A stretch of DNA of 64,000 nucleotides, taken from positions 1 to 64,000 of the forward strand of contig JACPDH010000022.1 in the NCBI GenBank assembly GCA_016184115.1, in the 5' to 3' direction. The notes beneath the pieces are model-generated. The model was given only the letters and a program-made list of their open reading frames with translations, searched no databases and was not told where the DNA came from. The DNA is from Acidobacteriota bacterium (lineage in GTDB: Bacteria > Acidobacteriota > Thermoanaerobaculia > Gp7-AA8). A program made the position numbers and the translations under genes. Of this stretch, positions 1 to 64,000 are shown one piece after another. Positions within the stretch are counted from its first letter, which is position 1, and each line of letters begins with the position of its first letter.

Positions 1-443
1 TCGCGGATATCGAGCGTGACGTCGGCCATCTTATAGTACCTGAGCCGGTACTGGTACAGATCGCGGACCGCGATCTCATCGCGGAACATCGGTCTCTCGG
101 CCGCCTTCGCACCCACTCGCTTCATCACGAGTGGTAGTGGCGCCTGCAAGTAGACCGAAATGCCGTGCGCAAGTACAAACTGGATGTTCTCCTCGAACGT
201 GAATGTTCCCCCACCGGTGGCGATGACGCCGTGCTCGAGGTGTTGCGTGGAACGGAGTAGATCCGATTCACGCCGCCGGAAATGCGGCTCTCCCTTCTCG
301 GCAAAGATCTCGCGGACAGGCATGCCCTCGGCGGCCTCGATGAGCTCGTCAAGGTCGAAGAATGGGACGCCCAGGCGGCGGGACACTTCCTGTCCGACGG
401 CGGTCTTGCCTGCACCCATAAAGCCAATAACGTAGATCTTCAT
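1..443 (-). CDS. aroK: shikimate kinase, 3' end cut by window edge
   Basis: Shikimate kinase phosphorylates the 3-hydroxyl of shikimate with ATP in the cytoplasmic pathway to chorismate. The frame opens MKIYVIGFMGAGKTAVG, a textbook P-loop in the position usual for the family. A DLD substrate-binding motif follows near residue 33 and an ATGGG motif near residue 80. About 147 residues are visible and the gene runs off the left edge, so the last 20-30 residues are missing. The ATG at 441-443 is the only start that gives the standard N-terminus; no clear Shine-Dalgarno precedes it. It lies 31 bases after the accC stop on the same strand and is probably co-transcribed with it. aroC, a later gene of the pathway, is elsewhere at about 31 kb. 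Confidence 0.93.
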   Translation of the reverse strand, partial: MKIYVIGFMGAGKTAVGQEVSRRLGVPFFDLDELIEAAEGMPVREIFAEKGEPHFRRRESDLLRSTQHLEHGVIATGGGTFTFEENIQFVLAHGISVYLQAPLPLVMKRVGAKAAERPMFRDEIAVRDLYQYRLRYYKMADVTLDIR

Positions 444-474
444 ACGACCAGAGGCCGCGACGCGAACCCTGCGG

Positions 475-1575
475 CTACTTGAGTAGCGCCTCCATGAAGC
501 GTGTCGAAAGCTCGCCTCGGAGGAATCTCGGATCGCTCAAAATGCGGCGCTGAAGCGGAATCGTCGTCTTGATTCCTTCGACGATGAACATGTCGAGGGC
601 GCGGCGTCCCCGTTCGATCGCGTCGCGGCGCGACGGCGCTTTGACGATCAGTTTGGCGATCATGGAGTCGTAGTGAGGCGGGATCATGTAGTCGCCGTAC
701 GCTGCGGTGTCGACGCGCACTCCTGGTCCGCCCGGCTGGTGGAACGTAGTGATACGCCCAGGGTTAGGCGCGAACGTCACCGGGTCTTCGGCGTTGATTC
801 GGAACTCGATGGCGTGCCCCTCCATCGCGATCTGCTTCGGAAATGACAGCTTCTCGCCCGCGGCGACGAAGATCTGTTCACGCACGAGATCGAGGCCGGT
901 CACTTCCTCCGTCACTGGGTGCTCGACCTGAATGCGTGTATTCATCTCCATGAAATAGAAGTTCGAGCCGTCGACGAGGAACTCGATCGTTCCCGCGTTC
1001 TGATAGCCGACCGCCTCACATACCCTAACCGCAGCCGCACCCATCCGCTCGCGAAACTCGGGCGTCATCATGGGAGACGGTGACTCCTCCATCAGCTTCT
1101 GATGCCGCCGCTGGATGGAGCACTCGCGCTCGCCGAGATGGACGATTCGTCCATGTGCGTCGCCAAAGACCTGAAACTCGATGTGCCGCGGGTTCTGAAG
1201 GTACTTCTCGATGTACACGTCGGCGACGCCAAATGCGCGCTCCGCTTCGTGCCTCGCCGTGTCATACGCGGTTCGAAGCTCCTTCTCGTCCCAACAGATT
1301 CGCATGCCGCGTCCGCCTCCGCCGGCAGACGCCTTCAGGATGACCGGGAATCCGATCTCGCGGGCAATCCCTTCCGCCGTATCGACGTCCTCCACAGGAC
1401 CGTCACTCCCAGGGATGATCGGGACGCCCGCAGCCTTTGCGGTCTCTCGCGCGCGCGACTTGTTGCCCATGAGGCGGATCGCCTCGGCCGGGGGGCCGAT
1501 GAAACGAATTCCGCACTCCTCGAGGATTTCCGCGAAGTGGTCGTTCTCAGCCAGGAATCCATAGCCGGGATGCAC
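475..1575 (-). CDS. accC: biotin carboxylase subunit of acetyl-CoA carboxylase, 5' end damaged or deleted
   Basis: AccC carboxylates the biotin on AccB using ATP and bicarbonate, the first step of fatty-acid synthesis. [10 protein letters not shown], the ATP-grasp glycine loop ([10 protein letters not shown]), [14 protein letters not shown] and a complete C-terminus are all present. The 366 residues from HPGYGF onward match the family. Homology continues upstream in the same frame ([19 protein letters not shown], to about 1650) and then stops. The first 50 or so residues, including the IANRGEIA motif, are absent, and only about 60 bases remain before the accB stop. There is no ATG, GTG or TTG in frame before the GTG at 1573-1575. 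An out-of-frame ATG-TTC at 1658-1660 may be the remains of the true start. The cause is either a real deletion or an assembly error; the family assignment itself is secure. Confidence 0.85.
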
Positions 1576-1714
1576 TGCGTCGGCACCCGTGATCTCAGCA
1601 GCCGCGATGATGCTCGAGATGTTCAGGTAGCTTTGCTTCGAGGTCGGCGGTAGAGAACATGACGGTTCCAGGCTGTCTCGGTCCGTGGCGATACCGGACG
1701 CGCGTCCGACGCGG

Positions 1715-2209
<495 letters not shown>

Positions 2210-2210
2210 G

Positions 2211-2600
2211 TCAGCTCAGCTCATCCCTTAGTCTGAATTTGAGTTTCCGCAGCTCGTATCTCGCGCGCCCGAAGTTGCCGTCCCGATCGAGGACGAGCAG
2301 CACGAAATACTCAGCGGTGACCGCGGAGAGTATCGTGATGTAGCGGTCGGTGACAAGCGAGAACTGCTCCACGCTTCCGACGTTCAGGTCGGCGCTCGAG
2401 ATCCGAACCGACTTCACGAACGAACCAAGCTCGGCGCCGAGCGAATCGAGCATCACGTCGTCGCGCTTTCGAATCGAATCGATGGCGATGCCATCGAGCC
2501 CGAGAAGGCTCACGCCGAGGACGCCATCGACTCTGGTTCCGAGCTCTTCCAGCACTCCCCTGAATGGGCTGCTCACGATCGGGTCACCCTGGCCCGCCAC
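2211..2600 (-). CDS. roadblock/LC7 (MglB-like) domain protein
   Basis: A single-domain cytoplasmic protein of 129 residues. The pattern is that of the roadblock/LC7 fold: helix, then GVLGVSLLGLDGIAIDS, then a central strand-helix, then QFSLVTDRYITILSAVTAEYFVLLVLDRDGNFGRARYELRK. Members of this family dimerise and regulate small Ras-like GTPases (MglB on MglA). No GTPase gene is present in the window. The chosen start is GTG at 2598-2600, inside the 3' end of the TPR gene (28-base overlap). A second GTG a few codons later would also be acceptable. It is followed at once by accB, so it sits in the fatty-acid operon; what it does there is unknown. Confidence 0.8.
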   Translation of the reverse strand: MAGQGDPIVSSPFRGVLEELGTRVDGVLGVSLLGLDGIAIDSIRKRDDVMLDSLGAELGSFVKSVRISSADLNVGSVEQFSLVTDRYITILSAVTAEYFVLLVLDRDGNFGRARYELRKLKFRLRDELS

Positions 2601-3664
2601 GTCTCGAGTCTCTTGATCTTGCCACCTTTCCCCGAGGAGTCGGAGCGGGGCGGTTCGGAATGGGCGGCGCCTCGGGAGAGCGCATCCCGCGCCTCGGCGT
2701 TGTCAGGGTGAAGTTCGAGCACCTGCCTGTAGAGCTCGGCCGCCTGCGCGTCGTGTCCCTGACTCTCGAAGAGTTGAGCCATGGTCAGAGTCGCGGGAAT
2801 CGGGGTCGATGATCCACCCTCCTCGTATCCAGTCTCGGACTCATCCCGCGTTACGTCGAGCCTCGTGGACGTAGGAGCCTCGCCGATCGTCGTTCCGGCA
2901 ATTTCGCCGAATGGCTCGGGTTCTGCTGCGGATTCCTCGGCAGCGATCGGCGGAGGAACGAAAGGAGCCTCCGGCTCGCTGATCGCTGCTTCGTCGAGGC
3001 CCGAAAGAGGGCCAGCCTCTACTCCCGGAGTATCGAGCAGGCTCGAAAGCGCCGCCTCCGACGTGCTTCCAAACGGCTCCTCGTCAACGGTGAACGGATG
3101 GGAATCGGTCAGATCGAATCGCGATGCGTCGGGCAGGAGTGGCTCGACGGATGCGACGGCGGGTTCATCCGACTCCGCCAACACGAAGGGAGCCTCGACC
3201 ACAGGTTGGGGTTCTGCCGTCACTGCGGGGTAATTCGCTGGATTCAATTCACGATCGAGCCGCTCGATCTCCGACTCGACCTCACTGTCCGCCGGCATCA
3301 GCGCGTACACGAGCTTGAACTTCTTGATCGCCTCGACCTTGTCGCCGACGCCCAGGTACGCTTGAGCAAGGAGCTTCGCGGCCACGACGTTGCCAGCGTC
3401 GAGAGCGAGAGCGCGCTTCAGCACCTCAACCGCCTCGTGGTCACGGCCGCGCTCGCGCAGAACCCGGCCGAGCGAGATCCACGCAGACAGGTATGCCGGG
3501 TGGCCCTGAAGTCCTTCTCGAAGGATCTCCTCGGCCTGCTCGAGCTGGTGAATCTTCCTCAGCTCCTCGGCGAGCGGATAGAAATGCCGCGACTTCGGCT
3601 CGGCTTTCAGCCTTCCTCGAAGCTCTTCGATCTTCGGAGTCGTGGCTGCCGTCGCGTCCGCCAT
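2573..3664 (-). CDS. tetratricopeptide repeat protein
   Basis: A 363-residue protein with no signal peptide or membrane segment. About three TPR units occupy residues 10-135 (for example HPAYLSAWISLGRVLRERGRDHEA). A long acidic, Pro/Ala/Glu-rich and probably disordered stretch covers about 140-280. One more TPR lies near the C-terminus (MAQLFESQGHDAQAAELYRQVLELHPDNAEARDAL). TPRs bind partner proteins, so this is likely an adaptor. It is the first gene of the run TPR, roadblock, accB, accC, aroK, and its end overlaps the roadblock gene by 28 bases. That suggests the first two products work together, perhaps with a small GTPase encoded elsewhere. The ATG at 3664 has a weak GGA-type ribosome site. 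Confidence 0.82.
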   Translation of the reverse strand: MADATAATTPKIEELRGRLKAEPKSRHFYPLAEELRKIHQLEQAEEILREGLQGHPAYLSAWISLGRVLRERGRDHEAVEVLKRALALDAGNVVAAKLLAQAYLGVGDKVEAIKKFKLVYALMPADSEVESEIERLDRELNPANYPAVTAEPQPVVEAPFVLAESDEPAVASVEPLLPDASRFDLTDSHPFTVDEEPFGSTSEAALSSLLDTPGVEAGPLSGLDEAAISEPEAPFVPPPIAAEESAAEPEPFGEIAGTTIGEAPTSTRLDVTRDESETGYEEGGSSTPIPATLTMAQLFESQGHDAQAAELYRQVLELHPDNAEARDALSRGAAHSEPPRSDSSGKGGKIKRLETWRARVTRS

Positions 3665-3705
3665 TCGTTAGCGTCCTGCCCACGCAAATTCTACCGCATT
3701 CGACA

Positions 3706-3734
3706 CGACGACCGCCCCGAAGGGGCGGTCGTCG
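3706..3734 (-). terminator. hairpin terminator after the pilus operon
   Basis: A perfect 13-bp stem (CGACGACCGCCCC and its complement) closes on what reads on the minus strand as a C-UUCG-G loop, 26 bases after the stop of the IPT-domain lipoprotein gene. No strong U-tract follows. It fits the end of the pilM-to-lipoprotein transcript. The promoter of the TPR-acc operon should lie between this hairpin and 3664. Confidence 0.75.
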
Positions 3735-3760
3735 ACATGAGTTCGTCTCAAGCTCCGACT

Positions 3761-5719
3761 CTACGGCGCGTTCCCGCTTCCACTCAGCGGTAGCGCAAAC
3801 GTGCCGCCCGAGAAATCCACCGCCGCAGGCGCTGAGTAATCAGCATCCGTTCCCGTCACCGGCGGCGAGAACCTCAGCGTGAATTGTGCAGATCCTGCCG
3901 GCGCCAGGGATGTCGTGTTAAGCGGTACCAGCACCGAGAAGGGCGCAACAACGCCGCTCACGTTGAGACCGCTGACCGGAACGCCGCCAATGTTCGTGAC
4001 GGTAAATAGGATGTCTGCCGTCGCGCCCTCCGCCACGACTCCAAATGATCCGGCGGGGCTTACGGTGATCGCCGGCTCGGTGACACACGTCGGTGCTGCA
4101 GGCGCGATCGGAACGGAAATCGTTGCACCGCAGCCATTGAGAATGTTCTCGAACTCGATCTCGAAGTCCGTCACGACATCGATCGTGCCGGTTACTCCTC
4201 CACCCGTGATGCAGTCATCAGTCTCAAACTCGAGGCCAGCCGGCACCACGAACGTAAAGGTCGTTGCCGCGAACGCATCGCTCGCTGCAGCTGGAGCCGG
4301 GAACACGGTCTTGCCCCCGATGCTAAGCTTCACATTGCCAAACCCAGGATCGTCAACAACGATCGATCCACCTGCGCCTTCCACTAACGGCAGCGGCGAC
4401 ACCGAAAGGATCTTCGTCGTCACCCGATACGTGAACCCGTTGTCCAGCGTAGCGGTCCCCGTGCCGGCCGGTTGCTCGAGGTTTGTGACGACTACACTGC
4501 CGCCCCCCGCGCCTCCGCCCCCACCGTCGCACTGAATTGCACCCGTGAGCACTACGACTTCCGTGCCCGACACGCGGACGACCTGCGCCGGGATGCCCGC
4601 AATTGAAACCTGGACCGGATCGTCGAATCCGAAGCCGAATACCGTCACCCGGTCGCCGCCCAGATGCGTGCCGACCGACGGCGATACTCCTGTGATCTCG
4701 ATCTCCGGTCCGTAACGGAACGCGTTAGCAAGGGTCGCTTGCGTACCCGAGGCGAGGTTGAGAACCCGTACACTCACCGACGAGTTCAGGAACGACGATC
4801 CGAGGCCCGATGCAGCAGGTGTAGTCGCCTGGATCTGACTGAAGGTCACACTCGTAACGTCAAGCTCGACCTGCGTGGCACCCGCACCAAAGAAGACCTT
4901 CGCGGGAGACTGGAATCCTGAGCCGAAAATCGTGATCCGCGTGTTTCCTTCATTCGGTCCCGAAGCAGGACTGACATGCTCGATACTAGGCGTCAGGATC
5001 TCGAGCTCGTATCGATATCCGTTTGTCAGCGTTGCGGCCGCTTCGTTTGCTGTTCCGGCCTCCGCAATCACGCGCACGTCGACTTCGCGGAACTGCTCCG
5101 AAGCCGCAAGATTCGTCGCTGGCGTGACAGCCTTGATCTGCGTGTCAGTCACCGAGACGACCGTAGCTTCCTTTGAACCGAAGAAGACGCGCACGGGGGT
5201 CCTGAAGTTAGACCCGACGATCGTCACAACTTGATTGCCGGAAGGAGGACCCGATGAAGGCGTAACCGACGAAATCTGCGGACCGTCTCCACTGCCGCCG
5301 TCGACCTCGAAGTTGATCGTGATCGATTTCGACACATTTCCGAGACGCGCGGTCACCACGGCGGAACCGACCTCGGCCGAAGTGAGGGTTACATTCGCTG
5401 CGCCTCCGGACGTCGTCCTGAGCGCGAAAGTACCTGCCGTCTCGACGAACGAACCGAAGGTCGTCGCGAACTCGATCGCAGTACCGTTCACCACGTTGGC
5501 GCCCGCAGACGTCGCTCGCGCCGTGATGACGGCACTCGAACCCACCGGTGGGTTCACATTCGACGCTGTCAGCGTGATCGTGATGTCGCTCGTCGGCGGG
5601 GTCGTACCGCCCCCTCCACCCGTGCTGGGCTCGGTCGGCGACTCCGACTGGCAACCGAAAAGGGCCAGCAGAAGGACCGTGGCGATCGTCGCCACCGTTC
5701 GCGTCTTCATCGTCTTCAT
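3761..5719 (-). CDS. IPT/TIG-domain lipoprotein at the end of the pilus operon
   Basis: A 652-residue exported protein. It begins MKTMKTRTVATIATVLLLALFGC, a lipoprotein signal with the lipidated Cys near residue 23, followed by a Gly-rich linker. The order is: an Ig-like domain resembling bacterial invasin repeats (about 45-140); three IPT/TIG domains, each opening with a phrase like PQISSVTPSSGPPSGNQVVTIVGSNF; a less clear region; and a C-terminal Ig-like domain of the kind found in choice-of-anchor proteins (TNIGGVPVSGLNVSG...RFSPPVTGTDADYS). The ATG at 5719 has GGGAGAG just upstream; an in-frame ATG 30 bases earlier lacks one. It lies 51 bases after the preceding lipoprotein gene on the same strand. 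The role is unknown: a surface or pilus-associated adhesin-like protein is an inference. Confidence 0.8.
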   Translation of the reverse strand: MKTMKTRTVATIATVLLLALFGCQSESPTEPSTGGGGGTTPPTSDITITLTASNVNPPVGSSAVITARATSAGANVVNGTAIEFATTFGSFVETAGTFALRTTSGGAANVTLTSAEVGSAVVTARLGNVSKSITINFEVDGGSGDGPQISSVTPSSGPPSGNQVVTIVGSNFRTPVRVFFGSKEATVVSVTDTQIKAVTPATNLAASEQFREVDVRVIAEAGTANEAAATLTNGYRYELEILTPSIEHVSPASGPNEGNTRITIFGSGFQSPAKVFFGAGATQVELDVTSVTFSQIQATTPAASGLGSSFLNSSVSVRVLNLASGTQATLANAFRYGPEIEITGVSPSVGTHLGGDRVTVFGFGFDDPVQVSIAGIPAQVVRVSGTEVVVLTGAIQCDGGGGGAGGGSVVVTNLEQPAGTGTATLDNGFTYRVTTKILSVSPLPLVEGAGGSIVVDDPGFGNVKLSIGGKTVFPAPAAASDAFAATTFTFVVPAGLEFETDDCITGGGVTGTIDVVTDFEIEFENILNGCGATISVPIAPAAPTCVTEPAITVSPAGSFGVVAEGATADILFTVTNIGGVPVSGLNVSGVVAPFSVLVPLNTTSLAPAGSAQFTLRFSPPVTGTDADYSAPAAVDFSGGTFALPLSGSGNAP

Positions 5720-5770
5720 CGTCGTCTCTCCCAACATCCTCTCACCCATCCACCGGTAACCTGGAGTCCG

Positions 5771-6352
5771 CTAATTCACGATCGAGCAGCCGCACCCGAA
5801 GCAGAACGAAAGCGGGAAGCGGGTCTCGGCCGATACCTTCTCGCCCGAAAGCGTCTCACCGAACACCTCGATCTTCGTTTCGATGATGATGATCGGCTTG
5901 CCGGTCTCGGGATCGCGTCCGCCGTTCTCCGGGAGCAATGCCACAAACGGCGCCTGCCGCAGTGCATTCGCGTCATACAGAAGGAATCCGGTGACGTCAC
6001 CGCTGGAGCCCGGATCGATCGTCCCTGAAAGCGCCTGGACATACGCCGGCGGAACGACAGTACCGCCGTCGGTGCGCTTGTAGGTGATCCGAACCGTGCT
6101 GAGTTTGACGCCGAGGAACCGGGTGTCTGAGTTAAGCGTCTTGATGACGGACCGGATACTCAGCGTTCCAACGCCTACGGTGCAACCCGTCTCCGGCGCG
6201 TAGTCGTAAACCAGAATGGCCTGGTCGAACGACGCGATCAACTCTACCGGCGAGCCTTCCTCGTTGATGTCGCTGCCGCAGGAATTGAGCCCCAGCAACG
6301 CGGCAACCGCGAGCAACACCAGAGTCGTCTTTCCGATCGTCTTCGTGTTCAT
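5771..6352 (-). CDS. hypothetical lipoprotein, pilus operon
   Basis: A 193-residue predicted lipoprotein with signal MNTKTIGKTTLVLLAVAALLGLNSC, whose lipobox is LNSC. The mature part looks all-beta and ends in a Cys-rich tail (CFGCGCSIVN). I recognise no family. The ATG at 6352 has a good GAGGAA-type ribosome site; the upstream in-frame ATG does not. It lies 48 bases after pilQ and 51 bases before the IPT-domain lipoprotein gene, all on one strand, so it is probably transcribed with the pilus genes. A lipoprotein beside a secretin gene could be a pilotin or a secretin-associated protein, but the sequence does not show this. Confidence 0.72.
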   Translation of the reverse strand: MNTKTIGKTTLVLLAVAALLGLNSCGSDINEEGSPVELIASFDQAILVYDYAPETGCTVGVGTLSIRSVIKTLNSDTRFLGVKLSTVRITYKRTDGGTVVPPAYVQALSGTIDPGSSGDVTGFLLYDANALRQAPFVALLPENGGRDPETGKPIIIIETKIEVFGETLSGEKVSAETRFPLSFCFGCGCSIVN

Positions 6353-6400
6353 TTCCGTTCCTCGCCTCGTCCCATTCACCCGTCCCCGAGAGGCCAAACT

Positions 6401-8788
6401 CTACTGAGTCCTCACGATCTTGGGCGTGATAAAGATCAGCAACTCATCGTGCTTACTACTGATGTCGTGGTTCTTGAACAGCCAGCCGAGAACCGGGATC
6501 TTCCAAAGGAGCGGTACTCTGTCCTGGCTCCGGTTCTCCGTTGCCGTGTAGATGCCGCCGATGACCGTCGTCCCGCCGTCGCGAACCATGAGGCGTGTCT
6601 GCGCGCGTCGGGTTGACAGCGGCACATTGTTCGCGCCACCGAGCGCGATACCAGTCAGCGGCTCGGTCTTCTGTACCTGCACGTCCATGATGACAGTATC
6701 GCGCGCGGTGATTTGCGGCGTGACCGAAAGCCGCAGTGTGGCGTCGACGTACTGGACAGTCGTCGTGAAGTTCACTCGGGTTTGAACCGGAATCTGCGTA
6801 CCGCTCTGGATTTCAGCCGACTGATTGTCCTGCGTCACGATCTTCGGCGCACTCACAATCCGCGCAAGACCGTCGTTTTCAGCAGCCGCGAGCGCGATGT
6901 CGAGATCGAACGCGCCAAGAACATCGGTCATCGCAATATCGAGCAGCGTGTTGCCGCGACCGAAGCTGAACGGACCGCCAGCGACATCAACCGCGTTAGG
7001 GAACTGGAGCCCGGTGCCAGTACCGAGCGCCGGGTCGTAAATCATCCCGAAGCCCCAGTCGATGCCGAACTGCTGCAGGAAGTTCTTCGTCGTCTCGACG
7101 ATTCTCGCCTCGATCACGACCTGAGGCGTCGCGATGTCGACCGTATCGATGAGGTTCAACATCGTCTGCAGGTAATCGGGGACCTCGGTGATGACGAGCT
7201 GATTCGTTCTCGTATCGACGATGATCTTGCCCTTCGGCGACGCCATCTGGGTGAGTAACCCCGCTACGGTGTCCGCCTTCGCGTACGACAGGTCCTTGAT
7301 GATCGTCACCGTCTGGACGTTGAGCCGGGCTTCCTCATCGAGCTTTCGTTGGTCGGAAGCTTCCTTCGAGAGGCGGTCGATCGTACCGACTCGCATCACG
7401 TTGCCCTGCAGCGTGTAGGTGAGACCGTTCTGCCGGAGGATGATCTCCAGCGCCTGATCCCAAGGGACCGCCACGAACTCGACCGTCACCGTTCCGGCGA
7501 CGCCAGGATCAACTGCAATGTTCAGTCCAGTAAGTTGCGCGAAGGTACGAAGTACGTCCTTCACGTCCGCGTCTTTGAGGCTGAGGTCGATCGGCTCACC
7601 GGTGTATACACGTTCCCCGGCGCTGAGCGTCCTGCTCTGCCCCTCCTCCGTCATCCGCCCTCCCGTCATTTCGGGAGCGGTGGGATCGGCGGCCGCCCTA
7701 ACTACGTGCCGCTCCGTGGACGGCTCTGGCTGCCTTGGTGACCGAGGCATCTCGGTCTCGGCGACGACGGGAACTTCCGCTGCCTCTTCGAACACGCTTG
7801 GCGCCTGCGCGGGAGCAACCGGAGATTCCACGACTCGGGTCGCGGGCGCCATGCCCCCGAACGCCACGAACACGCTGTCACCGTCGGCGGCGACGTGATA
7901 CTCGGTCGACACTCCTAGGTCGAACACAACTCTGGTCACAGGTCGCGGGCTCGTCTGGAATTGCGCAACGCGAACGCGACGTACCGACGCGCTGTCGAGA
8001 TCCTGCTGCGGCTTGCTCACCGCGTTTCGAACACCATTGAGATCGATCACCAGGCGAGCCGGGTTCTCGAGCCGGAATGCCGTGTAGTCGAGGGTACCGT
8101 CCGCAGATAGGCGCACCCCGATGCCGCCGTCGAGCGGTTCCGGAGTGACGCGATCGAGCTCGCGAGCCGGGCGACCGCTGGATTTTGCGGTGCGCGGCGC
8201 TGCAACCGACGGCGCGGGCACGGACGGCTCCTCCCGAACGGCAGGCGCCTTCACGACCGCGGGGACCTCTGCCGCTTTCACCGGGACGTCGGGAACGGCT
8301 TCCGGCTCGTCGACGATGGGTGCTGATGTCGCCACTTCACCATTCGCGCCGCCAAAGCGAATCGCGATTCCTCGATCGAAGCTGAGCGTCTCGGGACGCG
8401 CATCGCTTCGAAGGCGAATCGTGACCCGCGTGAGGGCAGCGCCAAGCTCCAGGGCCTCGTCGGCCGAAACGGACGCGACCGCGTCTGGAAGCGACGTCGG
8501 AACCAAGGCCTCCGGACCCTTGGCCGCGAGTGGAAGGTCGACGACGTAGACTCCCGGCTGCGGCGAATACGATGAGAAGGCCGGAGTGACGTTCGTCTGG
8601 AGGATGAGCGTGTTCGCGTCCGCTTCGATCTTCTCGAGCGTCAATTGATCGCGTACGTCCCCTCCACCCCGGCTGTCTGGCGCCGCGGGCCTGGCCGACG
8701 CCACGGCGGCGAAGAGAGCCGCCGACAAGAGCAGGGTGACCGCCCTGAGCGTTTGCGGCTTGCTCACAAATTTCGCTTGCTTCACCAT
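6401..8788 (-). CDS. pilQ: type IV pilus secretin
   Basis: PilQ forms the outer-membrane ring through which type IV pili pass. The 795-residue protein has a signal sequence and two AMIN (peptidoglycan-binding) regions, about 40-135 and 225-320, with a Pro/Val-rich linker. An STN/secretin N-domain begins near 399 (IDLSLKDADVKDVLRTFAQLTGLNIAVDP). An N1 domain follows, then the secretin core from about 555 (VIEARIVETTKNFLQQFGIDWGF) to the C-terminal IPVLGWLFKNHD and LLIFITPKIV motifs. The start ATG at 8788 has GGAGGG upstream; the in-frame ATG at 8812 does not. It is the fifth gene of pilMNOPQ, 36 bases after pilP. Confidence 0.95.
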   Translation of the reverse strand: MVKQAKFVSKPQTLRAVTLLLSAALFAAVASARPAAPDSRGGGDVRDQLTLEKIEADANTLILQTNVTPAFSSYSPQPGVYVVDLPLAAKGPEALVPTSLPDAVASVSADEALELGAALTRVTIRLRSDARPETLSFDRGIAIRFGGANGEVATSAPIVDEPEAVPDVPVKAAEVPAVVKAPAVREEPSVPAPSVAAPRTAKSSGRPARELDRVTPEPLDGGIGVRLSADGTLDYTAFRLENPARLVIDLNGVRNAVSKPQQDLDSASVRRVRVAQFQTSPRPVTRVVFDLGVSTEYHVAADGDSVFVAFGGMAPATRVVESPVAPAQAPSVFEEAAEVPVVAETEMPRSPRQPEPSTERHVVRAAADPTAPEMTGGRMTEEGQSRTLSAGERVYTGEPIDLSLKDADVKDVLRTFAQLTGLNIAVDPGVAGTVTVEFVAVPWDQALEIILRQNGLTYTLQGNVMRVGTIDRLSKEASDQRKLDEEARLNVQTVTIIKDLSYAKADTVAGLLTQMASPKGKIIVDTRTNQLVITEVPDYLQTMLNLIDTVDIATPQVVIEARIVETTKNFLQQFGIDWGFGMIYDPALGTGTGLQFPNAVDVAGGPFSFGRGNTLLDIAMTDVLGAFDLDIALAAAENDGLARIVSAPKIVTQDNQSAEIQSGTQIPVQTRVNFTTTVQYVDATLRLSVTPQITARDTVIMDVQVQKTEPLTGIALGGANNVPLSTRRAQTRLMVRDGGTTVIGGIYTATENRSQDRVPLLWKIPVLGWLFKNHDISSKHDELLIFITPKIVRTQ

Positions 8789-8824
8789 CACACCAACCCT
8801 CCACGCAGCCATGCGGCTCCTACC

Positions 8825-9379
8825 TCACTTCTTCACCGTCTGAGGTACCAACTCTTTGACGACCTCTTTGTAGCGCTCGATTTGCGTCGGATCGTTGACT
8901 TCCTGCCGGAAGACGATCGATCCCTGGGCGATGCGGATGAGCTCTCCGTCGAACACTTTGTCGCCCACGCGGACGAGATAACCCTTGTTGTCGGGACCCT
9001 TGATCATTGCGACAAGCCCCTGTTTCGTCTTGACGACACCCGCCAGGTCGATCTCGTCCACGAGGAACCCGGGAACTCCGGGTGGCCTCTCGCCTTCTCC
9101 AAGCGATTGACGAGGGCCGATGAGCGAGCGGAACGGATCGCGGCGGCCCTGGGAATCGTAGCGATACGAGTCAGCTCCCACCGGCTGCTGCTGCAGCACA
9201 TCTTCGAGGTTCTGCTCGATGTCGAACTCGCCTTCCTTCCCAGGAGCGGCGGTCGTCGTATCGGCAGGAGCGGCCGTACCCGACTGCGGTGCGGCCGGCG
9301 CCTTCTGCGCCACGACCGGAGCCGCCACTACCGCGACGAGTCCGGCGATCAACACGAGTCGGTGCCAACGTCTATTCAT
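8825..9379 (-). CDS. pilP: type IV pilus assembly protein PilP
   Basis: PilP links the inner-membrane PilM/N/O platform to the PilQ secretin in the periplasm. The 184-residue protein starts MNRRWHRLVLIAGLVAVVAAPVVAQ, a cleavable signal peptide without the lipobox Cys of proteobacterial PilP. An Ala/Pro/Thr-rich spacer follows. The C-terminal domain carries the family pattern GRRDPFRSLI and VDEIDLAGVVKTKQGLVAMIKGPDNKGYLVRVGDKV. The ATG at 9379 lies 4 bases after the pilO stop. A longer in-frame ORF upstream is Arg-rich and is a shadow of pilO. Confidence 0.93.
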   Translation of the reverse strand: MNRRWHRLVLIAGLVAVVAAPVVAQKAPAAPQSGTAAPADTTTAAPGKEGEFDIEQNLEDVLQQQPVGADSYRYDSQGRRDPFRSLIGPRQSLGEGERPPGVPGFLVDEIDLAGVVKTKQGLVAMIKGPDNKGYLVRVGDKVFDGELIRIAQGSIVFRQEVNDPTQIERYKEVVKELVPQTVKK

Positions 9380-9383
9380 GATT

Positions 9384-10070
9384 TCATCCGCCTGGCTCCT
9401 CGCCACCCTCATCCGCGCCGCCGCCCCCGCCGCCCGGTGCGCCCCTGCGCGCCGGTTTTTCTTCCTGCGGTGCTTCCTTGGGCTCAACGTAAACGAAGGT
9501 CTTCGCGACGAAGTTGCTGTCAATCGTCCTCTGCTCCTGGGCTGAGAGCGCAGTGATCGTGAATTTCTCCACGTTCATGATTCGGGTGAAGTTGCTCAAC
9601 TTGTTGAAGAGGATCGCAAGGTCGTGGTAGTTGCCCGTCACTCTGACATCAATCGGCCACTCCACGATCGGAACGTCGCCAGCTTCCGCGCTCGAGGCGC
9701 CAGCGAGGTCAGGGAACTTGAGATCCCGAAGCTGGAAGTCTCCCTGGTCGACGAGCGCTTTGATCTTCTTGATGATCTCTTCGGTGTTGCGGCTCGACGG
9801 AAGAATCCGGCGAAGCTTCTCGAGCTCGCGCTCGAGTCCGGCGACTTCCTCACGGAACTGCGGGAGCTTCTTCTCCGCATCGCGTCCCGCGACGATCTTC
9901 TTGTCAAGCTCTCCAATCTGAGCGTTGGCAGCCGCGATCTGGGAATTGATGCCGCCCGCCTTCGAAACCCAATTCCAGTGAACGCCCCCCACGATCAGGG
10001 CGGCGATGACGACACCGATCGAGAAACCCCACCAAATCGGCTTGCCTTCGAGCGCAGTCTCGAGCGCCAT
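9384..10070 (-). CDS. pilO: type IV pilus assembly protein PilO
   Basis: An inner-membrane bitopic protein that pairs with PilN in the pilus alignment complex. The 228 residues comprise a short cytoplasmic N-terminus, one membrane helix near 14-32 (WWGFSIGVVIAALIVGGV), a periplasmic coiled coil around 45-95 and a ferredoxin-like domain (VEWPIDVRVTGNYHDLAILFNKLSNFTRIMNVEKF). The C-terminal tail is low-complexity, rich in Gly, Pro and Glu. It lies 9 bases after pilN and 4 bases before pilP. Confidence 0.93.
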   Translation of the reverse strand: MALETALEGKPIWWGFSIGVVIAALIVGGVHWNWVSKAGGINSQIAAANAQIGELDKKIVAGRDAEKKLPQFREEVAGLERELEKLRRILPSSRNTEEIIKKIKALVDQGDFQLRDLKFPDLAGASSAEAGDVPIVEWPIDVRVTGNYHDLAILFNKLSNFTRIMNVEKFTITALSAQEQRTIDSNFVAKTFVYVEPKEAPQEEKPARRGAPGGGGGGADEGGEEPGG

Positions 10071-10079
10071 AGTCGCCCC

Positions 10080-10733
10080 CTACCTGGCGGATGGCGGCGC
10101 AGCGCCGTCATCCTCCCCTTCTTCGCCTTCCGCAGGCGCGGTCTCGTCGAATTTGAAGCCGAACTTCATGGTGAAGGAGTAGACGTCGGGGCCGGTTCCA
10201 CCGGTTGCCTGCGTCACGTTTCCAACCTGAGGCTCATCGAACAGCGGGTCGTTCTTGATCTGTTCGATGAACAGCGCAATTGCGTTGGGGTTCAGGCCCC
10301 GCCCAGTGACTTCGATTGTCTTCGGCCCGCCATCCAGCGTAAGGCGGTCGAGCCAAACGAGGTCGGGCAGGTCCTGGCTGATGCGATCCATGACCCTGAC
10401 CGGGCCCTTCTGGTTCTGCTTGAGGTTGTTGATCGTGTCGATGCGCTTCTTGAGATCTTCTTTACGCTTTTCGAAGGCCTCAACTTCTTTGATGATTGCC
10501 TCGAGTTTCTGCGCCTCGATCTGCTTTGCCTCGACGTCGGCCCGTTTGGCACTCAGCTCACGGCTCTTGATCATGAACCAGCCGCCTGCGAGAACCGCGG
10601 CCAGAATCAGAAAGGCAGCGATGACCAGATTGTTCGCATTGGCGGCCCCTCCGCCTACGGCAGATGGGCCTGCCCCGGCGGCCGCACCGCGGACTGGCGC
10701 GCGTCCTTCCCGAACCAGGTTGATCTTGATCAA
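10080..10733 (-). CDS. pilN: type IV pilus assembly protein PilN
   Basis: PilN is the partner of PilO and its short cytoplasmic N-terminus binds PilM. The start is TTG at 10731-10733, which overlaps the pilM stop as TTGA and gives the conserved PilM-binding N-terminus (L/M)IKINLVREG. An upstream in-frame ATG would add an Arg-rich shadow of pilM. The 217 residues include a Gly/Ala linker, one membrane helix about 35-55 (NLVIAAFLILAAVLAGGWFMI), a coiled coil about 60-110 and a ferredoxin-like C-terminal domain. The tail is acidic. Confidence 0.92.
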   Translation of the reverse strand: MIKINLVREGRAPVRGAAAGAGPSAVGGGAANANNLVIAAFLILAAVLAGGWFMIKSRELSAKRADVEAKQIEAQKLEAIIKEVEAFEKRKEDLKKRIDTINNLKQNQKGPVRVMDRISQDLPDLVWLDRLTLDGGPKTIEVTGRGLNPNAIALFIEQIKNDPLFDEPQVGNVTQATGGTGPDVYSFTMKFGFKFDETAPAEGEEGEDDGAAPPSAR

Positions 10734-11782
10734 GCGTCGCCTACCTTCCTGATCGCAAGCCCGACGGCGACCGCCATGCTCGGAGCGACTTCGCTGATCC
10801 ACTCGGGACTGTAGTCACTCTCATTGAATGTGATCTTCTTCAGCGGGTTCATGATCTCGACGTCGATTCCGAACTTCTCGCGAAGGATCGAATCGAGATT
10901 CATCACGCCGGCGCCGCCGCCCGAGAGGACGACGTGGTCGACGCGATCGGTGCCTGAAGTCGCAGTGAAGAAGTCGAGCGTCTTGCGAAGCTCGCTGGCG
11001 AAGTCCTCGGAGACCGAGTTGAGAATCGGGATGATCTGCTGAACGTTGTAGTCGCCCACCTGCTCGCCGCGTTTGAGCTCCTCGGCTTGCGTGAACGACA
11101 GATTCAGCTCGCGCTGCACCGCGTCGGTGTACTGATTCCCTCCGAACGTAATGTCGCGCCAGAAGACGGAGGTCGCGCCCGATAGAACGTTGACGTTCGT
11201 CACCGACGCTCCGATGTTCACGAGCGCAGTCACCCGGCCATCGTCGATGTCGTAGTTCGTCTCGTACGCGTTCTGTACGGCGAACGCGTCGACGTCGACG
11301 AGCACAGGCGCCTTGCCCGCCTGCGAGATCACCGACGTGTAGTCGTTGATCTTCTCCTTCTTCACCGCGACGAGAATGACCTCGAGATTCTCCCCTTCAC
11401 GTGCCGGCATGGGGACGTAGTCGAGATTCACATCATTGATGTCGAAGGGGATGTACTGCTCGGCTTCCCACTGAATCGACTCGGCGAGCTCATCGGGAGA
11501 CATCGCCGGAAGCGATATCTTCTTGATGATGACCGAATGACCCGACAGCGAGACCGCGTAATTCGCGTTCTTGATGCCGAGAGTGGAGTTAATCCGCTGG
11601 ATCGTCTCGACGACCATGGACGAGTCCATGATCGAGCCGTCGACGATCGCTTCCGGAGAGAGTGGCTCGACGCCGATTTTTACGAGCTGAAAGCCAGACT
11701 TCTTCTCTTTCAACTCCACCAGCTTGATCGCTGAGGACCCGACGTCAAGCCCGACGAGATTCTTGCTCTTTGAGAAGAACAC
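10730..11782 (-). CDS. pilM: type IV pilus assembly ATPase-like protein PilM
   Basis: PilM is a cytoplasmic actin/FtsA-like protein that binds nucleotide and recruits PilN to the inner membrane. The 350 residues contain the family signatures: VGLDVGSSAIKLVELK at the start, IKKISLPAMSPDELAESIQWEAEQYIPFDI, VLVDVDAFAVQNAYE and the phosphate-2 loop VVLSGGGAGVMNLD. The start is GTG at 11780-11782 with GGGGTGA upstream. It is the first gene of the cluster, transcribed away from rpmB. Confidence 0.95.
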   Translation of the reverse strand: MFFSKSKNLVGLDVGSSAIKLVELKEKKSGFQLVKIGVEPLSPEAIVDGSIMDSSMVVETIQRINSTLGIKNANYAVSLSGHSVIIKKISLPAMSPDELAESIQWEAEQYIPFDINDVNLDYVPMPAREGENLEVILVAVKKEKINDYTSVISQAGKAPVLVDVDAFAVQNAYETNYDIDDGRVTALVNIGASVTNVNVLSGATSVFWRDITFGGNQYTDAVQRELNLSFTQAEELKRGEQVGDYNVQQIIPILNSVSEDFASELRKTLDFFTATSGTDRVDHVVLSGGGAGVMNLDSILREKFGIDVEIMNPLKKITFNESDYSPEWISEVAPSMAVAVGLAIRKVGDA

Positions 11783-11852
11783 CGCTCACCCCATCCATCT
11801 CACACGACTTCTCGTTGGCGTCAACTATAAGAGACTGAGAAAGTTGAGACTG

Positions 11853-11881
11853 ACGGTACACTCTTTAGTCAGTGATGTCAA
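11853..11881 (-). promoter_or_regulatory. putative sigma-70-type promoter of the pilus operon
   Basis: On the minus strand a perfect TTGACA (11881-11876) is followed after exactly 17 bases by TACCGT (11858-11853), about 70 bases before the pilM start. The 216-base gap to rpmB must also hold the rpmB promoter. A TAGACT at 11966-11971 on the plus strand is a possible -10 box for rpmB, without a clear -35. Confidence 0.5.
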
Positions 11882-11998
11882 CAACATGGAATTCGGCAGT
11901 TCGTATTTTGTTTATGCCGAGCCGGACCGGAGAATCGAGCCCGATTCGAATGGTCTCGAACCCTGCTAGACTGTCGATTCCGTTGGAGGTATTTGCTC

Positions 11999-12193
11999 AT
12001 GGCAATGATGTGCGAAATGTGCGGTAAGAAGCCTGTCTTCGGGAACCGCATCAGTCACGCCCACAACGTCTCGAGCCGTCGCTGGCTCCCGAACGTTCAG
12101 AGCATTCGCGTGAAGGTCGGCACCACCGTCCGTCGCATGCGCGTCTGCACCCGCTGCATCCGCAGCGGCAAGATCCAGAAGGCTGCTCGTTAA
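11999..12193 (+). CDS. rpmB: 50S ribosomal protein L28
   Basis: A component of the large ribosomal subunit. The 64-residue protein reads MAMMCEMCGKKPVFGNRISHAHN... and has CEMC near the N-terminus and CTRC near the C-terminus. This is the zinc-binding (C+) form of L28. SHAHNVSSRRWLPNVQSIR is diagnostic. The ATG at 11999 lies 8 bases after a strong GGAGGT (11985-11990). An in-frame TTG two codons earlier is too close to that site. It is a single-gene unit: the pilus operon diverges on the left and a hairpin terminator follows 2 bases after the stop. Confidence 0.97.
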   Translation: MAMMCEMCGKKPVFGNRISHAHNVSSRRWLPNVQSIRVKVGTTVRRMRVCTRCIRSGKIQKAAR

Positions 12194-12195
12194 CC

Positions 12196-12219
12196 GGCAG
12201 TCGGCTCCCGCCGACTGCC
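12196..12219. terminator. hairpin terminator between rpmB and rel
   Basis: A 10-bp perfect stem (GGCAGTCGGC and its complement) with a 4-base loop sits in the 46-base gap between two convergent genes. It begins 2 bases after the rpmB stop and ends 21 bases from the rel stop, so it may serve both strands. No long U-tract is present on either side. Confidence 0.75.
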
Positions 12220-12239
12220 CTCGCCTTCCCTCTCCCGAT

Positions 12240-14408
12240 TCAGGCGCTCGCGTCCCTCACCTTGTAGCGCCTCTCCACTCTCGTCACACCATCAATCGCG
12301 GTAATCGACTTGATCAACCGGTCGAGATGTCGTCGGTCGGCGATCTCCACGCTGAGGTCGATGACCCCTTTCCCTTCCGCCGCCCTCGCCTCCATATTCC
12401 TGATGTTCGTCTTCAAATTCGCGATCGACGAGATGACTCGGGCGAGCACCCCGGTCTGGTCGGTCACGATCACCTCGAGGTCAACCTGGAAGTGCGCCTC
12501 GGGTGCCTCACCCCACTCGACTTCGATCTCGCGGTCGGGGCTGAACAGCAGGTTCTTCACGTTCGGACAGTTGGCGCTGTGAACTGCGACTCCCTTCCCT
12601 CTCGTGATGTAGCCGACGATCTCCTCGCCCGGCAACGGACTGCAGCAGCGCGCCAGGTAGGTCAACAGATCGTCAAAGCCTCGCACGCGAATTACCGCGC
12701 CCGACCCCAGCGGAAGCAGTTTCCGGACAGCCTGCTGCAGCAGCCCGGGCGGAGAAGGCTCGCGCCGGTCGCTGTCGGGAATCATCTTCTGGACGAGCGT
12801 CTTGGCCGAGAGCTTCCCGAAGCCAACGTCTGCGAAGAGCTCATCGCTCTTCGAATGTCCATGTTCCTCGGCCAGGCGTGGGAGCGTGCCGTCCTTGATC
12901 AGCTTCTTGAGTGAGAGCCTGTACTTCTTGAGCTCTTTCTCGAAGAGGCGCCGGCCGAGCTCGATCGATCGACTCTTCTGCTCTGTGTTGAGCCAGTGCC
13001 GGATCTTATGCCGAGCTCTCGATGTGCCGACGATCGACAGCCATTCCTGGCTCGGCGTCTGGCCTGGAGAGGTGAAGACCTCGACGATGTCTCCGTTGTT
13101 CAACTGTGTGCGCAAGGGAACGAGCTTGCCGTTGATCCTCGCGCCGACGCAGTGATTCCCGAGGTCGGTGTGGATGCGATAGGCGAAATCGAGCGGCGTT
13201 GCCCCGCGTGGAAACGCGTAGACGTCGCCTCGCGGCGTGAACGTGTACACCTCATCGGGATAGAGGTCGATCTTGAGCGAATGGAGGAAGATCCTCGGAT
13301 CCTTGATCTCCTGCTGCCACTCGACGAGATGGCGTAGCCAGAGAAAGTTTTCGTCGTCCACCGACGGTCCGACACGGCCTTCCTTGTACTTCCAGTGCGC
13401 CGCGATCCCCTGCTCGGCGACGAGGTCCATCTCGCGCGTTCGAATCTGGACCTCGAACGGATGCCCCTTCTCCGCGACTACCGTCGTGTGGAGCGACTGG
13501 TAGAAGTTAGGCTTCGGCATGGCAACGTAATCTTTGAAGCGTCCCGGGACAGGACGCCAGAGTTGATGTACGAGGCCGAGAGCGGTGTAGCAGTCGCGCA
13601 CCGAGGGGACGATCACGCGAAACGCGAGATAGTCGTAAACCTGGCCGATGTCGATCCCCTGCCGGATCAACTTCTGCCGGATCGAGTGCATCGACTTGAC
13701 ACGTCCGATCACCTCGCACTCGATCTCGCTCTTCTTCATGGTGTCGGTCAGCACCGCGCGGATCCTGCCGATGAGCTCGCCAGAGACTTCGAGCTTCGCC
13801 TCGACCGCATCTCGCAGCTCCATGTAGTCCTTCGGATGCAAGTGGCGCAGAGCAAGATCCTCGAGCTCACCCTTGATCCGCCCCATGCCGAGCCGGTTCG
13901 CAATCGGCGCGTAGATCTCGAGGGTCTCCTTGGCGATCGCTCTCCTCCGCTCCTCGGGGAGATGCTCGAGCGTCTGCATGTTGTGAAGGCGGTCGGCGAG
14001 CTTGACGAGAACCACGCGGAGATCCGACGCCATCGCGAGGATCATCTTGCGGAAGGTCTCGGCCTGTTGCTGCTCCTTCGACACGTAGGCGAATCGGGAG
14101 ATCTTCGTCAGACCGTCGACGACCTCGGCGACGTCGTCTCCGAATAGCTCGACGAGCTTCTCCTTCGTGGTTAGGGTGTCTTCGAGCACATCGTGCAGAA
14201 GGCCGGCACAGATCGAGGCCTCATCGAGCTTCATCTCGGCAAGAAGGAGCGCGACGTGGAGAGGGTGGATCAGGTAAGGCTCGCCCGAGCGACGGGTCTG
14301 CCCCTTGTGAGCCATCGCGGAGAAGACGTACGCGCGCCGTATGAGCTCGTCATCGAGCTCCGGCTTGTAGGTCTCAACCTTGTCGAGGATGTCTTCGAGA
14401 CGGATCAT
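12240..14408 (-). CDS. rel: bifunctional (p)ppGpp synthetase/hydrolase
   Basis: Makes and degrades the stringent-response alarmone (p)ppGpp. The 722 residues run in the standard order: an HD hydrolase domain (HPLHVALLLAEMKLDEASICAGLLHDVLEDT, HD and ED residues intact), a synthetase domain about 230-340 with GRFKDYVAMPKPNFYQSLHTTV, a TGS domain about 390-450 (VYTFTPRGDVYAFPRGATPLDFAYRIH), a conserved Cys region (YLARCCSPLPGEEIVGYIT) and a C-terminal ACT domain. The synthetase carries RxKD rather than the ExDD of synthesis-only RelA, which fits a two-way enzyme. The ATG at 14408 gives the usual N-terminus (MIRLEDILDKVETYKP). The earlier in-frame start would add an unrelated 29 residues. Confidence 0.95.
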   Translation of the reverse strand: MIRLEDILDKVETYKPELDDELIRRAYVFSAMAHKGQTRRSGEPYLIHPLHVALLLAEMKLDEASICAGLLHDVLEDTLTTKEKLVELFGDDVAEVVDGLTKISRFAYVSKEQQQAETFRKMILAMASDLRVVLVKLADRLHNMQTLEHLPEERRRAIAKETLEIYAPIANRLGMGRIKGELEDLALRHLHPKDYMELRDAVEAKLEVSGELIGRIRAVLTDTMKKSEIECEVIGRVKSMHSIRQKLIRQGIDIGQVYDYLAFRVIVPSVRDCYTALGLVHQLWRPVPGRFKDYVAMPKPNFYQSLHTTVVAEKGHPFEVQIRTREMDLVAEQGIAAHWKYKEGRVGPSVDDENFLWLRHLVEWQQEIKDPRIFLHSLKIDLYPDEVYTFTPRGDVYAFPRGATPLDFAYRIHTDLGNHCVGARINGKLVPLRTQLNNGDIVEVFTSPGQTPSQEWLSIVGTSRARHKIRHWLNTEQKSRSIELGRRLFEKELKKYRLSLKKLIKDGTLPRLAEEHGHSKSDELFADVGFGKLSAKTLVQKMIPDSDRREPSPPGLLQQAVRKLLPLGSGAVIRVRGFDDLLTYLARCCSPLPGEEIVGYITRGKGVAVHSANCPNVKNLLFSPDREIEVEWGEAPEAHFQVDLEVIVTDQTGVLARVISSIANLKTNIRNMEARAAEGKGVIDLSVEIADRRHLDRLIKSITAIDGVTRVERRYKVRDASA

Positions 14409-14473
14409 CGGTACGCCCGCTGGGACAATGATAAACAGCCGCGCCGCCGCGCCAGTTCCGCACTGACGAAAAT

Positions 14474-14493
14474 GCCCCGCTCGAAAGCGGGGC
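14474..14493 (-). terminator. intrinsic terminator
   Basis: An 8-bp stem (GCCCCGCT and its complement) with a 4-base loop, followed on the minus strand by ATTTT. It lies 33 bases after the stop of the small coiled-coil gene and 66 bases before the rel start, so rel must have its own promoter in that gap. Confidence 0.75.
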
Positions 14494-14526
14494 AAAGCGA
14501 ATCTTCAGGCCAAATCGCGAGGGGTA

Positions 14527-14757
14527 CTAGTCCTGGCCCTCGCCCTCGTCGTCGAGGTCGTTCGGCACACCGAGACGCGTGCACGCGGCCTCATACATCT
14601 GTTTCGAGGCATTGATCGCGTTCTGCAGGTCGGCGATCCGGTCCTTGACCTTCGCCAGCTCCTGATCGATCTGGTCCTTGAGGTCGTTGATCTCCTGACG
14701 CGTCACTTCGAGCGTCGTTTCGTAGAACTTGCGCTGCTGATCAGTCAGAACCGGCAT
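14527..14757 (-). CDS. small coiled-coil protein, unknown function
   Basis: A 76-residue protein, MPVLTDQQRKFYETTLEVTR... Almost all of it is heptad-patterned helix (EINDLKDQIDQELAKVKDRIADLQNAINASKQMYEAACTRLG), and it ends in an acidic tail. It has a single Cys and no signal peptide. A GAGGGAAAG ribosome site precedes the ATG, and a terminator follows the stop, so it is very likely a real gene. It lies 34 bases after the receiver-kinase-TonB fusion on the same strand and may be co-transcribed with it. I recognise no family; self-association or binding to a coiled-coil partner is the most one can infer. Confidence 0.7.
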   Translation of the reverse strand: MPVLTDQQRKFYETTLEVTRQEINDLKDQIDQELAKVKDRIADLQNAINASKQMYEAACTRLGVPNDLDDEGEGQD

Positions 14758-14791
14758 CTTTCCCTCGCATTACGCTCATCCGAGCGGTGTT

Positions 14792-17626
14792 TTAGAGCTT
14801 GAACGGAATCGTCATGTTGTAGTACGAGCGAACCCGCACTCCATCCTTGGTGGCGGGGCGGAACGTTGAGCGGCGCGCCATTTCAATCGCGGCAGCATTG
14901 AGCTGCGCTACGCCGCGGAGCACTTTGACGTCGATCGCCGCCCCGGTCTCCGAGACGAGCACCTGAACGGTAACCGTGCCCTCGACTTTCGCGAGTCGCG
15001 CCTGATTCGGGTACGGCACTTTGAACACCTTGTCGAGTTTCGGTGCAGTGAGACCCGGCGTCCCGATCGGAACGAGGTCACCTTCCTTCACCTGGGTCAC
15101 GGCAGGCTGCACCGGCCTAGGTGCTGGCTGCGGTGGAGTCTCTACCGGGGGCGCCTGCGTCGCTACGGCAGGAGGCGGTTCCTGCACCGCGGGCTGCGGA
15201 GCCGGCTGCTCTGGCGTCGGAGCCGTCTCGACCGGGACCACGGGCGCCTTGGTCTGCTGCGCGGCCTGCGCCTTCGCCAAGTCCAGCTGGCGCTGCTGTT
15301 CGAGCTTAGCTCGCTCCTCGGCGAGGCGTCGCTTCACTTCCTCGTCGATCATCGCCTGGTCCGCGGTCGCGTCGGCGGTCGTCGTCGCGGTGGCGGTGTC
15401 CGTAACCGTCGCGGGAACTACGGGTGTGACCGCGGCAGTCGTCGCAACGGCGGCTGTCGCAGTCGATGTCGGCTGCGCGGTTCCTCTTCCCTTCATGAAG
15501 TAGAGCCCGCCGCCGATCACGCCGATCAGGACGACCGCGGCGATTCCGATTGCAACGATCGGGGGTTTCTTCTCTTCCTCGGGTTCGGTGGCGGCGAACG
15601 TAGCCGCGGGAGCCGGCGCCGGAGAAGGTGCGGGCGCTTGAACGGCGACCGGAGCAGGAACGACGATCGGCGCGGGCGCCGCCGGAATCTCGCGCTCGCG
15701 TACGCGCTCGTGCGACTCTTCGACGACATGCTCGCCCATGACAGGAGAGACCGGCTGCTCCGAATAGATGCGGTTGAGGTAGATCGCGAGGTCGGCGCTG
15801 CTCGGCGTCGGGCGCATGCTGAAGAGCACTCGGTCGAGATCCTTCGCCATTTCACCTGCGGTCTGGTATCGCGCGTCCTGTTCCTTCGCGAGCGCTTTGA
15901 GCACGATGGCGTCGACGTCAGGCGTCACTTCGTCGTTGATGCTCGAGGGGGGACGAACGCGTGCCTCGCGCACCTGCTCGAGGATTGACAGCTCGCTATC
16001 ACCAGCAAAAAGCTTCTCTCCCGTGAGGAGCTCGAAGAGCACCGCGGCGAGCGCGAAAATGTCGGAGCGTTTGTCGATCGCCTTGCCCCAGGCTTGCTCC
16101 GGCGACATGTACTGCAGTTTGCCCTTCAGAGCGCCGGCCATCGTGTGAGACGCCTTCGAGGCCGCCTTCGCGATGCCGAAATCGCAGAGCTTGATGTCCC
16201 CTTCGTACGAGATGAGTACGTTCTGCGGTGAGACGTCGCGATGAACGAGACCCATCTCCTTCTCGTCGAAGTCACGCTTACGGTGCGCGTAGTCGAGCGC
16301 CGCCGCGACCTTCGAAGCGATGAACAACGCGAGCTCGGGCGCCATCGGCTGCCCGACCTCCACCCCTCTCTTCAGGATGCTCTTGAGATCATCGCCGTCG
16401 ATGAACTCCATCGCAATGTAGTAGGAGTTCGTGATCCTGCCGAGGTCGTAAATATGAATGATGTTGTTATGGTTAAGCTGCGCCGCGAGCTTCGCCTCAT
16501 CGACGAACATCGTGACGAACTCTTCATTGTCCGACATGTGCGGCAGGATCTTCTTGATCGCCACCGTTTTCTGGAAGCCTTCGACACCCTTCATCCGGGC
16601 CTTCCAGACTTCAGCCATCCCGCCGGTCGCGATCTTCTCGAGGAGCGTGTATTGGCCGAAGCGGATGCCGTCATCATCCTTTGATTCCGGTTCCTCGACA
16701 CGGGCAGGCGCGGGGAATACCGGCGCAGAGGGACCGACCGTCGGAGCCGTCGGAGGGGGCGGTGGTGGTAAAGGCGCGGCGGCGGCAGGTGCCGGTGCCG
16801 GCGGCTTCGGAGCGGGTGCGGCCGGGGGAGCAGGCGCCTTCGCGGCAGGCGCGGAAGGCGGCGGTGGGGCGGCGGGCCGCGGTATGGCCCGCTCCGCCGT
16901 CGGCGTACGCGGCCTCGATTTCTCGAGACCGGACAGCGTGTTCTCGAGCAGCTTGTCGAGATCCGATTGAGGGCGCTTCTTCACGTCTGCAGGCTTCGCG
17001 TCGGCGGGCGCTGGCGCAGCGGCAGGAGTGTCCGCCGGCTTTCTCGGCGACTGCTGGATTCCGGAAAGCGTCTTCGACAAAAGGTCGTCGATGCTGCTGT
17101 CGGAGCCCTTCACCTGCTGCCGCTTCTTCACGGCTCCACCCTCGTCGAGCAGCTCGCCGAAGATATCGTCCGAGGTGAGCTGTCCGGAACCGCTGGCTCC
17201 TGGCTTTGGAATCGCCATTTGCACGGTCTGCGCGAACGACGGATCAACCTCGCTCGGCGCAACGGCAAGTTGCCGGATCTTGCTCAGGAACTCGCCTTCC
17301 GAATACGGCTTTGGAAGGATGTCGTTCGCCCCAAGACGGATCGCATCGGATTTCGGGTTCTTTCCGTTGTAACCCGACACGGTGATCAGGATCGGCGTGT
17401 TTTGAAAACGGCTGTTCGCGCGGATCCTACGGATGAGCTCGGACGTGCTGATCTTCGGAATGATCGAAGAGAGAACGATGAGCTGCGGCTCGCGCTGCGT
17501 CAGAGCGGAAAGGGCCTCTTCGCCATCCTTTGCAAAGGACGCTTCGAAGGACTGACCCGTTAACGCCTGCCGAACACGTTCGGTGTAGCGAGGTTCGTAC
17601 TCGACGACAAGAATGCTCTCTGACAT
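14792..17626 (-). CDS. fusion: degenerate receiver domain, Ser/Thr kinase, membrane helix, TonB-like C-terminus
   Basis: A 944-residue multidomain protein. Residues 1-120 are receiver-like (SILVVEYEPRYTERVRQAL...LPKPYSEGEF), but the phospho-acceptor Asp is Ser53 (VLSSIIP) and the acidic pair is EY, so it probably cannot be phosphorylated normally. A Pro/Ala-rich linker (125-315) holds two copies of an LLxxTLSG motif. The kinase domain (320-600) looks active: ATGGMAEVW, VAIKK, HRDVSPQN, DFG and YMSPEQ are all present. A Pro/Ala stretch leads to a membrane helix (about 690-710). Next comes a charged and Pro/Ala-rich periplasmic spacer. A TonB-C domain (about 860-944) ends in LNAAAIEMARRSTFRPA and YYNMTIPFKL. 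The inferred topology is kinase inside, TonB-like end outside. The ATG at 17626 is chosen because MSESILVVE aligns with receivers; no good ribosome site is seen. Confidence 0.88.
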   Translation of the reverse strand: MSESILVVEYEPRYTERVRQALTGQSFEASFAKDGEEALSALTQREPQLIVLSSIIPKISTSELIRRIRANSRFQNTPILITVSGYNGKNPKSDAIRLGANDILPKPYSEGEFLSKIRQLAVAPSEVDPSFAQTVQMAIPKPGASGSGQLTSDDIFGELLDEGGAVKKRQQVKGSDSSIDDLLSKTLSGIQQSPRKPADTPAAAPAPADAKPADVKKRPQSDLDKLLENTLSGLEKSRPRTPTAERAIPRPAAPPPPSAPAAKAPAPPAAPAPKPPAPAPAAAAPLPPPPPPTAPTVGPSAPVFPAPARVEEPESKDDDGIRFGQYTLLEKIATGGMAEVWKARMKGVEGFQKTVAIKKILPHMSDNEEFVTMFVDEAKLAAQLNHNNIIHIYDLGRITNSYYIAMEFIDGDDLKSILKRGVEVGQPMAPELALFIASKVAAALDYAHRKRDFDEKEMGLVHRDVSPQNVLISYEGDIKLCDFGIAKAASKASHTMAGALKGKLQYMSPEQAWGKAIDKRSDIFALAAVLFELLTGEKLFAGDSELSILEQVREARVRPPSSINDEVTPDVDAIVLKALAKEQDARYQTAGEMAKDLDRVLFSMRPTPSSADLAIYLNRIYSEQPVSPVMGEHVVEESHERVREREIPAAPAPIVVPAPVAVQAPAPSPAPAPAATFAATEPEEEKKPPIVAIGIAAVVLIGVIGGGLYFMKGRGTAQPTSTATAAVATTAAVTPVVPATVTDTATATTTADATADQAMIDEEVKRRLAEERAKLEQQRQLDLAKAQAAQQTKAPVVPVETAPTPEQPAPQPAVQEPPPAVATQAPPVETPPQPAPRPVQPAVTQVKEGDLVPIGTPGLTAPKLDKVFKVPYPNQARLAKVEGTVTVQVLVSETGAAIDVKVLRGVAQLNAAAIEMARRSTFRPATKDGVRVRSYYNMTIPFKL

Positions 17627-18038
17627 GGGATTTTTGGCCGAAAAGCGGCTCGCTGGATTCTTGCACACGCCTACCATCGCGTCAATCGAACGAAGTGCAG
17701 ATTCTGTGCCCGCAGCCCACGTACTCAATTCACGCTTGCACGAACCGGCGATCTATCCGCTATACTAGCGCCGCGTTCGCGCCCCATCATTCCGTCGCGA
17801 ACGGCACGCCCGAAGCGGAAGCGGGCGAGCCGGAATCGAGACGCGCGATTGGCGGCGACTCCAGCACGTGACGGCCTCGGCAAGATGCCTGGCCGCGCAT
17901 CGACGACGCGGATGACGGTCGCACCGGCCCGCCGCGCAGGCGTGAACGCCTCAGGGAAACGAATCGCCGAGGCGAGTCGCTTCCCGACGATTCCGAACCA
18001 GACGAACGAAGAAAGTTCCACGGAGACGACGAGTCCGC
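17627..18038 (+). other. non-coding divergent region and long rho leader
   Basis: A 412-base gap between the divergent fusion-kinase and rho genes. It holds the probable rho promoter at 17736-17766 and then about 265 bases before the rho ATG. Open frames here are Arg/Ala-rich on both strands, with no start site or family. The length suggests an untranslated leader, and rho leaders are commonly autoregulated by Rho itself. I see no recognisable riboswitch. A promoter for the kinase gene must lie near 17640-17730 but none is obvious. Confidence 0.5.
17736..17766 (+). promoter_or_regulatory. putative rho promoter
   Basis: TTGCAC (17736-17741) and TATACT (17761-17766) are separated by 19 bases, slightly more than the ideal 17. 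The -10 box is the best match in the gap. It would start a leader of about 265 bases before rho. Confidence 0.45.
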
Positions 18039-19394
18039 ATGAACGACGAATTGAAGCCACGTAGACGCCGGCGTCGCAGACGCCGCGGCCAGGGATCCTC
18101 ACCCGCCACTGGCGCAGCAGCCTCCGTCCCGCAGGACGGACTTCCACCCGACGACGGCGCCGAGCCGCAGGACGTGCAGCCGGGAGGAGACAGCGCTCTG
18201 CGCAACCGGCGCCGCCGCTCGAGGCGACGCGGCCGGCGTCCCACCGACGGATCGTCCGAAGGAACGAGTCAGCCTGCGACGCCGGGAGACTCGCCGGTCC
18301 AGGGAGCTGCCGAAGGCGTTCTCTGGGTGAAGCCGAATGGAACGGGCGTGCTCGTGAGCTACACGAACAACTACGTCGCGCGGCACGGTGATCCGATCGT
18401 TCCGCGTCCGCTGCTCGAGCGAAACAGGCTCGAAGCGGGCCTGCGGCTCGCGGGACCGACACGGCGCGCCGGCAACAACACCGAGCTCGTCGCGATCGAG
18501 TCCGTCGAGGGTGTTCCGCTCTCCGAGTACCAGGAGAGCCGCCAGCCCTTCTCCGAGCTGATCTCGGTCGACCCGCTCGAACAGTTCAAGCTCGAGACGG
18601 AGTCGAACAGACTGTCGACGCGCGTCATCGACATCCTCTCTCCGCTCGGCCGCGGCCAGCGCTGCCTCATCGTCGCGCCGCCGAAGGCTGGCAAGACGAC
18701 GCTCCTCAAAGACATCGCCCACGGGATCGAGACGAACCACCCGGAAGTCATCGTGATGGTGCTGCTCGTCGACGAACGCCCCGAAGAAGTCACCGATATG
18801 CGTCGTTCCGTGAAGGGCGAAGTGATCGCCTCGAGCTCCGACGAATCGGCGGAGAACCACATCTCGATCGCCGAGATCGTGCTCGATCGCGCGCGGCGCC
18901 TCGTCGAGATCAAACACGACGTCGTAATCCTCTGCGACTCGATTACTCGCATGTCGCGCGCCTACAACAACGAGCAGAAGTCGAGCGGACGCATCATGAG
19001 CGGCGGCATCGATGCGCGCACGATGGAGAAGCCTCGCCGCTTCTTCGGCTCCGCACGCAACGCCGAGCACTGGGGCTCGCTGACAATCGTCGCCACGGCC
19101 CTCGTCGACACCGGCTCGCGCATGGATGAGGTCATCTTCCAGGAGTTCAAGGGGACCGGAAACACAGAGATCGTCCTCGATCGCGGCCTCTTCGAGCGCC
19201 GCATCTTTCCGGCGATCAACATTCCGCAGACCGGAACGCGAAAGGAAGAAAAGCTTCTTCCGCCCGAAGTCCTGCCGAAGATCCACACGCTCCGTCGCGC
19301 GCTTGCCGGGACCGACCCGATGACCGCGATGAAGATGCTACTCGAAAAGATGCAGCGCTTTCCGAGCAACGAGGCGTTCTTGAAGAGCTTTTAG
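18039..19394 (+). CDS. rho: transcription termination factor Rho, Arg-rich N-terminus in place of the usual domain
   Basis: Rho is the hexameric RNA-dependent ATPase that terminates transcription. The 451 residues include the ATPase core with Walker A (APPKAGKTT), Walker B (HDVVILCDSITRMSRA), the Q-loop region (KSSGRIMSGGIDARTMEKPRRFFGSARN) and the R-loop. The N-terminus differs from typical Rho. The helical Rho_N domain is not visible; instead there is a run of nine arginines at residues 8-16 and a second Arg cluster near 55-67 in a disordered linker. The RNA-binding domain then starts GVLWVKPNGTGVLV, where most Rhos have a GFGFLR-like motif. The ATG at 18039 follows a GGAG. The stop codon TAG lies inside an inverted-repeat element shared with rimO. 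Confidence 0.95.
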   Translation: MNDELKPRRRRRRRRRGQGSSPATGAAASVPQDGLPPDDGAEPQDVQPGGDSALRNRRRRSRRRGRRPTDGSSEGTSQPATPGDSPVQGAAEGVLWVKPNGTGVLVSYTNNYVARHGDPIVPRPLLERNRLEAGLRLAGPTRRAGNNTELVAIESVEGVPLSEYQESRQPFSELISVDPLEQFKLETESNRLSTRVIDILSPLGRGQRCLIVAPPKAGKTTLLKDIAHGIETNHPEVIVMVLLVDERPEEVTDMRRSVKGEVIASSSDESAENHISIAEIVLDRARRLVEIKHDVVILCDSITRMSRAYNNEQKSSGRIMSGGIDARTMEKPRRFFGSARNAEHWGSLTIVATALVDTGSRMDEVIFQEFKGTGNTEIVLDRGLFERRIFPAINIPQTGTRKEEKLLPPEVLPKIHTLRRALAGTDPMTAMKMLLEKMQRFPSNEAFLKSF

Positions 19395-19543
19395 TTGTTA
19401 GTTGTTGGTTGTTAGTTGTTAGACATTCAGCGCTGGACGCAAAAAAGGCGGCTCGCAAGGGCCGCCTTTCGCATTGCGGTCGCCGCAGCAAATCAGGTCG
19501 GATCACGCGGCTTGTCTAACAACGAACAACTAACAACCAACTA
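19391..19543. repeat. inverted-repeat element between rho and rimO containing both stop codons
   Basis: The left arm (19391-19424) is made of TTAGTTGTTAGTTGTTG units ending GTTAGAC. The right arm (19514-19543) is the reverse complement of nearly the same sequence. The TAG stop of rho (19392-19394) and the TAG stop of rimO (19541-19543 on the minus strand) both lie at the outer ends of the arms. A terminator hairpin sits between them. Related TTAGTTGTT arms flank another gap at 27.5-27.9 kb. AT-rich simple repeats like this contrast sharply with the GC-rich surroundings. Confidence 0.75.
19444..19469. terminator. bidirectional terminator between rho and rimO
   Basis: A 9-bp stem (AAAGGCGGC and its complement) with an 8-base loop. 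A run of six A (19441-19446) precedes it and gives a U-tract for the minus-strand rimO transcript. The pairing partner ends in TTTC for the plus strand. It lies midway between two convergent genes. Confidence 0.75.
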
Positions 19544-20905
19544 CGTGCCGACGACTCCGCCAACGAGATCGTATGGGTGTGCATCGTTGATTTCCACGCG
19601 GACGAACTGCGGAAACGACTTGACGAGCTCATGGCCGTCGTTGATGAGGAGTTTGCCGTCGATCTCCGGTGCCTGGCCGGCGACGCGTCCTTCGAACAGG
19701 AGGTCGATCTCCGAGGAAACGCTCGTCACGAGAGCCTCGAACGTCTTGCCCACCCGCTCGCGGTTCTTCGCGAGCGAAATCTGCTGCTGAAGCTCCATGA
19801 TCTTCGCGCTGCGACGCTCCGCGGTCCTGCGGGTCGGGGTCTCTCTCATCTTCGACGCGGGCGTCGACTCTTCGGGCGAATAGCAGAAGACGCCGAGCTG
19901 ATCGAATCGTGCCCACTCGACGAAGTCATAGAGCTCGCCGAAGTCTTTCGGCGTCTCGCCGGGATGACCGGTGATGAAGGTCGTCCGCAGCGAGATGTCG
20001 GGGACGAGCGCGCGCATCCGCGTGATCATCTCGCGATACTCCATCGGCGATCCCGGACGTCGCATCTTCCCGAGAACGTTGGCACTCACGTGCTGGAGCG
20101 GAATGTCGCAGTACGACACGAAGCGTTCTTCCTTTCCCATGAGCTCGAACAAACTCCAGTCGAGGCTTCCTGGGTATGCGTAGAGAAAGCGGATCCATCG
20201 GAAGCTCGTCTTCGCCAGAAGCTCCTCGACGAGCCGTGTTAGGCCGTGGTCGACGCCCAGGTCTTCGCCGTATCGAGTCGTGTCCTGGGCGATGAGGCAG
20301 AGCTCCTTGACGCCCATCTCGTCGAGGCTCTTCGCCTCGTGGACGAGCGAGTCGATCGTACGGCTCCTGAACTTTCCGCGCATCTGCGGGATCGCGCAGA
20401 AGGTGCACGGATTCGAACACCCTTCCGAGACTTTCAGATAGGCGTGTGCCGTTCCATGCGTGAGTACGCGCGGCAGGTCCTCGTAGAGTCGCTGCGACAT
20501 CTTTCGCTTCACGGGAGCGGCGTCACTGACATCACCGCCGGTGACTGCTGCGCCAATCGCTTCGAGATGGTCGAGCCCCACGAAGGCGTCGATCTCGGGA
20601 ATCGAGTCCTGGAGCTCGCTTCGGTACTTCTGGACCATGCAGCCGCTGACGACGAGGCGCTGCACTCCCCGCCCCTTTCGTTCTGCAATCTCGAGGATCG
20701 TGTCGATCGATTCCTTCTTCGCAGCGTCGATGAACCCGCAGGTATTCACGATGACGACGTCCGCACTCTCGATGTCGTTCGTCAATTCGACATCCACGTC
20801 CTGGCGAAGCTGCCCGAGCATGATTTCGGCGTCGACCAGGTTTTTCGGGCAACCGAGTGAGATCATCCCGACGCGGGAGACCGGCTTCGAAGTCGTATCG
20901 TTCAT
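19541..20905 (-). CDS. rimO: ribosomal protein S12 methylthiotransferase
   Basis: A radical-SAM enzyme that adds a methylthio group to an aspartate of ribosomal protein S12. The 454 residues have an N-terminal domain with VGMISLGCPKNLVDAE and VNTCGFIDAAKKES, giving the three cysteines for the auxiliary cluster with SGCMVQKY. The radical-SAM motif CSNPCTFC lies near residue 165, IPQMRGKFRSR follows, and a TRAM domain closes the protein. CPKNLVDAE distinguishes RimO from MiaB. The ATG at 20905 has AAGGA upstream. It is the last gene of dus, hypothetical, rimO, with an 8-base gap before it, and ends within the inverted repeat. Confidence 0.95.
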   Translation of the reverse strand: MNDTTSKPVSRVGMISLGCPKNLVDAEIMLGQLRQDVDVELTNDIESADVVIVNTCGFIDAAKKESIDTILEIAERKGRGVQRLVVSGCMVQKYRSELQDSIPEIDAFVGLDHLEAIGAAVTGGDVSDAAPVKRKMSQRLYEDLPRVLTHGTAHAYLKVSEGCSNPCTFCAIPQMRGKFRSRTIDSLVHEAKSLDEMGVKELCLIAQDTTRYGEDLGVDHGLTRLVEELLAKTSFRWIRFLYAYPGSLDWSLFELMGKEERFVSYCDIPLQHVSANVLGKMRRPGSPMEYREMITRMRALVPDISLRTTFITGHPGETPKDFGELYDFVEWARFDQLGVFCYSPEESTPASKMRETPTRRTAERRSAKIMELQQQISLAKNRERVGKTFEALVTSVSSEIDLLFEGRVAGQAPEIDGKLLINDGHELVKSFPQFVRVEINDAHPYDLVGGVVGT

Positions 20906-20913
20906 CGTGTCCT

Positions 20914-21945
20914 TCAATTCGCAGGGGTGGGGAACGTCGTTGTGCCATCCCCCATTTCGTCGCTGCCGGGAATGTCCGCGCGCCACATCGCTGCGGTCAC
21001 GCCATTTGCGGCCACGTACTTCGACAAACCGGCGTTCATCAGTCCTGAATCGGCGACCGCTCGTCCCTCGCCCACGGTCGGTTCCCGGAGGAAACCGCCG
21101 AGTCCCGCGGCGACAGTCGCAACCGTCCTGTCGTGCATTGCGACGAGCGCTGCGGTTACGGGCTCGCGCGGGTTGACCTCATGCGTCGCCTGAAGCGCCT
21201 GCCCTCGAAGCACATAGATCACGGCACCAGCGCGCTGCAGCCAGCGAATCGCGGCGACCATCGTCACGACATGCCAGTTCCGGTTGCGCCGCCAGATCTT
21301 CGCGATCGCGCGATTGCGCTCGCCCTGCGGCTTCCATGCGTTTGGTTGGATCTCCCAAAGCAGCGCGAGCTTCGCGATGCCATCGTGCGTTCCACTCGTC
21401 TCACCAATCGATCCAGGCGCGGTATGTTGCCTTCCGGCGGCATTCCCGACGGCGATCGCGTCGGCGAGTGACTCGCACACGAGGTCGAACGAGACGGTGT
21501 CGTCGCGACCGCCGTAGTGACCGTTTCGGCTCATGAGCAGGAGCCCACGAGGCACCGGTTGCCCCGCGCCGATGATCGATTCGGTTTGGAGCCTAACCGC
21601 CTCCGCGAGCTCGCAGTCACCCTCTGCTGCGATGAGGCCGAGAGGCGCGGAGAGTCCGTTCGCGCGCCCTTGTGCCGAGCGCGGAGCAAAGAAGCTCGGT
21701 GTCGGCTGGCCGCGGAGCCATTTGGAATGCATCGCGCCGAGATAGCGCTCAACCGCCACTTCGCGCAGGCGTCCGAGATCGCCCGGCTCGATCGCCGAGG
21801 GTGTCGGAAACGACTCGCAGAGGTCGGAGAATGCTTCGAGCGAATGCGCTCCCATTTGGAAATACGCGTCGAGCAGCGCTGCCTTCGTTGCAGCCGAGAT
21901 CCCGTACTCATCGAGAACGCGCGCGATGTGCGGGGGAAACGACAT
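20914..21945 (-). CDS. conserved-looking hypothetical protein between dus and rimO
   Basis: A 343-residue protein starting MSFPPHIARVLDEYGISAATKAALLDAYFQMG at ATG 21945, 11 bases after the dus stop. The much longer ORF in this frame is a shadow of dus in its first part. There is no signal peptide. It has an N-terminal helical part (1-75), then a mixed region with SAPLGLIAAEGDCELAEAVRLQTESIIG, LMSRNGHYGG and GSIGETSGTHDGIAKLALLWEIQP. The C-terminal part is rich in small residues. I do not recognise a family. Its place between two RNA-modification genes, in tight spacing on one strand, suggests joint expression but does not give a function. Confidence 0.65.
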   Translation of the reverse strand: MSFPPHIARVLDEYGISAATKAALLDAYFQMGAHSLEAFSDLCESFPTPSAIEPGDLGRLREVAVERYLGAMHSKWLRGQPTPSFFAPRSAQGRANGLSAPLGLIAAEGDCELAEAVRLQTESIIGAGQPVPRGLLLMSRNGHYGGRDDTVSFDLVCESLADAIAVGNAAGRQHTAPGSIGETSGTHDGIAKLALLWEIQPNAWKPQGERNRAIAKIWRRNRNWHVVTMVAAIRWLQRAGAVIYVLRGQALQATHEVNPREPVTAALVAMHDRTVATVAAGLGGFLREPTVGEGRAVADSGLMNAGLSKYVAANGVTAAMWRADIPGSDEMGDGTTTFPTPAN

Positions 21946-21956
21946 CGCGCTTCCCG

Positions 21957-22934
21957 TCACGCGACCTCGCGCTCGCGGGTCAGGTCGAGCAGGTGCAGGA
22001 CGTCGTCGATCGACGCAATGTCGTTGAGCCCGGTGCGCAGGTGTCTCGCATTCGGAATCCCTTTCGAGAACCAACCGATCACCGTACGCGCCTTGTGGAG
22101 CTTCCACTTGTCGATCTGCGGCGCGCCGTCGATCTTTCGCAGGTATCGCATCATCGCATCGATGCGCCGGTCGACTTCGTCGTCGACCTTCCGCCCCGTG
22201 ACGTGCGCAACAATGTCGCGGAAGATAAACGGATTGTGAAGAGCCGCGCGACCGATCATCACGCCGTCGACTCCTGTCGTTTCGAACATCCTCACCGCAT
22301 CTTCGGGAGTCTTGACGTCGCCGTTGCCGAACACCGGAATCTCGAGCTCGCGCTTGACGCCCGCGATGTAGTCCCAGTCGCTCGCGCCCGTATAGCACTC
22401 GTTGCGCGTGCGCCCATGAATTGCGATCGCCGCGACGCCAATCTCCTCGAATCGCTTCAGCAGCGGAAGCACGTCGTCGCTCTCCCAACCCTTGCGGACC
22501 TTGACCGTGACCGGGATCTTCACGCGACGGCAGATCTTCTCGACGATCGACGCCGCGCGGTCGAAGTCTTTCAGCAACGCCGATCCGGCTCCGCTTCCGA
22601 CGATCTTCTTGACCGGGCAGCCCATGTTGATGTCGACGATGTCGATCCCCTGATCCTCGACGATCGCGGCTGCGTCGTCCATCCGATCGGGGTTCCCGCC
22701 GTAGATCTGGATCGAGACCGGCCGCTCCTCCTCGGAGAACGTGAGCATCTGATGGCTTCGCCGATTGGCCCGCGTCAACCCTTCGGCCGAGATGAACTCC
22801 GAGACGACGAGCCCCACCCCGCCGAGCTCTTTGATGAGCGAACGGTAGTAGGTGTCAGTCACCTCCGCCATCGGGGCGAGGGCAAGGGGGGGATCAATCG
22901 CGATCCCTCCGATATGAAACGGCTTGAGCTCCAT
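21957..22934 (-). CDS. dusB: tRNA-dihydrouridine synthase
   Basis: An FMN enzyme that reduces uridines in the tRNA D-loop. The 325-residue TIM-barrel protein carries APMAEVTDTYYRSLI, QIYGGNPDRMDDAA, DINMGCPVKKIVGSGAGSALL (with the catalytic Cys), VTVKVRKGW, IHGRTRNECYTG, GNGDVKTPEDA and MIGRAALHNPFIF, all signatures of the Dus family and closest in pattern to DusB. The ATG at 22934 has GAGG just upstream. An upstream in-frame ATG would add 19 residues not seen in the family. It is the first gene of a three-gene run and diverges from the HtrA-type protease gene. Confidence 0.92.
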   Translation of the reverse strand: MELKPFHIGGIAIDPPLALAPMAEVTDTYYRSLIKELGGVGLVVSEFISAEGLTRANRRSHQMLTFSEEERPVSIQIYGGNPDRMDDAAAIVEDQGIDIVDINMGCPVKKIVGSGAGSALLKDFDRAASIVEKICRRVKIPVTVKVRKGWESDDVLPLLKRFEEIGVAAIAIHGRTRNECYTGASDWDYIAGVKRELEIPVFGNGDVKTPEDAVRMFETTGVDGVMIGRAALHNPFIFRDIVAHVTGRKVDDEVDRRIDAMMRYLRKIDGAPQIDKWKLHKARTVIGWFSKGIPNARHLRTGLNDIASIDDVLHLLDLTREREVA

Positions 22935-23111
22935 GATCCTCAATCTCTGCAAACAATCTGCAAACAGGCCGGAATGACGGTCAACCGGCACTACGTTCGA
23001 AAGTTACGTATTCCGTGTGTGATCGTCACAAGAATAGTCGATCCCGCTCCCGTGCTGGCCGATCCCAGCTAACCAGCGCACAACTCCATATCTTTCCAGG
23101 AGGACAACGTA

Positions 23112-24641
23112 GTGATGAGTCAGACCGCCAAACGCGCCATTTCGGTGGCCGCAATCGTCGTGGCCTCGTTTGCCGCAGGTGTCGTGTTCACAGCCGACTT
23201 CGGGTTTACCCGGCCGTCGATCGCTCAGGAATCGACGGGTGAGAAGCGGGGTGCGGTCGCCTCGGTCACGGTGCCGTCATTCGCCGACATCGCCGACCGC
23301 GTAATGCCCGCTGTCGTGTCCATCACCTCGACCGAGGTCGTCAAGGAGACACCACGCAGATTCCACGGCAACGATCCTTTCGAATTCTTCTTCCCTGATC
23401 CGCGCCGGCAGACGCCGCAGGACCAGGGTGAACAGGAAGAGCGCCGCCAGGTCTCGGGCGGCACCGGCTTCATCATCAGCGAGGATGGCTACATCCTCAC
23501 GAACAACCACGTGATCGAGGGAGCGACGAAGGTCGAAGTCGTGATCGGCCAGACGCTCGAGGACCCGGGCCGCAGCGTCCCGGCGAAGATCATCGGCCGC
23601 GACGAAGCGACCGACATCGCGCTGATCAAGGTCGACACGAAGGAGAAACTGCCGACCGTGAAACTCGGTGACTCCAACGATATTCGCGTCGGCGACTGGG
23701 CAATCGCCATCGGCAATCCGCTTCAGTTCAACAACACGTTAACCGTCGGAGTCATCTCCGGCCGCGGTCGCGCGATCGGAATCAGCGACGCAACTCGTTC
23801 CTTCGAGAATTTCATCCAGACCGACGCCGCGATCAACTATGGCAATTCGGGCGGCCCGCTTCTCAACATCAGCGGCGAGGTCATCGGCATCAACACCGCG
23901 ATTCGCGCCTACGCGCAGAACATCGGCTTCGCGACGCCAATCGACGTCGCAAAGCGGATCTATCCGCAGCTCAAGGAGAAGGGAACGGTAAGCCGAGGCT
24001 ATCTCGGAATCAGCATCAGGGATCTGGAGGCGAACCAGGCCAAAGCGTTCGGGCTCCCTGACGGAACGCGTGGTGTGCTGGTCGATGAGCCCGTTCCAGG
24101 CAAGCCGGCCGACAAGGCGGGGCTGAAGTACGGCGATGTCATCGTTCAGGTCGACGACATCATGATCAAGCGAACGCGCGACCTGATCGACTACGTCTCC
24201 GACGTCGGCCCCGGCGTCAAGGTGAAGATCTCTTTCTACCGCGACGGCGCAAAGAAGACCGTGACCGCCACGACGGAAGAGCGCGGCGAAGACACGGCGC
24301 GAGCTGACGCGCCAGCAGGCGAATCGGAACCGACACGAAACAAGATCGGCATCTCGGTTCAGGAACTGACGGAGCGTTCGCGCCAGATGTATGGCATCGA
24401 CGAAACCGTTCAGGGAGTCGTCGTCACCGACGTCAAGGAAGTCTCCCCCGCTGGTGAAGGTGGCGTCGCGATGGGTGACGTCATCCGGGAAGCCCAGGGG
24501 AGGAAGATCAGCACGCCGGAAGATCTCCGGAAAGTGATCGAAGGCTTGAAGAGCGGCGATGTGATGCGTCTCTATGTCACCCGCGGTTCGCGCGCAGGTG
24601 GCCCGTCGCGCTCGTTCTTCCGCTTCGTCGAGATCCCGTAA
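23112..24641 (+). CDS. degQ: HtrA/DegP-family periplasmic serine protease
   Basis: A periplasmic quality-control protease and chaperone. The 509 residues begin with a signal or anchor (AISVAAIVVASFAAGVVFTADFGF). The trypsin-like domain has the triad in order: His near 133 (TNNHVIEG), Asp near 168 (ATDIALIKVD) and Ser near 246 (GNSGGPLLN). Two PDZ domains follow, about 305-390 and 415-500, the second ending RLYVTRGSRAGG. AGGAGG at 23098-23103 allows either the GTG at 23112 (8-base spacing) or the ATG at 23115 (11-base spacing). It is a single-gene unit followed by a strong terminator. degP or mucD would be equally acceptable names. Confidence 0.93.
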   Translation: MMSQTAKRAISVAAIVVASFAAGVVFTADFGFTRPSIAQESTGEKRGAVASVTVPSFADIADRVMPAVVSITSTEVVKETPRRFHGNDPFEFFFPDPRRQTPQDQGEQEERRQVSGGTGFIISEDGYILTNNHVIEGATKVEVVIGQTLEDPGRSVPAKIIGRDEATDIALIKVDTKEKLPTVKLGDSNDIRVGDWAIAIGNPLQFNNTLTVGVISGRGRAIGISDATRSFENFIQTDAAINYGNSGGPLLNISGEVIGINTAIRAYAQNIGFATPIDVAKRIYPQLKEKGTVSRGYLGISIRDLEANQAKAFGLPDGTRGVLVDEPVPGKPADKAGLKYGDVIVQVDDIMIKRTRDLIDYVSDVGPGVKVKISFYRDGAKKTVTATTEERGEDTARADAPAGESEPTRNKIGISVQELTERSRQMYGIDETVQGVVVTDVKEVSPAGEGGVAMGDVIREAQGRKISTPEDLRKVIEGLKSGDVMRLYVTRGSRAGGPSRSFFRFVEIP

Positions 24642-24660
24642 GGCAGAAACCACACCGACT

Positions 24661-24694
24661 TGCGCAGGGGCACGGCTCGCCGTGCCCCTGCGCA
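24661..24694 (+). terminator. intrinsic terminator after the protease gene
   Basis: A perfect 15-bp stem (TGCGCAGGGGCACGG and its complement) with a CTCG loop, followed by TTTC, 19 bases after the stop of the HtrA-type gene. Confidence 0.85.
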
Positions 24695-24767
24695 TTTCAA
24701 TCCACCTCTGGACGAGCAACCGCTGAGAATGTGTGCCGTGCCACCATTCCCCTCCAACCCCAGCGGA

Positions 24768-24773
24768 TACAAT
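24768..24773 (+). promoter_or_regulatory. TACAAT -10 box for probable leaderless ribD transcript
   Basis: TACAAT lies 8 bases before the ribD ATG and there is no Shine-Dalgarno sequence. Transcription from this box would begin at or within a base or two of the start codon. No TTGACA is seen 17 bases upstream. Confidence 0.45.
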
Positions 24774-24781
24774 CACTCCCG

Positions 24782-25858
24782 ATGAATCACGAGAAGTTCA
24801 TGCGCCGCGCGCTGGAGCTCGCGGAGATGGGGCGCTACTCGACGAGCCCGAATCCGATGGTCGGTTGCGTGATCGTCCGTGACGGCCGGGTGATCGCCGA
24901 GGGATACCATCAGCGCGCGGGCGAGCCTCACGCGGAGATCGAGGCGCTGAACCGGGCGACAGAAGACCCCGCGGGCGCAACGCTCTACGTGAATCTCGAA
25001 CCGTGCAGCCACCACGGCCGCACGCCTCCCTGCGCCGACGCGCTGATCCGCGCGGGAATCGCCCGAGTCGTCGTCGCGACGGGAGACCCTCACGACGAAG
25101 TCGCTGGACGAGGACTCGACCGCCTCCGCGCCGCTGGCATCGCGACCGAGGTCGGGCTGCTCGGCGAGGAAGCGCGCAAGTTGAACGAGAAGTTCCTCGT
25201 CTCGGTGTCGACGGGACGGCCGTTCGTTCTGCTCAAGGCAGCGATCACGCTCGACGGAAAACTCGCAACCGAATCACGATCGAGCCGCTGGATCACATCC
25301 ACCGAATCCCGGCAGCGCAGTCTCGCGCTACGCGAGGAGTACGACGCGATACTCGTCGGCGCTGGAACGATCGCAACCGACGATCCGGAGCTGACGCGCA
25401 GGCTGGGCCGCTCGACGTCGATCACCCCGTGGATGCGCGTCGTCGCCGACGCAACGGGACGCGTACCGGCCGATGCCCGCGTGCTGCGCGACGAGGGCCA
25501 TACGCTCCTCGTCACCTCGTCGCCGAGCCGGATCGCCGCCTCACCGGCGCTCGAGGTTCTCTCCTCGAACTCGAACGATTGGGACGAGGCTCTCGACGCG
25601 GCACTCGCGGCGCTGGCAGCCCTCGGCTACCGTTCGGTGATCGTCGAAGGAGGCTCGGCGATCCACTCGATCCTGATCAGGCGACAGCTCTGGAACAAGA
25701 TGGCGCTGTTCGTGGCGCCGAAGTTGATCGGTGGCCGGAGCGCGCCTTCGCTCTTCGGCGGCGACGCAGTCACCGACCTCGCGGACGCATGGGCGATCCG
25801 CTTCGACTCGGTCGAGCCCGTCGGGCCCGATCTCATGATCACCGCATACCCCGAATGA
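24782..25858 (+). CDS. ribD: bifunctional riboflavin biosynthesis deaminase/reductase
   Basis: Catalyses the second and third steps of riboflavin synthesis from GTP: deamination, then side-chain reduction. The 358 residues have an N-terminal zinc deaminase domain with HAEIEALNRA and EPCSHHGRTPPC (zinc and catalytic residues intact). The C-terminal dihydrofolate-reductase-like domain begins near 150 (PFVLLKAAITLDGKLAT) and contains ILVGAGTIATDDPELT and SVIVEGGSAIHSILI. The ATG at 24782 gives the standard MNHEKFMRRALELAE. The stop overlaps an in-frame ATG for ribE (ATGA), so the two are translationally coupled. No FMN riboswitch is visible upstream. Confidence 0.95.
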   Translation: MNHEKFMRRALELAEMGRYSTSPNPMVGCVIVRDGRVIAEGYHQRAGEPHAEIEALNRATEDPAGATLYVNLEPCSHHGRTPPCADALIRAGIARVVVATGDPHDEVAGRGLDRLRAAGIATEVGLLGEEARKLNEKFLVSVSTGRPFVLLKAAITLDGKLATESRSSRWITSTESRQRSLALREEYDAILVGAGTIATDDPELTRRLGRSTSITPWMRVVADATGRVPADARVLRDEGHTLLVTSSPSRIAASPALEVLSSNSNDWDEALDAALAALAALGYRSVIVEGGSAIHSILIRRQLWNKMALFVAPKLIGGRSAPSLFGGDAVTDLADAWAIRFDSVEPVGPDLMITAYPE

Positions 25859-25869
25859 ACGAGACCGCC

Positions 25870-26475
25870 ATGTTCACTGGAATCATCGAGCACCTCGGCA
25901 CCGTCGCGCAGCTCACTCCGATCGAGGGGGGCGCGCGGCTCGAGCTCGAGCCGATCGACCTCGGATCGCCTCTGCGTCGCGGCGAAAGCATCGCAATCAA
26001 CGGCGTCTGCCTTACGTCGCTGCCTAACGACCGTGGAGTATTCATCGCCGACTTGTCGAACGAGACGCTCTCGGTTACGAGCCTCGGCGGCCTCTCGAAA
26101 GGCTCGCGCGTCAACCTCGAGCGGGCGCTCTCGTTAGGCGCTCACCTCGGCGGACACATCGTCCAGGGGCACGTCGATGCAGTCGGCCGGCTTGCCGGCG
26201 TCGCGAGAGAAGGCGAATTCGCGGTATTCCGCTGGAGCTTCCCACGGGAGTTCGGCGACTTCATCATCTCGAAGGGATCGATCGCCGTCGATGGCGTCTC
26301 GCTCACCGTGGTCGATCCCGATGACACGTCGTTTGCGGCCGCGCTCATTCCCGAGACGCTCGCGCGGACGAATCTCGGCGGATCGCGCGTCGGCGATCCG
26401 GTCAATCTCGAGTTCGATATGATGGCAAAGTACGCGGTCAAACTGCTTGGCCCGTACCGCCCGAACCGCGATTGA
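25870..26475 (+). CDS. ribE: riboflavin synthase alpha chain
   Basis: Converts two molecules of dimethyl-ribityllumazine into riboflavin plus a pyrimidine. The 201 residues show the expected internal duplication: MFTGIIEHLGTV...GESIAINGVCLTS...GHIVQGHVDAVG in the first barrel, and FIISKGSIAVDGVSLTVV...ETLARTNLG in the second. The canonical MFTGIIE start is at 25870. An ATG at 25855 in the same frame overlaps the ribD stop as ATGA and would add five residues, and it may be the one used. The stop overlaps the TTG start of the next gene. Confidence 0.95.
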   Translation: MFTGIIEHLGTVAQLTPIEGGARLELEPIDLGSPLRRGESIAINGVCLTSLPNDRGVFIADLSNETLSVTSLGGLSKGSRVNLERALSLGAHLGGHIVQGHVDAVGRLAGVAREGEFAVFRWSFPREFGDFIISKGSIAVDGVSLTVVDPDDTSFAAALIPETLARTNLGGSRVGDPVNLEFDMMAKYAVKLLGPYRPNRD

Positions 26476-27494
26476 TCACATATCAGAAGGTTTCCCAGCT
26501 GCGCCTCGAGCGCGCAACCTGGCCGCAGGCTCCGTTCTGGCAGGCGACGACCGTCGCTCCCTACGGCGCGCCGCGCGGCCACGATATCGCCGTGAATTAC
26601 CTCACGCTCACGGCAACGGGTAAGGCGAAGCGGGAGATCACCGTTACCCGTTCTGTCGCGGGAAGGCTCGAGCGCGAACAACGACTCGACGAGCCGGTGC
26701 TCGTCGAGTCTGCTGACGCGACAGAGACAGTCTTCCGTCGAGGCGAGGAGGCGTTGCGGATCCTGCAGTCTCGCTCGATTCGGACAATGCAGCTCATCTC
26801 GACGGCCGGACGCCTTCCTGCGATCGAGCCTGCCACGACGAGCTCCGTCGTGATCTCGTGTTGGCCGCTCCTCGTGGGGGATCTGTCGCGGCTCTTCCGT
26901 CGCGCCTCGGTCGCCGGCTTCCAATGGGGCGCATTGGTGCCGGCGATTCTTCCTCCCGAGGTCGCGGAGGAGAGCTTGCGGGAAATCGCGGACCTCGCCG
27001 CCGAGAATGGGGCATTGTTCCTCGCTTCGGCGCCGCTCGATCTCGACATTTCCGCGCGGCACACTCTCGCCGCGATGCTGGGTGGTGACACCGGCGCCTG
27101 GCAGTCGATGTTCGACACCGACCGCGACGACGAGAGTGTCGACACCGAGCGTCTCGTCGCGAAGCTGGCGCACGAGCGGTCGATCGGCGACCGCGTGACG
27201 ACTCCCGGACTCACTCCGTACGGGAACTGGAGCGCTGCGATCCGGCTCTCGGTCGCCGGCGCGCGGCTCCTCCGGCTAAAGCGCGATGTCGAGCTCGGCT
27301 GGACGCTGCTTCGTTCGGCAAAACTGGTTGCCCAGCTTCACAAGCCGATCGACAGGATCGCCGCGGCGGCGAGCCTTTCGATCATCCAGTCGCTCGATCC
27401 CACGTCCGTCGCCGCACTCGAAGCGTGGCTTCGCAGGGACGACACCAGCTTTTTCGACGAAATCGACGAGGATTGGCGGTCGGTTGGTGGGTAG
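26472..27494 (+). CDS. hypothetical protein coupled to ribE
   Basis: A 340-residue protein starting at TTG 26472, overlapping the ribE stop (TTGA) and so probably made by coupled translation. It has no signal peptide or membrane segment. The first 100 residues are strand-rich (ITYQKVSQLRLERATWPQAP...). The middle has SSVVISCWPLLVGDLSRLFRRASVAGFQWGALVPAILPPEVAEE, which looks like one half of an alpha/beta domain. The rest is mostly helix with paired Asp/Glu at the C-terminus (FFDEIDEDW). I recognise no family. The tight link with riboflavin synthesis might mean a flavin-related or merely a co-regulated role. Confidence 0.65.
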   Translation: MITYQKVSQLRLERATWPQAPFWQATTVAPYGAPRGHDIAVNYLTLTATGKAKREITVTRSVAGRLEREQRLDEPVLVESADATETVFRRGEEALRILQSRSIRTMQLISTAGRLPAIEPATTSSVVISCWPLLVGDLSRLFRRASVAGFQWGALVPAILPPEVAEESLREIADLAAENGALFLASAPLDLDISARHTLAAMLGGDTGAWQSMFDTDRDDESVDTERLVAKLAHERSIGDRVTTPGLTPYGNWSAAIRLSVAGARLLRLKRDVELGWTLLRSAKLVAQLHKPIDRIAAAASLSIIQSLDPTSVAALEAWLRRDDTSFFDEIDEDWRSVGG

Positions 27495-27505
27495 TGGGCG
27501 GGTAC

Positions 27506-27922
27506 TTGTTAGTTGTTAGTTGTTAGTTGTTACTGACGAGTCGGCGGTTTGCGCTACAGCATCGGGCGTGTCGTCCCGAGCGGAGCGAGGGACCTCTCAG
27601 GTTCGGACGAACATTCGACCAAACATACCTCGCGTGTACCAGCCCGCGAGATCCCTCCTCGCTTCGCTCGTCGGGATGACAACTGGCCCGTGCTCGCAAT
27701 CGATGCTCGGTCCGCTGTAGCACAACCCGCCGACTTGTCAGTAGTTGTTGGACGTTAGGCGTTAGCTGTTAGACGCCAGGCGAAGGTTTACGCCTTGATC
27801 ACTCGCCGTTGGTCATCGGGTCCCAGCCACTTACCCATGATCGTCGGGACGGACGACCGGGCGGCGGACTGAACGACTTGGAACACCTGTCTAACAACCA
27901 ACAACTAACAACCAACAACCAA
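27506..27922. repeat. composite inverted-repeat element filling the gap before rmuC
   Basis: The 431-base gap between two convergent genes holds nested repeats and no credible gene. Outer arms: TTGTTAG units at 27506-27532 and their reverse complement at 27889-27922, the same motif as around rho/rimO, with a further copy at 27742-27772. An inner pair: 27570-27598 (GTCGTCCCGAGCGGAGCGAG...) and its near-complement 27648-27680. Outside that pair there are GCTACAGC-type arms (about 27553-27560 and 27713-27722). Short open frames here are repeat translations. Confidence 0.7.
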
Positions 27923-27925
27923 TGC

Positions 27926-29338
27926 TCACAATCCGTCCGGCTCGTCACGCAGCGCCGCAAGCCTTGCGTCGTCGACCGGCGCTCCCTCGACCAGCCGATC
28001 GATCGGCTTCACGTCCTCGATCTGCTTCTCGGCACCAACCATCGCCTGAAGCTTCGCGATCTGCGGGATGAGCCGCGAACTCGCCGACTGCACCGCTTCG
28101 TTGTAGCTCTTCACGCTCCCCTCCAGGTTCTTCCCGACCGAGGCGACGTAGCCGAAGAAAGTGACGAAGCGTTTGCAGAGCTCGAGGCCGACTTCGAGCG
28201 ATTCCTTCGCGCTCTGTTCCGCCTTGTCGGCGCGCCACCCCGCCGCGACGGCACGCAGCATCGGCATCAGAACCATTGGCGACGCAAGGTAGATCTTCCG
28301 CGTCGCGGCGTATTCGAACAGCGTTGGATCCTTCACGAGAGCAGCGGAGAGGAACTGCTCGCCGCCGATGAAGAGGATCGTGAAATCGAGCGTGTCGCCG
28401 ACGCTCTGCTGGTACTCCTTGCGCGAGAGTGTGTCGACATGGCGGCGAATCTTCCCCGCGTGGTCGAGGAGAAGCTGGTTTCGCCTACCCTCCTCCTGCT
28501 CGGCGGCCGCCTCCAGATACGACTCGAGCGGGGCCTTCGAATCGACGGCGATCACGCGCCCTCCCGGCAGCCTAACGATCATGTCGGGACGCTGCTTCTT
28601 CCCCCCTTCCGTCGTAACCGTCTCCTGGAGGCTGAAGTCGCAGTAATCGCTCATCCCCGCCTGCTCGACGCAATTCCGCAGGCTGTTCTCTCCCCACGAT
28701 CCACTCACGGCAGGGTTCTTCAGCGCGGATGCCAGCTTCGCCGTCTCCTGCCGTGTCTGCTGGTTCGCCTCGAGCAGATTCTTGAGCTGTTCGCTGATAC
28801 CGCCGAGCGCTTTGTTGCGATGTCCCTCGCTCTCCTCCATCTGCTTCCGGTAGGCCTCGATCATCTCCCGCACAGGAGTGAGCAAGGTCTCGATTGCCTT
28901 GCCCTTCTCGTCGAGGGTCGTGCCGATCGACTCCCTGGCACCGTCGAGCTGCGGTTTCACTACGGCAGCGAGTTGATCGATCGCCTGCTTCAGCGCGTCC
29001 TGCGAGAGCTTCGCGTACGATCCCTCGAGCTGTTCGCGCGACGCTTCGACGAATCTCCTGAGCTCCTCGACGTTCTTCTCCGCTTCCTCGAGCCTCGTCT
29101 TCGCCGTCGCCCGCTCCTGCTGTTCGCTTTCGAGCCGGGCACGCACGGCGGCCAGCTCAACTTCCGCCTTCTCGCGCTCCCGACGCGCCGCATCCGATTC
29201 GGCCTTCGTGCGCTGAAGATCGCCACTCGCGTCGCCGAGTGCCTTTCGCCCCCGAGATGACGCAACGAGCCAGCCAGCCAGAGATCCCGCAAGGAGGGCG
29301 AATAGCGCGACGATGGTGATGATGATGATCGGATCCAT
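27926..29338 (-). CDS. rmuC: RmuC family DNA recombination protein
   Basis: RmuC proteins limit inversion at short inverted repeats and have a nuclease-like fold; the exact activity is not settled. The 470 residues start with a membrane anchor (MDPIIIITIVALFALLAGSLAGWLV), then a long coiled coil (about 35-190), then the conserved RmuC domain with SGSWGENSLRNCVEQAGM, RPDMIVRLPGGRVIAVDSKAPLESY and MPMLRAVAAGW. The ATG at 29338 places the anchor at the N-terminus. The longer ORF adds an unrelated basic stretch. It lies 31 bases after the PLP-enzyme gene on the same strand. It is notable that the gap after it is full of inverted repeats. Confidence 0.92.
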   Translation of the reverse strand: MDPIIIITIVALFALLAGSLAGWLVASSRGRKALGDASGDLQRTKAESDAARREREKAEVELAAVRARLESEQQERATAKTRLEEAEKNVEELRRFVEASREQLEGSYAKLSQDALKQAIDQLAAVVKPQLDGARESIGTTLDEKGKAIETLLTPVREMIEAYRKQMEESEGHRNKALGGISEQLKNLLEANQQTRQETAKLASALKNPAVSGSWGENSLRNCVEQAGMSDYCDFSLQETVTTEGGKKQRPDMIVRLPGGRVIAVDSKAPLESYLEAAAEQEEGRRNQLLLDHAGKIRRHVDTLSRKEYQQSVGDTLDFTILFIGGEQFLSAALVKDPTLFEYAATRKIYLASPMVLMPMLRAVAAGWRADKAEQSAKESLEVGLELCKRFVTFFGYVASVGKNLEGSVKSYNEAVQSASSRLIPQIAKLQAMVGAEKQIEDVKPIDRLVEGAPVDDARLAALRDEPDGL

Positions 29339-29369
29339 CGGTTCGAGAGCTCCCTTTCGACGTCGAGGA

Positions 29370-30563
29370 TCAGACGAGCGAGCCGAGCAGCTCGGCAACT
29401 CGTCCGATCTCCGCGTCGTCATTGTAGAAGTGCGGAGAGAATCGGAGCATCCCTTCTCGTGCGGAGCAGATCACGCCGTGCAGTTCGAGCCATGCGTGAA
29501 GAAGCTGGACCGGCGGAATGTCGCCCGTTGCGTCGCCCGCCGATCCGGGACGCAAGGCGCGTCGCACGCTGACGAGATCGATCTCGACCGGAGGCGTCAA
29601 TGACACGATCCCCGATGAAGCGGGTGCCGGCGTACGGAGCGTGAATCCAATCGCGGTAAGCGCGTCGCCGAGCGACCGCGCGAGCCGGAGAACCTCTGCC
29701 TCGATCTCGCCGATACCGATTCCATTCAGAAACGCGATCGACGCGTCGAGCCCGCAGACTCCTGCCGTGTTGATCGATCCTGCTTCGAATCGTCGGGCGT
29801 CGCGGTGCAACTCGGTTACTTTTCCCAGACTCGTCGCGTCGCGCGCCAGGCTCATCCACCCCGATTCGAGCGGCGTCAAGCGCTCGCGCGCCTCCTCGGA
29901 GGCGAAAAAGATCGCCAGCCCCTCAGGCCCAAGGAGCCACTTATGTCCGTCAGATGCGAGAAAGGAAATGTGACACCGCTTCACGTCGATCGCGATCGCC
30001 CCGAGGCTTTGAATCGCGTCGAGCGAGAAAAGGATCCCGCGCGAAGCACAGAGCGCGCCGATCTCCTCGAGATCGGGACGAAAGCCGTTGTGATATGAGA
30101 CTGCCGAGAGTGCAACGACGCGCGTCTTTCCATCGATTATCGCCTCGACGTCTGCGACGTCGAACCGCCCATCACGGTTTGCGATCTGCCGGCACTCCAC
30201 GCCGCGCCGCTCGAGCCGCTTCCACGGTACGAAATTCGATGGGAACTCCATGTCAGTCGTGACGACGTTCTCCCCCGCCTTCCAGTCGAGCCCCTCCGCG
30301 ACAAACGAGATCCCCTCGGACGTGTTCTTGAGGATCGCGATCTCTCCCGGTGTGGCGCCGATCAGTCGAGCCGCGTTCTCGCGGAATCGCTTGTAGTGCC
30401 CAAGCCAGCTGCGCCAGTGCACCGCGCCCCAGTCGCGCTGATCGCGCGCGAGCTCTTCCATCGCCTCATACGAGTGCCTGGCAAGCGGCCCGACCGCGGC
30501 ATGGTTCAGGTAGATGCAGTTCCGCGTGACGGGGAAGAGATAGCGCAGCTCTTTCTTGTTCAT
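29370..30563 (-). CDS. aminotransferase class V family PLP enzyme
   Basis: A pyridoxal-phosphate enzyme of 397 residues, fold type I, class V. The pattern is that of the cysteine desulfurase/selenocysteine lyase/isopenicillin-N-epimerase group: CIYLNHAAVGPL at the N-terminus, NTSEGISFVAEGLDW, VVTTDMEFPSNFVPW, SLDAIQSLGAIAIDV, and the lysine that binds PLP in ASDGHKWLLGPEG. A desulfurase-type catalytic Cys loop (SGSACSSG) is not present, so sulfur mobilisation is less likely. The substrate cannot be told. It precedes rmuC by 31 bases on the same strand and lies 169 bases after aroC. Confidence 0.82.
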   Translation of the reverse strand: MNKKELRYLFPVTRNCIYLNHAAVGPLARHSYEAMEELARDQRDWGAVHWRSWLGHYKRFRENAARLIGATPGEIAILKNTSEGISFVAEGLDWKAGENVVTTDMEFPSNFVPWKRLERRGVECRQIANRDGRFDVADVEAIIDGKTRVVALSAVSYHNGFRPDLEEIGALCASRGILFSLDAIQSLGAIAIDVKRCHISFLASDGHKWLLGPEGLAIFFASEEARERLTPLESGWMSLARDATSLGKVTELHRDARRFEAGSINTAGVCGLDASIAFLNGIGIGEIEAEVLRLARSLGDALTAIGFTLRTPAPASSGIVSLTPPVEIDLVSVRRALRPGSAGDATGDIPPVQLLHAWLELHGVICSAREGMLRFSPHFYNDDAEIGRVAELLGSLV

Positions 30564-30732
30564 CGTCGAGTCGAGTCAGCATAACCCACGAGAATGGACG
30601 TACAGCAAAGTGAGTCTTGGGCCTTCTACCCGGAGAGAGCCGGTCGCGGCTCACGCCGGCGCAGGTCCCTGGTAGGTGCGACGCGTCGGCTTGCCCGTAC
30701 GATACAGGCGCGGAGCAGGACGACGCCGCGCG

Positions 30733-31905
30733 TCAGTACGCGCGCGCCGCATCGACGTATGCGCGGAAGTTGCGCGTCATTTCGGCGATGGAGTCGCCGC
30801 CGAACTTCTCGCGCATCGCGTCGGCAAGGATGATCGCGAGCATCGCTTCGCACACGACGCCGCAGGCCGGCACCGCGGAGATGTCGCTCCGCTCCCATTG
30901 CGAGCGTTCGGGCGTACGTGTGTCGACGTCGACTGACGGGAGCCCCTTGCGAAGCGTCGAGATCGGCTTCATGAACGCGCGGACCACGAGGTCCTGCCCG
31001 TTGGTCACTCCACCTTCGAGCCCTCCCGCCCGATTCGTGGTGCGAATCCACCCGGCGTCCCTCTCGAAGTAGATGGCGTCGTGAACCTCGGAGCCTGGAT
31101 GTGACGCGCACTCGATGCCATCGCCGATCGCGACTCCCTTCACCGCGTGAACCGACATGATCGCCTGCGCAATCCTGCCGTCGAGCTTCGAGTCCCACTG
31201 CACGTGACTCCCGAGCCCCACCGGCAGACCATGCGCGAGCACCACGAGCGCTCCGCCTAACGTCTCTCCATCTGCCCGCGCCTTGTCGACCTCGGCGATC
31301 ATCGCCTCCTCGGTTGGCGCGTCGATCGCGCGAAGCGGGGACGAATCATCGACCGCGAGCATCTCCGGCCACGCAACGGCCCGCTGCGGGTCGCCGGCGA
31401 GGCCGACGCTCACGACACACGAGCGGATCTCGATTCCGAACGTAAGGAGGAGCTCCTTCGCGATCGCACCCGCGGCGACACGCGCTGCGGTCTCGCGCGC
31501 CGAAGCACGCTCGAGGACGTCGCGAAGGTCGCGTCGGTCGAACTTGATCCCACCGACGAGGTCGACGTGTCCCGGCCTGGGAGAACGGAGCCGGCGCGCC
31601 TCCGCGTCGGTCGCGTCGAGCTCCCAGACTCCCATCGCGCCTTTCCACGCCTCGTGATCGGCGTTAGGGATGGAGATCGACACCGGAGATCCGATCGTCT
31701 CGCCTCCACGGACGCCGGCGGTCACGACGATCTCGTCGTGCTCGATCTTCATCCGGCCGCCGCGGCCATAGCCCTGCTGGCGTCGCTCCAGCTCGCGATT
31801 CATGCGCACGCGATCGAGCTTCAGTCCCGCCGGAACGCCGCTGACGGTCACCGTCAACGCCGGTCCGTGAGATTCGCCCGCGGTCACGAAGGTAAAGCGA
31901 CTCAC
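30733..31905 (-). CDS. aroC: chorismate synthase
   Basis: Makes chorismate from 5-enolpyruvylshikimate-3-phosphate with reduced FMN, the last step of the common aromatic pathway. The 390 residues show the three family signatures: FVTAGESHGPALTVTVSGVPAGL, the central RPGHVDLVGGIKF...ASARETAARVAAGA, and the C-terminal GLEGGVTNGQDLVVR with PTISTLRKG-like and RSDISAVPACGVVCEAM. The start is GTG at 31903-31905, overlapping the lgt stop as GTGA. Any longer version would read a shadow of lgt. Expression is therefore coupled to lgt. Confidence 0.95.
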   Translation of the reverse strand: MSRFTFVTAGESHGPALTVTVSGVPAGLKLDRVRMNRELERRQQGYGRGGRMKIEHDEIVVTAGVRGGETIGSPVSISIPNADHEAWKGAMGVWELDATDAEARRLRSPRPGHVDLVGGIKFDRRDLRDVLERASARETAARVAAGAIAKELLLTFGIEIRSCVVSVGLAGDPQRAVAWPEMLAVDDSSPLRAIDAPTEEAMIAEVDKARADGETLGGALVVLAHGLPVGLGSHVQWDSKLDGRIAQAIMSVHAVKGVAIGDGIECASHPGSEVHDAIYFERDAGWIRTTNRAGGLEGGVTNGQDLVVRAFMKPISTLRKGLPSVDVDTRTPERSQWERSDISAVPACGVVCEAMLAIILADAMREKFGGDSIAEMTRNFRAYVDAARAY

Positions 31906-32693
31906 GATTCCTCGACCTTCACCTTCCGTGCGAGCAGCCATCCGCCCCCGAGCACGAGGAGGACCGAGATGACCTGCGCGACCGTGAGCGGCCCGAGGAA
32001 TCGGTCGTCCTTCGCCCGAAGAATCTCGACGAGAAAGCGCTCGACACCGGCGAGCAGCAGGAACATTCCGAACACGCGCCCTGGAACCTTTACGCGCGAC
32101 GCCATAGCGACGAGCAGGCCGAAGAAGATCAGAGAGGCGCCGGCCTCGTAGAGCTGTGTCGGATGGACCCTGAGCAGCACGTCGCCCGGAATCGTCGGAT
32201 CGACGGCAACGCCGAAACCGCGAAGGCTGTCGGCCGTCGTGGGAGGCAATCCCTTCGGGAAGGCAACGCCAACCCAGCTCTCGGTCGGGCGTCCGTAGTC
32301 GTCGCCGACGAGGAAACAGCCTATGCGGCCTAACGCATAGCCGATCGCGAGCGCGGGAGCGACGCCATCGGCGGCGCGAAGCCAACTGACGCGTGCCCTG
32401 CGGATGACCCAAGTCACCGCCAGGAAGCCGCCGATGAAGCCGCCATACCAGACGAGCCCGCCTCGGCTCCAGAGCGCGTCGAGGGAGCGATAGAGAATCG
32501 CGTAGTAAATCTTCGCGCCGAGAATGCCGCCGACCGCGCCCGCCAGGACGACCGACGATGCGAGGTCGTCACCAAGCCCTGACTGGCGGAATTGACGTCC
32601 GAGCACGATTCCTGCGACCAGAAAGCCGAGGAACATCATGAAACCGAACGTCGTGATCTCGAAACTTCCGAACTTCAGGAGGGTAGGAAACAT
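31902..32693 (-). CDS. lgt: phosphatidylglycerol-prolipoprotein diacylglyceryl transferase
   Basis: An inner-membrane enzyme that attaches diacylglycerol to the lipobox Cys of prolipoproteins, such as the two lipoproteins of the pilus operon here. The 263 residues have about seven hydrophobic helices, the YYAILYRSLDALWSRGGLVWYGGF region, the signature GRIGCFLVGDDYGRPT (variant of GRxGNFxNxE) and HPTQLYEA. The ATG at 32693 has no Shine-Dalgarno, but TAACTT lies 9 bases upstream, so a leaderless transcript is possible. aroC follows with a 4-base overlap. Confidence 0.94.
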   Translation of the reverse strand: MFPTLLKFGSFEITTFGFMMFLGFLVAGIVLGRQFRQSGLGDDLASSVVLAGAVGGILGAKIYYAILYRSLDALWSRGGLVWYGGFIGGFLAVTWVIRRARVSWLRAADGVAPALAIGYALGRIGCFLVGDDYGRPTESWVGVAFPKGLPPTTADSLRGFGVAVDPTIPGDVLLRVHPTQLYEAGASLIFFGLLVAMASRVKVPGRVFGMFLLLAGVERFLVEILRAKDDRFLGPLTVAQVISVLLVLGGGWLLARKVKVEES

Positions 32694-32702
32694 GCGGCAG
32701 GC

Positions 32703-32708
32703 AAGTTA
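32703..32708 (-). promoter_or_regulatory. TAACTT -10 box for probable leaderless lgt transcript
   Basis: On the minus strand TAACTT ends 9 bases before the lgt ATG, with no ribosome-binding site between. The same arrangement is seen before ribD, sdaAB, btpA, cysS, the gene at 45511 and the Crp-like gene. Confidence 0.35.
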
Positions 32709-32763
32709 GCAGATGTGTGGCGGCTCGGGCGAGCCGAATTGAAAATTGAAAACTGAAAACCGA

Positions 32764-32938
32764 GCAAGGAGTCTGCGCGGTAGAAACGCCCGACAGCGAG
32801 AACGTGGAGCGGTGAGCCAAGATTCGACCGAATCTGAGGAGCGTAGTGGTTCTACGTGACGAAGATTCGATCGAATCTGGGCCGCCGACACCACGTTCGC
32901 AGCCGGGTGCTTTTCTACTGCGCAAACTCCTGGGAGCG
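32764..32938. repeat. long imperfect palindromic element upstream of lgt
   Basis: The 350-base gap 32694-33043 has no gene. It contains a palindromic element of about 170 bases. The left arm (32764-32818, GCAAGGAGTCTGCGCGGTAG...) pairs with the right arm (32879-32938). Between them are two perfect or near-perfect 16-base palindromes, AGATTCGACCGAATCT at 32820 and AGATTCGATCGAATCT at 32863, around GTAGTGGTTCTAC. AT-rich text (GAAAATTGAAAACTG) flanks it at 32741-32758. It looks like a mobile or REP-type palindromic unit without coding capacity. Confidence 0.65.
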
Positions 32939-33043
32939 CGTCTCCGGTTGAAACCTGGCACACCAAACCGAAGAGCGGGCCGGTCACACCTGCTTCCGGT
33001 CCACTTTTCAACGCTCAGTATTCGATTCGGCGCCAGCCATCCG

Positions 33044-34222
33044 TCAACCGGCGAGCGCAGCTTCCAGCTGCGACTTCTGATCCGAGATGAAGCGGAAGAC
33101 CTCGACCTTGCCGGTCGCGTCGAGATGTTGGGAGACCTCGAACAGCTGGATCGAGAGCAACGTGTTGAGCCCCTCGTCGAGTACGTTCTTTCGCTCCTCG
33201 AACGGTAGTTCGGAGATGTTGGCGATCAACATGTTCTCGTCAAAACGCCCGTACTGGTCGAAGAAAACCCCATTCCAGAGCTCGTTCTCGTTCGTGCTTT
33301 GCAGCGTCGACGTGAAGATCTCGCGCGCACTCTCTTCCCCGATCGCTCGGTCGAGCGCGCGGTAGAGGTACTCGAACATCCCGTTGTAGGTGGAGATGAC
33401 TTTGAGAAGCTCAGGAGAATCTTCCACGTCGAGAAAGACAGGCCGGTAGGTCTTCTCGCGTGTGACCTCCTCGATCATACGGGCCGAGAGAAGCTGGAAC
33501 ATGATCCGCGAAACCTCGAACTCGGTGAGGTCGCAGAGCCCTGCGAGCTCGCGGATCGTGCGCTGCCCGTCGATGTGGTCCCAGATCTTCAGCTCTTCCT
33601 GAGTCAGGTCGAGGTCTTCCTTGTTCGGATCGGCCCCCTGGACCCGCTCGAACGTCATCTCCGAGCTCTTGATCTTCTCCTTGATCCGCGCGCTCTCGTC
33701 CATGCGCCGGATCCCTTCCATGATCAGGCTCGTCGTCGAGAGGGAGAGGGTGATCTTCTCCTGAAAGTCGATCATCGACTGGAAGAAGTGGAACGATCCT
33801 GCCTTCCAGGTGAAGAGTCCATAGAGGATCTCGGTCACCTGGTTCTTGACACCCCACCAGAGGTCCTTCGGCGAGATGTACCCCATTTGTACGAGAAGCT
33901 TGCCGTGACGCATGCCCGGCTGCAGGCGCGCCTTCGATTCCTCGTACTGCTGCTGCGTGATCTTTCCTTGGTTCAGAAGGAAGCGGCCGAGCGTTTCGTC
34001 GGGGGAGCTCGACGATGCGAAGACGATCTCTCCGTCTTTCCAGTAGACCGTCTTCTCGAGCTCTCCCTGGCGGAGGAGGAGCTTCCCGGTTGCTCGGATC
34101 ATCGCGATGAAGGCGAGAAGGTCGGGGAGCTGGATCGCGGTCAGATCCCCTTCGAGAATCGGGCGTTTACGCCGTCTCGTCTGGGTATCGTCAAAGCTGT
34201 CGGCGATCTGCTGCTCGGTCAT
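33044..34222 (-). CDS. DUF4388 (PATAN) domain protein
   Basis: A 392-residue cytoplasmic protein. Residues 20-150 form a DUF4388 domain (ILEGDLTAIQLPDLLAFIAMIRATGKLLLRQGELEKTVYWKDGEIVFASSS). Next is a region on chains of reused sensing proteins (MGYISPKDLWWGVKNQVTEILYGLFTWKAGSFHF). A winged-helix-like part follows (IWDHIDGQRTIRELAGLCDLTEFEVSRIMFQLLSARMIEE). The C-terminal 110 residues are helical. DUF4388/PATAN domains occur with response regulators and gliding or pilus regulation in delta-proteobacteria and related phyla. The function here is unknown, and a scaffold or regulator of motility is only an inference. The start ATG at 34222 has no clear ribosome site. Confidence 0.8.
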   Translation of the reverse strand: MTEQQIADSFDDTQTRRRKRPILEGDLTAIQLPDLLAFIAMIRATGKLLLRQGELEKTVYWKDGEIVFASSSSPDETLGRFLLNQGKITQQQYEESKARLQPGMRHGKLLVQMGYISPKDLWWGVKNQVTEILYGLFTWKAGSFHFFQSMIDFQEKITLSLSTTSLIMEGIRRMDESARIKEKIKSSEMTFERVQGADPNKEDLDLTQEELKIWDHIDGQRTIRELAGLCDLTEFEVSRIMFQLLSARMIEEVTREKTYRPVFLDVEDSPELLKVISTYNGMFEYLYRALDRAIGEESAREIFTSTLQSTNENELWNGVFFDQYGRFDENMLIANISELPFEERKNVLDEGLNTLLSIQLFEVSQHLDATGKVEVFRFISDQKSQLEAALAG

Positions 34223-34257
34223 TGCACGCGATTGGGCTCGTCGGATTCGACGGCTGC

Positions 34258-35415
34258 CTACGCAACACCGCCGGCCGCGGGTTCCTTCCGGTTTCTGGGC
34301 AGAACGATCCTGATCGCCTCGATCGCCTGACGAACGTCAGCTGACGCGTTCAGACGGCCGAGCGAGATCCGGACCGAACTGCGAGCATCTTCCTCCGAAA
34401 GACCCATCGCGAGCAACACATGGCTCGGTGCAATCCTCCCCGAGGAGCAGGCCGATCCGGTCGAGACCGCAACGCCTTCGAGATCGAGGCCGATCACCAT
34501 CCCTTCAGCATCGTACCCGGGAAGGCAGAGGCTCGAAGTATTGGGTAGACGCGCAGCCCCGGCGCCGAGGATCCTCGCCGTCGGAAGCATGGCGCAAACG
34601 CCAGCTTCGAGCTCGTCGCGAAGCGCGGCCATACGCGCCTCCCCTGCCGCGTCGTCGTCGATCTCTTCGACGGCTGCGGCGAATCCGGCGGCGAGCGGTA
34701 CGCTTTCGGTTCCAGCGCGGCGGCGCCGCTCCTGAGCTCCACCGGTTACGAGAGGCGCCAGTTCGATGCCACGGCGGAGGAAGAGCGCGCCGATCCCCTT
34801 CGGGCCATGCATCTTGTGTGCGGAGATCGCGACGCTGTCGGCTCCGAGCGCAACGGCGTCGAGCGGAATCCTGCCCGCCGCCTGCGACGCATCACAATGA
34901 AGGCGCACGCCACGCGACTTGCAGATCTCGGCGATTCGCGCCACCGGCTGAACGATACCCGTCTCGTTGTTTGCGAGCATCACGGCGACGATCCCGGTTC
35001 TCGCGCCGATCGCACTCTCAATTTCCGACGGGTCGACCGCACCTGACGCGCCGCAGCCCACAACCGTCACTTCGCACCCCTCGGCACGCAGCGCATCCGC
35101 CGTAGCGAGCACCGACGGATGCTCGATCGCCGTGACGATGACGTGGCAACGTTCACGCGTTCGCAACGCGACGCCTCGAACAGCTGTGTTATTCGATTCA
35201 GAGCCGCCGCTCGTGAAGACGAGATCGCGCGCGGCGACGCCGAGGAACGATGCGACGATCTCACGGGACTCTTCGAGCATGTGACGCGCGAGCCGCCCTT
35301 CGGCGTGAACGCTCGAGGCGTTGCCACACAGCTCTCGCATCGCCCGCGCCGTCGCCTCGATCACGCTGGGAAACGGGGGGGCCGATGCGTTGTTGTCCAA
35401 ATAGACTCGGCTCAT
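34258..35415 (-). CDS. cysteine desulfurase, IscS/NifS type
   Basis: A PLP enzyme that takes sulfur from cysteine for Fe-S cluster or thio-cofactor synthesis. The 385 residues have MSRVYLDNNASAPPFPSVIEA, TSGGSESNNTAVRG, IEHPSVL, NNETGIVQPV, HCDASQAAGRIP, the PLP lysine in AISAHKMHGPKGIGALF and the catalytic Cys loop STGSACSSGRIAPSHVL. The ATG at 35415 fits the family; the longer ORF reads antisense to the next gene. It stands 35 bases after the DUF4388 stop and only 25 bases from the divergent VWFA gene. No iscU or iscR is adjacent, so general Fe-S or tRNA thiolation roles are both possible. Confidence 0.93.
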   Translation of the reverse strand: MSRVYLDNNASAPPFPSVIEATARAMRELCGNASSVHAEGRLARHMLEESREIVASFLGVAARDLVFTSGGSESNNTAVRGVALRTRERCHVIVTAIEHPSVLATADALRAEGCEVTVVGCGASGAVDPSEIESAIGARTGIVAVMLANNETGIVQPVARIAEICKSRGVRLHCDASQAAGRIPLDAVALGADSVAISAHKMHGPKGIGALFLRRGIELAPLVTGGAQERRRRAGTESVPLAAGFAAAVEEIDDDAAGEARMAALRDELEAGVCAMLPTARILGAGAARLPNTSSLCLPGYDAEGMVIGLDLEGVAVSTGSACSSGRIAPSHVLLAMGLSEEDARSSVRISLGRLNASADVRQAIEAIRIVLPRNRKEPAAGGVA

Positions 35416-35440
35416 CGAAGTCGTTCGCGCGAGGTACTCG

Positions 35441-38086
35441 ATGATTCGAACAGCCGCCATCGTCCTGCTCACAGCGCTCTGCACCCTCAACGCCACCGCC
35501 GAGGACAACAATCCCTCGTCGTCAAAGGCGTCGGAACCGGGCAAGACGCAGGCGGCGCAACCCGCCAAAGACGCAACGCAGGATCCCGGGCTTCGGAAGC
35601 TCTCACGCCGCGAGCGGAAAGAGGCGATCCGCGAGCTGACCGAAAAGTACCGCGACTTTCTCGACAAGGTCGAGCCGATCATCCTCCCCGACGAACTGAA
35701 CGCCTTTCTCCTGCTGGAATCGGACGCCCAGCGCGACGTCTTCATCGACGAGTTCTGGCTTCGCCGCGACCCTGACCCGAAGACCTCGTACAACGAGTAC
35801 GAAGAGGACTATCAGCGCCGGCTCGAGGTCGCCAAGCTTCGATTCAAGTACCTTTCATCCGAGCGATCCCGCTTCCTGCTGATCAACAGCGAGCCCGACG
35901 AGATCATCGATTTCGGCTGCGAGCGCTACATCCAGCCGACACAGATCTGGATCTACAGCTATCTGCCCGGCTTCGGCGAACGCGCGATGTTCGTCTTCTA
36001 CTACCCGAAATACGGAAGCGACTACATCTTGTACAACCCCGTCGGCACCCGCGATGAGCGTGAAGCGCGCTCGCAGCTCATCTCGCGCGACGGCGAGCAG
36101 TCGGGCTACGAGGCAATCTTCTTCGGCGAAGTCGCCAACGGTGTCCGGATGCTTCCCAAGATTCTGATGTGCCTGAACTCCGAGATCTTCCTCGAAGCGA
36201 TCGGCAAGTCGGAGTACAACAAGATGATCCTCACGCGGACCTTCACCGCGCCGCAAGTCGACCAGGAAGGCGTTGCGAAGATCTTCGACCGGATCGTCAT
36301 GCAGGACGCGACCGCGGCGAAGATCTCTGCCGAGCTGAGCGTTCGCTTCCCGGGAAAGCGCGGAGCGCGCGTCGCCGCGGAAATGACGCTGCGGCTCAAG
36401 CGCGCCGAGCTGACCCCCAAAGAGCTCGAAGGAAGCTCGTACTACAACGTCGATGTCGTCGGCGAGATCCTCAAGGAAGGAAAGATGTTCGAGACCTTCC
36501 GTTACCGCTACGACTACCCCGCCGACGGAAGCCCCGAAACGATCCCCGTGATCGTCGAACGCTACCTCCGCCCTAACACGTACCTCGCGCGGATGAAGGT
36601 CATCGACGTGAACGCGAACGTACAGGCGGTCGTGGAGCAGCTTCTCGAGGTACCGTACATCCAGGAATCGGCCGAGAAGCGCGATGCGAAAACGGAGGCC
36701 GCGGGAACGATCGACCGAATGCAGACCGAGATTCGCCTCGGCGAGTCGCAACTCAAGATCGCGCCTCTCGCCGACGACATCCTCACCGGCCTCCAGCAGA
36801 TCGAGGCGATGGTGTCCGGCGACGCGATCAAAGTCGTCGAGTTCTACCTCGACGGCAAGAAGGTCATGTCGAAGCGTGCACCACCGTTCCGCCTCGACCT
36901 CGATTTCGGCGAGGTGCCGCGCACAAGAAACGTACGTGCGGTCGGTCTAGACGAAAAGGGGAGCGTCGTCGCGGGCGACGACCTCACGTTGAACGTCGGA
37001 ACCGATCCGTTCCGCGTCCGTATCGCCTCGCCGCGCGTCGCCATGAGCGTCAGCGGCCCGCTCCGCGTCGCGATGGAAGCGAGCGTTCCCGAGAACAAGG
37101 AGCTCGAGCGGATCGAGCTCTTCTTCAACGAGACGCGGCTGTCGACGCTCTACACGCCCCCTTTCGTCGCGACGATCAACGTTCCGCCTAACAAAGCGAT
37201 CGGATACCTCCGCGCGGTCGCGTACCTCAAAGACGACACGGCGACTGCCCCGGCCGAGGACATCGTATTCATCAACACCCCCGACTTCATGCAGAACATC
37301 CAGGTTCTGCTCGTCGAGCTGCCGACTTCAGTCATCAACAACAAGGGCCATCACCTGACCGGCCTTTCGCAGCAGGACTTTCAAATCCTCGACGAAAAGA
37401 AACCGGTCGAGATCGCGAAGTTCGAGTACCAGAAGGATCTACCCCTGTCGCTCGGCATGGCGTTCGACACTTCGGGATCGATGAGGCCGCGGCTCACGGA
37501 GGCGCAGCGCGCCGGCTTTCAGTTCTTCCGCAACGTCTTGCGGCCCGGCGACAAGGCATTCCTGCTGGGGTTCGATTCGCAGGCACTCGTCATCCAGAAA
37601 TGGACCGACTCGCTCGCCGGCCTGAATGCGGGGCTCGCAAGTCTCCGCGCGGAAGAGGCGACTGCGCTCTACGACGCGATCGTCTTCTCGCTCTACAACT
37701 TCAAGAACGTCAAAGGGCAGAAGGCTCTCGTCGTCATTTCCGATGGCAAGGACACCGCATCGCGATTCACGTTCGACCAGGCGGCAGAGTACGCCCGCCG
37801 CACCGCGGTTCCGATCTACATCATCGCCATCGGGATCAAGACGACCGAAATCGACACCCGCTACAAGATGGGGAAGTTCGCGGCGGACACGGGAGGAGAC
37901 ATCTTCTACATCGAGAAGGCGTCGGATCTGGAGAGGGTGTACGACTCGATCCACACCGAGCTGCGCGCGCAGTACCTGCTCGGCTTCTACCCGCCAGGCG
38001 AGGTCCAGCCGGGAGGGAAATGGCGGGAGGTCAGCGTGCGGTCGTCACAGGGAAAGGCGCGGACGATCGCGGGATACTACCCGTAG
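35441..38086 (+). CDS. secreted GWxTD and VWFA-domain protein
   Basis: An 881-residue exported protein. A signal peptide (MIRTAAIVLLTALCTLNATAE) is followed by a Lys/Ala-rich linker. A GWxTD-type domain covers about 55-220 (FLLLESDAQRDVFIDEFWLRRDPDPKTSYNEYEEDYQRRL). Then come beta-rich Ig-like modules (about 250-650). A VWFA domain of the type abundant in Acidobacteriota follows (667-880), with the metal site DTSGSM intact, then LVVISDGKDTASRF and YLLGFYPPG. VWA domains bind partners through a metal ion. The partner is unknown. It is a single gene, divergent from the cysteine desulfurase by only 25 bases, so its promoter must reach into that coding region. This architecture is one reason I place the organism in Acidobacteriota. 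Confidence 0.88.
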   Translation: MIRTAAIVLLTALCTLNATAEDNNPSSSKASEPGKTQAAQPAKDATQDPGLRKLSRRERKEAIRELTEKYRDFLDKVEPIILPDELNAFLLLESDAQRDVFIDEFWLRRDPDPKTSYNEYEEDYQRRLEVAKLRFKYLSSERSRFLLINSEPDEIIDFGCERYIQPTQIWIYSYLPGFGERAMFVFYYPKYGSDYILYNPVGTRDEREARSQLISRDGEQSGYEAIFFGEVANGVRMLPKILMCLNSEIFLEAIGKSEYNKMILTRTFTAPQVDQEGVAKIFDRIVMQDATAAKISAELSVRFPGKRGARVAAEMTLRLKRAELTPKELEGSSYYNVDVVGEILKEGKMFETFRYRYDYPADGSPETIPVIVERYLRPNTYLARMKVIDVNANVQAVVEQLLEVPYIQESAEKRDAKTEAAGTIDRMQTEIRLGESQLKIAPLADDILTGLQQIEAMVSGDAIKVVEFYLDGKKVMSKRAPPFRLDLDFGEVPRTRNVRAVGLDEKGSVVAGDDLTLNVGTDPFRVRIASPRVAMSVSGPLRVAMEASVPENKELERIELFFNETRLSTLYTPPFVATINVPPNKAIGYLRAVAYLKDDTATAPAEDIVFINTPDFMQNIQVLLVELPTSVINNKGHHLTGLSQQDFQILDEKKPVEIAKFEYQKDLPLSLGMAFDTSGSMRPRLTEAQRAGFQFFRNVLRPGDKAFLLGFDSQALVIQKWTDSLAGLNAGLASLRAEEATALYDAIVFSLYNFKNVKGQKALVVISDGKDTASRFTFDQAAEYARRTAVPIYIIAIGIKTTEIDTRYKMGKFAADTGGDIFYIEKASDLERVYDSIHTELRAQYLLGFYPPGEVQPGGKWREVSVRSSQGKARTIAGYYP

Positions 38087-38122
38087 CGGCACCAGGAGTT
38101 GAGAGTTGAGAATCGAAGAACC

Positions 38123-39073
38123 TCAATCCTTCCCCTCTCCTCGTTCCGCTTTCCGTTCCGCGGCAACCCGCTCGCGTTCGTCCGCGGCGGCCTGGCGCCT
38201 GTCGTTCGCTTCACCCTTGATCCGTTCCGCGATCGCGCACCCGGTCGGAGTCATGGCAAGTCCGCCCTCGGCGGTTTCCTTCAGCCCTCGTGGCAGCGCG
38301 CGACCGATGCGCACCATGGCGTCAATGATCTCGTCCATTGGAATGATCGACTGCACTCCAGCGAGCGCGAGCTGTGCTGCCGTAAGGCCGTGCACCGCGT
38401 AAAACGAGTTCCGCTTCACGCATGGAACCTCGACCAGCCCGCCGACGGGATCGCAGACGAGACCGAGCACGTTCTTGAGCGCGAGCGCTCCCGCCTGAAC
38501 GCATTCGCGCGTCGTGCCGCCCTTCATGTATGCGATTGCTGCGGCGCCCATCGCGGTGGCGACTCCAACTTCGTTCTGGCAGCCGCCGGCTGCCCCCGAA
38601 ATGTTCGCCTTGAGTGAAACGAGCGAGCCGACACCGCCAGCGACGACGAGCCCGCGGATCGTCTTCTCCGGTGCGACGTTGCGCTCCTCCTCGAGCGCGA
38701 GCAGCATGCCGGGGACGACCCCTCCTGCGCCCGCGGTGGGTGCCGCGACGATGACTCCCATCCGCGAGTTCTCGTCCATCACGGCGAGCGAATAGATCAT
38801 CGTCTTGACGGTGAGTGGATCGAGAAAGGTCTTACCGGCGTCGAATGCGGCCGCCATCGTCAACGCCTCGCCACCGACGAGCTTGCCCATCGACAATCCC
38901 GCGTTCAATTTCCCGCGCCTGACGCACTCCCACATCACCTCGCGGCGCTTGGCGAGTGCGTCGAGGATCTGCTGCTGCGTGAAGCCACTCTCCTCCGCAT
39001 CGGCGTCGAGCAGCACCTGTGCGAGGTCGCGGCCTTCACCGGCCGCCAGCAGTTCGTTGAAGCTTGCGATCAT
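38123..39073 (-). CDS. sdaAA: L-serine dehydratase, alpha subunit
   Basis: Converts L-serine to pyruvate and ammonia with a 4Fe-4S cluster. This is the catalytic subunit (316 residues) of the two-subunit form. It has APTAGAGGVVPGMLL, NISGAAGGCQNEVGVATAMGAA and CDPVGGLVEVPCVKRN, which supply the cluster cysteines. The C-terminal 30 residues are a charged Arg/Glu/Ala tail beyond the usual end. It lies 29 bases after the beta-subunit gene. The 36-base gap to the convergent VWFA gene contains a short GTTGAGAGTTGAG repeat. Confidence 0.93.
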   Translation of the reverse strand: MIASFNELLAAGEGRDLAQVLLDADAEESGFTQQQILDALAKRREVMWECVRRGKLNAGLSMGKLVGGEALTMAAAFDAGKTFLDPLTVKTMIYSLAVMDENSRMGVIVAAPTAGAGGVVPGMLLALEEERNVAPEKTIRGLVVAGGVGSLVSLKANISGAAGGCQNEVGVATAMGAAAIAYMKGGTTRECVQAGALALKNVLGLVCDPVGGLVEVPCVKRNSFYAVHGLTAAQLALAGVQSIIPMDEIIDAMVRIGRALPRGLKETAEGGLAMTPTGCAIAERIKGEANDRRQAAADERERVAAERKAERGEGKD

Positions 39074-39102
39074 TCATTCTCCGTAGTGGGCGCACCGTCC
39101 CG

Positions 39103-39780
39103 TCAAGGGATCCTGTCCAAATACCTCGCATCGTCCATCTCGTCGAGCGCGAGGATCTTTGCCAGCCCTTGCGACGACAGCGGCGAGTCGACATCGACCT
39201 GCATGAACGCGTCCTTCCCCCGCTCCTTGCGTGAGCACGAGAGCGACGCGATGTTGATGCCTTCCCGGGCGATCGCTTCCGCGACCTGATGAATCATTCC
39301 AATCCGGTCGCGATAGAAGAGAAGCAGGGTCGGCGAATCGCCCTTATATCGCGCCGAGAAACCGTTGATGCTGAAGACCTCGATCGCCGCGCCACCGATC
39401 GACGAGCCGACGATCTCCACCTCCCGCGCCGCACCCTTCGCTACGATCCGCACCGTGTTGGGGTGCACATCGCCGAGATCCTCTTCGGCGAAGTCGACAT
39501 CGACACCAAGCTGCTCCGCGATCCGTATCGCCTCCGGAATGCGATGGTCGTGAACGTCGAGCCCGAGGGCGCCGCCGACGAGGGCGAAGTCGGAGCCGTG
39601 CCCGCGGAACGTCCGCTCGAGCGGCGGATGGAGAAAGAAGCGAAGCATCACCGGATCTTCGCCGAGAATCTCGTGCGCGACGCGGCCCAGGCGCGCAGTC
39701 CCCGCAGTGTGCGAGCTCGACGGGCCAACCATCACGGGCCCCATGACGTCGAGGATCGGTATCTTGCGATCTGTTCTCAC
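39103..39780 (-). CDS. sdaAB: L-serine dehydratase, beta subunit
   Basis: The regulatory and structural subunit, 225 residues. The N-terminal domain carries VMGPSSSHTAGTARLGRVAHEI, the serine-binding region. The C-terminal ACT domain reads PTLLLFYRDRIGMIHQVAEAIAREGINIASLS and is typical of amino-acid sensing. The start is GTG at 39778-39780 with no Shine-Dalgarno, but with TAGAAT 7 bases upstream. A longer frame is not available. It forms an operon with sdaAA. Confidence 0.93.
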   Translation of the reverse strand: MRTDRKIPILDVMGPVMVGPSSSHTAGTARLGRVAHEILGEDPVMLRFFLHPPLERTFRGHGSDFALVGGALGLDVHDHRIPEAIRIAEQLGVDVDFAEEDLGDVHPNTVRIVAKGAAREVEIVGSSIGGAAIEVFSINGFSARYKGDSPTLLLFYRDRIGMIHQVAEAIAREGINIASLSCSRKERGKDAFMQVDVDSPLSSQGLAKILALDEMDDARYLDRIP

Positions 39781-39787
39781 GGTCGCA

Positions 39788-39793
39788 ATTCTA
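39788..39793 (-). promoter_or_regulatory. TAGAAT -10 box for probable leaderless sdaAB transcript
   Basis: On the minus strand TAGAAT ends 7 bases before the GTG start of sdaAB. A GGAGG seen nearby is on the opposite strand and cannot serve as a ribosome site. Confidence 0.45.
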
Positions 39794-39824
39794 CAGGAGG
39801 GGCGCGGTTTCGCTCGCTTGCGCG

Positions 39825-40634
39825 TCAGAGAAGCGTCGCGACCGCATCGACGACCGCACGGACGCGGGCACGCTCCACGGGAGCGGCGACGTCGCCGTCG
39901 CGTTTGAGCGACGTTCCGACGATCGCGCCGTCGATCAGGCCCCGATAGCGTCGAGCGTTCATTTCGGTCAACCCCGAACCGATCAATAGCGGCGCGTCGG
40001 GTACCGCGCTGCGCAGAAGCACAAAGCGGTGCGGATCGGCCTCGCCGCCAGTTTCGGCGCCGCTCCCGACGATCGCATCGGCAAGACCGCGGTAGCGGAG
40101 GTCCTTTGCCGACTGTGCGGGATCGATCGCGGCGATCGGCGCCGCATGCTTGACCAGGTGGTCGGCGAAGATCGCGACCGACGCCGCACCAAGCTCGCGC
40201 CTTCGGCGCAGAACCGTTGCGGCATCCCCTTCGATGACGCCCTGGTCGGTGAGCATCGCGCCGCTGTGGACATTGATCCTGATAAACGCCGCACCAGTCG
40301 CCACGGCGATCGCGAGCGCGGCAAGTCCGTCGCTGCGCAGCGCGTTGACGCCGAACGGAATCGTCACTTCGCGGGCGATTTCCCCGATCACGCGCGACAT
40401 CGCCGCGATCGTCTCCGCCTGAACCGTTTTTCCGAACGGCTTGTCGCCAAAGTTCTCGATCACCAACCCGGCTGCTCCTCCCTCCGCGATCGCCTTCGCG
40501 TCGCCGACGGCGTGGTCGATCACCTCGGCGATCGATCCGCCAAACAACGGGGCACCGGGCAAAGGCAGTAAGTGCACCATGCCGAAGACCGGCATCTCAC
40601 CGAATCGGGCGTGGAACGAAGCGAGGTCGAGCAT
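39825..40634 (-). CDS. BtpA/SgcQ family protein
   Basis: A 269-residue TIM-barrel protein of the BtpA family, named after a cyanobacterial photosystem I biogenesis factor. Many members occur in non-photosynthetic bacteria with unknown activity. Signatures are FGMVHLLPLPGAPLFGGS, AEGGAAGLVIENFGDKPF, FGVNALRSDGLAALAIA, FIRINVHSGAMLTDQGVIEG, IFADHLVKHAAP, IVGSGAETGG and the C-terminal IDGAIVGTSLKRDG. The ATG at 40634 gives the family N-terminus. The longer frame needs a TTG and adds ten residues. TATGAT lies 6 bases upstream and there is no Shine-Dalgarno. It diverges from the sigma-kinase locus. Confidence 0.88.
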   Translation of the reverse strand: MLDLASFHARFGEMPVFGMVHLLPLPGAPLFGGSIAEVIDHAVGDAKAIAEGGAAGLVIENFGDKPFGKTVQAETIAAMSRVIGEIAREVTIPFGVNALRSDGLAALAIAVATGAAFIRINVHSGAMLTDQGVIEGDAATVLRRRRELGAASVAIFADHLVKHAAPIAAIDPAQSAKDLRYRGLADAIVGSGAETGGEADPHRFVLLRSAVPDAPLLIGSGLTEMNARRYRGLIDGAIVGTSLKRDGDVAAPVERARVRAVVDAVATLL

Positions 40635-40640
40635 CGGGCA

Positions 40641-40646
40641 ATCATA
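40641..40646 (-). promoter_or_regulatory. TATGAT -10 box for probable leaderless btpA-family transcript
   Basis: TATGAT on the minus strand ends 6 bases before the ATG at 40634. There is no ribosome site and no recognisable -35 at 17 bases. Confidence 0.45.
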
Positions 40647-40697
40647 CGCGATGGGTGCCTTCAAACATGGCCTCCGCTATCATGCGGCTCCACCTCC

Positions 40698-41438
40698 ATG
40701 ATGGATCGCGACACGGCAATCGGCGGCGGGAGCTCGCGCTTCCCTGTGACTCGCGCAAGCGTCGTCGAATCGCTCCGCAGCGACGACGCCGACGCGCGCC
40801 GGCGGGCGTGCGAGCGGCTCGTCGCGCTCTACTGGAAGCCGCTATACAAGTACGCCCGCCTCAAGTGGAATCGTTCCAATGAAGACGCGAAGGACCTGAT
40901 TCAGGGATTCTTCACAATCGCGCTCGAGCGAGAGTCGCTTGCAACATTCGATCCGTCCCGCGCGAGCTTTCGCACGTTCCTCCGCCTTCTGCTCGATCGC
41001 TACGCATCAAACGAGCTCAAGAGCGCGAGTTGCATCAAACGAGGCGGCGACACCGTGACGCTCGATTTCGACGCCGCTGAGGATGAACTGGCCCGCATCG
41101 CTGCCAGCAGACCTGACCCCGAAGAGCTGCTCCGACGCGAATGGGTACGCTCGCTCTTCGGCGACGCCGTGGATCGGCTTCGATCGGAGCTCGACGATTC
41201 GGGTCGAGCGCAACAGTTCCGCCTCTTTGAGTCCGTCGATCTCGACGATGCTGCCTCGCGGCCATCGTACCGGGAGCTCGCCGCGCGGCTTGGCCTAACA
41301 GAAACGAAGGTCACGAACGATCTGGCGGCCGCGCGACGCAGGTTTCGCGCCATCGTCCTCGAGACGCTCCGCGACGTGACGGCGTCGGAGCTGGAATTCC
41401 GCGCCGAAGTGCGCGCGGTGCTGGGGATCGAACCGTGA
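40698..41438 (+). CDS. ECF-type sigma factor coupled to a Ser/Thr kinase
   Basis: A 246-residue RNA polymerase sigma factor of the extracytoplasmic-function group. Region 2 reads ACERLVALYWKPLYKYARLKWNRSNEDAKDLIQGFFTIALE. Region 4 near the C-terminus reads SYRELAARLGLTETKVTNDLAAARRRFRAIV, a helix-turn-helix. Extra residues lie between the two regions. The ATG at 40698 is chosen (another follows at 40701); upstream coding would read through the divergent promoter. The stop overlaps the kinase GTG (GTGA), so they are translationally coupled. ECF factors next to Ser/Thr kinases rather than anti-sigma factors are a known class, thought to be switched by phosphorylation. No FecR- or zinc-type anti-sigma gene is adjacent. 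Confidence 0.88.
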   Translation: MMDRDTAIGGGSSRFPVTRASVVESLRSDDADARRRACERLVALYWKPLYKYARLKWNRSNEDAKDLIQGFFTIALERESLATFDPSRASFRTFLRLLLDRYASNELKSASCIKRGGDTVTLDFDAAEDELARIAASRPDPEELLRREWVRSLFGDAVDRLRSELDDSGRAQQFRLFESVDLDDAASRPSYRELAARLGLTETKVTNDLAAARRRFRAIVLETLRDVTASELEFRAEVRAVLGIEP

Positions 41439-42445
41439 TCTGGATCTCCGACGATGCGATCGCGCGGCTCGGCGCTCTCCCCGACATGCCCGACTTCACC
41501 GGCACACGCTACCGGTTGCTCAACGAGATCGACCGAGGCGGGATGGGAGTCATCTACGCCGCGGAAGACGCAGCACTCGGGCGTGAAGTTGCGATCAAGG
41601 TGCTGCGCGATGGACTCATCCGCCACGATGCGGCCGACCGCCTCGAGCGTGAAGCAAAGATCCTAGCCGCGCTCGAGCACCCAGGCATCGTTCCAGTGCA
41701 CGACGCCGGGATGCTCGCCGACGGGCGCGCCTGGTATGTCATGAAGCGCGTCCGTGGCGCTCGCGTCGACACGATCGCGCGCTCCGGGCTCTCAGTCGCC
41801 GAGGCATTGCGCCTCTTCGTCAGAGCTTGCGAACCGGTCGCCTTCGCCCACGCGCGAGGAGTCGTCCATCGCGACCTCAAACCCGAGAACATCATGGTCG
41901 GAGAGTTCGGCGAAGTCCTCGTGATGGACTGGGGCGTCGCGAAGCTCCTCGGGGACGAGTGCGCTGCAGCAGTGGCTTCTCGTCCTCCATCGACCGTGAC
42001 GCATCGCGCCGATCCGCTCGGCCATGCTGCCGGTCGATCCCTGACATCCGACGGCGACCTCATCGGCACTCGCGGCTACATGGCTCCCGAGCAGGAACGT
42101 GGAGAGACCCGGGCCATCAGCACGCGGACCGATGTCTGGGCCCTCGGTACGATCCTGGGCGAGCTGGCGCTTGCAGCGACTGCGCACGAGCGCGCGCGAA
42201 TTCCGAAAGCGCTCACCGCGATCATTGCGAAAGCTACCGCGCTCGATCCCTCGGATCGCTACGCCACCGCAGCCGAGCTGGCGGCCGACATCGTCCGCTT
42301 CGGCGATGGCAATCGCGTCGAGGCCCACAAGGAGGCTCCCTGGGAACGGATCGGACGCTGGGTCCGGAGGAACAAAGTGGCAGTCGCAGTCGTGCTCGCC
42401 TATCTCGCCATGAGAGCAGTCATCTTTCTCTGGTTCGGGCGCTGA
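41435..42445 (+). CDS. membrane-anchored Ser/Thr protein kinase
   Basis: A 336-residue Hanks-type kinase. The domain spans about 25-290: NEIDRGGMGVIYAAED, VAIKVLRDG, HRDLKPENIMV, MDWGVAKLL (DWG in place of DFG) and GTRGYMAPEQ. The activation segment has an insert rich in Ser/Thr/Ala. A single C-terminal membrane helix (VAVAVVLAYLAMRAVIFLWF) ends the protein, with no extracellular sensor. The start is GTG at 41435, overlapping the sigma stop. The sigma factor is the likely substrate, by context. The next gene is 86 bases downstream. Confidence 0.92.
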   Translation: MIWISDDAIARLGALPDMPDFTGTRYRLLNEIDRGGMGVIYAAEDAALGREVAIKVLRDGLIRHDAADRLEREAKILAALEHPGIVPVHDAGMLADGRAWYVMKRVRGARVDTIARSGLSVAEALRLFVRACEPVAFAHARGVVHRDLKPENIMVGEFGEVLVMDWGVAKLLGDECAAAVASRPPSTVTHRADPLGHAAGRSLTSDGDLIGTRGYMAPEQERGETRAISTRTDVWALGTILGELALAATAHERARIPKALTAIIAKATALDPSDRYATAAELAADIVRFGDGNRVEAHKEAPWERIGRWVRRNKVAVAVVLAYLAMRAVIFLWFGR

Positions 42446-42531
42446 GCGGAGAGCGGTCAAAGGGAATCGACGATTCGTTGAATAGAAGAGATGAACGGGT
42501 TCGACTCGAGCTCGACACGAGAGGAGATGCG

Positions 42532-42897
42532 ATGAACAAGGTGCTGCTTGGACTGCTTCTTGGAGGGTTCCTCGGTGTATTCGACGGCTTGACTGCCTGG
42601 CTGACGCCGGCAGTGCGGCCGATGATCATCGAAATCGTCGTCGGCTCGACGATCAAAGGCATGATCGCCGGCATCGCCGCGGGATGGTTCGCGCGCAAGG
42701 TCCACTCGGTGCCCGCCGGCATCGCGTTCGGCCTCGCGGTCGGCCTCCTGCTCGCATACGGCATTGCCGCAATGCCCGACGCGAACGGAAATCACTACTA
42801 CTTCGAGATCATGCTTCCCGGGAGCATTCTCGGAGCGGTCGTCGGCTGGGCGACTCAGAGGTACGGAAAAGCTGCCGAGCCGGTCTCCGCACGTTGA
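42532..42897 (+). CDS. small membrane protein, unknown function
   Basis: A 121-residue protein with four hydrophobic segments: LLGLLLGGFLGVFDGL, a second near MIIEIVVGSTIKGMIAGIAA, a third near AGIAFGLAVGLLLAYGI and a fourth near LPGSILGAVVGW. Gly is frequent within them, as in small channel or Gly-zipper proteins. A GAGGAG lies upstream of the ATG at 42532. The much longer ORF in this frame reads antisense-like Arg-rich text across the kinase gene and is a shadow. It follows the sigma-kinase pair on the same strand, so it may be regulated with it. No family is recognised. Confidence 0.72.
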   Translation: MNKVLLGLLLGGFLGVFDGLTAWLTPAVRPMIIEIVVGSTIKGMIAGIAAGWFARKVHSVPAGIAFGLAVGLLLAYGIAAMPDANGNHYYFEIMLPGSILGAVVGWATQRYGKAAEPVSAR

Positions 42898-42939
42898 TGA
42901 AACTGCGATCGACCTCACAACAAAGGCCGGGAGGGAATC

Positions 42940-43515
42940 ATGGCCGAGATGGAAAAGGCACTCGCGACGCAGATCGCGAACATCGAGAAAAAGACAGGGA
43001 AATCGCTCGAACAGCTCACCGCCGCAATCGGCAAGTGCGGTAAGTCGAAGCATGGAGAGATCCGTTCGTGGCTAATGGAGACCTACGGCATCGGCCACGG
43101 CGACGCGAACACGCTGACGCACGTCGCCCTCAAGTCCGATGGCGAGAGCGCGGCGAAGGCCGCCGGGGCGACGACCGACGACGTCCTCAACGAGATCTAC
43201 TCGGGGAAGAAGGAGCACCAGCGCCCGATCCATGAGAAGCTGATGGCAGCGATCAACGGCTTCGGCGCATTCGAGGTCGCCCCGAAGAAGGGCTACGTAT
43301 CGCTCCGTCGCAAGAAGCAGTTCGCGATGCTCGGTCCGAAGACGAACGACCGCTTCGAGCTCGGCATCAATCTCAAGGACGCGGTCGACCATCCTCTCGT
43401 GAACGCCGTACCGCCCGGCGGCATGTGCCAGTACGTCGCCGCGCTGACTTCCCCGGATCAGGTCGACGCGAAGCTCATCGCCGTCGTGAAGCGCGCATTC
43501 GAGGCGGCAGGTTAG
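42940..43515 (+). CDS. DUF4287/DUF5655 domain protein
   Basis: A 191-residue soluble protein. The first 60 residues match DUF4287 (ALATQIANIEKKTGKSLEQLTAAI...KHGEIRSWLMETYGIGHGDANTLTHVA). The rest matches a DUF5655-like domain (HEKLMAAINGFGAFEVAPKKGYVSLRRKKQFAMLGPKTNDRFELGINLKD). A good GGAGGG ribosome site precedes the ATG at 42940. The molecular function of these domains is not established. It is the last gene of the plus-strand run that starts with the sigma factor and is convergent with the next gene. Confidence 0.82.
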   Translation: MAEMEKALATQIANIEKKTGKSLEQLTAAIGKCGKSKHGEIRSWLMETYGIGHGDANTLTHVALKSDGESAAKAAGATTDDVLNEIYSGKKEHQRPIHEKLMAAINGFGAFEVAPKKGYVSLRRKKQFAMLGPKTNDRFELGINLKDAVDHPLVNAVPPGGMCQYVAALTSPDQVDAKLIAVVKRAFEAAG

Positions 43516-43548
43516 GAGTCTGCGGGGCCGGCCGCTGGCCTCGCCCTC

Positions 43549-44496
43549 CTACTCCCACCCGAGCTCGGGCGCGTGCCTGTAGATTGCGTAGCCGAGCAGA
43601 TGAGACGCGTAGAAGAGCGCCCAGAGCGACAAGATGGAACTTACGATGCCTCCGACGATCGGGATCGCGGAGAGCGGAGAGATTCCGGGCATCGTAAGCA
43701 ACGTCGTCACCGCCGTCGCAACGAACCAGATGCCGATGACGACGAAGTAGTCGCCCCCCACGAGTCGGATCACGCGGCCCACGTAGACCGGGTTCAGCGC
43801 GCTGAGCGCGTTGTCCCACACCGCAATCGTCGCGAGACATGCAGGGTAGTAGACCATCCCGAACGCGAGGCATCCGAGTATGCCGAGCAGCACGGTCGAG
43901 GAGCTCATTCCTCCCTGGAGCAGCGACGCGACCCCGTACACGCCGAATGCAATGAGCGGGAGCAGCGCGACGAGCGTCACAAAGAGCACGCGCAAGGAAA
44001 GCCACGCCATGTCCCAGACGCTGCTCGTGTCGATGATTGGAGGCATCCGCGTCGAGCCGTCGGCCGACTTCCTGATGATCGACAACATCACGACTGTCGT
44101 CGCGAGCGACGCCAGAAATCCGATGATCGGAATCGCCGACAGGATCGCGATGCCGATCAGTGTGCCGATCTCGCCTCCGGCCACCGGGTACGAAAGACCG
44201 CCAACAATGCGTTCGCCCATCGACTGCACGACTCGCGGCGGCCGGGCCTCCGCAAGACTCGAAGGGGTGCGCGGCGATGCTGCCGCCATCTCGAAGTAGC
44301 GAGCGAGCTCGGGATACGAGCCCGCCGGGCGCCACGCGTCCGTGCCCGCGACGGAGAGATCGGTTCCCGGTACGACATCGCCCTTGCGGATCCGCTCGCG
44401 AACCGCGACACGGTCGAGCTCCTCGAATCCGCCGCCCGGCATTACGAGCAGATAGGTCGAGGGAGCGCTCTCTTGCGTGGTCGCCTGATCAGTCAT
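43549..44496 (-). CDS. GYF-like and multi-pass membrane protein
   Basis: A 315-residue protein. An N-terminal GYF_2-like domain (YLLVMPGGGFEELDRVAVRERIRKGDVVPGTDLSVAGTDAWRPAGSYPELARYF) is of the kind that recognises Pro-rich or other short peptides. A linker follows, then a membrane domain of five or six helices (IGTLIGIAILSAIPIIGFLASLATTVVML...YFVVIGIWFVATAVTTLL...SLWALFYASHLLGYAIY), similar to DUF4013/Yip1-type proteins. GGAGG precedes the ATG at 44496. The function is unknown. Similar proteins are common in Acidobacteriota and myxobacteria. Confidence 0.78.
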   Translation of the reverse strand: MTDQATTQESAPSTYLLVMPGGGFEELDRVAVRERIRKGDVVPGTDLSVAGTDAWRPAGSYPELARYFEMAAASPRTPSSLAEARPPRVVQSMGERIVGGLSYPVAGGEIGTLIGIAILSAIPIIGFLASLATTVVMLSIIRKSADGSTRMPPIIDTSSVWDMAWLSLRVLFVTLVALLPLIAFGVYGVASLLQGGMSSSTVLLGILGCLAFGMVYYPACLATIAVWDNALSALNPVYVGRVIRLVGGDYFVVIGIWFVATAVTTLLTMPGISPLSAIPIVGGIVSSILSLWALFYASHLLGYAIYRHAPELGWE

Positions 44497-44611
44497 CGAA
44501 GCCTCCGGAGCCGTCGCGTTGCGAAAAGCAGCCGGAATCCTAACCGATTACGCCGCTCGGATGGAGAATCGTCGCGGCGCTCGGAGCATGCGAGACCTTC
44601 AACCGCCGGTC

Positions 44612-45511
44612 TCACGGCCCCGCAATCGAACCGGCGTTCGCAGGCTGGCTGACACGCAGTGAACAGCGGTAATGAAGTCGGAGGAAGACGAGTCGCCAGA
44701 TCGTGAGCGTGTGATCGGCGCGTACTCCACGCTCGTCGGGATAGACGCGGATGGTTTCTCTCAGCGTCCGGAGCTGCTTCACCCAGACCGAACCATTGCG
44801 ATCGTGAACGGTGAAGTAAAAACCGGGATCGCCGAACCGGCGGCCGGATGACGTGAGCGTCAGCGCGCCCTCTTCGTCAACCGATGGCCGCAGGAACACG
44901 ATCGCATTGCCGTTCGGAAGTGGGAAGAGCACTTTAACGCACGGGTTGGGGTGTCCCGGCAGCGTCGCGGTTGCATAGCATCCTGCGTAGAGAACCTGCC
45001 CGGTCTTCCGAAGCTCGCGAAGCCAGACCGTTTGTGCAGGCGATCCCGTCGCCCGATCGACGAGGTGCAGCACCTCGCTCACCATTCCACCACTCGTGTC
45101 GAGCGGGCTGAGCGGCATGTTGAGTTGCTGCAGGCGCCGGCTGAAGATGACGGCCAGAAGCCAGCCGAACGGCCGGAAGAAACCGCACCACTCGGACCAT
45201 GTGTCGAAGTCGTATTCGGAGGTTCGCTCGTAGAAGGCTCGAACGGCAACGTCGACCCGTTCGGAATCGAAGCTCGGACCTCCCAGCGCCTCCATGAGAA
45301 TCAACCCACGCGGACCCCCTCCATGGTTTGCGACGACGAGTCCCTCTTCGCGCGCAAGATCGTCGAAATAGCCTCTTCCGATCCGCGTGGTCGTGCCAAC
45401 CGGCCCGCCGAGCCAGGGTACCGCCGCGAGGTCGGCTCTTCGCCCTGCGAGCTTCACCCACTGCTGCGTCAGCCAATCGACGAAGGCACCCCGTTCACTA
45501 CCGAGCCACAT
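44612..45511 (-). CDS. hypothetical protein with leaderless start
   Basis: A 299-residue protein without a signal peptide. It begins MWLGSERGAFVDWLTQQWVKLAGRR. It is rich in Trp, Arg and Leu, with a GPRGLILMEALGGPSFDSERVDVAVRAFYERTSEYDFDTWSEWCGFFRPF stretch resembling nothing I can name. A hydrophobic patch (FGWLLAVIFSRRL) might be one membrane-associated helix. TACAAT lies 6 bases before the ATG at 45511 and no Shine-Dalgarno is present. It is flanked by 115- and 206-base gaps, so it is probably expressed alone. Confidence 0.65.
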   Translation of the reverse strand: MWLGSERGAFVDWLTQQWVKLAGRRADLAAVPWLGGPVGTTTRIGRGYFDDLAREEGLVVANHGGGPRGLILMEALGGPSFDSERVDVAVRAFYERTSEYDFDTWSEWCGFFRPFGWLLAVIFSRRLQQLNMPLSPLDTSGGMVSEVLHLVDRATGSPAQTVWLRELRKTGQVLYAGCYATATLPGHPNPCVKVLFPLPNGNAIVFLRPSVDEEGALTLTSSGRRFGDPGFYFTVHDRNGSVWVKQLRTLRETIRVYPDERGVRADHTLTIWRLVFLRLHYRCSLRVSQPANAGSIAGP

Positions 45512-45517
45512 CGGCCG

Positions 45518-45523
45518 ATTGTA
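45518..45523 (-). promoter_or_regulatory. TACAAT -10 box for probable leaderless transcript
   Basis: On the minus strand TACAAT ends 6 bases before the ATG at 45511. The box matches those before ribD and the Crp-like gene exactly. Confidence 0.45.
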
Positions 45524-45717
45524 TGCCGACGGAAGAAAGCCAGATCGAGATGCGCCTCACGGCATGAGCCCGACAGTGCATGCCCTGGGCGCAACCTGTG
45601 CAAGGAACGTCGTCTTGCATTCTGGGCGTACGCGTGCCCGCGCGTCGACCTATCCCAAGGGGAGACAGGTGGTGCGCGACAGCCGAATCAACGCCTCCCA
45701 CGCGGGACGGTACACTC

Positions 45718-45768
45718 GTGGCCTGTAACAGTGAATTCGGTGATACCGAATTCACTGTTACAGGCCAC
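45718..45768 (-). repeat. perfect 24-bp inverted repeat abutting a stop codon
   Basis: The arms 45718-45741 (GTGGCCTGTAACAGTGAATT...) and 45745-45768 are exact complements around a 3-base centre. The TAG stop of the outer-membrane protein gene starts at the last base of the right arm. It could act as a terminator for that gene, although no U-tract follows. It also matches the pattern of repeats placed exactly at gene ends elsewhere in this window. The rest of 45524-45717 shows nothing else. Confidence 0.7.
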
Positions 45769-46799
45769 TAGAACGTATACCGAATCGTCGCGGCAACGCC
45801 GACATAGACGATCGTGTTCTCGTTGAGTAATTCGTTCGCGCCCTCTCCGGGGCCGGTGCCGGGCGGGATCGGGAGATCCCACCATACAGAGCCGCTGACC
45901 GCGGCGCCGAAGGTGAAGTGCCGGCCTAACGGCCACGTCCACTCGAGCTGCAGGTCGGACACCGGAATCGCGACGTCTTCCGTCGTCCGGAAACTCTCGT
46001 GCGAGACGAACGCCGGGGAGAGGCTGAACTCGCCGACGTAGTCGCGCGTCGAGCTCGAAAGCGCGACCGACCCGAGAAGCACGGACTGGCGAACCGCGGC
46101 CCGGATCGAGCTCCGGCCGAGCCTCGCGGAACCGGCGAACCCGACCAGAGGCCCCGTCATGCGGTCGTAGTTCGACGAAGCGTCGATCTGCACTCCCCCG
46201 CTCCCCGCGACGCCGATCGCGGCGTGGTAGTCGTTGTCGAAATCGCCCAGGCGCACGCCGAACTGGATGCCCAGGGAGGCGGTATCAGTCTCGACGACGC
46301 GGCGAATTCCGTAGACGTCGACGGTCCACGTCTCGAGATCGTTGTCCTCGAGAAACCTGTAGTAAAGCGTCTCGCCGGGGGAAGACGAGGTGGACACTCG
46401 GTCGGGCACCTCGAAGACGAGGGTCTGGCCCGGTCCGGAAGCCGCGGCATCGCGGTCGTCGACGCTTTGTTTCGTGTAGAAGCCCCACGCTTCCAGTCCC
46501 CACCTCCACGACTCCGTCACGTACTCCGCGCCGACTCGGAACGCGTTTCCGCTGTCGACGTCCGTGAGCACTGCGGATTTCGTATCGGTTCCCATCGCGG
46601 CATCGGTCTCGTGAATCGTCATCACGTGCTGATCGTGACCGTGCGCTTCCATGTAGAGCGTCTCGGCACGAACCACCCACTCGCCTCCCTCCGCGCGCGC
46701 ATCGCTCGCGAGGACCATCGCCACTGAGGCGACGACGACTGCCAGAGGACCAGACCATAATCCACACGAATGCCTGGAATCGTCCATCTTGGAGGCCAT
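45768..46799 (-). CDS. outer-membrane beta-barrel-like protein
   Basis: A 343-residue exported protein. The signal sequence ends ...VVVASVAMVLASDARA. The mature protein is strand-rich with alternating polar and apolar residues (NAFRVGAEYVTESWRWGLEAWGFYTK, TWTVDVYGIRRVVETDTASLGIQFGVRLGDF) and ends in an aromatic (TIRYTF), as barrel proteins do. About 10-14 strands can be imagined. A BBP7-like or porin family is possible but not certain. The ATG at 46799 is chosen because AAGGAG lies 8 bases upstream; the ATG at 46817 contains that site. It diverges from cysS. Confidence 0.78.
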   Translation of the reverse strand: MASKMDDSRHSCGLWSGPLAVVVASVAMVLASDARAEGGEWVVRAETLYMEAHGHDQHVMTIHETDAAMGTDTKSAVLTDVDSGNAFRVGAEYVTESWRWGLEAWGFYTKQSVDDRDAAASGPGQTLVFEVPDRVSTSSSPGETLYYRFLEDNDLETWTVDVYGIRRVVETDTASLGIQFGVRLGDFDNDYHAAIGVAGSGGVQIDASSNYDRMTGPLVGFAGSARLGRSSIRAAVRQSVLLGSVALSSSTRDYVGEFSLSPAFVSHESFRTTEDVAIPVSDLQLEWTWPLGRHFTFGAAVSGSVWWDLPIPPGTGPGEGANELLNENTIVYVGVAATIRYTF

Positions 46800-46983
46800 T
46801 GCGTGCTCCTTTCTCATGCGAGGCCGAGCCTCTGAAGGGAGATGCAGCCGACGACCGAATCCTCCGCGCGCTCGAGGAAGGGCTCAGAACGGCGAAACTC
46901 AGCACTCTCACTTCGCCCTCTTTTCGTTCGGGGCCACTCGATCCGCCCCCTACCTCTCTATTGACCCATCCTCGCCGCGCCGC

Positions 46984-46989
46984 TAACCT
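46984..46989 (+). promoter_or_regulatory. TAACCT -10-like box before cysS
   Basis: TAACCT ends 9 bases before the cysS ATG and there is no Shine-Dalgarno. It is the weakest member of the leaderless group in this window. Confidence 0.3.
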
Positions 46990-46998
46990 CGCCCGATC

Positions 46999-48399
46999 AT
47001 GTCGGACCTCAGGCTATTCAACACGCTGACACGCAAGCAGGAGCTCTTCACGCCGCTCGAACCTGGGCACGCGAGGATGTACTGCTGCGGTCCGACCGTC
47101 TACAACGTCGTGCACATCGGGAACCTCCGGACGTTCCTCTGGGCCGACCTTCTCCGCCGCTTCCTCGAATGGAAGGGGATGAAGGTCACGATGGTCATGA
47201 ACGTCACCGACATCGAGGACAAGATCATCCGCGACGCGGCGAAGGCGGGCGTCGACATCTTCACCTTCACGAAGCCGTTTACGGAGATCTTCTTCGAGAA
47301 TCTCGACACGCTGCGGATTCGCCGTGCCGACCGCTATCCGAAGGCGACCGACCACATCCCCGAGATGATCGACCTCGTGAAGACGCTCGAGGCGCGCGGC
47401 CACACGTACGAAGCCGATGGCTCGACTTACTTCCGAATTTCCACACTCCCCGGCTACGGCAAGCTCTCGCAGGTCGAGCTCGCACCGGAGAGCTCGCTTA
47501 GCCGCGTCGAGAACGACGAATACGAAAAGGAAGACGCGCGCGACTTCGTTCTCTGGAAGGCGAAGAAGGAGGGCGAGCCTTCCTGGAAGACGGAGCTCGG
47601 CGATGGACGTCCCGGCTGGCACATCGAGTGCTCGGCGATGGCGATGAAGTACCTCGGCGAGACATTCGACATTCACACTGGCGCGGTCGATCTGATCTTC
47701 CCGCATCACGAGAACGAGGTCGCGCAGAGCGAAGGGGCGACCGGCAAGCCATTCGTCCGCTTCTGGATCCACGGCGAGCACCTCGTCGTCGAAGACGCGA
47801 AGATGTCGAAGTCGGCAGGGAACTTCTTCACCCTCCCCGACCTCATCAAACAGGGAAGCAGCGCGCTGGAGATTCGCTACGCTCTCCTCGCCGTGCCGCA
47901 CCGGACGAAGTTGAACTTCACGAAGCACAGCCTCGAAGACGCAAAGAGCGCACTCGCGCGGATCGACTCGTTCGCGATCCGCCTCGACGAGATCGCGGCC
48001 GGATCCGACGCGCGCCCCGCCGCACGGGGAGCCGAGATCGCGCAGAAGTTCCTTCTCGAATTCGAAGAGGGGCTCGACGACGATCTCAACACCGCCGCCG
48101 CGTTAGGCGCGCTGTTCACGATGATTCGGGAAGCGAACACCGCCGCCGACAAAGGGGAGATCGCTCCCGCCGACGCGCGGGACCTGCGCGCCGCGCTCGA
48201 ACGCGCCGACCTGGTACTCGACATCGTGAAGCGCGACACGGTCGTCCTCGACGCCGACATCGAGGCGAAGATCGAAGCGCGCAATTCCGCCCGGCAGCGG
48301 CGCGACTTCAAGGAATCCGACCGCCTGAGGGACGAGCTGCTGGCGATGGGAATCGTGCTGGAAGACACGGCGCAGGGCGTGCGGTGGAGGAGGAAGTAG
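46999..48399 (+). CDS. cysS: cysteinyl-tRNA synthetase
   Basis: A class I aminoacyl-tRNA synthetase that charges tRNA-Cys. The 466 residues have the zinc-binding MYCCGPTVYNVVHIGNLRTFLWADLLRRFL (HIGN variant of HIGH), DIEDKIIRDA, WHIECSAMAMKYLGETFDIHTGAVDLIFPHHENEVAQSE and KMSKSAGNFFTL. The C-terminal helical DALR domain is complete (DLVLDIVKRD...RQRRDFKESDRLRDELLAMGI). The ATG at 46999 is the family start. The gap of 181 bases to ruvA holds a hairpin repeat. Confidence 0.97.
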   Translation: MSDLRLFNTLTRKQELFTPLEPGHARMYCCGPTVYNVVHIGNLRTFLWADLLRRFLEWKGMKVTMVMNVTDIEDKIIRDAAKAGVDIFTFTKPFTEIFFENLDTLRIRRADRYPKATDHIPEMIDLVKTLEARGHTYEADGSTYFRISTLPGYGKLSQVELAPESSLSRVENDEYEKEDARDFVLWKAKKEGEPSWKTELGDGRPGWHIECSAMAMKYLGETFDIHTGAVDLIFPHHENEVAQSEGATGKPFVRFWIHGEHLVVEDAKMSKSAGNFFTLPDLIKQGSSALEIRYALLAVPHRTKLNFTKHSLEDAKSALARIDSFAIRLDEIAAGSDARPAARGAEIAQKFLLEFEEGLDDDLNTAAALGALFTMIREANTAADKGEIAPADARDLRAALERADLVLDIVKRDTVVLDADIEAKIEARNSARQRRDFKESDRLRDELLAMGIVLEDTAQGVRWRRK

Positions 48400-48428
48400 A
48401 ATTAGGTCTTCCGTTTACTGGATGGACC

Positions 48429-48513
48429 GAAGTGAGAAGTTAGAACGATGAACGTTGAACCCAGAACGGGTTCATTTCTGGATTCAGCGTTCATCGTTCT
48501 AATTTCTCAGTTC
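48429..48513. repeat. inverted-repeat element between cysS and ruvA
   Basis: The arms 48429-48466 and 48476-48513 pair at 34 of 38 positions around a 9-base loop. The core AGTTAGAACGATGAACG recurs in the perfect hairpin at 62347-62440, so the two belong to one family. It lies between two same-strand genes; a promoter for ruvA must be either inside it or in the 67 bases after it. Confidence 0.75.
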
Positions 48514-48580
48514 GATGTGACGCAACGTGTCGATCAACGAACAACCAAGAACTAGCAGTTTCCGCCGCCGCCCAAACCGA

Positions 48581-49174
48581 ATGATTGGCTACCTCGAAGG
48601 TCCCATCCAGTCGCTCGAGCCCGACCGCGTGATCGTGCTCGCCGGCGGCGTCGGCTACGTCGTCAACATCCCACTCTCCACGTACTACAAGCTCGAGGGC
48701 TCGAAGACGGCGGCGCTGCAGATTCACACTCACGTCCGCGAGGATGCGCTCGCCCTCTTCGGCTTTTCGACTTCCGACGAGAAACTGGCGTTCGAAAAGC
48801 TGATCGCGATCTCTGGCATCGGGCCCCGTCTCGCACAGGTCATCCTCTCTGGCATCGACGTTCACGAGCTCGCTGCCGCCGTGGCGAAGGGAGACGTCCG
48901 CCGCCTCTCGTCGATCCCCGGCGTCGGCAAAAAGACCTCCGAGCGACTGTGCCTCGAGCTGCGCGACAAACTCGCGTTCGGAGCGACTTCTGAATCGAAG
49001 TCCCCTCTCCCCGTTCGCACGACCACGGAAGATGACGCCGTCTCCGCGCTCGTCAACCTCGGCTATAAACACGCGATCGCCGAGGGCGCGGTAAAAGCGG
49101 CGCGAGAGACGTTAGGCGACGAAGTGGAGTTTTCCAGGCTGCTCCGCTCAGCTTTGTCGAAGCTGGCGCGATAG
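48581..49174 (+). CDS. ruvA: Holliday junction branch migration protein RuvA
   Basis: RuvA binds four-way DNA junctions and loads the RuvB helicase. The 197 residues start MIGYLEGPIQSLEPDRVIVLAGGVGYVV (OB domain). Two helix-hairpin-helix motifs follow (LIAISGIGPRLAQVILSGI, LSSIPGVGKKTSERLCLEL). The C-terminal RuvB-binding domain (DDAVSALVNLGYKHAIAEGAVKAAR) closes it. The ATG at 48581 is canonical. The earlier GTG would add 18 basic residues from the repeat region. ruvB and ruvC are not adjacent. A hairpin follows 12 bases after the stop. Confidence 0.96.
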   Translation: MIGYLEGPIQSLEPDRVIVLAGGVGYVVNIPLSTYYKLEGSKTAALQIHTHVREDALALFGFSTSDEKLAFEKLIAISGIGPRLAQVILSGIDVHELAAAVAKGDVRRLSSIPGVGKKTSERLCLELRDKLAFGATSESKSPLPVRTTTEDDAVSALVNLGYKHAIAEGAVKAARETLGDEVEFSRLLRSALSKLAR

Positions 49175-49186
49175 CGATTGCACGAG

Positions 49187-49214
49187 GAGGGACGCGGCAC
49201 CGACCGCGTCCCTC
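49187..49214 (+). terminator. hairpin terminator after ruvA
   Basis: An 11-bp perfect stem (GAGGGACGCGG and its complement) with a 6-base loop, followed by TTCT. It sits in the 78-base gap between ruvA and the convergent secreted-protein gene. Confidence 0.7.
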
Positions 49215-49252
49215 TTCTCGACCAGTTCCGCAACCTCGCGTCGAGGCGAAGT

Positions 49253-49990
49253 TCATTGACGGTGGTATTCGACCAGCTCGACGCCGTCGTCGTACACGAG
49301 GCCGATTCCGGGACAATAGAGCTTGACGGAAACCGCTTTCGGCTCCAGCGGCGTCGTCTCGACGACCTTGACGCAATCGTGGAACTCCCCCGCCGGCGTC
49401 GTCACGTCGAGTCCCATCTCCGCGTTCTCGGCACGGTCCATCGCGGTGCCTTCGGCAATTTCCTGAAAGTAGCGCGCCCCGAGGAGGAATCGGCCTGGCA
49501 TGATGATCCCAGGTTCCGCGACGCCATTCGCATCGGGCTCGCCAGCACGCCACGCGCCGTCGTGCGTCACCGTCCCGTCGTCATGGTAGATGTCGACCTC
49601 CTCGCCGAAATAGAAAACGTCGTTCGTCTCCTCACAGGTCGCGAAGAAGTTCCGCGACACCTCGATGAGGGTGCCATTGACCCATTCACGCTCTTCAACG
49701 ACGCGGGCAAAAAGCGTCCCCGCTCCCGGCAGCTCGATGCGCTCCAGGTCGTTGGTCACGGTGATCTCGACACGCTCGATGTCGCCGTCGTCGTCCCCCT
49801 CGAGAACGAGCCGTCCTCCGTCGAGAACAAAGAACGGGTTGTCCCCGCGCGAACTGAACGTGCATCGCTCGATCTGGAAATCGGTTGTAAACGCCGGACC
49901 GCGGTCTTTCGCGCCGGCACCCGCCGCGAAGAGGACGACACACGCTCCAAAGGCCGCGAACAGGCTACGTTGCAATCCATGACGGTTCAT
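49253..49990 (-). CDS. secreted protein, paralogue of the next gene
   Basis: A 245-residue exported protein. The signal peptide is MNRHGLQRSLFAAFGACVVLFAAGAGA. The mature protein is beta-rich. It shares a clear core with the product of the adjacent gene: CTFSS, VVEEREWVNGTLIEVSRNFFATCEETNDVFYFGEEVDIYHDDG, HDGAW, PGIIMPGRFLLGARYFQE and a closing KLYCPGIGLVYDDGVELVE. The family is not named to me. Four or five conserved Cys could form disulfides. AAGGAG precedes the ATG. It lies 42 bases after its longer paralogue, on the same strand. Confidence 0.8.
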   Translation of the reverse strand: MNRHGLQRSLFAAFGACVVLFAAGAGAKDRGPAFTTDFQIERCTFSSRGDNPFFVLDGGRLVLEGDDDGDIERVEITVTNDLERIELPGAGTLFARVVEEREWVNGTLIEVSRNFFATCEETNDVFYFGEEVDIYHDDGTVTHDGAWRAGEPDANGVAEPGIIMPGRFLLGARYFQEIAEGTAMDRAENAEMGLDVTTPAGEFHDCVKVVETTPLEPKAVSVKLYCPGIGLVYDDGVELVEYHRQ

Positions 49991-50032
49991 TTCGTACTCC
50001 TTTCGTAGTTTCGACAGGTTCCGCTCCCGACC

Positions 50033-51091
50033 TCATGGACAGGTCTGAAACGCAGCCGTGTCGAGGATGGGTCCGAACGGACCCGACCCGTCGTTCTCGT
50101 ACACTCTCTCGGCTCCCGTTTTCGTGTCGGTCACGGTGAGCGTGACGTCGAGGTCCGTGAGCCCTGAGGAGAAGACCCAGTAGTTGTTAAACCCGCCGAG
50201 TCCACAGGCGTCGAGCACCTTCACGGTCAACTCGACATTTCCGGCGTCGAAGAACCAGAACTCCCCGCTGGCGTCCGCCTTCTGCACCGCGTGCGCATTC
50301 TGTTCGGGCAACGCGGGCAGCGACCATGCGACGTCGACACGGAACCGGCCGCTACCGAGACAGAGCGTGTGCTCGTCGGGCGTACAGGAGGCTGGCGTGA
50401 TCTCGACGAGCTCGATGTCCTCATCCTTGATGAGCCCGACGCCACGGGCGTATAGCTTTTCGTCGGCGTCCTCCGGACTGAGCGCGTTCGTGTCTACCAC
50501 GACGAGCACATCCTCGAAGGTGCCCGCCTCGACGAAGGCCTCGTCCTCGAACCCGACGATCTCACCGCGATCCTCCGCGATGCCCGGTGCGAGCTCCTGG
50601 TAATACCTCGCGCCAATGAGCGGAGTCCCCGGCATGAGAATCCCCGGCTTCGCGCCGTCGACGCCCGCGAACCACGCGCCGTCGTGTGAAACGACCTCCC
50701 CATCCTCGTAGATGTCGACCTCCTCGCCGAAGTACCAGACCGCGCCGGTTTCGCGGCAGGAGGCCATGAAGTTCCGGGACACCTCGATCAGCTCGCCATC
50801 TTCGAATTCGCGCTCCTCGACCACGCGCGTCGTGACGCCGTCGACCATCCGCGTGTCGCCGAGGACCGTGATCTGCACCTCCACTTCGACAATCTCTCCA
50901 TCATCCTCGGAGTCACCGACGAGCCGCAGCCCAAGGCCGGGCGTTAGAGGCAGGTAGGGGTTCGCGCCGACGGATGAAAACGTGCAGCCTTCTCTTCCGA
51001 AGTCAGAGGTGAACTCGTTCTGAGCGTGAGCGGTCGGGGCGGACAACAATGCAACGATCGCGACAAGGGCGAGTGTATGCAGCTTCAACAT
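50033..51091 (-). CDS. secreted protein with duplicated core plus extra C-terminal domain
   Basis: A 352-residue exported protein with a signal ending SAPTAHAQ. Residues 20-230 are the same core as in the shorter downstream paralogue (CTFSSVGANPYLPL, VVEEREFEDGELIEVSRNFMASCRETGAVWYFGEEVDIYEDG, PGILMPGTPLIGARYYQE, GVGLIKDEDIELVE). The last 110 residues form a second module (CLGSGRFRVDVAWSLPA...GEFWFFDAGNVELTVKVLDACGLGGFNNYWVFSSGLTDLDVTLTVTD...FQTC) of a kind that recurs in secreted proteins of this phylum. AAGGAG precedes the ATG at 51091. It diverges from the TonB-dependent receptor, with 196 bases between. Confidence 0.82.
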   Translation of the reverse strand: MLKLHTLALVAIVALLSAPTAHAQNEFTSDFGREGCTFSSVGANPYLPLTPGLGLRLVGDSEDDGEIVEVEVQITVLGDTRMVDGVTTRVVEEREFEDGELIEVSRNFMASCRETGAVWYFGEEVDIYEDGEVVSHDGAWFAGVDGAKPGILMPGTPLIGARYYQELAPGIAEDRGEIVGFEDEAFVEAGTFEDVLVVVDTNALSPEDADEKLYARGVGLIKDEDIELVEITPASCTPDEHTLCLGSGRFRVDVAWSLPALPEQNAHAVQKADASGEFWFFDAGNVELTVKVLDACGLGGFNNYWVFSSGLTDLDVTLTVTDTKTGAERVYENDGSGPFGPILDTAAFQTCP

Positions 51092-51287
51092 GGACGATCT
51101 CCTTGCGTCAGGCAGTACGTTTCCTCTTTCGGCCCGTCGCTGGCGACGAACCTGTTAAGCGCGTCTGTCGAGATCTCGGGTGCTATACTCGAGATGCCCC
51201 ACAAGCGTGAATCCTTCGCGAATGCGCGGAGCCTTTCCGGTCCGGCACATCGCGACGAAATTGCCGGCGAGTACCGGCGCGACGGAC

Positions 51288-53855
51288 ATGCAACGGCGGA
51301 AACTTCCGTACCGGCTCCTGTGGCGTGCCGCAATCGTGCTGCTTCTCGCCGACGGAGCGGCGGCGGTTCCGCGTGCATTCGCCGGGATGGAGCTCTCCGA
51401 AGCGCTTCTCCGGCTGAAGACCCGCGGCGTCTCGATCGTCTTCACGAGCGAGTTGGTCAAGCCAGAGATGCAGGTTGTCCGAGAACCAGTATCGAGCGAG
51501 CCGCGGACACAGCTCGACGAGCTCCTCGCTCCATTCGGCCTCCGTGCCCGTGAGGCGGCGGGCGGAATCCTCGTCGTGGTGCGCGCCGTCGATCGGCAGG
51601 CGGCCGAGGGCTGCACGGTGATCGGCCGCATTCGCGATCGCGACAGCCTAGCTCCCGTCGCAGGCGCGATCGTCCACATCGACGGCGATCGACAGGCAGT
51701 CGTCACCGACGAACTCGGCCGGTTCGAGGCGCCCGGCATCCCTGCGGGGCGGCATACGTTCGTCGCGTCAGCTCGCGGTTTCCTCGACGAGGCCATGCGC
51801 GACATCGCGGTCTCGCCGGGTGACTCGCGTAAACTCGAGCTCCTTCTCTCCCCTGCCCCCTTTCTCGCAGAGAAGATCGAGGTCTTCGGCGCTCCCAGCC
51901 CATCGGGCCAGGAACCGCTCGCGACAACCTTCATGCTCGGTCACGACGAGCTCGAGCGCGTGCCACAACTGGGCGATCCGATGCGCGGGCTCTCCTTCGC
52001 ACCCGGGATCGCGGCGAGCGACCTTTCGGCGCGGCTCAGCGTTCGCGGGGGACGCCCCGACGAGACGAAGGTCGTTCTCGACGGGCAGGAGATCTACGAT
52101 CCCTGGCATCTGAAGGACTACGAGAGCGCGCTGACGATCATCCCGTCGCTTGGACTCGCAAGCGCGAATCTCCTCTCGGGCGGCCTCTCCGCGGCGCATG
52201 GCGACAGGATGGGCGGGACGGTCGACCTCCGGACGCGCGGCTCGACCGATCCCATCGCTCGCATCTCCGTCAGTACGCTCGATGCGCTCGCGCAGAGCTC
52301 CGGCGCGTTCGCCGCGGAGCGAGGAAGCTGGCTCGTTTCGGCACGCCGCGGTTTGATCGACATCGCGTCCGAGGTGAGCGAAGAGGAAAAGCCGAGTTTC
52401 TGGGATCTCTTTGCGCGGCTCGACGTGCGTCCGGCGCCCACTCAGGCGATCCGCATCCACGCCCTCGCCGCGGGTGACGACGTCGACTACATCGTTGCCG
52501 ACGAAGGCGAAGCCGAGACACTCCTCACCAATTACACGAGCAACTATCTCTGGCTCACGCACGCGGTGAACCTCGGTTCCACCCGACAGCTCGAGACGAC
52601 TGCGTCGTGGAGCCGCACAACTCGCGATCGCAACGGAAGCGAGGATCAGGACGAAAAGTCCTTTGTCGTGACCGATCGGCGCGATCTCGACGTCCTCGGC
52701 GCGACGCAGACGTTCGTCTGGCAGGCACCCGCGGGCCATGTCGTTCGCGTCGGATGGGAGCTTCGCGACTTCGACGCCGACTTCGATTACGTGAACGAGA
52801 TCGAGCCCGACCTGGTGATCGAGGCGCCGTTCGCTCCGCCGCGACAATTCACGACGGATTACCACAACGAACTTCATGGAAGGCAGTGGGGAAGCTGGCT
52901 CAGCGACCGCCTCACGCGCGGCAACGTCTCGCTCGAGTTAGGCGTGCGCTACGACGATCACTCTCTGCCCGAGCAGAGCTTCTGGAGTCCGCGGTTCGGG
53001 GTGGCATGGCAGGTCGCGCCGCGAGACGCGCTGCTTGCGAACTGGGGAACCTATCGCCAGAGCCAGCGGGCGTATGAGCTTCAGGTCGAGGACGGCGAAA
53101 CGGAGCTCGGCTTCGCGGAGCGCTCCGCGCAGTCGTCTCTCGGATACGAGCACCATTTCGGTGCCATGCACTCGCTGCTCCAGACGCTTCACATCGAGCT
53201 GTTCCGTCGCGAGGTCTCGAATCCACGCGTCAACTTCGAGAGCCTTCTCGAACCGATCAATCGTTTTCACGAGACCGAGCCTGATCGCGTTCGAATCGCA
53301 CCCGATGAGAGCCGCACGCAAGGTCTCGAGCTGCTGACCCGAGGCATGCTGGCTCCCACGTTAGCCTGGCAACTCGCGCTCACCTGGTCGGATAGCAGCG
53401 ACACCTTCGACGGGGAGGAGGTGCCGCGCGCCTTTGACCAGCCGATTGCAGCAACAGCTTCGGCCGCCTGGAACATCACGACGAACTGGGACCTGAATCT
53501 CGTCTGGAGCTACCACTCGGGCTGGCCGGCGACTCCCGTCACCGCGCGATTCGAGGATGACGGCGAAGGCGGCGCGGACCTGGTCGTCGAGTTTGGGGCG
53601 CTCCGCAGCGAGAGGCTTCCCGACTATCACCGGCTCGACCTGCGCCTCAGTCGGACGTGGCGCGTCGCGAGTGGCGCGATTCGCGCCTTCGTCGAGCTGA
53701 GAAACGCCTACGACCGACAGAACGTCTCGGGCTACGACGTATCGATCGATGACGACACAGCCGAGGTCGACCTGACACCAGAGTACTGGCCGGGCGTCGT
53801 CCCTGTCGTCGGATTCGTCTGGGAGCGCTGTGGCCGTAACTGCGGCAACCGTTAG
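51288..53855 (+). CDS. TonB-dependent receptor with N-terminal STN signalling domain
   Basis: An 855-residue outer-membrane receptor. The signal sequence is followed by an STN domain (about 30-100: MELSEALLRLKTRGVSIVFTSELVKPEMQ), which in FecA-type transducers carries the signal to FecR. A carboxypeptidase-regulatory-like domain follows (about 105-190: GRIRDRDSLAPVAGAIVHIDGDRQAVVTDELGRFEAPGIPAGRHTFVASARGF). Next are a plug domain (LSVRGGRPDETKVVLDGQEIYDPW...GGLSAAHGDRMGGTVDLRTRG) and a barrel to the end (YWPGVVPVVGFVWE). The ATG at 51288 starts the signal sequence. The ligand is not evident. The sigma and FecR genes convergent with it are the likely partners. Confidence 0.9.
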   Translation: MQRRKLPYRLLWRAAIVLLLADGAAAVPRAFAGMELSEALLRLKTRGVSIVFTSELVKPEMQVVREPVSSEPRTQLDELLAPFGLRAREAAGGILVVVRAVDRQAAEGCTVIGRIRDRDSLAPVAGAIVHIDGDRQAVVTDELGRFEAPGIPAGRHTFVASARGFLDEAMRDIAVSPGDSRKLELLLSPAPFLAEKIEVFGAPSPSGQEPLATTFMLGHDELERVPQLGDPMRGLSFAPGIAASDLSARLSVRGGRPDETKVVLDGQEIYDPWHLKDYESALTIIPSLGLASANLLSGGLSAAHGDRMGGTVDLRTRGSTDPIARISVSTLDALAQSSGAFAAERGSWLVSARRGLIDIASEVSEEEKPSFWDLFARLDVRPAPTQAIRIHALAAGDDVDYIVADEGEAETLLTNYTSNYLWLTHAVNLGSTRQLETTASWSRTTRDRNGSEDQDEKSFVVTDRRDLDVLGATQTFVWQAPAGHVVRVGWELRDFDADFDYVNEIEPDLVIEAPFAPPRQFTTDYHNELHGRQWGSWLSDRLTRGNVSLELGVRYDDHSLPEQSFWSPRFGVAWQVAPRDALLANWGTYRQSQRAYELQVEDGETELGFAERSAQSSLGYEHHFGAMHSLLQTLHIELFRREVSNPRVNFESLLEPINRFHETEPDRVRIAPDESRTQGLELLTRGMLAPTLAWQLALTWSDSSDTFDGEEVPRAFDQPIAATASAAWNITTNWDLNLVWSYHSGWPATPVTARFEDDGEGGADLVVEFGALRSERLPDYHRLDLRLSRTWRVASGAIRAFVELRNAYDRQNVSGYDVSIDDDTAEVDLTPEYWPGVVPVVGFVWERCGRNCGNR

Positions 53856-53907
53856 GGCGGCGTTCCGCGTCGCGTGACCGCGAGGGGGCTCGAGACGACG
53901 GAGCGAG

Positions 53908-54942
53908 TCACTTCGTCTCCTTGACCGTGAGCACTCCGTCTGCGAGAGTCCCTTCGAGACCCGACCCCGCGAGGATGGCAAACGGGGCTTCGTCGGGACG
54001 CATCCTCTCGATCGAGCCGTGGAGCACGATTTCTCGTGCGCGCGACTCGATCGAGGGCGTCGCATATCGGACGATCCAACCCGTTTCCGCCTCGACCCAA
54101 TCGAGAAACTCCGCGAGCGTTCGCCCTTCGATCTCGTACGGCGGCCCTGCGCCGAAAATCCACTCCCATCCGGAGCCCCAGGCGCTGGCCGGGCAAGTCG
54201 TGATCTCACCCGCCTCCCCCACCGTCCCTTCGAATCCTGCGGGAACTTCCTCCCGCGCGCCATCGCGTTGGACGATGACGACTCCTTCACGCACGCGGAC
54301 CACCATCGCCCGAACGCCGCTGAGCACGCGCACCTCGAACCGCGTGCCGACGTCTCGTGCCACACCCGCCGCCGTCCTGACTTCGATCGCTTCCCTCTTC
54401 CCAACGCCTCGCGTGCTTCCCGTATCGACGTAGACCGCTCCCTCGGCGAGGTGGATCTCTGACGCCGAGACCAGCGTTACCCGCGTCGCTTCGTCGAGCC
54501 GGATCGCGATGCCTCCCGTCAGGTGGATCGCACCGCGCGATCCACGCTCTCGCGTCATGAGCGTCGCGCCGGCAGGAAGGCTTGCACCTGCCGAGACGAG
54601 CTCGGCGCCCGCTCCTCGCGGCTCGACGGAGAGCGAGCCCACGACGTGGGCGACGGTCGCGACCTCCGTAGGCGGCATCGGCACTGCACGATCGCGCAGG
54701 AGCCAGACGAGCAGCAGCGCGCCCGCCGCGGCCGCGGCAATCGCCAGCCGCTGCGTCCATGCACGCCTCGCCTGCCGCTTCGAAGCGCCGACCTCGTTCT
54801 CCCAGGCTGCACACGTCTTCGCCCGGATCGCGGCGAGCTCGATCTCGGGAAGCGGAGCGCGAGGACCCGAAGATCGGATGAGCTCGGCGATTTCGTCGTC
54901 GCCGAGTCGGTCCGCTGCAGCTCCGAGACGCTCGTCGTTCAT
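53908..54942 (-). CDS. FecR-family anti-sigma regulator
   Basis: A 344-residue inner-membrane protein that links an outer-membrane receptor to an ECF sigma factor. It has a cytoplasmic N-terminus (about 1-75), one membrane helix (RLAIAAAAAGALLLVWLL), and a FecR domain (about 110-250: ATLMTRERGSRGAIHLTGGIAIRLDEATRVTLVSASEIHLAEGAVYVDTG...TRFEVRVLSGVRAMVVRVREG). The C-terminal module (GRTLAEFLDWVEAETGWIVRYATPSIE...LHGSIERMRPDEAPFAIL) itself looks STN-like. The ATG at 54942 overlaps the sigma stop as ATGA, so translation is coupled. It is convergent with the receptor gene. Confidence 0.9.
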   Translation of the reverse strand: MNDERLGAAADRLGDDEIAELIRSSGPRAPLPEIELAAIRAKTCAAWENEVGASKRQARRAWTQRLAIAAAAAGALLLVWLLRDRAVPMPPTEVATVAHVVGSLSVEPRGAGAELVSAGASLPAGATLMTRERGSRGAIHLTGGIAIRLDEATRVTLVSASEIHLAEGAVYVDTGSTRGVGKREAIEVRTAAGVARDVGTRFEVRVLSGVRAMVVRVREGVVIVQRDGAREEVPAGFEGTVGEAGEITTCPASAWGSGWEWIFGAGPPYEIEGRTLAEFLDWVEAETGWIVRYATPSIESRAREIVLHGSIERMRPDEAPFAILAGSGLEGTLADGVLTVKETK

Positions 54943-55553
54943 TGTGCCTCCGATCGCGACCGGTGCGACGCGGCAGGGCTCTCCAGGCCGAGCCACGCCG
55001 CGCGGAATGAAGCGCGTGCGCGCGTCATGAGCGACTCCGTCGCTTTCTCACTCATGTCGATTCGCCTGCTGATCTCTCGCACCGAGATTCCATCCACATA
55101 CTTCCACCCGAGCACTTGTGCGTATCGTTCCGGAATGAGATCGAGCGCGAGATGCACCTGCTCGGACGTCTCGGCGCTCAGCAGAACTTCGTCAGGGCTT
55201 TCGTACGACGGCGCGCGAAACGCCTTCGCGTCGAGCCCGTCTCCCTCGAGGCTCACTTCGCGAGGAGCGCCACGAAAGTGCATCGCGATCTCGTTCCTGC
55301 AGCATGCACATAGCCAGCCGAGAAGCGGCCCGTCGCCTCGATACGTCGCAAGCTTCGTGACCACCTTGCAGAGCGTCGCCTGCACGATGTCCTTCGCGAG
55401 CTGCGAATTGCCGTCGAGCCGCGCGATCGCGAAGCGATAGACCGCGGGGATGTAATGGCGTGAGAACACCTCGTACGCCTCCTCATCGCCGGAGAGCATC
55501 CGCAGAACGAGCGCCGGCTCGTCGCGCGGTTCCCATCGAGATTCGTCGTGCAT
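54939..55553 (-). CDS. ECF sigma factor of the receptor locus
   Basis: A 204-residue sigma factor. Region 2 is about 25-95 (YEVFSRHYIPAVYRFAIARLDGNSQLAKDIVQATLCKVVTKLATYRGDGPLLGWLCACCRNE). Region 4 is about 130-185 (ALDLIPERYAQVLGWKYVDGISVREISRRIDMSEKATESLMTRARASFR). It overlaps the FecR gene by 4 bases and the receptor gene faces them. By analogy with FecI it should be released when the receptor is occupied. The target is probably the receptor or secreted-protein promoters in 51092-51287. The 189-base gap to the next gene upstream holds its own promoter; no box stands out there. Confidence 0.9.
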   Translation of the reverse strand: MHDESRWEPRDEPALVLRMLSGDEEAYEVFSRHYIPAVYRFAIARLDGNSQLAKDIVQATLCKVVTKLATYRGDGPLLGWLCACCRNEIAMHFRGAPREVSLEGDGLDAKAFRAPSYESPDEVLLSAETSEQVHLALDLIPERYAQVLGWKYVDGISVREISRRIDMSEKATESLMTRARASFRAAWLGLESPAASHRSRSEAQ

Positions 55554-55742
55554 CCCGATTGCTCTCCGGGACGCGCGGCCCGAGACTCCGATCCGCGCGT
55601 TCCTATCCTGAAATCCCAGATGCGATTCGTGTCGGAATCCTTCTCAACATACGCTCGCCGCGCGAAGACGGCGGGGCGCGGCGCTGAAATGCAGCCGCCC
55701 CTGCTGGATCTGACGTACGGCTCCGGCCTCCTGCGTCGACGG

Positions 55743-56075
55743 CTATTCGCCGTATCGAAGCACCTTGACCTTCTCCATCGTCACGAGCCCCTCGCCGAGC
55801 ATCTCGTCGAGGATCGGCTCGAGTTTCGCGACCATCGCCTCCGTGTCGACGATCTCGACGATGACGGGCAGGTCCTCCGAAAGCTCGAGCAGGTGGCTCG
55901 TATGAAGAATGCTGTTCGCGCCGAAGCCGGCGATGCCGCGGAACACCGTTGCGCCCGCAAAGCCCTCGCGGCGCAGCCTCTCGAGCAGCGCGTGGGAGAG
56001 AGGTTGCGCGTGCCATCGCTCCGACTCGCCGAAGAAGATGCGGACCAGAACCTGTTCGCCGGTCAGTTTTCGCAT
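55743..56075 (-). CDS. DUF190 family protein
   Basis: A 110-residue protein of the DUF190 family, which has a PII-like fold and often sits beside crcB. Diagnostic text: GEQVLVRIFFGESERWHAQPLSHALLERLRREGFAGATVFRGIAGFG, then SILHTSHLLELSEDLPVIVEIVDTEAMVAKLEPILDEMLGEGLVTMEKVKVLRYG. The ATG at 56075 has GGGAGG upstream. It follows crcB by 4 bases. It may bind a nucleotide or regulate the channel, but this is not established. Confidence 0.9.
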   Translation of the reverse strand: MRKLTGEQVLVRIFFGESERWHAQPLSHALLERLRREGFAGATVFRGIAGFGANSILHTSHLLELSEDLPVIVEIVDTEAMVAKLEPILDEMLGEGLVTMEKVKVLRYGE

Positions 56076-56079
56076 TCCA

Positions 56080-56463
56080 TCACCTCCCGGTGAGCCACTT
56101 GCCCAGCGCGAGCCCAAGGAAGCCCGTCACGAGGCACACGACGAGGGTCGCTGCAATATTCGCGAAGGCGAGCCCCGTCGCACCTTCACGAAGCAGTTCG
56201 GTCGTCTCGTAGTTGAACGTCGAATATGTCGTAAATCCGCCCATGACTCCAGTTGTTAGGCCCAGACGCCACATCGGCGGGATCGCCTCGGTTGCGAGGC
56301 CGACGTGCATGATGAGAGCGATGAGGAACGAGCCGAGGGCGTTCACGGCGAGGGTGCCCGCGGGAAACGCCGACGGGGCGGCGCGCGCAACCCAGGTCGA
56401 AAGCAAATAGCGCGCGCCGCTACCGAGCGCTCCGCCGAGACATACGACCAGAAGACGTGTCAT
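56080..56463 (-). CDS. crcB: fluoride channel CrcB/Fluc
   Basis: A small membrane protein (127 residues, four helices) that exports fluoride as a dual-topology dimer. Signatures are GGALGSGARYLLSTWV, FPAGTLAVNALGSFLIALIM and TTGVMGGFTTYSTFNYETTELL, with the Phe and Asn residues of the fluoride path. It begins 1 base after the mscL stop and ends 4 bases before the DUF190 gene. A fluoride riboswitch would be expected upstream of the operon but none is recognisable before mscL. Confidence 0.95.
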   Translation of the reverse strand: MTRLLVVCLGGALGSGARYLLSTWVARAAPSAFPAGTLAVNALGSFLIALIMHVGLATEAIPPMWRLGLTTGVMGGFTTYSTFNYETTELLREGATGLAFANIAATLVVCLVTGFLGLALGKWLTGR

Positions 56464-56464
56464 C

Positions 56465-56905
56465 TCAGGCCATCGGCTCGACGGACGCCGTGCAGTTAGG
56501 GCAGCGCGATGCCTTCCGCGAGATCGAGGTGATGCAGAGCGGGCAGTCGCGCTCCGTGGGGTCGGCCGGCGCCGGCTCCGCTCGAAGCGAGTTCATCCAC
56601 TTCACGAGCATGAAAACCGCGAAGGCGAGAATGGCGAAGTTGACGACCTCGTTGACGAAGATGCCGTAGTTCAGCGTGACGGCACCTGCCTCCTTTGCTT
56701 TCGCGAGCGTCGCCACCTTCTCGCCTGAGAGCGTGATGAAGAGATTGGAGAAGTCCACTCTCCCGAGGAGCAGCCCGAGAGGCGGCATGAGCACGTCTGC
56801 GACGAGCGCATTCACGATCCTGCCGAATGCGCCGCCGATGATCACGCCGACGGCGAGATCCATGACGTTCCCCTTGAGCGCAAACTTCTTGAATTCCGCG
56901 AGCAT
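56465..56905 (-). CDS. mscL: large-conductance mechanosensitive channel with zinc-ribbon tail
   Basis: MscL opens a wide pore during hypo-osmotic shock. The 146 residues have the conserved N-terminal MLAEFKKFALKGNVMDLAVGVIIGGAFGRIVNALV, the two membrane helices and the cytoplasmic end. The normal C-terminal helix is followed by a zinc-ribbon-like tail, CPLCITSISRKASRCPNCTASVEPMA, with two CxxC pairs. Similar tails occur in MscL of some other phyla. GGAGG precedes the ATG. It is the first gene of mscL-crcB-DUF190, an operon of membrane stress functions. Confidence 0.95.
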   Translation of the reverse strand: MLAEFKKFALKGNVMDLAVGVIIGGAFGRIVNALVADVLMPPLGLLLGRVDFSNLFITLSGEKVATLAKAKEAGAVTLNYGIFVNEVVNFAILAFAVFMLVKWMNSLRAEPAPADPTERDCPLCITSISRKASRCPNCTASVEPMA

Positions 56906-56974
56906 GGGACGATTCCTCCGATGCGATTAATGCCCGAATTCTATCTCCCGAGCGAACACGAGCACACGAAAAGG

Positions 56975-57165
56975 CCTGGCTCGGGAGCGTTTACATTCAC
57001 GGTTCGCATCGCCAAGTGCACGGGGACACCGAAAGACCGGGCTCGGGCTCGGGAGCGTTCACGTTCACGGAATCACGCGTGACAAGCTGCGACCAGCGGG
57101 AACATCGCATGCGAAAAGCGAGGTGCTTTGCCCGTGCACGTGAACGCTCCCGAGCCCGAGCCCGG
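56975..57165. repeat. GC-rich direct and inverted repeats upstream of mscL
   Basis: The 405-base gap 56906-57310 has no gene. It holds three copies of GCTCGGGAGCGTT(C/T)AC-type sequence: 56975-57002 (diverged), 57037-57070 and, inverted, 57132-57165. The last two arms match at 33 of 34 positions and could form a long hairpin around 61 bases. The mscL promoter must lie at its left edge. Nothing else is seen between 57166 and the acetyltransferase ribosome site. Confidence 0.65.
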
Positions 57166-57310
57166 CTGTTGACTCTTTTCTACTCCGCGGCCCGGTGTTG
57201 ACTTGTCGATCACTTCCCGGGGTCTCACATATCCCCCTCGACAACAGTGATATTCTTCCGCCCACTTGCCGCCCCCCATTGGCGGAGCATCCCATTCAGG
57301 AGGATTCCAG

Positions 57311-57847
57311 ATGCCGAATCGATACCCACAGGAGGCGGCGCTCCGCGACGGTCGCCGGCTGCTCATCCGTCCATTCGCCGAGAAGGACTCGAAAGCTCTC
57401 TACGAGTTCTTCATGCGCCTTCCAAACGAGAGCCGCCGGTTCGCGTGGGACGCGATCGACGATCCTCATCTCGTGGAGAGCTGGGGCCGCGACCTCGATT
57501 ATGCAAAGACCCTTCCACTACTCGCGCTCGACGGGACGAAGATCGTCGCGGACGCGACACTCCATCGCCGCCATGGCGGACCGCTTCGACTCGTGGGGCG
57601 GATCAAGTGGCTCATCGACCCGCAATACCGAGGAATCGGACTCGGCACGCTCCTCGTGAATCACTTCATCGGCGTGGCGCGTCAGAACGGCCTGCGCCAC
57701 CTCACGGCGATGCTCATCAGCGACCTCGAGACCGACGCGATCCAGACTCTGAAGACGCTGGGCTTCAAGGAGTACGTCGTCCCCGGCTACGGCACCGACC
57801 CCGATGGCGGCCAGCACGACATGACGAAGATGGTGCTGAAGCTGTGA
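57311..57847 (+). CDS. GNAT family N-acetyltransferase
   Basis: A 178-residue acetyl-CoA-dependent transferase. A strand-helix N-terminus (REAALRDGRRLLIRPF-like, then ALYEFFMRLPNESRRFAWDAIDDPHLVESW) leads to the acetyl-CoA motif IDPQYRGIGLGTLLVNHFIGVARQNGLRHLTAML, then ETDAIQTLKTLGFKEYVVPGYG. The first half resembles GNAT domains fused to acyl-CoA synthetases of the Pat type, but here the domain stands alone. The substrate is unknown; protein lysines are one possibility. AGGAGG precedes the ATG at 57311. A strong terminator follows. Confidence 0.87.
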   Translation: MPNRYPQEAALRDGRRLLIRPFAEKDSKALYEFFMRLPNESRRFAWDAIDDPHLVESWGRDLDYAKTLPLLALDGTKIVADATLHRRHGGPLRLVGRIKWLIDPQYRGIGLGTLLVNHFIGVARQNGLRHLTAMLISDLETDAIQTLKTLGFKEYVVPGYGTDPDGGQHDMTKMVLKL

Positions 57848-57872
57848 AGGCAGGCCAAAGGTCAAAGCAGGC

Positions 57873-58270
57873 AGGTCAAAGGTCATAGGTCAAAGCAGGC
57901 AGGCGGAGGGGCGATGAGCCCCTCCGCTTTTTTGGGGGACGAGAGGCGAACGCCGGCGAACGACGGCCCACAGGCTGTGAGCTAGAGCAGATAGCGGATT
58001 GCGTCCCTTCGTCGCGTAGCGACGACATATCGTAGCCCCCGGTGACCGAGCCCCGCAAAGCGGGGGCGAGGGAACCGGGGGAAGCGAGGCAGGAGAATCC
58101 CCCCGCCGCGTAGCGGCGGAAGATCCGGCGCCGCTACGCGGCGCGACAATTTTCGTCGACGTTTTCCCCCCGGTAGCATCGCCCGCGTCGCGGGCTCGCC
58201 ACCGGGGGCTAACGTATGTCGTCGCTACGCGACGGAACACCAGGTGCCTTTGACCTATGACCTTTGACCT
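57873..58270. repeat. nested inverted-repeat element between the acetyltransferase and S46 genes
   Basis: This fills the 434-base gap. Outer arms 57873-57895 and 58248-58270 (AGGTCAAAGGTCATAGGTC...) are exact complements over 23 bases. A second, inner pair is 58011-58044 and 58200-58233, identical at about 30 of 34 bases (GTCGCGTAGCGACGACAT...). Inside that are at least three short hairpins: 58050-58067, 58103-58119 and 58128-58144. The whole looks like a MITE or a structured RNA. No coding frame is credible. Confidence 0.7.
57903..57933 (+). terminator. intrinsic terminator after the acetyltransferase gene
   Basis: A 10-bp stem (GCGGAGGGGC and its complement) with a GATGA loop, followed by six T. 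It lies 55 bases after the stop, inside the left end of the repeat element, between the outer and inner arms. Confidence 0.88.
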
Positions 58271-58281
58271 CAAACCTGCCT

Positions 58282-60459
58282 TTAGAACTGCGGCTCCACA
58301 CCCATCTCTCGCAGCAGCTCGTGCGCACCGTCGACGGCGTCCATGACCCAAAGCATGTAGCGCGAGTCGACGATGACGGTTCGAACGTACTTCTCGTTGA
58401 CGACCCAGTCGGCGGCGATCCCTTCCCAGTTCATGTCGAACGCGAGACCACAGACTTCGCCCCACGCGTTGATCGCCGACGACCCGGAGCTTCCGTTCGT
58501 TACGTTATTCGTCGTCACGTATGCGACGGGAAGCGTGCCGAGCTCGGGGTCGGCGTAGGTTCCGAACCTCTTCGCCCTCGCAAGCTCGAGAAGGCGCGCC
58601 GGACTGTCGAACGGACGGCTGCCCGTGTCCTTCCGGAGTACTCCTTCGATCGTCGTCTGCGGCAGATAGATCACCCCGTCGCGCGGTTCGTATCCCTTCA
58701 CTTGTCCGAAGCCGACGCGGAGCGTGCCATTGGCGTCGGGAGCGAGGCGCCCGTTCTTCGCGGTGCGCAACGCCTCGATCATGACCGGTCGCAGGCGATA
58801 TCGAGCGCCGCGGTTCGCGAGCGCCTGATCCTCGATCCGGCGCACGAGCGGGTGGAGCTCCGCGGCGAGGCCGATCATCGCATCGCCGCGATTGACGAGC
58901 GCTGCAGTCGGCTCATCGAACATCGCGAGCCGCACGTCCTGCTGGTCGATCATCGTTCCGGAGTAGAGCGCATCGAGCAGCGATTCGACCTGCTCCTCGG
59001 GTGCGGCCTTCCCGGTCTTCGCGAGTGCGACGTCGATCGCCTCGATCCTCTGCCCCTTCGGAAGCTTCGTCGCCTCGAGCAGTGCGAAACGGAGGCCGGC
59101 GCGGTCGGAGGCGCGCTCGATCGTCCGCTGCGTCCGCTTCACGCCGTTCATCCGCTGCGCCCAGTCACGTTCCTGGTATCCCTCTTCGCGCTCGGCGTCC
59201 CGCTTCTTCGCGCGCTCGATGCTCAGCTTGTAGAGGACTGACGCCTGAGAGAGCATCGGCGACGACGTGGAAAGGTAGCGAACCACGAGATCGCGATCGC
59301 GGGTTGCGCGCTCCGTCGCGAGTAGGCTCGCGTACTCCTTCGCGGCCGCCTCGTAGCGTTTCGCCAGCTCCGGCTTCGACGCGACGAGCTCCGCGACGTG
59401 CTTCTCATCCTCGAGCTTCCGATCGAGCAGACCGTCGCGGTGGAAGGCCTCGAGCACCCCTTCGTACTTCTTTAGGTAGTTCTCCAGACTCGAGACGCGC
59501 GTCGCGTTCGCGATCTCGACATCGCGTCCTCGCTTTCCCTCTTCTCGCAGAATCGCGAGCAGGCCTCGCCGAAAGCGATTCTCCGTCGGCAGCCACCATT
59601 CCTGCGCAGCGCGCACTTCGTCAGCCGACACGAGACGGCTCGTCCAGCCTGGATAGCCGGCGAGCAGCGTGAGGTCGCCCGGATCGATGTCGCGCGTCGA
59701 GACTTTGAGCCAATGCGCGGGCTTGTATGGAACGTTGTCTTTCGAATAGTCGGCGCTGCGCCCATCGGGCGAAACGTACGCGCGTAAGAAACCGAAATCG
59801 CCCGTGTGGCGTGGCCACATCCAGTTGTCGTCCTCGTCGCCAAAATTACCGACACCCAGGGCGGGGGCATAGACGAGACGTACGTCGCGGATCTCCATCT
59901 GCGTGAGGAGCAGGAAGAGCTCGCCGCCGAAGAACGTCGAGACCTCACAGCGGATCCCATCGGCCGATTCGCATGCCTTCACGAGAGCCTTCTTCTTCGC
60001 ATCGATCGCGTTCGCACGCGCGGTGTCGCCGATACCCTTCTTCGCTCCTCCTACAACTTTCGCGGTGACGTCGTCGATATTCGTGGTGACGTAGACGCGT
60101 TGGGTGGGAGTCGCCTGCGGCTCATCCGACCGGCTCTTCGCGAGAAACCCATCGTTGATGAGGTCGCGCTCGGGAGTCGAGTTGTACTGGAGTGCACCGT
60201 GCACGCAGTGGTGGTTCGTCACGATGAGCCCTTCGGGCGAGACGAACGTCGCGCTGCATCCGTTAATCTCGACGATTGCCCCCATCGGGAAGCCGGTTAG
60301 GTCGGCGAATGAGGCGGGGTCGAGCTGCAGCCCGAGCTCTTTCAGCTCGTCGCCGAGCGCGGGAATCTGTTGCGGCATCCACATTCCTTCGTCTGCCGCC
60401 GCAACGGTCGCGAAGAACAGCGAAAAGACGACGACTGGAAGAGTCGAGACGCGGGTCAT
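58282..60459 (-). CDS. S46 family dipeptidyl peptidase
   Basis: A periplasmic exopeptidase of the DPP7/DPP11 type that releases dipeptides from oligopeptide N-termini. The 725 residues include a signal peptide (...FFATVAAADEG), then GFPMGAIVEINGCSATFVSPEGLIVTNHHCVHGAL with the catalytic His near 86, GNFGDEDDNWMWPRHTGDFGFLRAY with the Asp, a helical insertion domain (about 270-550), and NGSSGSSAINAWGEVCGLAFDMNWEG with the Ser near 657. Eighteen residues after that Ser, where DPP11 has Arg and DPP7 has Gly, this protein has Met. The ATG at 60459 has GAGG upstream. It is a single-gene unit. Confidence 0.93.
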   Translation of the reverse strand: MTRVSTLPVVVFSLFFATVAAADEGMWMPQQIPALGDELKELGLQLDPASFADLTGFPMGAIVEINGCSATFVSPEGLIVTNHHCVHGALQYNSTPERDLINDGFLAKSRSDEPQATPTQRVYVTTNIDDVTAKVVGGAKKGIGDTARANAIDAKKKALVKACESADGIRCEVSTFFGGELFLLLTQMEIRDVRLVYAPALGVGNFGDEDDNWMWPRHTGDFGFLRAYVSPDGRSADYSKDNVPYKPAHWLKVSTRDIDPGDLTLLAGYPGWTSRLVSADEVRAAQEWWLPTENRFRRGLLAILREEGKRGRDVEIANATRVSSLENYLKKYEGVLEAFHRDGLLDRKLEDEKHVAELVASKPELAKRYEAAAKEYASLLATERATRDRDLVVRYLSTSSPMLSQASVLYKLSIERAKKRDAEREEGYQERDWAQRMNGVKRTQRTIERASDRAGLRFALLEATKLPKGQRIEAIDVALAKTGKAAPEEQVESLLDALYSGTMIDQQDVRLAMFDEPTAALVNRGDAMIGLAAELHPLVRRIEDQALANRGARYRLRPVMIEALRTAKNGRLAPDANGTLRVGFGQVKGYEPRDGVIYLPQTTIEGVLRKDTGSRPFDSPARLLELARAKRFGTYADPELGTLPVAYVTTNNVTNGSSGSSAINAWGEVCGLAFDMNWEGIAADWVVNEKYVRTVIVDSRYMLWVMDAVDGAHELLREMGVEPQF

Positions 60460-60587
60460 TCATTCACCTCGGAGGTCGAGTCGCCAGGAGCTCGGCAAAG
60501 GAGCGCCCCGCGCGCGGCGCGATTCTAATCGACGGATATGCCAACGCGATGTGACGATCGAGCGAACGCGCCGCGAAGGATGGATGC

Positions 60588-60611
60588 GCGGCCTCCCTTA
60601 CGGAAGGCCGC
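60588..60611 (-). terminator. weak hairpin between the DUF4410 and S46 genes
   Basis: A 7-bp GC-rich stem (GCGGCCT and its complement) with a 10-base loop, starting 9 bases after the stop of the DUF4410 gene. No U-tract. The S46 promoter should lie between it and 60459. Confidence 0.45.
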
Positions 60612-60619
60612 CTCCCCGC

Positions 60620-61237
60620 TCAGAAGGAACCGAGAACGAGCGCCAGGTCGGCGCCGATCGCCTCGAGATTGCGCTCGAGCAGCTCCACGTAGTCTCCGCC
60701 AAATGCGCCGACGCCCGACCGACGCTCCTGCACGATGCGAAGCAGGACCTCCCCGGTCTCGCCGTCCTGCACCTCAATCGCCAGACGCGAGCCGGCCGCG
60801 CCCGCGCCGAAGCCTGCCCAGTAACGCGCCGCCTTCGAACCTGGGTTCATCTCTTCGACGACACCAGTGACGATGAGGACCCCAGCGCCCTTCTTGTCGC
60901 TTGCTTCGACCTCGACCGTCCGGCTCCCAAGTTCTCTCTCGAGTCCTCGCGCGAGAGGGCCCTCGATGTTGGTCAGCACTTGCTGTACCGGCTCGTACGT
61001 GTTGTCGTCCTTCTCCGGAAGTGGAGTCGTTCGAGTATCGAGTCCCTGGATGGCGATGCGTTCGTAGTCGGCAAGCTTGAACGTCCGGACGATCTCGAGC
61101 TCGTCGATCTCCCCCTTCCAGTCCTTGTACTTGCCCGGCTCGGTCGACGCGTTCTTCTTCCTCGCGAGGGCAACCGGTGCGGCTGCGAGGCAGCTCATGA
61201 GCGCGAGGGCGACGACTGTGCGGTCGATGTTCTTCAT
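60620..61237 (-). CDS. DUF4410-type exported protein
   Basis: A 205-residue exported protein. The signal peptide is MKNIDRTVVALALMSCLAAAPVALA, without a lipobox at the cleavage site. The mature part has the DUF4410 pattern: a Val/Ile strand pair, LIVTGVVEEMNPGSKAARYWAGFGAGAAGSRLAIEVQDGETGEVLL, and GGDYVELLERN near the end. DUF4410 proteins are thought to be envelope lipoproteins of unknown role. GGGAGG precedes the ATG at 61237. On the minus strand TTGAAC and TACGGA, 17 bases apart at about 61265-61293, could be its promoter. Confidence 0.75.
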   Translation of the reverse strand: MKNIDRTVVALALMSCLAAAPVALARKKNASTEPGKYKDWKGEIDELEIVRTFKLADYERIAIQGLDTRTTPLPEKDDNTYEPVQQVLTNIEGPLARGLERELGSRTVEVEASDKKGAGVLIVTGVVEEMNPGSKAARYWAGFGAGAAGSRLAIEVQDGETGEVLLRIVQERRSGVGAFGGDYVELLERNLEAIGADLALVLGSF

Positions 61238-61575
61238 CTTTCCTCCCTCTCGAACGACGTTTTCGGTGACATCCGTAACGCTGCACGAGAATAAGTTCAA
61301 TCCCGCGGATGCACACACGAGCGTTTGTGCGCCCCGTCACTCCGGCTCTGCCCAGATCTCCTCGCCGCCTCCGAGTGGCGGACCGACACTGTAGCTGTGC
61401 CGGGCGGATCGTGAGTGAAGACCGGCGCTCTCGCTGGGGAAGAGGCTGGAAGGAAAGAACCATCGGGCGCAGCGTCAAGGATCGTTGCCTGGTGTAAAGG
61501 GGGTACCCGGTCCGGCCAGGGACTCAGAATCGAGAACGCGACTGGCCCGACCCTCCCGGCACCTACTCTCTCCGG

Positions 61576-61581
61576 TACAAT
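61576..61581 (+). promoter_or_regulatory. TACAAT -10 box for probable leaderless Crp-like transcript
   Basis: TACAAT ends 7 bases before the ATG at 61589; no Shine-Dalgarno is present. The rest of the 351-base divergent gap 61238-61588 shows no gene or repeat. An in-frame start at 61415 would read Gly/Arg-rich text unlike the family. Confidence 0.45.
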
Positions 61582-61588
61582 CCGCCCC

Positions 61589-62278
61589 ATGACGACCGAT
61601 CCGAAGACGATCCTGGGACGAGTCGCGCTATTCGCCGATTTGTCGGACACCGAGCTCGACGCCATCAGTAAACGATTCAGCCGTCGCTCGCTCCTTGGTG
61701 GCGAGCTGCTCTTCGCGGAAGGCGATGCTTGCCAGGGGCTCTTCGTCATCGAGTCTGGTGCGGTCAGAATCTTCAAGACCGCCCCCTCCGGTCGCGAACA
61801 GGTGCTCGCGATCGAACGCCCGGGAGGGGTCGTCGCCGAGCTGCCGGTCTTCGACGATGGGCCGTATCCCGCGTCATGCTCCGCCGTCGTCGAAACGATG
61901 GCGCTCTTTCTTTCGAAGAGCGACTTTCGCGGACTCTGCCTCGAACATCCGAACATCACGCTTACGGTGCTCCGCGCCACCGGAAAGCGCCTTCGACGCC
62001 TCGTCGCCCTGATCGAGGAGCTCTCGTTCACCACCGTCCGCCAACGACTCGCAGGCCTCCTGCTCCGCATCGCGTCAAAGGAAGGTACGCCGACTCCTGA
62101 CGGTCTCGAGATCACGCTTCCGGCGAACCAGGAGATCGGCGCCCACATCGGCACGGTGCGCGAGCTCGTGTCACGCAACCTCTCACGCTTCCAGGCTGAA
62201 GGGATGATCAGGATGGACGGCAAGCAGGTCGTCCTCCTTGACGCAACCCGCCTCGAAGAAGAGAGTCAGGCAGAGTAA
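61589..62278 (+). CDS. Crp/Fnr family transcription regulator
   Basis: A 229-residue regulator. The cyclic-nucleotide-binding fold occupies about 10-125 (LFADLSDTELDAISKRFSRRSLLGGELLFAEGDACQGLFVIESGAVRIFKTAPSGREQVLAIERPGGVVAELPVFD). The dimer helix is RLRRLVALIEELSFTTVRQRLAGLL. The winged helix at 150-215 (ITLPANQEIGAHIGTVRELVSRNLSRFQAEGMIRMDGKQVVLLD) binds DNA. There is no Fnr-type Cys cluster. The cAMP-binding signature is only partial (PGGVVAELPVF in place of FGELAL), so the ligand is unclear. It is followed by a hairpin repeat. Confidence 0.93.
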   Translation: MTTDPKTILGRVALFADLSDTELDAISKRFSRRSLLGGELLFAEGDACQGLFVIESGAVRIFKTAPSGREQVLAIERPGGVVAELPVFDDGPYPASCSAVVETMALFLSKSDFRGLCLEHPNITLTVLRATGKRLRRLVALIEELSFTTVRQRLAGLLLRIASKEGTPTPDGLEITLPANQEIGAHIGTVRELVSRNLSRFQAEGMIRMDGKQVVLLDATRLEEESQAE

Positions 62279-62346
62279 GCGCGGAGCTCGCGTCGCGGCC
62301 CCGTTACGAGATCCCGCGCATTGTGCTCGAGTTGAGAAGAAACCCT

Positions 62347-62440
62347 GAAGTTAGAACGATGAACGATGAAGTTTGAACCCAGAAAGGGCCCCGGGCGGGG
62401 GTTTCTGGGTTCAAACTTCATCGTTCATCGTTCTAACTTC
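62347..62440. repeat. perfect 39-bp inverted repeat downstream of the Crp-like gene
   Basis: The arms 62347-62385 and 62402-62440 (GAAGTTAGAACGATGAACG...) are exact complements with a 16-base GC-rich loop. The pairing continues outward with few mismatches to about 62334 and 62452 (GAGAAGAAA...). The repeat shares its core with 48429-48513. A 39-bp exact hairpin is far longer than a normal terminator, and it lies 68 bases after the stop. Confidence 0.85.
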
Positions 62441-62452
62441 GGCTTTCTTCTC

Positions 62453-62745
62453 ATAACCTAAGGCCATTGGGGAACACACGCGAATCGGAGCGTCCGAGGC
62501 AACGGGACCTCTCCTCAGGCCTCTCCTCAGGCCTCTCCTCTCTCCTCTCGCCTCGCCCGCCTTCGTGGCTGCCGTCACGCCTGAAGTGCCTGTGTGCACT
62601 CGACTTCCTGCTCCGGACGCGCGAAAAACAAGCCGACCGCGAGCTCGCGCGAGCCATGGCGCAATAAACTATATGCTCACATTGGAATATATCCACGCCA
62701 CGCGAGCTTCTCCAGGGCAACACTCGATCTGGAGGACTCGAAACC
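62453..62745 (+). other. non-coding region upstream of DUF2892 and TolC-family genes
   Basis: It contains a run of CCTCTCCTCAGG direct repeats (62508-62550). An AT-rich box at about 62665-62698 (ACTATATGCTCACATTGG then AATATATCC) is the most likely promoter/operator in this GC-rich stretch. It loosely resembles the dyads bound by ArsR-type repressors. A Pro/Ser/Leu-rich frame across it (62467-62667) has no ribosome site and looks spurious. Confidence 0.4.
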
Positions 62746-62964
62746 ATGACCATCGATCGCTACCTCAGACTCATCGCCGGCGCCTTTGTCGCCATCACTC
62801 TTGCACTCGGCTACTTCGTCCATCCCGCCTGGTTTCTCTTCACCGCCTTCGTCGCACTGAATCTCGTCCAGTCGGCGTTCACAAACTGGTGCCCGATGAT
62901 GGCGCTCCTGCGCAGATTCGGGGTGAAGGACTCCCTCTGCGAGGTACCCGCGAAACAGTCCTGA
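62746..62964 (+). CDS. DUF2892 small membrane protein
   Basis: A 72-residue inner-membrane protein: MTIDRYLRLIAGAFVAITLALGYFVHPAWFLFTAFVALNLVQSAFTNWCPMMALLRRFGVK. Two helices and the conserved NxxQSxFTxWCPM motif identify DUF2892, the membrane domain found beside rhodanese in YgaP. It often precedes RND efflux genes. GGAGG lies just before the ATG. It is 21 bases before the TolC-family gene, so the two form an operon. Confidence 0.9.
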   Translation: MTIDRYLRLIAGAFVAITLALGYFVHPAWFLFTAFVALNLVQSAFTNWCPMMALLRRFGVKDSLCEVPAKQS

Positions 62965-62985
62965 CGTACGCCAGGGAGGATCACG

Positions 62986-64000
62986 ATGAATCGACTCGTC
63001 ACCGTCGCAGCGATCGCGATCGCGTTCACTGCCCTCGCCCCTCTCGGTCGCGCGGAGGAGTCCACGCCTCCAGCCGTCGACGCCGCCGACGGCCTAACAC
63101 TCGAAGAGGCCGTCGCGCTCGCGCTTGCCGAGAACCCGCGCATCCGGATCGCGTCGTCGGGCGAAGCCGTCGCCGTCGCCCGCCTCCGGCAGGCGCAGTC
63201 GGCCTGGTTGCCGCAGATCGGCATCAGCGAGAGCTTCACGCGCGGCGACAATCCCGTCTACGTATTCGGGACGCTCCTCGAGCAGGGGACCTTCGGGCCC
63301 GACAATTTCGACCCCAAATTTCTCAACGACCCTCCCGAGCTCGACAACTATCGCCTGTCGGTGAGCGCGCGCCTCCCGATCTTCGATCAGCTTCGCCGCT
63401 GGTCATCGATCTCGATTGCCGGAGTCGACGTCGAGCAGGCGAAGCTGCAGTCCGAAGCGGCGCGGCAGATGCTCCGAAGCTACACGATTCGCGCCTACTA
63501 CGGTGTGTTGATTGCCGAGGCGCGCGAAGAGGTCGCGAGCGATGCGGTAAGGGCGGCCGAGTCGGCGGTCGAGTCGATCCGGTCGCGTTACGAGACGGGA
63601 CTCGTCGTGCAGTCAGACCTCCTCGCTGCCGAAGTGCAGCTCTCGAACTTCCGGGAACAGCTGATCGCCGCGCAGGGTGACGCGCTGATTGCGCACACAT
63701 CGCTCGCGAATGTCGTTGGCGTTCCGTCGGCGACACCACTTCGGGTCACAGCGAAACTAACCGAAACCGCATTCCCCGAGGCGCCGTATGCTGAACTGCT
63801 CGCCACAGCGTTAGGCCGGCGTGCCGACGTGCGGATCGCCACGTTGAATCGTCGCCAGGCGGCGCTCGGTTCGCGCATGGCGAAGGGGCAGTTCCTCCCC
63901 CGCGTCGACACGTTCGCGAACTGGGGAAAGAGCGGCGAGACGATCGGAGAACAGAACGACGACATGGTCGTCGGTCTCTCCGTGAGTTGGAATCTCCTCG
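62986..64000 (+). CDS. TolC family outer-membrane efflux protein, 3' end cut by window edge
   Basis: An outer-membrane channel component for efflux systems. It begins at ATG 62986 after GGAGG, with signal MNRLVTVAAIAIAFTALAPLGRAEE. Visible TolC features are LTLEEAVALALAENPRIRIA, QAQSAWLPQIGISESFTRGDN, the helical repeat AREEVASDAVRAAESAVESIRSRYETGLVVQSDLLAAEVQLSNFREQL and the start of the second repeat (RADVRIATLNRRQAALGSRMAKGQFLPRVD). About 338 residues are visible out of a usual 420-460. Membrane-fusion and pump genes are expected beyond the edge. The cargo could be metals, as DUF2892-TolC clusters often are, but this is inference. Confidence 0.92.
   Translation, partial: MNRLVTVAAIAIAFTALAPLGRAEESTPPAVDAADGLTLEEAVALALAENPRIRIASSGEAVAVARLRQAQSAWLPQIGISESFTRGDNPVYVFGTLLEQGTFGPDNFDPKFLNDPPELDNYRLSVSARLPIFDQLRRWSSISIAGVDVEQAKLQSEAARQMLRSYTIRAYYGVLIAEAREEVASDAVRAAESAVESIRSRYETGLVVQSDLLAAEVQLSNFREQLIAAQGDALIAHTSLANVVGVPSATPLRVTAKLTETAFPEAPYAELLATALGRRADVRIATLNRRQAALGSRMAKGQFLPRVDTFANWGKSGETIGEQNDDMVVGLSVSWNLL

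Follow-up and report, generated by a model that had tools for sequence, protein, structure and literature searches.

The 64,000-nucleotide stretch of DNA analysed here (the window) contains a single open reading frame of 944 amino acids (14792..17626, minus strand, as are all features of the window located below), free of stop codons from 17626 to 14792 and with a start codon backed by alignment, which translation, Pfam, a family scan and AlphaFold2 identify as a receiver-kinase-TM-TonB_C protein. The order of genes is rho (divergent), the kinase gene, a small open reading frame, rsh, and a cluster of pilMNOPQ-like genes, named from reading, which lies downstream of rsh at window positions 6401-11782. 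The protein matches Response_reg, Pkinase and TonB_C of Pfam above the curated cut-offs, and an AlphaFold2 model based on an alignment of 47 members consists of a receiver, a kinase domain, a single transmembrane (TM) helix, a long helix and a TonB_C domain, connected by proline-rich, mostly disordered linkers. Thus, the four-part build of receiver, Hanks kinase, membrane helix and TonB_C domain proposed in a preliminary description of this DNA is borne out by both approaches. The full-length model retrieved only kinases among the 50 matches listed from the PDB.

Scanning one genome per species yielded 80 loci, almost all of them in metagenome-assembled genomes labelled Acidobacteriota (Thermoanaerobaculia and Holophagae), with a few outside the phylum, for example in candidate division CSSED10-310 and Nitrospirae. 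The 47 full-length members from Acidobacteriota match Pkinase (47/47), TonB_C (46/47) and Response_reg (45/47) of Pfam. A frameshift or a chimeric assembly is ruled out, because the fusion recurs in the 46 other full-length members; the architecture is a conserved design over much of the phylum and no accident of assembly. A search of the open-access literature found no description of a receptor kinase with a TonB_C end.

The kinase domain (amino acids 326-588, 15863..16651; Pkinase, E 6e-40) was delimited by Pfam, residue columns and comparison with PknB structures, PknB being the nearest solved structure among the matches listed. It has the glycine loop, the VAIK lysine, the alpha-C glutamate, HRD, the asparagine, DFG and the APE/SPE motif of Hanks kinases, and the catalytic residues K358, E377, HRD, N469 and DFG are invariant in 47/47 members, as would be expected of the apparently intact kinase described before. 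No PASTA repeats were found in the 944-residue protein by Pfam, and its score against NF033483 (310) is below the cut-off of 450.

The N-terminal domain (amino acids 1-121, 17264..17626; Response_reg at 5-117, E 2e-14) is a degenerate receiver by Pfam, PDB receivers and column counts. Its (beta-alpha)5 fold is modelled with a pLDDT of about 95, in agreement with Pfam and the PDB receivers, and lysine 106 is retained, but the phospho-acceptor aspartate is replaced by S53 and the acidic pair by E9-Y10, as the preliminary description had it. Across the 47 members, position 53 is serine in 22, threonine in 20, asparagine in three, glycine in one, alanine in one and aspartate in none, and position 10 is tyrosine in 44. 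The suggestion that this receiver acts independently of phosphorylation is therefore supported. In more distant members, matching of the pattern places glutamate at the acceptor position in four and aspartate in two, so that losing phosphorylation seems to be a tendency of the family and not a single event.

The single TM helix (amino acids 691-710, 15497..15556), located by AlphaFold2 and a motif scan, is followed by a modelled helix (amino acids 757-790, 15257..15358) presumed to be periplasmic, and by the TonB_C domain (amino acids 871-944, 14795..15016; E 5e-15 by Pfam, also above the NCBIfam cut-off), which is modelled at about residues 850-944 with a pLDDT of about 97. TonB2 and TonB chains match this end with E values of 0.002-0.008. 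With one TM helix and an N-terminal kinase, the C-terminus would lie outside the cytoplasm. A domain of this type at the end of a proline-rich arm could make the protein a kinase-controlled energy transducer, in which the TM helix couples to ExbBD and TonB_C drives outer-membrane receptors, and an exbB-exbD-exbD-tonB operon is indeed divergent from the kinase gene in about 22/59 relatives. However, TonB and TolA of E. coli contact ExbB and TolQ through the SHLS motif of the TM helix, Ser-X3-His-X6-Leu-X3-Ser, of which the histidine is essential (PMC12215075), and the scan of 47 members found no Ser-X3-His and no histidine in the TM helix of the kinases: the sole pattern match (L088) falls where the segment ends and is not part of the hydrophobic core, and for L081 the scan detected no TM helix at the place where it looked for one. 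In contrast, [S/A]xxxH is present in 21/21 stand-alone TonB proteins encoded beside the relatives, and the adjacent ExbBD operons already contain this proper TonB. Energy transduction, the role first proposed for the domain, was set aside on these grounds as very improbable; since the motif is missing from the kinases and retained in the TonB proteins, the simplest reading of TonB_C is as a module for binding or sensing.

The genome of the window conforms to the same division: six TonB- or TolA-like proteins carry SxxxH (by reading), whereas four kinase-like TonB_C proteins, the 944-residue protein included, are without it. One of these (G000:C37:36604-38577, locus L006) is a pseudokinase with a TM helix and TonB_C, having HGAL for HRD and no DFG; a pilT-like gene is located nearby (by reading), and a protein of kinase-TonB_C length in the sister genome G001, matched by the 944-residue query at 34% identity, may be its counterpart. 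The missing serine and histidine suggest a simple rule for telling motor-driven from sensor-like TonB_C proteins.

The surroundings of the kinase gene vary among relatives. Besides the exbB-exbD-exbD-tonB operon, beyond which a DUF4388 gene is found on the upstream side (L025, L029, L033 and others), yebC is divergent from the kinase gene in 37/65, accD is among the next genes in 41/56, and btuF-btuC, identified as periplasmic-binding and FecCD-type permease proteins by Pfam matches of representatives, are downstream (29/70; 26/66). ExbBD-TonB or BtuFC genes adjoin the kinase gene in 33 of the 41 relatives with enough flanking sequence, a count that is only suggestive because of shared ancestry: the adjacency is lineage-specific, inherited rather than independent, and shares its region with the housekeeping genes accD, yebC and rho. 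Both sets are absent from beside the kinase gene at the window itself and at most distant loci; among the loci fetched outside the class, BtuFC occurs once (G142) and ExbBD never. A link to TonB-dependent uptake is plausible from these neighbours, but the energy-transducing role proposed in the preliminary description is not supported, SxxxH being absent. Membership of a vitamin B12 regulon was considered and rejected: BtuFC is adjacent in many relatives, yet Rfam searches of nine BtuFC loci and of the window gave no match, to a cobalamin riboswitch or to anything else.

Linkage to type IV pili was likewise rejected, pilM being near the kinase gene only in L009 and L017. The pilMNOPQ-like genes of the window, these two close relatives and the pilT-like gene near the pseudokinase paralogue could nevertheless be read as traces of a trans-envelope scaffold or polarity factor, of which the TonB_C end attaches to an outer-membrane machine for pili, gliding or division, after the manner of GltJ and GltG of Myxococcus. 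GltJ has a TonB-like C-terminal end, and the order of its parts as described resembles that of the 944-residue protein (PMC8262864). Such a scaffold is unlikely, although it comes closest of the alternatives, given that pilus genes are not conserved neighbours and that the invariance of all catalytic residues would be odd in a pure scaffold.

The preliminary description overlooked a conserved neighbour, an open reading frame of 76 amino acids (14527..14757) that begins 34 nucleotides past the stop codon of the kinase gene. Homologue searches in the 73 relatives with enough sequence found a counterpart starting no more than 300 nucleotides downstream of the kinase gene in 70, and none downstream in the other three (L077, L081 and L086). 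In comparisons with seven close relatives, most mismatches are at the third position of codons, which is the pattern to be expected if the gene is translated; almost all genomes with a match carry a single copy. Its product has no match above cut-off in Pfam or NCBIfam, the matches below threshold being mostly to coiled coils, and is modelled as one long helix when folded alone without an alignment. A hairpin search located a terminator-like end after the small gene (14473..14494), a G+C-rich stem of 9 bp followed by TTTT, which suggests that the kinase gene and the small gene are a two-gene unit, in other words an apparent operon. Upstream of the kinase gene is a weak promoter-like site (17657..17685; TTGACG-17-AAGAAT with TG before the second hexamer), one having been found where 0.5 were expected.

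Among 101 genomes of the class, the N-terminus of the kinase and the small gene are both present in 65, both absent from 19, and found singly in three (kinase only) and 14 (small gene only), a co-occurrence with a Fisher P of 4.5e-9, uncorrected for the relatedness of the genomes. Most sampled genomes of family f8 have neither. All 11 of the small-gene-only genomes that were checked (of 14) have a kinase gene just upstream, and nine of these 11 kinases end in TonB_C-like sequence (by reading). The kinase-only genomes comprise G087, a weak receiver match in a 273-residue frame, and G044 and G098, with short frames (635 and 465 residues) perhaps cut by contig ends.

In 20 loci of further families, chosen for carrying the small gene and scanned with Pfam except for G319, receiver-kinase-TonB_C proteins are also encoded upstream, but so are receiver-TonB_C proteins without a kinase (G110, G202, G343), TM-TonB_C proteins alone (G135, G179) and kinases without TonB_C (G126, G162, G190, G279); at G240, the script found no long open reading frame upstream. 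Relatives in which one of the parts (kinase, receiver or TonB_C) is missing but the small gene is still found downstream include L132, L134, L136, L137, L138 and L145. No single domain accounts for the pairing, because some relatives without TonB_C and others without the kinase retain the small protein. The kinase-less variants, which keep TonB_C and the small protein, would suit the scaffold considered above. Several lineages have the kinase and the small protein but no TonB_C, which could instead mean that the kinase senses the state of the envelope or a ligand through its arm or through the helix that follows the TM segment, TonB_C being a stabilising or peptidoglycan-proximal cap that has no partner of the TonB-box type. 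Such a cap would scarcely be expected to persist in 46/47 aligned members behind a conserved EGDLV lead-in, and appears improbable, rather more so than a scaffold and less so than an energy transducer.

The proline-rich linker between receiver and kinase contains short helices modelled by AlphaFold2, at amino acids 152-161 (LTSDDIFGELL type, conserved; 17144..17173), 178-188 (IDDLLSKTLSGI; 17063..17095) and 222-234 (LDKLLENTLSGL; 16925..16963), for each of which the motif or its class was counted. The LTSDDIFGELL-type motif is present in 57/65 relatives and 4/1300 shuffled sequences, the class of the third helix in 48/65 and 0/1300, and the DIFG-type and TLSGL-type amphipathic helices together in 59/65 complete relatives and 4/1300, contrasts that indicate conservation and not function because the patterns were written after the alignment had been seen. 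These helices are possible binding sites for the coiled-coil protein.

The explanation that we consider somewhat more probable than all others combined is that the protein is a receptor kinase which docks in the periplasm through a TonB-type domain that is not energised, and that the small protein is its dedicated partner. A single transcript of the two genes would supply both proteins. The kinase, which we infer to be active, would be held in the cytoplasm by one membrane helix, and its long proline-rich arm would end in the TonB-type domain, most likely docking on a TonB-box-like beta-strand in a partner of the outer membrane or periplasm that is probably connected with TonB-dependent uptake. 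Not driven by ExbBD, the domain would serve as a passive sensor or tether, its occupancy changing the clustering and activity of the kinase, so that signals would pass inward. The receiver-like domain would be a phosphorylation-independent docking surface. The coiled-coil protein would be partnered with the kinase constitutively, whether as adaptor, dimeriser or substrate, and may be bound through the short amphipathic linker helices. Its nearly constant pairing with the kinase gene suggests that the 76-residue protein belongs to the mechanism, and offers a concrete handle on it. More tentatively, and with somewhat less than even confidence, the locus may represent an undescribed signalling unit common in Acidobacteriota, in which a pseudo-receiver Hanks kinase monitors the outer membrane by way of a TonB-type domain that is not energised, together with an obligate 76-residue coiled-coil protein bound by repeated linker helices, some lineages having dropped the kinase or the TonB_C end while the small protein stayed. 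Few direct routes for signalling between outer membrane and cytoplasm in the inward direction are known; a kinase with a TonB-type outer end could be such a route in one protein, and a testable one because the architecture is conserved.

Receptor-type Hanks kinases, TonB-like proteins in other roles and pseudo-receivers are each already known, so that every part has precedents; none of the open-access papers searched was found to describe them combined and almost always paired with a small protein. The PASTA kinases PknB, StkP and Stk1 share the cytoplasmic Hanks domain, the one TM helix and an extracytoplasmic domain, but the 944-residue protein has TonB_C in place of PASTA repeats and an additional receiver at its N-terminus, and its gene is accompanied by a conserved one for a small partner. 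TonB energy transducers share the proline-rich arm and the TonB_C domain, whereas here the TM helix is not N-terminal, lacks SxxxH and follows a large cytoplasmic part. Within the genome of the window, the pseudokinase C37 and the kinases C124 and C58 share a kinase-like domain, TM helix and TonB_C without SxxxH; C37 differs in having no receiver, HRD or DFG, and all three are without a small partner because the gene for it is single-copy in this genome. FrzS is a pseudo-receiver protein, its receiver fold not being phosphorylatable in the usual way, and resembles the 944-residue protein in this domain; here, unlike in FrzS-type proteins, the receiver is joined to a Ser/Thr kinase and carries the conserved E-Y-E-P-R motif of the family. 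The gliding proteins GltJ/AgmX and GltG of Myxococcus combine cytosolic regulatory domains with a TM helix; compared by domain order only, they differ from the 944-residue protein in having no kinase.
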